Source: T1SED10-198M sp003554345 [NCBI: Candidatus Sumerlaeota bacterium] (GTDB taxonomy: Bacteria; Sumerlaeota; T1SED10-198M). From it: a stretch of 5,224 bases of DNA. Shown piece after piece: positions 1 through 5,224 of the stretch. Position numbers and translations under genes: made by a program. The stretch covers positions 1 through 5,224 of the forward strand of contig PWGE01000021.1 of assembly GCA_003554345.1 (NCBI GenBank), in the 5' to 3' direction. Numbering within the stretch: position 1 is the stretch's first letter; each line of letters begins with the position of its first letter. The notes under the pieces are model-generated. The model saw only the letters and a list, made by a program, of their open reading frames with translations. It searched no databases and had not been told where the DNA came from.

Positions 1-14
1 ATTTTCAGAGGAGT
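1..14 (+). repeat. 14-base direct repeat, copy 1
   Basis: The sequence ATTTTCAGAGGAGT occurs here and again, identically, at 203-216. The two copies are offset by 202 bases and the sequences diverge immediately after them. The window edge cuts the left side, so the repeat could be longer upstream. Confidence 0.7.
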
Positions 15-20
15 TATTCA

Positions 21-40
21 CGCTAACTCAAGAGTTAGCG
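21..40. repeat. Perfect palindromic hairpin
   Basis: CGCTAACTC at 21-29 is the exact reverse complement of GAGTTAGCG at 32-40, leaving two central A bases. As RNA this would be an 8 bp stem with a 4-base CAAG loop. No T-run follows on either side, so it is not a standard intrinsic terminator. It could be a REP-like intergenic palindrome or the end of a small repeat element. Function is unknown. Confidence 0.7.
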
Positions 41-97
41 CCACCAATCATGAAAATAGCACTCTTTTCTTGTAGTCTTAATCTGAAATCTTATCCT

Positions 98-184
98 CTT
101 CATCCTGTACATCGATGCAAATTTTTCTGGTTTCTTATTCTTTCTGGACTTATCTCGACTTCATCCCCGTATCATCGATGTAAA
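98..184. repeat. Degenerate tandem repeat, period about 61 bases
   Basis: Two imperfect copies begin at 98 and 159. Each starts CTTCATCC, continues to CATCGATG (110-117 and 173-180) and then runs into an A-then-T-rich stretch. On the - strand, the part around 92-107 reads as ACAGGAT followed by AGGATAA. This is the degenerate ACAGGAT-type intergenic repeat also seen after the sua5-type gene at 3174-3366. It is non-coding by appearance. Confidence 0.5.
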
Positions 185-202
185 ACATTTTTTCAGGTTT
201 TT

Positions 203-216
203 ATTTTCAGAGGAGT
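203..216 (+). repeat. 14-base direct repeat, copy 2
   Basis: This is identical to positions 1-14 (ATTTTCAGAGGAGT). The GAGGAG core resembles a ribosome binding site, but the next ATG (236) is about 20 bases away, so a translational role is unlikely. It more likely marks a conserved edge of an intergenic repeat unit. Confidence 0.7.
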
Positions 217-406
217 AGGTGCATGCCGGTCAACCATGATACATGAGCTGAAGAATCTAACCCCCACTTCCAGCCGACGCACTGATCAGGATTTTCTCAG
301 ACGAAGACGTGAAGAAAATGACGATCTATAGACGAGGCTTGAACGCGGGAGTTCATGGAATACGCCGGCAGGTTGAACTAATACAAAATAAAAAGAAAGA
401 AGCAAT

Positions 407-1573
407 ATGGATAGATTGGAAACATCAAACTTAAAATTAGGAATTATAGCAGGTGGCCAGCTTGGCAAAATGCTTATTCAGGAAGCAAGAAAGTGGGATA
501 TAATAACGTATGTTCTGGACAATGATGAGAATTGCCCGGCAGGGAAGATCGCCTCACATTATATGAAAGGAAACATCCTTGATTATGATTCTGTTTATCA
601 GTTTGGCAAACTGGTAGATGTGTTGACCTTTGAAATTGAAAGCGTAAATATCGAAGCCTTAAAAAAGCTCAAATCAGAGGGACACAAAATTGTGCCCGAT
701 CCTGAGACGTTAGAGCTCATACAGGATAAAGGGTTACAGAAAGAATTCTATAAAAAGAATGGTATTCCAAATTCTTCTTTTAAAATCTGCGAATCGGAGT
801 CAGATATTCTGAGCAGTATTGAAAAGGGGGAAATTCATTTTCCTTTTGTGCAAAAATTAAGAAAGGGCGGATACGACGGACGCGGAGTCGCGGTTATCAA
901 AGATGAAAACAGTTTAAAAGAATTGCTTCCGGGAAGCTCGGTAATTGAAGAGAAAATAGAGGTAGAAAAGGAAATAGCAGTCATCGTAGCACGCAACAAA
1001 AAAGGTGAAATAAAAAGTTATCCTGTTGTCGAACTGCTCTTTGACCCCCATGCAAATCTTGTCGATAAACTCCTCTGTCCTTCGTCGATAACAGATGAAC
1101 AGGCGAAAAAAGCGGTTAAATATGCCGGCAAAATCATTGAATTGCTGAATATGGAGGGGGTGCTGGCTGTTGAATTCTTTATTGATTCAAAAGGCGAAGT
1201 GATTGTAAACGAAAGCGCCCCACGTCCCCACAATAGTGGACATCATACTATTGAAAGCATTATCACCTCGCAGTTTGAACAACACCTGCGCGCCATTCTA
1301 AACCTGCCTCTGGGAAACACACAACTTCAACTTCCCTCTGTAATGATAAACATTTTAGGAGCGGAAGGCTACCAGGGCCCTGTCCTTTATGAAGGATTAA
1401 TGGAGAGTCTGGCAATTGACGGTGTAAAGATTCATTTATACGGGAAAAAGATAACCAGACCCTATCGAAAAATGGGACATGTTACCGTTATGTCATCATC
1501 GCTTGAATGTGCACTTAAAAAGGCAGAAAAAGTAAAACAATTAATAAAGGTGAAATCATGGAAAGAAAGTTAG
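407..1573 (+). CDS. purK: N5-carboxyaminoimidazole ribonucleotide synthase (PurK)
   Basis: PurK is a cytosolic ATP-grasp ligase of de novo purine synthesis. It carboxylates AIR with ATP and bicarbonate to give N5-CAIR, the substrate of PurE, which is encoded next. The 388-residue product is slightly longer than the E. coli enzyme because of a short N-terminal extension and a longer C-terminus. Visible motifs are the N-terminal glycine-rich loop GGQLGKML (residues 16-23), DVLTFEIESVN (71-81), the ATP-grasp loop QKLRKGGYDGRG (149-160), EVEKEIAV from 185, and EGVLAVEFF (250-258). NESAPRPHNSGHH (268-280) holds the substrate-binding segment, and E256 and E269 are the expected metal ligands. The ATG at 407 is the only start giving the full glycine-rich domain. 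It is preceded by an A/G-rich stretch (390-402) but no real Shine-Dalgarno. The last 16 bases overlap purE. No damage is seen. Confidence 0.97.
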   Translation: MDRLETSNLKLGIIAGGQLGKMLIQEARKWDIITYVLDNDENCPAGKIASHYMKGNILDYDSVYQFGKLVDVLTFEIESVNIEALKKLKSEGHKIVPDPETLELIQDKGLQKEFYKKNGIPNSSFKICESESDILSSIEKGEIHFPFVQKLRKGGYDGRGVAVIKDENSLKELLPGSSVIEEKIEVEKEIAVIVARNKKGEIKSYPVVELLFDPHANLVDKLLCPSSITDEQAKKAVKYAGKIIELLNMEGVLAVEFFIDSKGEVIVNESAPRPHNSGHHTIESIITSQFEQHLRAILNLPLGNTQLQLPSVMINILGAEGYQGPVLYEGLMESLAIDGVKIHLYGKKITRPYRKMGHVTVMSSSLECALKKAEKVKQLIKVKSWKES

Positions 1574-2052
1574 TAAGCATAGTCATGGGATCAGATTCCG
1601 ATTTGCCTGTAATGAAACAGGCCGCCGAAATGCTTGATAGATTCGGGATTGAATATGATATTGATATAGTTTCGGCACATCGAACACCAGAAAAACTATA
1701 TGAATTTGCCTCAAACGCCCATAAACGGGGCATTGCTGTAATAATAGCAGGCGCAGGAGGTGCAGCACATCTCCCCGGCATGCTTGCAGCAAGTTCGCCC
1801 CTCCCGGTGATAGGAGTGCCCATTAAATCAAGCAACTCTATTGATGGCTGGGATTCCGTTCTCTCCATTTTGCAGATGCCGGGAGGAGTCCCTGTTGCCA
1901 CGGTAGCTCTAAACGGAGCCAAAAATGCGGGTATTCTTGCGGCTCAAATTGTGGCATCCATGGATAGCTCAATTCAGGAAAAAATACTGCAGTACAAACA
2001 GGAACTCAAAGAAAAAGTGCTCGCAAAATCAAAAAATTTGAAAAAGAAATAA
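1558..2052 (+). CDS. purE: N5-carboxyaminoimidazole ribonucleotide mutase (PurE, class I)
   Basis: PurE isomerises N5-CAIR to CAIR in the cytosol, completing the two-step carboxylation begun by PurK. The family forms octamers. The 164-residue length is normal for class I (bacterial mutase) PurE. Signature motifs are GSDSD (11-15), the SAHRTP loop with catalytic-region His41 (39-44), the AGAGGAAHLPGM loop (64-75), and a downstream segment around KSSNSIDGWDSV. The AAHLPG form and the adjacent purK argue for the mutase rather than the class II AIR carboxylase. The start overlaps the end of purK by 16 bases, with AAAGGTG at 1546-1552 as a plausible ribosome site inside purK, so translational coupling is likely. 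The C-terminus is lysine-rich (LKEKVLAKSKNLKKK), beyond the conserved core. The order purK-purE is the reverse of E. coli purEK. Confidence 0.98.
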   Translation: MERKLVSIVMGSDSDLPVMKQAAEMLDRFGIEYDIDIVSAHRTPEKLYEFASNAHKRGIAVIIAGAGGAAHLPGMLAASSPLPVIGVPIKSSNSIDGWDSVLSILQMPGGVPVATVALNGAKNAGILAAQIVASMDSSIQEKILQYKQELKEKVLAKSKNLKKK

Positions 2053-2060
2053 AGTAATTA

Positions 2061-2116
2061 CCCGGCTTACCGAAAATGAGCCGGGATTCATGTGTAGAAC
2101 CTTAAAGATTTTCGGT
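2061..2116 (+). promoter_or_regulatory. Possible pseudoknotted RNA element between purE and the sua5-type gene
   Basis: Two perfect inverted repeats interlock here. Stem 1 pairs CCCGGCT (2061-2067) with AGCCGGG (2079-2085) around an 11-base loop. That loop contains ACCGAAAAT (2069-2077), which is exactly complementary to ATTTTCGGT at 2108-2116. The arrangement is that of an H-type pseudoknot, or of two alternative hairpins that exclude each other. The element begins 8 bases after the purE stop and ends 42 bases before the next start codon. It could act as a purKE 3' end or weak terminator, or as a leader of the downstream gene. No T-run follows either stem, and I do not recognise a known riboswitch class. 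Confidence 0.4.
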
Positions 2117-2158
2117 CCCGTTTACTATTTCTGAGATAATGTCCAACATGATAAAACA

Positions 2159-3109
2159 ATGAGCATTTCAAGTAACATAGATAGAGCAGCCAGGTATATT
2201 CAACAGGGAAAAGTGGTTGCCTTTCCCACCGAAACTGTTTACGGATTGGGAGCAAACGCTTTCAATCCAATGGCTGTCGCAAAAATATTTGAAATCAAAG
2301 AACGCCCTTCATTCGACCCCCTTATTATCCATATTGCCAGTATTCATCAACTGGACAGGCTTGTTTTAAACGCTGATGAAAGGGTGTACAAATTAGCCGA
2401 GAAGTTCTGGCCCGGTCCGTTAACCATGGTGTTGCCAAAAAGCAATATGGTTCCAGACATTGTTACCTCTGGCTTATCCACAGTGGGCATCAGAATGCCG
2501 TCTCATAAAATTGCTTTAGAATTAATACACAAATCCGACTGTCCGATTGCAGCGCCAAGCGCAAATAAGTTCGGGCAAATCAGTCCTACCACAGCAGCTC
2601 ACGTAAAAAAGCAGTTACCAGATGTAGATTATATTATCAATGGTGGTAAGACAACCGTTGGGATTGAATCCACCATAATTAAACTTACAGATGACGGATT
2701 TCAAATACTCCGTCCTGGCATTATTACCAGCAAAGATCTGGAAGAGATTATTCCATTTGATGATGCTTCTAAAAAGGAAAAAGAAGTAGCTCCCGGCATG
2801 CAAAAATCACACTACAGCCCCCGGAAAAAGTTATTAATAGCCGATAAGAGTTCTTTGAATATAGACAAATCGAAAGCCGGGCTTATATCATTTTCCGGAG
2901 AACTGGAAAACGGTTACCGGAAAGTCATAAAAGTATCAGAAAGAAATGACCTGAAGGACTATGCCGTCAACATGTTTGAAGCCCTGCACTCTTTTGAAGA
3001 CGATAACGATATAGAAATAATAATTGCCGAACCGGTTTGTGAAAGAGGCATTGGAAAAGCAATCATGGATAGACTGAGAAAAGCAGCATTTAACTGGAAG
3101 ACAAAATAA
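2159..3109 (+). CDS. Threonylcarbamoyl-AMP synthase, two-domain Sua5/YwlC type
   Basis: This enzyme makes L-threonylcarbamoyladenylate from threonine, ATP and bicarbonate. The TsaB/TsaD/TsaE machinery then transfers the threonylcarbamoyl group to A37 of ANN-decoding tRNAs (t6A). The N-terminal YrdC domain covers about residues 7-190, with KVVAFPTETVYGLGAN (18-33), the KERPSFDPL segment (47-55), VGIRMPSH and APSANKFG (132-139). A linker with the typical APGMQKSHYSPR (211-222) leads to a C-terminal Sua5 domain ending in ERGIGKAIMDRLRKAA (295-310). The 316 residues fit the Sua5/YwlC form rather than the roughly 190-residue single-domain TsaC. The ATG at 2159 lacks a recognisable Shine-Dalgarno, and an ATG 10 bases upstream (2149) runs into a stop after four codons. 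There is no obvious functional link to purKE beyond co-orientation. The gene looks intact. Confidence 0.95.
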   Translation: MSISSNIDRAARYIQQGKVVAFPTETVYGLGANAFNPMAVAKIFEIKERPSFDPLIIHIASIHQLDRLVLNADERVYKLAEKFWPGPLTMVLPKSNMVPDIVTSGLSTVGIRMPSHKIALELIHKSDCPIAAPSANKFGQISPTTAAHVKKQLPDVDYIINGGKTTVGIESTIIKLTDDGFQILRPGIITSKDLEEIIPFDDASKKEKEVAPGMQKSHYSPRKKLLIADKSSLNIDKSKAGLISFSGELENGYRKVIKVSERNDLKDYAVNMFEALHSFEDDNDIEIIIAEPVCERGIGKAIMDRLRKAAFNWKTK

Positions 3110-3430
3110 AATGAACCCACCAGCCGCAAATTTTCAGAATATTCCCCTTTTCAGGAAAACTTTATCATACATCTTATCCCCTGTATTATCCTGTGAAGCC
3201 TGAAATTTTCTTATCTCAGTTCTTTTCCTGTTTTCTCTTAACAGTCTGATCTGGCAATTTTTTCTTCAGTCCCATCCTGCATTATCCTTTCCTGTTCATC
3301 ATGTTGAAGACATTTCTTTTCCGGGTATCTTTAGTTTTTTCGGAGTCTTTATCCTGAAAATCCTTTGGCATCTTCTCTTTTCTTGCGTGTCATTTCTTTT
3401 CCAAAAGCATTCCCTCTTCTTTGCGTGCTC
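3110..3430. repeat. Pyrimidine-rich degenerate intergenic repeat region
   Basis: About 320 bases without a gene, strongly T/C-rich on the + strand. The hexamer ATCCTG recurs at 3188-3193, 3274-3279 and 3351-3356, with many further TATCC, TTCCTG and TTCAG variants. On the - strand these read as degenerate CAGGAT-type units. The final part (about 3366-3430) contains TTGCGTG twice, which reads as CACGCAA on the - strand and resembles the degenerate ACGCAAAG intergenic repeats of several environmental phyla. - strand frames are short and interrupted. The composition matches 90-200 on the other side of the gene block. Confidence 0.5.
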
Positions 3431-3458
3431 CTACTACAAATAGATTATAATAATAGAG

Positions 3459-3464
3459 TATAAT
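3459..3464 (+). promoter_or_regulatory. Possible -10 box (TATAAT)
   Basis: A perfect TATAAT sits in an AT-rich stretch (3440-3470). No convincing -35 hexamer lies 16-18 bases upstream. If used, transcription would begin near 3471, right before the inverted repeat at 3476-3541. A perfect -10 in AT-rich DNA arises easily by chance, so confidence is low. Confidence 0.2.
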
Positions 3465-3475
3465 TAAGAACTAAG

Positions 3476-3541
3476 GGAAGCAGAAGGCCGGCTAATTGCG
3501 TGTAGGCTTCGAGCTTGTCGCAAAGTCTGGCATCTGCTTCC
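3476..3541 (+). ncRNA. Candidate structured RNA element, multi-helix hairpin
   Basis: The outer arms GGAAGCAGA (3476-3484) and TCTGCTTCC (3533-3541) are perfectly complementary. Nested inside them are GCC/GGC (3487-3489 with 3529-3531), TTGCG/CGCAA (3496-3500 with 3519-3523) and a short apical stem closed over TCG near 3504-3516. This gives four co-axial helices separated by internal loops, as in a structured RNA. It lies about 490 bases upstream of the IS110 transposase start. It could belong to the element's non-coding left part, be a separate small RNA, or be a remnant of another repeat. It has no tRNA arms and matches no riboswitch I recognise. Confidence 0.3.
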
Positions 3542-3625
3542 TGGATGTTTAGCTTTAGATGTTTTCAGTAAATTAAAGGAGCCTGAAATATTTATTGTAC
3601 AATTAAGCCGGGCAAAATTAAAAAG

Positions 3626-3698
3626 GGGAAAGCAGGAATCCAGCTGTTACCATACAAGCTCTTAGCCTATAACAGTCCGGATTTACTCCTGCTTTCCC
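3626..3698. repeat. Long imperfect inverted repeat (hairpin)
   Basis: GGGAAAGCAGGA (3626-3637) pairs perfectly with TCCTGCTTTCCC (3687-3698). The stem continues with ATCC/GGAT (3638-3641 with 3679-3682) and CTGTTA/TAACAG (3644-3649 with 3670-3675) around a 20-base loop. That makes 22 base pairs broken by a 4-base bulge on one arm and one small internal loop. On the - strand the stem is followed by CC then TTTTTAATTTT (ending near 3614), so it could act as an intrinsic terminator for leftward transcription, although no leftward gene ends here. Alternatives are a REP-like palindrome, a miniature element, or part of the IS110 non-coding RNA region. Confidence 0.6.
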
Positions 3699-4031
3699 GT
3701 TGCTCTCTTTTAACGAATCCCTGTTATTCTGTCCAAAGAACTATCTCTCATCTTTATGGTACAACTTTTTTTGCTTTTATCCAGTGACTTTTTACCGCAC
3801 AATATTTTGTGAGATGTTTAGCCTCATAACAATACCAAAAGAAGCCGGGAAGGGAAGTGTTTCACAAGTCCTTCTTGCAGATGTTAGGATGTAAAGCCTG
3901 TCACAATGTGCGGACAATTGCTTTGTAAAGCTCCAATAAGTTGATTGGGCTCCGAGCTCGAGTGCAACAACGGAGAATGGGTAAAAAGCAAGCGGTGAAC
4001 ATTCCTTTCTACTTAATTAAAGGAGGAGACC
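3699..4031 (+). other. Non-coding region before the IS110 transposase, candidate bridge-RNA region
   Basis: I find no convincing gene in these 333 bases. Several small hairpins are visible: CACAA/TTGTG (3798-3802 with 3807-3811), CCAAT/ATTGG (3933-3937 with 3944-3948) and CTCCG/CGGAG (3950-3954 with 3971-3975, 16-base loop). IS110-group elements encode their bridge RNA between the left end and the transposase gene, and bridge RNAs fold into successive stem-loops with guide-bearing internal loops. This position therefore fits. The exact RNA boundaries, the guide sequences and the left end of the element cannot be assigned, because the right end lies outside the window. Confidence 0.35.
4019..4026 (+). 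promoter_or_regulatory. Strong Shine-Dalgarno of the transposase gene
   Basis: AAAGGAGG ends 5 bases before the ATG at 4032, close to an ideal ribosome binding site. It decides the start codon of the transposase. It is much stronger than anything before purK or the sua5-type gene in this window. Confidence 0.8.
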
Positions 4032-5224
4032 ATGAACAAGTGGTACATTGGCATTGACATTGCCAAAGAAAAGTTTGACGCGGCCTTGCTCCATGCAGAC
4101 AAGGGGTGTATCAAACATGCCGTTTTTGAACAGAATTATGAGGGCTTTCACGGCCTGCTGAAGATGGTGAAACAGCACTGTGAAAACCCGGACCAGGTAT
4201 GGATTGGTATGGAATCTTCGGGGCATTATCACTACAATTTGTTTGCGTTTCTCAGAGAAAAGCTTACTCCCAACATCACTATTCTCAACCCCATGATCAT
4301 TGCCAAGTATTGTAAAGTGACCTTGCGACCCTGTAAAACGGACAAAAAAGATGCCGTTAAAATTGCCCGGTACCTGGTGGAAACGAAAGTCAAGCCAACG
4401 GTTCCCAGCAAAGTGTTGCAGCAATTGTCTTATTATGACAAAGAGCGCGAACACTATGTGACCAGGCTTGCCGAGTGCAAGGTAAAGATACGTTCCTGGC
4501 TGGCTTTAGGTTTTCCGGAATTAGAAAGGGAGATCGTTTCATTATCTTCGAGATACCTGATTACCTTTCTGGAAGAGTTCCCCAGTGCCCCCTCGGTAAC
4601 AGCTATGAGCCGACGCCACTTCATCAAGAGGTTTCACGAAATGTTGCCTGCAAAAACAAAGAATATGAACCTCAAGCCGGAAGAAGTGTACTCATTGGCC
4701 AAACGCTCTATAGGCAGAGAATTTGAAGGGTACAGGAAACTGTTTCGCACGACGATTGAGATAATGTATACCTTGAAAAAGACGGTGCAGACTCTGGAAC
4801 AGGAACAGAAACAGCTTTGCACAAAACATTATCCCTTACAGATGGCAATAGTTCAGAGCATTCCAGGAATAGGGCCTATTTCGGTGGTCTCTATTTTATC
4901 GCATTTACCGGCTATTGAAAATTTTGAGAGCCACCGAAAGGTGATCGCCTTTGTCGGGACGGATCCGGTTATTAGACAATCGGGAAAGTACCAGGGGCGC
5001 GGTCGTATCTCCAAAAAAGGTAATCCCCACCTGAGACGACGCCTGTATCTGTGTTCATTGCGAGCAATACAAACAGACGGCGTCTTTAAGGACTATTATC
5101 ATCGATTGAGGGAAAAGGGCAGACCAGCCAGGGTCGCCCTGATTGCCGTTGCAAACAAGTTGCTCAAAATTCTCTATGCCCTCCTCAGTAAGAAGGAGAT
5201 GTTTGACGCGAATTATCACCAAAG
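4032..5224 (+). CDS. IS110-family DEDD transposase/recombinase, 3' end beyond window
   Basis: IS110 recombinases move their element through a circular intermediate using a RuvC-like DEDD domain plus a C-terminal domain bearing a catalytic serine, guided in studied members by a bridge RNA. The frame is open for 397 codons with no internal stop and continues past the edge. The N-terminal DEDD domain (about 1-155) shows GIDIAKEKFD with Asp9, MESSGHYH with Glu61, and KTDKKDA with Asp104 and Asp107, so all four acidic residues are present. A helical linker (about 236-268) leads to the Transposase_20-type domain. That domain has the IPGIGPIS hairpin-helix motif (277-284), DPVIRQSGKYQGRG (311-324, Ser317 the likely nucleophile by family position) and ISKKGNPHLRRR (326-337). 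The family is usually about 330-450 residues, so little should be missing. The gene appears intact and possibly active. Confidence 0.95.
   Translation, partial: MNKWYIGIDIAKEKFDAALLHADKGCIKHAVFEQNYEGFHGLLKMVKQHCENPDQVWIGMESSGHYHYNLFAFLREKLTPNITILNPMIIAKYCKVTLRPCKTDKKDAVKIARYLVETKVKPTVPSKVLQQLSYYDKEREHYVTRLAECKVKIRSWLALGFPELEREIVSLSSRYLITFLEEFPSAPSVTAMSRRHFIKRFHEMLPAKTKNMNLKPEEVYSLAKRSIGREFEGYRKLFRTTIEIMYTLKKTVQTLEQEQKQLCTKHYPLQMAIVQSIPGIGPISVVSILSHLPAIENFESHRKVIAFVGTDPVIRQSGKYQGRGRISKKGNPHLRRRLYLCSLRAIQTDGVFKDYYHRLREKGRPARVALIAVANKLLKILYALLSKKEMFDANYHQ

Follow-up and report, generated by a model that had tools for sequence, protein, structure and literature searches.

Recombinases that work with a guide RNA of their own are ordinary in the IS110 family, and bridge RNAs are described as short molecules with two loops. 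In IS621, as far as the cited account extends, the target-binding loop (TBL) occupies positions 34–98 and the donor-binding loop (DBL) positions 110–177, 11 nt apart; the two loops of one synaptic complex belong to different RNA molecules, and recombination in vitro also proceeds when TBL and DBL are on separate molecules (PMC11208158). Elements of the IS1111 group, as portrayed in the seekRNA work (PMC11187229), resemble the element described here in joining a DEDD transposase to a short guide RNA, but their long noncoding region usually lies downstream and they possess subterminal inverted repeats, neither of which is seen at this locus: exact inverted matches between the element's first and last 60 nt reach no more than 6 nt, and nothing points to an RNA 3′ of the transposase, since the right end is no more structured than its shuffles (z 0.53). 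The initial annotation had allowed for structure confined to that side; what structure there is lies upstream.

The window (the whole stretch of DNA analyzed, 5,224 nt) is one entire contig of a fragmented genome (454 contigs; completeness, 87.66%). Genes with PurK, PurE (AIR carboxylase), and Sua5 domains are followed by an IS110 recombinase at 4032–5222 on the plus strand, which was recognized by profile matches and alignment and is cut by the contig end. Its initial identification as an IS110 recombinase with a DEDD set and a C-terminal serine motif holds: the window's open reading frame matches PF01548 (1.6e-25) and PF02371 (2.9e-24), a full-length copy of 433 aa at locus L006 matches the NCBIfam model “IS110 family RNA-guided transposase” (6.5e-65), and D9, E61, D104, and D107 (the DEDD set) as well as S317 are identical in all six aligned recombinases. 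The protein thus combines the DEDD_Tnp_IS110 and Transposase_20 domains and the catalytic residues of the IS110 group. It matches the IS621 recombinase structure (PDB 8wt6) at 9.3e-19, and the locus shares with IS621, in what Durrant 2024 (PMC11208160) and Hiraizumi 2024 (PMC11208158) describe of it, the DEDD and serine residues, a CT core, an RNA in the left end, the order of TBL before DBL, a junction promoter, and the targeting of a dispersed intergenic repeat. A further match, to ISCro4 (PDB 9t56; 1.4e-17), is a likeness of the recombinase alone. The window's genome (incomplete, at the value given above) yielded no second IS110 recombinase, and no Rfam family was detected at gathering score; the two matches returned (E 3.5 and 3.9) both lie outside the element. 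A weak match of L006 positions 1164–2462 to the NCBIfam model TIGR_Tas_endo (2.9e-8; 34 bits, below the cutoff of 100) was also observed, and it fits the C-terminal part common to IS110 and TIGR-Tas proteins.

The element is 2,174 bp long; the window carries its left part and L006 the complete copy, the two differing at 4 of 1,806 positions over 3419–5224, with one of these differences in the flank. Alignment of copies, as the initial annotation had proposed, fixes both ends and the core through L006 and the junction contigs, and it puts the left end 604 bp before 4032 (3428–4031) rather than a few tens of bases before it. With a right end of 268 bp, the longer noncoding side lies upstream of the transposase, as in the IS110 group. 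Comparison of the left junctions (window, L006, L002, and L003) defines a left target flank, TTGCGTG, at 3421–3427 on the plus strand, abutting the element, and a core dinucleotide, CT, at 3428–3429, which forms the element's left boundary. CT is present at all four left junctions, each of the form TTTGCGNG-CT-CCTACTAC, and at both right junctions (L006 and L007), which read TATAGTTGA-CT-TTGCG. The insertion sites observed are intergenic TTTGCGNG-CT-TTGCG, and insertion is sequence specific at a short core common to target and element.

The window and L006 have the same left end in different flanks. L002 and L003, which show only 74 to 79 nt of the element before their contigs end, differ from both at 3444; at least four copies of the element therefore exist, and the long left end can be seen in only two of them. 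A site related to the window's left flank but free of the element (L005, on contig C44) is 88% identical to that flank over 60 bp. The sequence TTTGCGNGCTTTGCG occurs at 27 sites in the genome versus none in the control, and one of the 27, on contig C203, adjoins an insertion. Window positions 1–230 and 3110–3427, along with many contigs of the genome (L008 to L036), carry dispersed intergenic repeats in which CTCTGAAAATA and TTTGCG motifs occur; the TTTGCG motifs are targets of the element. Elsewhere in the same genome, contig C289 holds a related left end (L004), 73% identical and located after TTTGCGAA-CT. It represents a second, related IS110 lineage, whose contig ends just past its target loop.

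L006 itself derives from a record titled as a Thermoplasmata MAG (PULU01000064.1). Transfer to an archaeon was considered and rejected on the distribution of the flank repeat, which occurs at three places in the Thermoplasmata MAG, all on this same contig, and which accounts for 44 of the 46 matches between the window's genome and the right part of L006. The contig is most likely mis-binned.

The first loop, TBL1, spans 3475–3542 on the plus strand, with an outer stem of 3475–3484 and 3533–3542. It folds better than its shuffles (z −4.35; none of 200 as good), its structure is kept in L004, and it contains the only occurrence in the window of the TBL motif GAGCYY-N5-8-AGTCTG (3511–3529; 0.01 expected). 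Comparison with the targets places a left target guide, TTGCGTG, at 3496–3504, followed by TA in place of the expected CT core guide, and pairing with the known right targets places a right target guide, GTCGCAA, with the core guide AG at 3517–3525. The left guide agrees with the four left targets at 7, 6, 6, and 6 of 7 positions, and the right guide pairs with the element's own two known right targets at 6 and 5 of 7, although the two fits are not independent because the guides pair with each other. By sequence comparison, then, the guides of TBL1 fit the element's own insertion sites on both target halves, which upholds the initial proposal that the element has guides of its own; against this stand the TA at the left core guide and the failure of a TBL model built from six relative sequences (R1) to find the loop in the window, L006, or L004. 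The window's right guide forms at most 2.5 of 7 pairs with the targets of nine relatives, whereas the relatives' guides reach up to 4.5 of 7 on one window-type target; in L004, the left guide matches its own target at 5 of 7. Across the three available sequences, 98.5% of the cells in the TBL1 alignment pair, compared with 34 to 48% when the alignment is slid, and no pair shows a two-sided change.

The second loop, the DBL, spans 3918–3991 on the plus strand and was located with a covariance model, the motif GTTGATTNGGCY, and alignment with relatives, which back the part from 3930 to 3982; the outer stem (TTGCTTT/AAAGCAA) occurs in the window's element only. The motif is found once in the window (3940–3951; 0.01 expected). 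The covariance model (R2), built from five relative sequences with the window excluded, has its best match in L006 at the place of window positions 3935–3980 (17.8 bits, E 0.001; next best, 4.5 bits, E 6.2). Over 31 sources, the DBL match has an E value of 0.038; nine relatives' copies score 55 to 66 bits and an unrelated match 13.3. In an alignment of six sequences, 6 of 17 predicted pairs show two-sided changes, and the stretch from 3699 to 4031 thus contains the covariation on which the initial proposal depended. A guide scan and the relatives identify a left donor guide, AAGTTGA-TT, at 3938–3946, which corresponds to the element's right end, TAGTTGA-CT. A right donor guide, CGG-AG, can be read at 3971–3975; its pairing with the left end, CT-CC, is limited to GG-AG, the core and two bases. 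The donor guides fit the element's own ends, the right one being short, and this conserved loop, separated by 40 nt from the recombinase start codon, would read the joined ends of the element.

The relatives with which these loops were compared are IS110 elements from genomes G180, G055, G630, and G736 (L046 type, L040, L088, and L087), whose recombinases are 28 to 34% identical to that of the window (33 to 34% for the G180 copies). Relatives occurred in 9 of 386 genomes (the window's own included), 1 of 25, 3 of 392, and 1 of 50; among the three matches in the set of 392, L089 has neither a TBL nor a DBL motif. In viral contigs, a single-protein query returned no closer relatives, and an alignment query returned 25 loci at 26 to 34% identity. 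Plasmids yielded 3,632 records, all below 60% identity, the best among the matches listed being 31%. Like the window's element, the G180 copies, L040, L087, and L088 have CT-CC at their beginning and AGTTGA-CT at their end, and they share its TBL and DBL motifs and their order: in each, a hairpin whose guide runs into AG-TCTG precedes a second loop with GTTGATT and GGC (GTTGGTT and AGC in L087). One alignment (A2), in which outer stems of differing length are mixed, was left out of the modeling. The relatives' right target guides fit their own right targets at 4.5 to 6 of 7 (a G-T pair counting as half), but their targets are alike, to the point that the L040 guide fits the L038 target (7) better than its own (5), which limits this test of specificity. 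Within G180, L038 has the guide GAGG and the target CCTCT, the L046 type has AAGG and CCTTT, and L049 has GAGG with CCTTT, a G-T pair. The right target guide of the G180 copies (L046, L049, L038, L052, L085, and L086) resembles a Shine-Dalgarno sequence (AAGGAG/GAGGAG), and, judging from the flanks alone, the G180 element may insert at ribosome-binding sites.

What sets the window's element apart from all of these is the separation of its two loops, a feature absent from the initial annotation. In the comparison, which covers the window, L006, and nine relative copies, the TBL core guide and the left donor guide are 416 nt apart in the window and L006 versus 31 to 32 nt in the nine relative copies, and the left end measures 604 bp against 190 (L046), 203 (L040), 204 (L087), and 219 bp (L088). 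The two loops do not, in other words, lie together on one compact RNA as in the relatives. Between them lie 375 nt (3543–3917), some 384 nt more than the relatives have between core guide and donor guide; in IS621, by the spacing that PMC11208158 gives, there are 11 nt and no second TBL-like hairpin in between. So far as a literature search of mostly open-access journal articles shows, natural bridge RNAs whose loops stand apart have not been reported.

This arrangement revises where the bridge RNA had been placed. The initial annotation assigned it to 3699–4031 as a whole, on the strength of successive small hairpins; parts of it do lie upstream of the transposase, and the DBL falls inside this stretch, but TBL1 ends 157 nt before 3699, and 3699–3917, most of the stretch, belongs to an insert that has no relative in the collections searched. 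The hairpins (CACAA..TTGTG at 3798–3811, CCAAT..ATTGG at 3933–3948, and CTCCG..CGGAG at 3950–3975) are legible in the sequence, but the stretch shows no structure above chance (z −0.28; 35 of 100 shuffles folded as well), nor do three substretches of it (z 0.47, −0.36, and −0.02), and the latter two hairpins fall within the conserved DBL, where comparison supports other pairing. The strong hairpins lie upstream of 3699, at TBL1 and at 3626–3698 (z −4.95 on the plus strand and −6.27 on the minus strand; none of 200 shuffles as good).

The insert matches nothing in the plasmid collection, elsewhere in the window's own genome, in 60 related genomes (queried with 3400–5224), or in Rfam, and its 63-codon reading frame (3703–3891) matches no Pfam family; its interpretation as a known element, RNA, or gene was rejected accordingly. 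Direct tandem duplication of the left end was likewise rejected: 33 of 500 shuffles equaled the plus-strand alignment, as opposed to 1 of 500 for the inverted one. An internal promoter for the DBL was given no weight, the one consensus match in L006 500–1200 (window 3861–3890) comparing with 1.2 expected; the scan of that region listed no terminator. A 20-nt direct repeat (80%) ending in TTAAAGGAG has its first copy (3562–3581) downstream of TBL1; its second (4006–4025) is the recombinase's ribosome-binding region, and the repeat may bear on how the insert arose.

Within the additional 384 nt, the hairpin at 3626–3698 has a perfect outer stem of 12 bp and is probably a diverged, inverted second target loop (TBL2) with other guides. 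Read on the minus strand, its apical 16 nt are 88% like TBL1, and a model built from TBL1 and L004 (R3) scores 20.4 bits (E 9.5e-5) on that strand and 13.7 bits on the plus strand. Of 2,000 shuffled hairpins, those aligning as well on the minus strand numbered 1 globally and 2 locally, compared with 1 and 17 on the plus strand; when only the interior was shuffled (again 2,000), the counts were 0 and 12 for minus and 47 and 47 for plus, the orientation having been picked post hoc. Some of these same figures favor a different origin, in that TBL1 read backwards also reaches 15.0 bits with R3 and the plus-strand alignment is globally as rare as the minus one. The hairpin is moreover followed on the minus strand by CCCCUUUUU, and the guides of the putative TBL2 have no genome site at fewer than two mismatches (10 sites at two, and 10 in the control). 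The hairpin could therefore be an unrelated element, such as a transcription terminator, and no target loop at all, a tentative reading that deserves serious consideration despite the inverted apical likeness, the R3 score, and the shuffled controls on the minus strand. Reading the hairpin as a donor loop instead was dropped: a scan for donor guides gave a poor fit, and relatives place the DBL before the start codon.

Taken together, we consider this likely to be an IS110-group element that uses the bridge-RNA mechanism with an extended left end, its loops carried by one RNA with a long linker or by two RNAs. Excision to a circle would bring the right end, TATAGTTGA, up against the left end, CT-CCTAC, which, from the sequence, would create a promoter, TTGACT-N16-TATAAT, just before TBL1, with its −35 box made up of right end plus core and its putative −10 box at 3446–3451 on the plus strand (the best spacer between 15 and 19 was taken). 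The corresponding junctions of relatives read N17-TATAAA in L046 and N17-TATAAT in L040, and those of L087 and L088 have only 4 of 6 bases. Transcription from this promoter would yield TBL1, whose guides would choose intergenic TTTGCGNG-CT-TTGCG sites, and the DBL would read the joined ends. Some 384 nt, including the apparent inverted TBL2, would have been added between the two. The loops would then share a single RNA of about 535 nt, joined by a very long linker, or form two RNAs through processing or separate transcription. A long or split RNA is mechanically plausible given that the separate loops of IS621 work in vitro, as the cited part of PMC11208158 has it. A narrower version, in which TBL and DBL are carried by two distinct RNAs or lie at either end of one long RNA that is processed, and in which the element still transposes and its gap took up a second, inverted TBL, strikes us as rather doubtful.

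That the same insert occurs in two copies with different flanks indicates that this arrangement has moved, either by its own RNA or helped in trans. Help in trans is the substance of a second alternative, in which the insert broke the bridge RNA and the copies seen were mobilized by an intact, compact element related to them, present in the same population and with an RNA that recognizes the same ends. L002 and L003, given their difference at 3444 and the short length known of them, may lack the insert, the genome also holds a related left end (L004), and the insert has no known relative in any collection searched. Nevertheless, the insert stands at two sites in nearly identical copies, which preserve both TBL1 and the DBL, and the genome, incomplete as it is, has yielded no other IS110 recombinase; we hold this alternative to be unlikely. 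Very improbable is a true target loop inside 3699–4031, beside the DBL as in relatives, with TBL1 being something else: the weak guide-like matches at 3806–3815 and 3922–3930 stand 116 nt apart in sequence unstructured beyond its shuffles, the TBL motif lies only in TBL1, and the TBL follows the junction promoter in relatives too, and this candidate was rejected.

If the extended bridge-RNA reading is right, a natural element with loops almost 400 nt apart makes it possible to test in vivo whether both loops must reside on one molecule. It also suggests, with engineering in view, that the loops may tolerate a large insert between them, and it hints at a modular route by which an IS110 element could come by a new target loop. 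Should the loops indeed be split, target modules could be acquired or exchanged while the donor module stays as it is.
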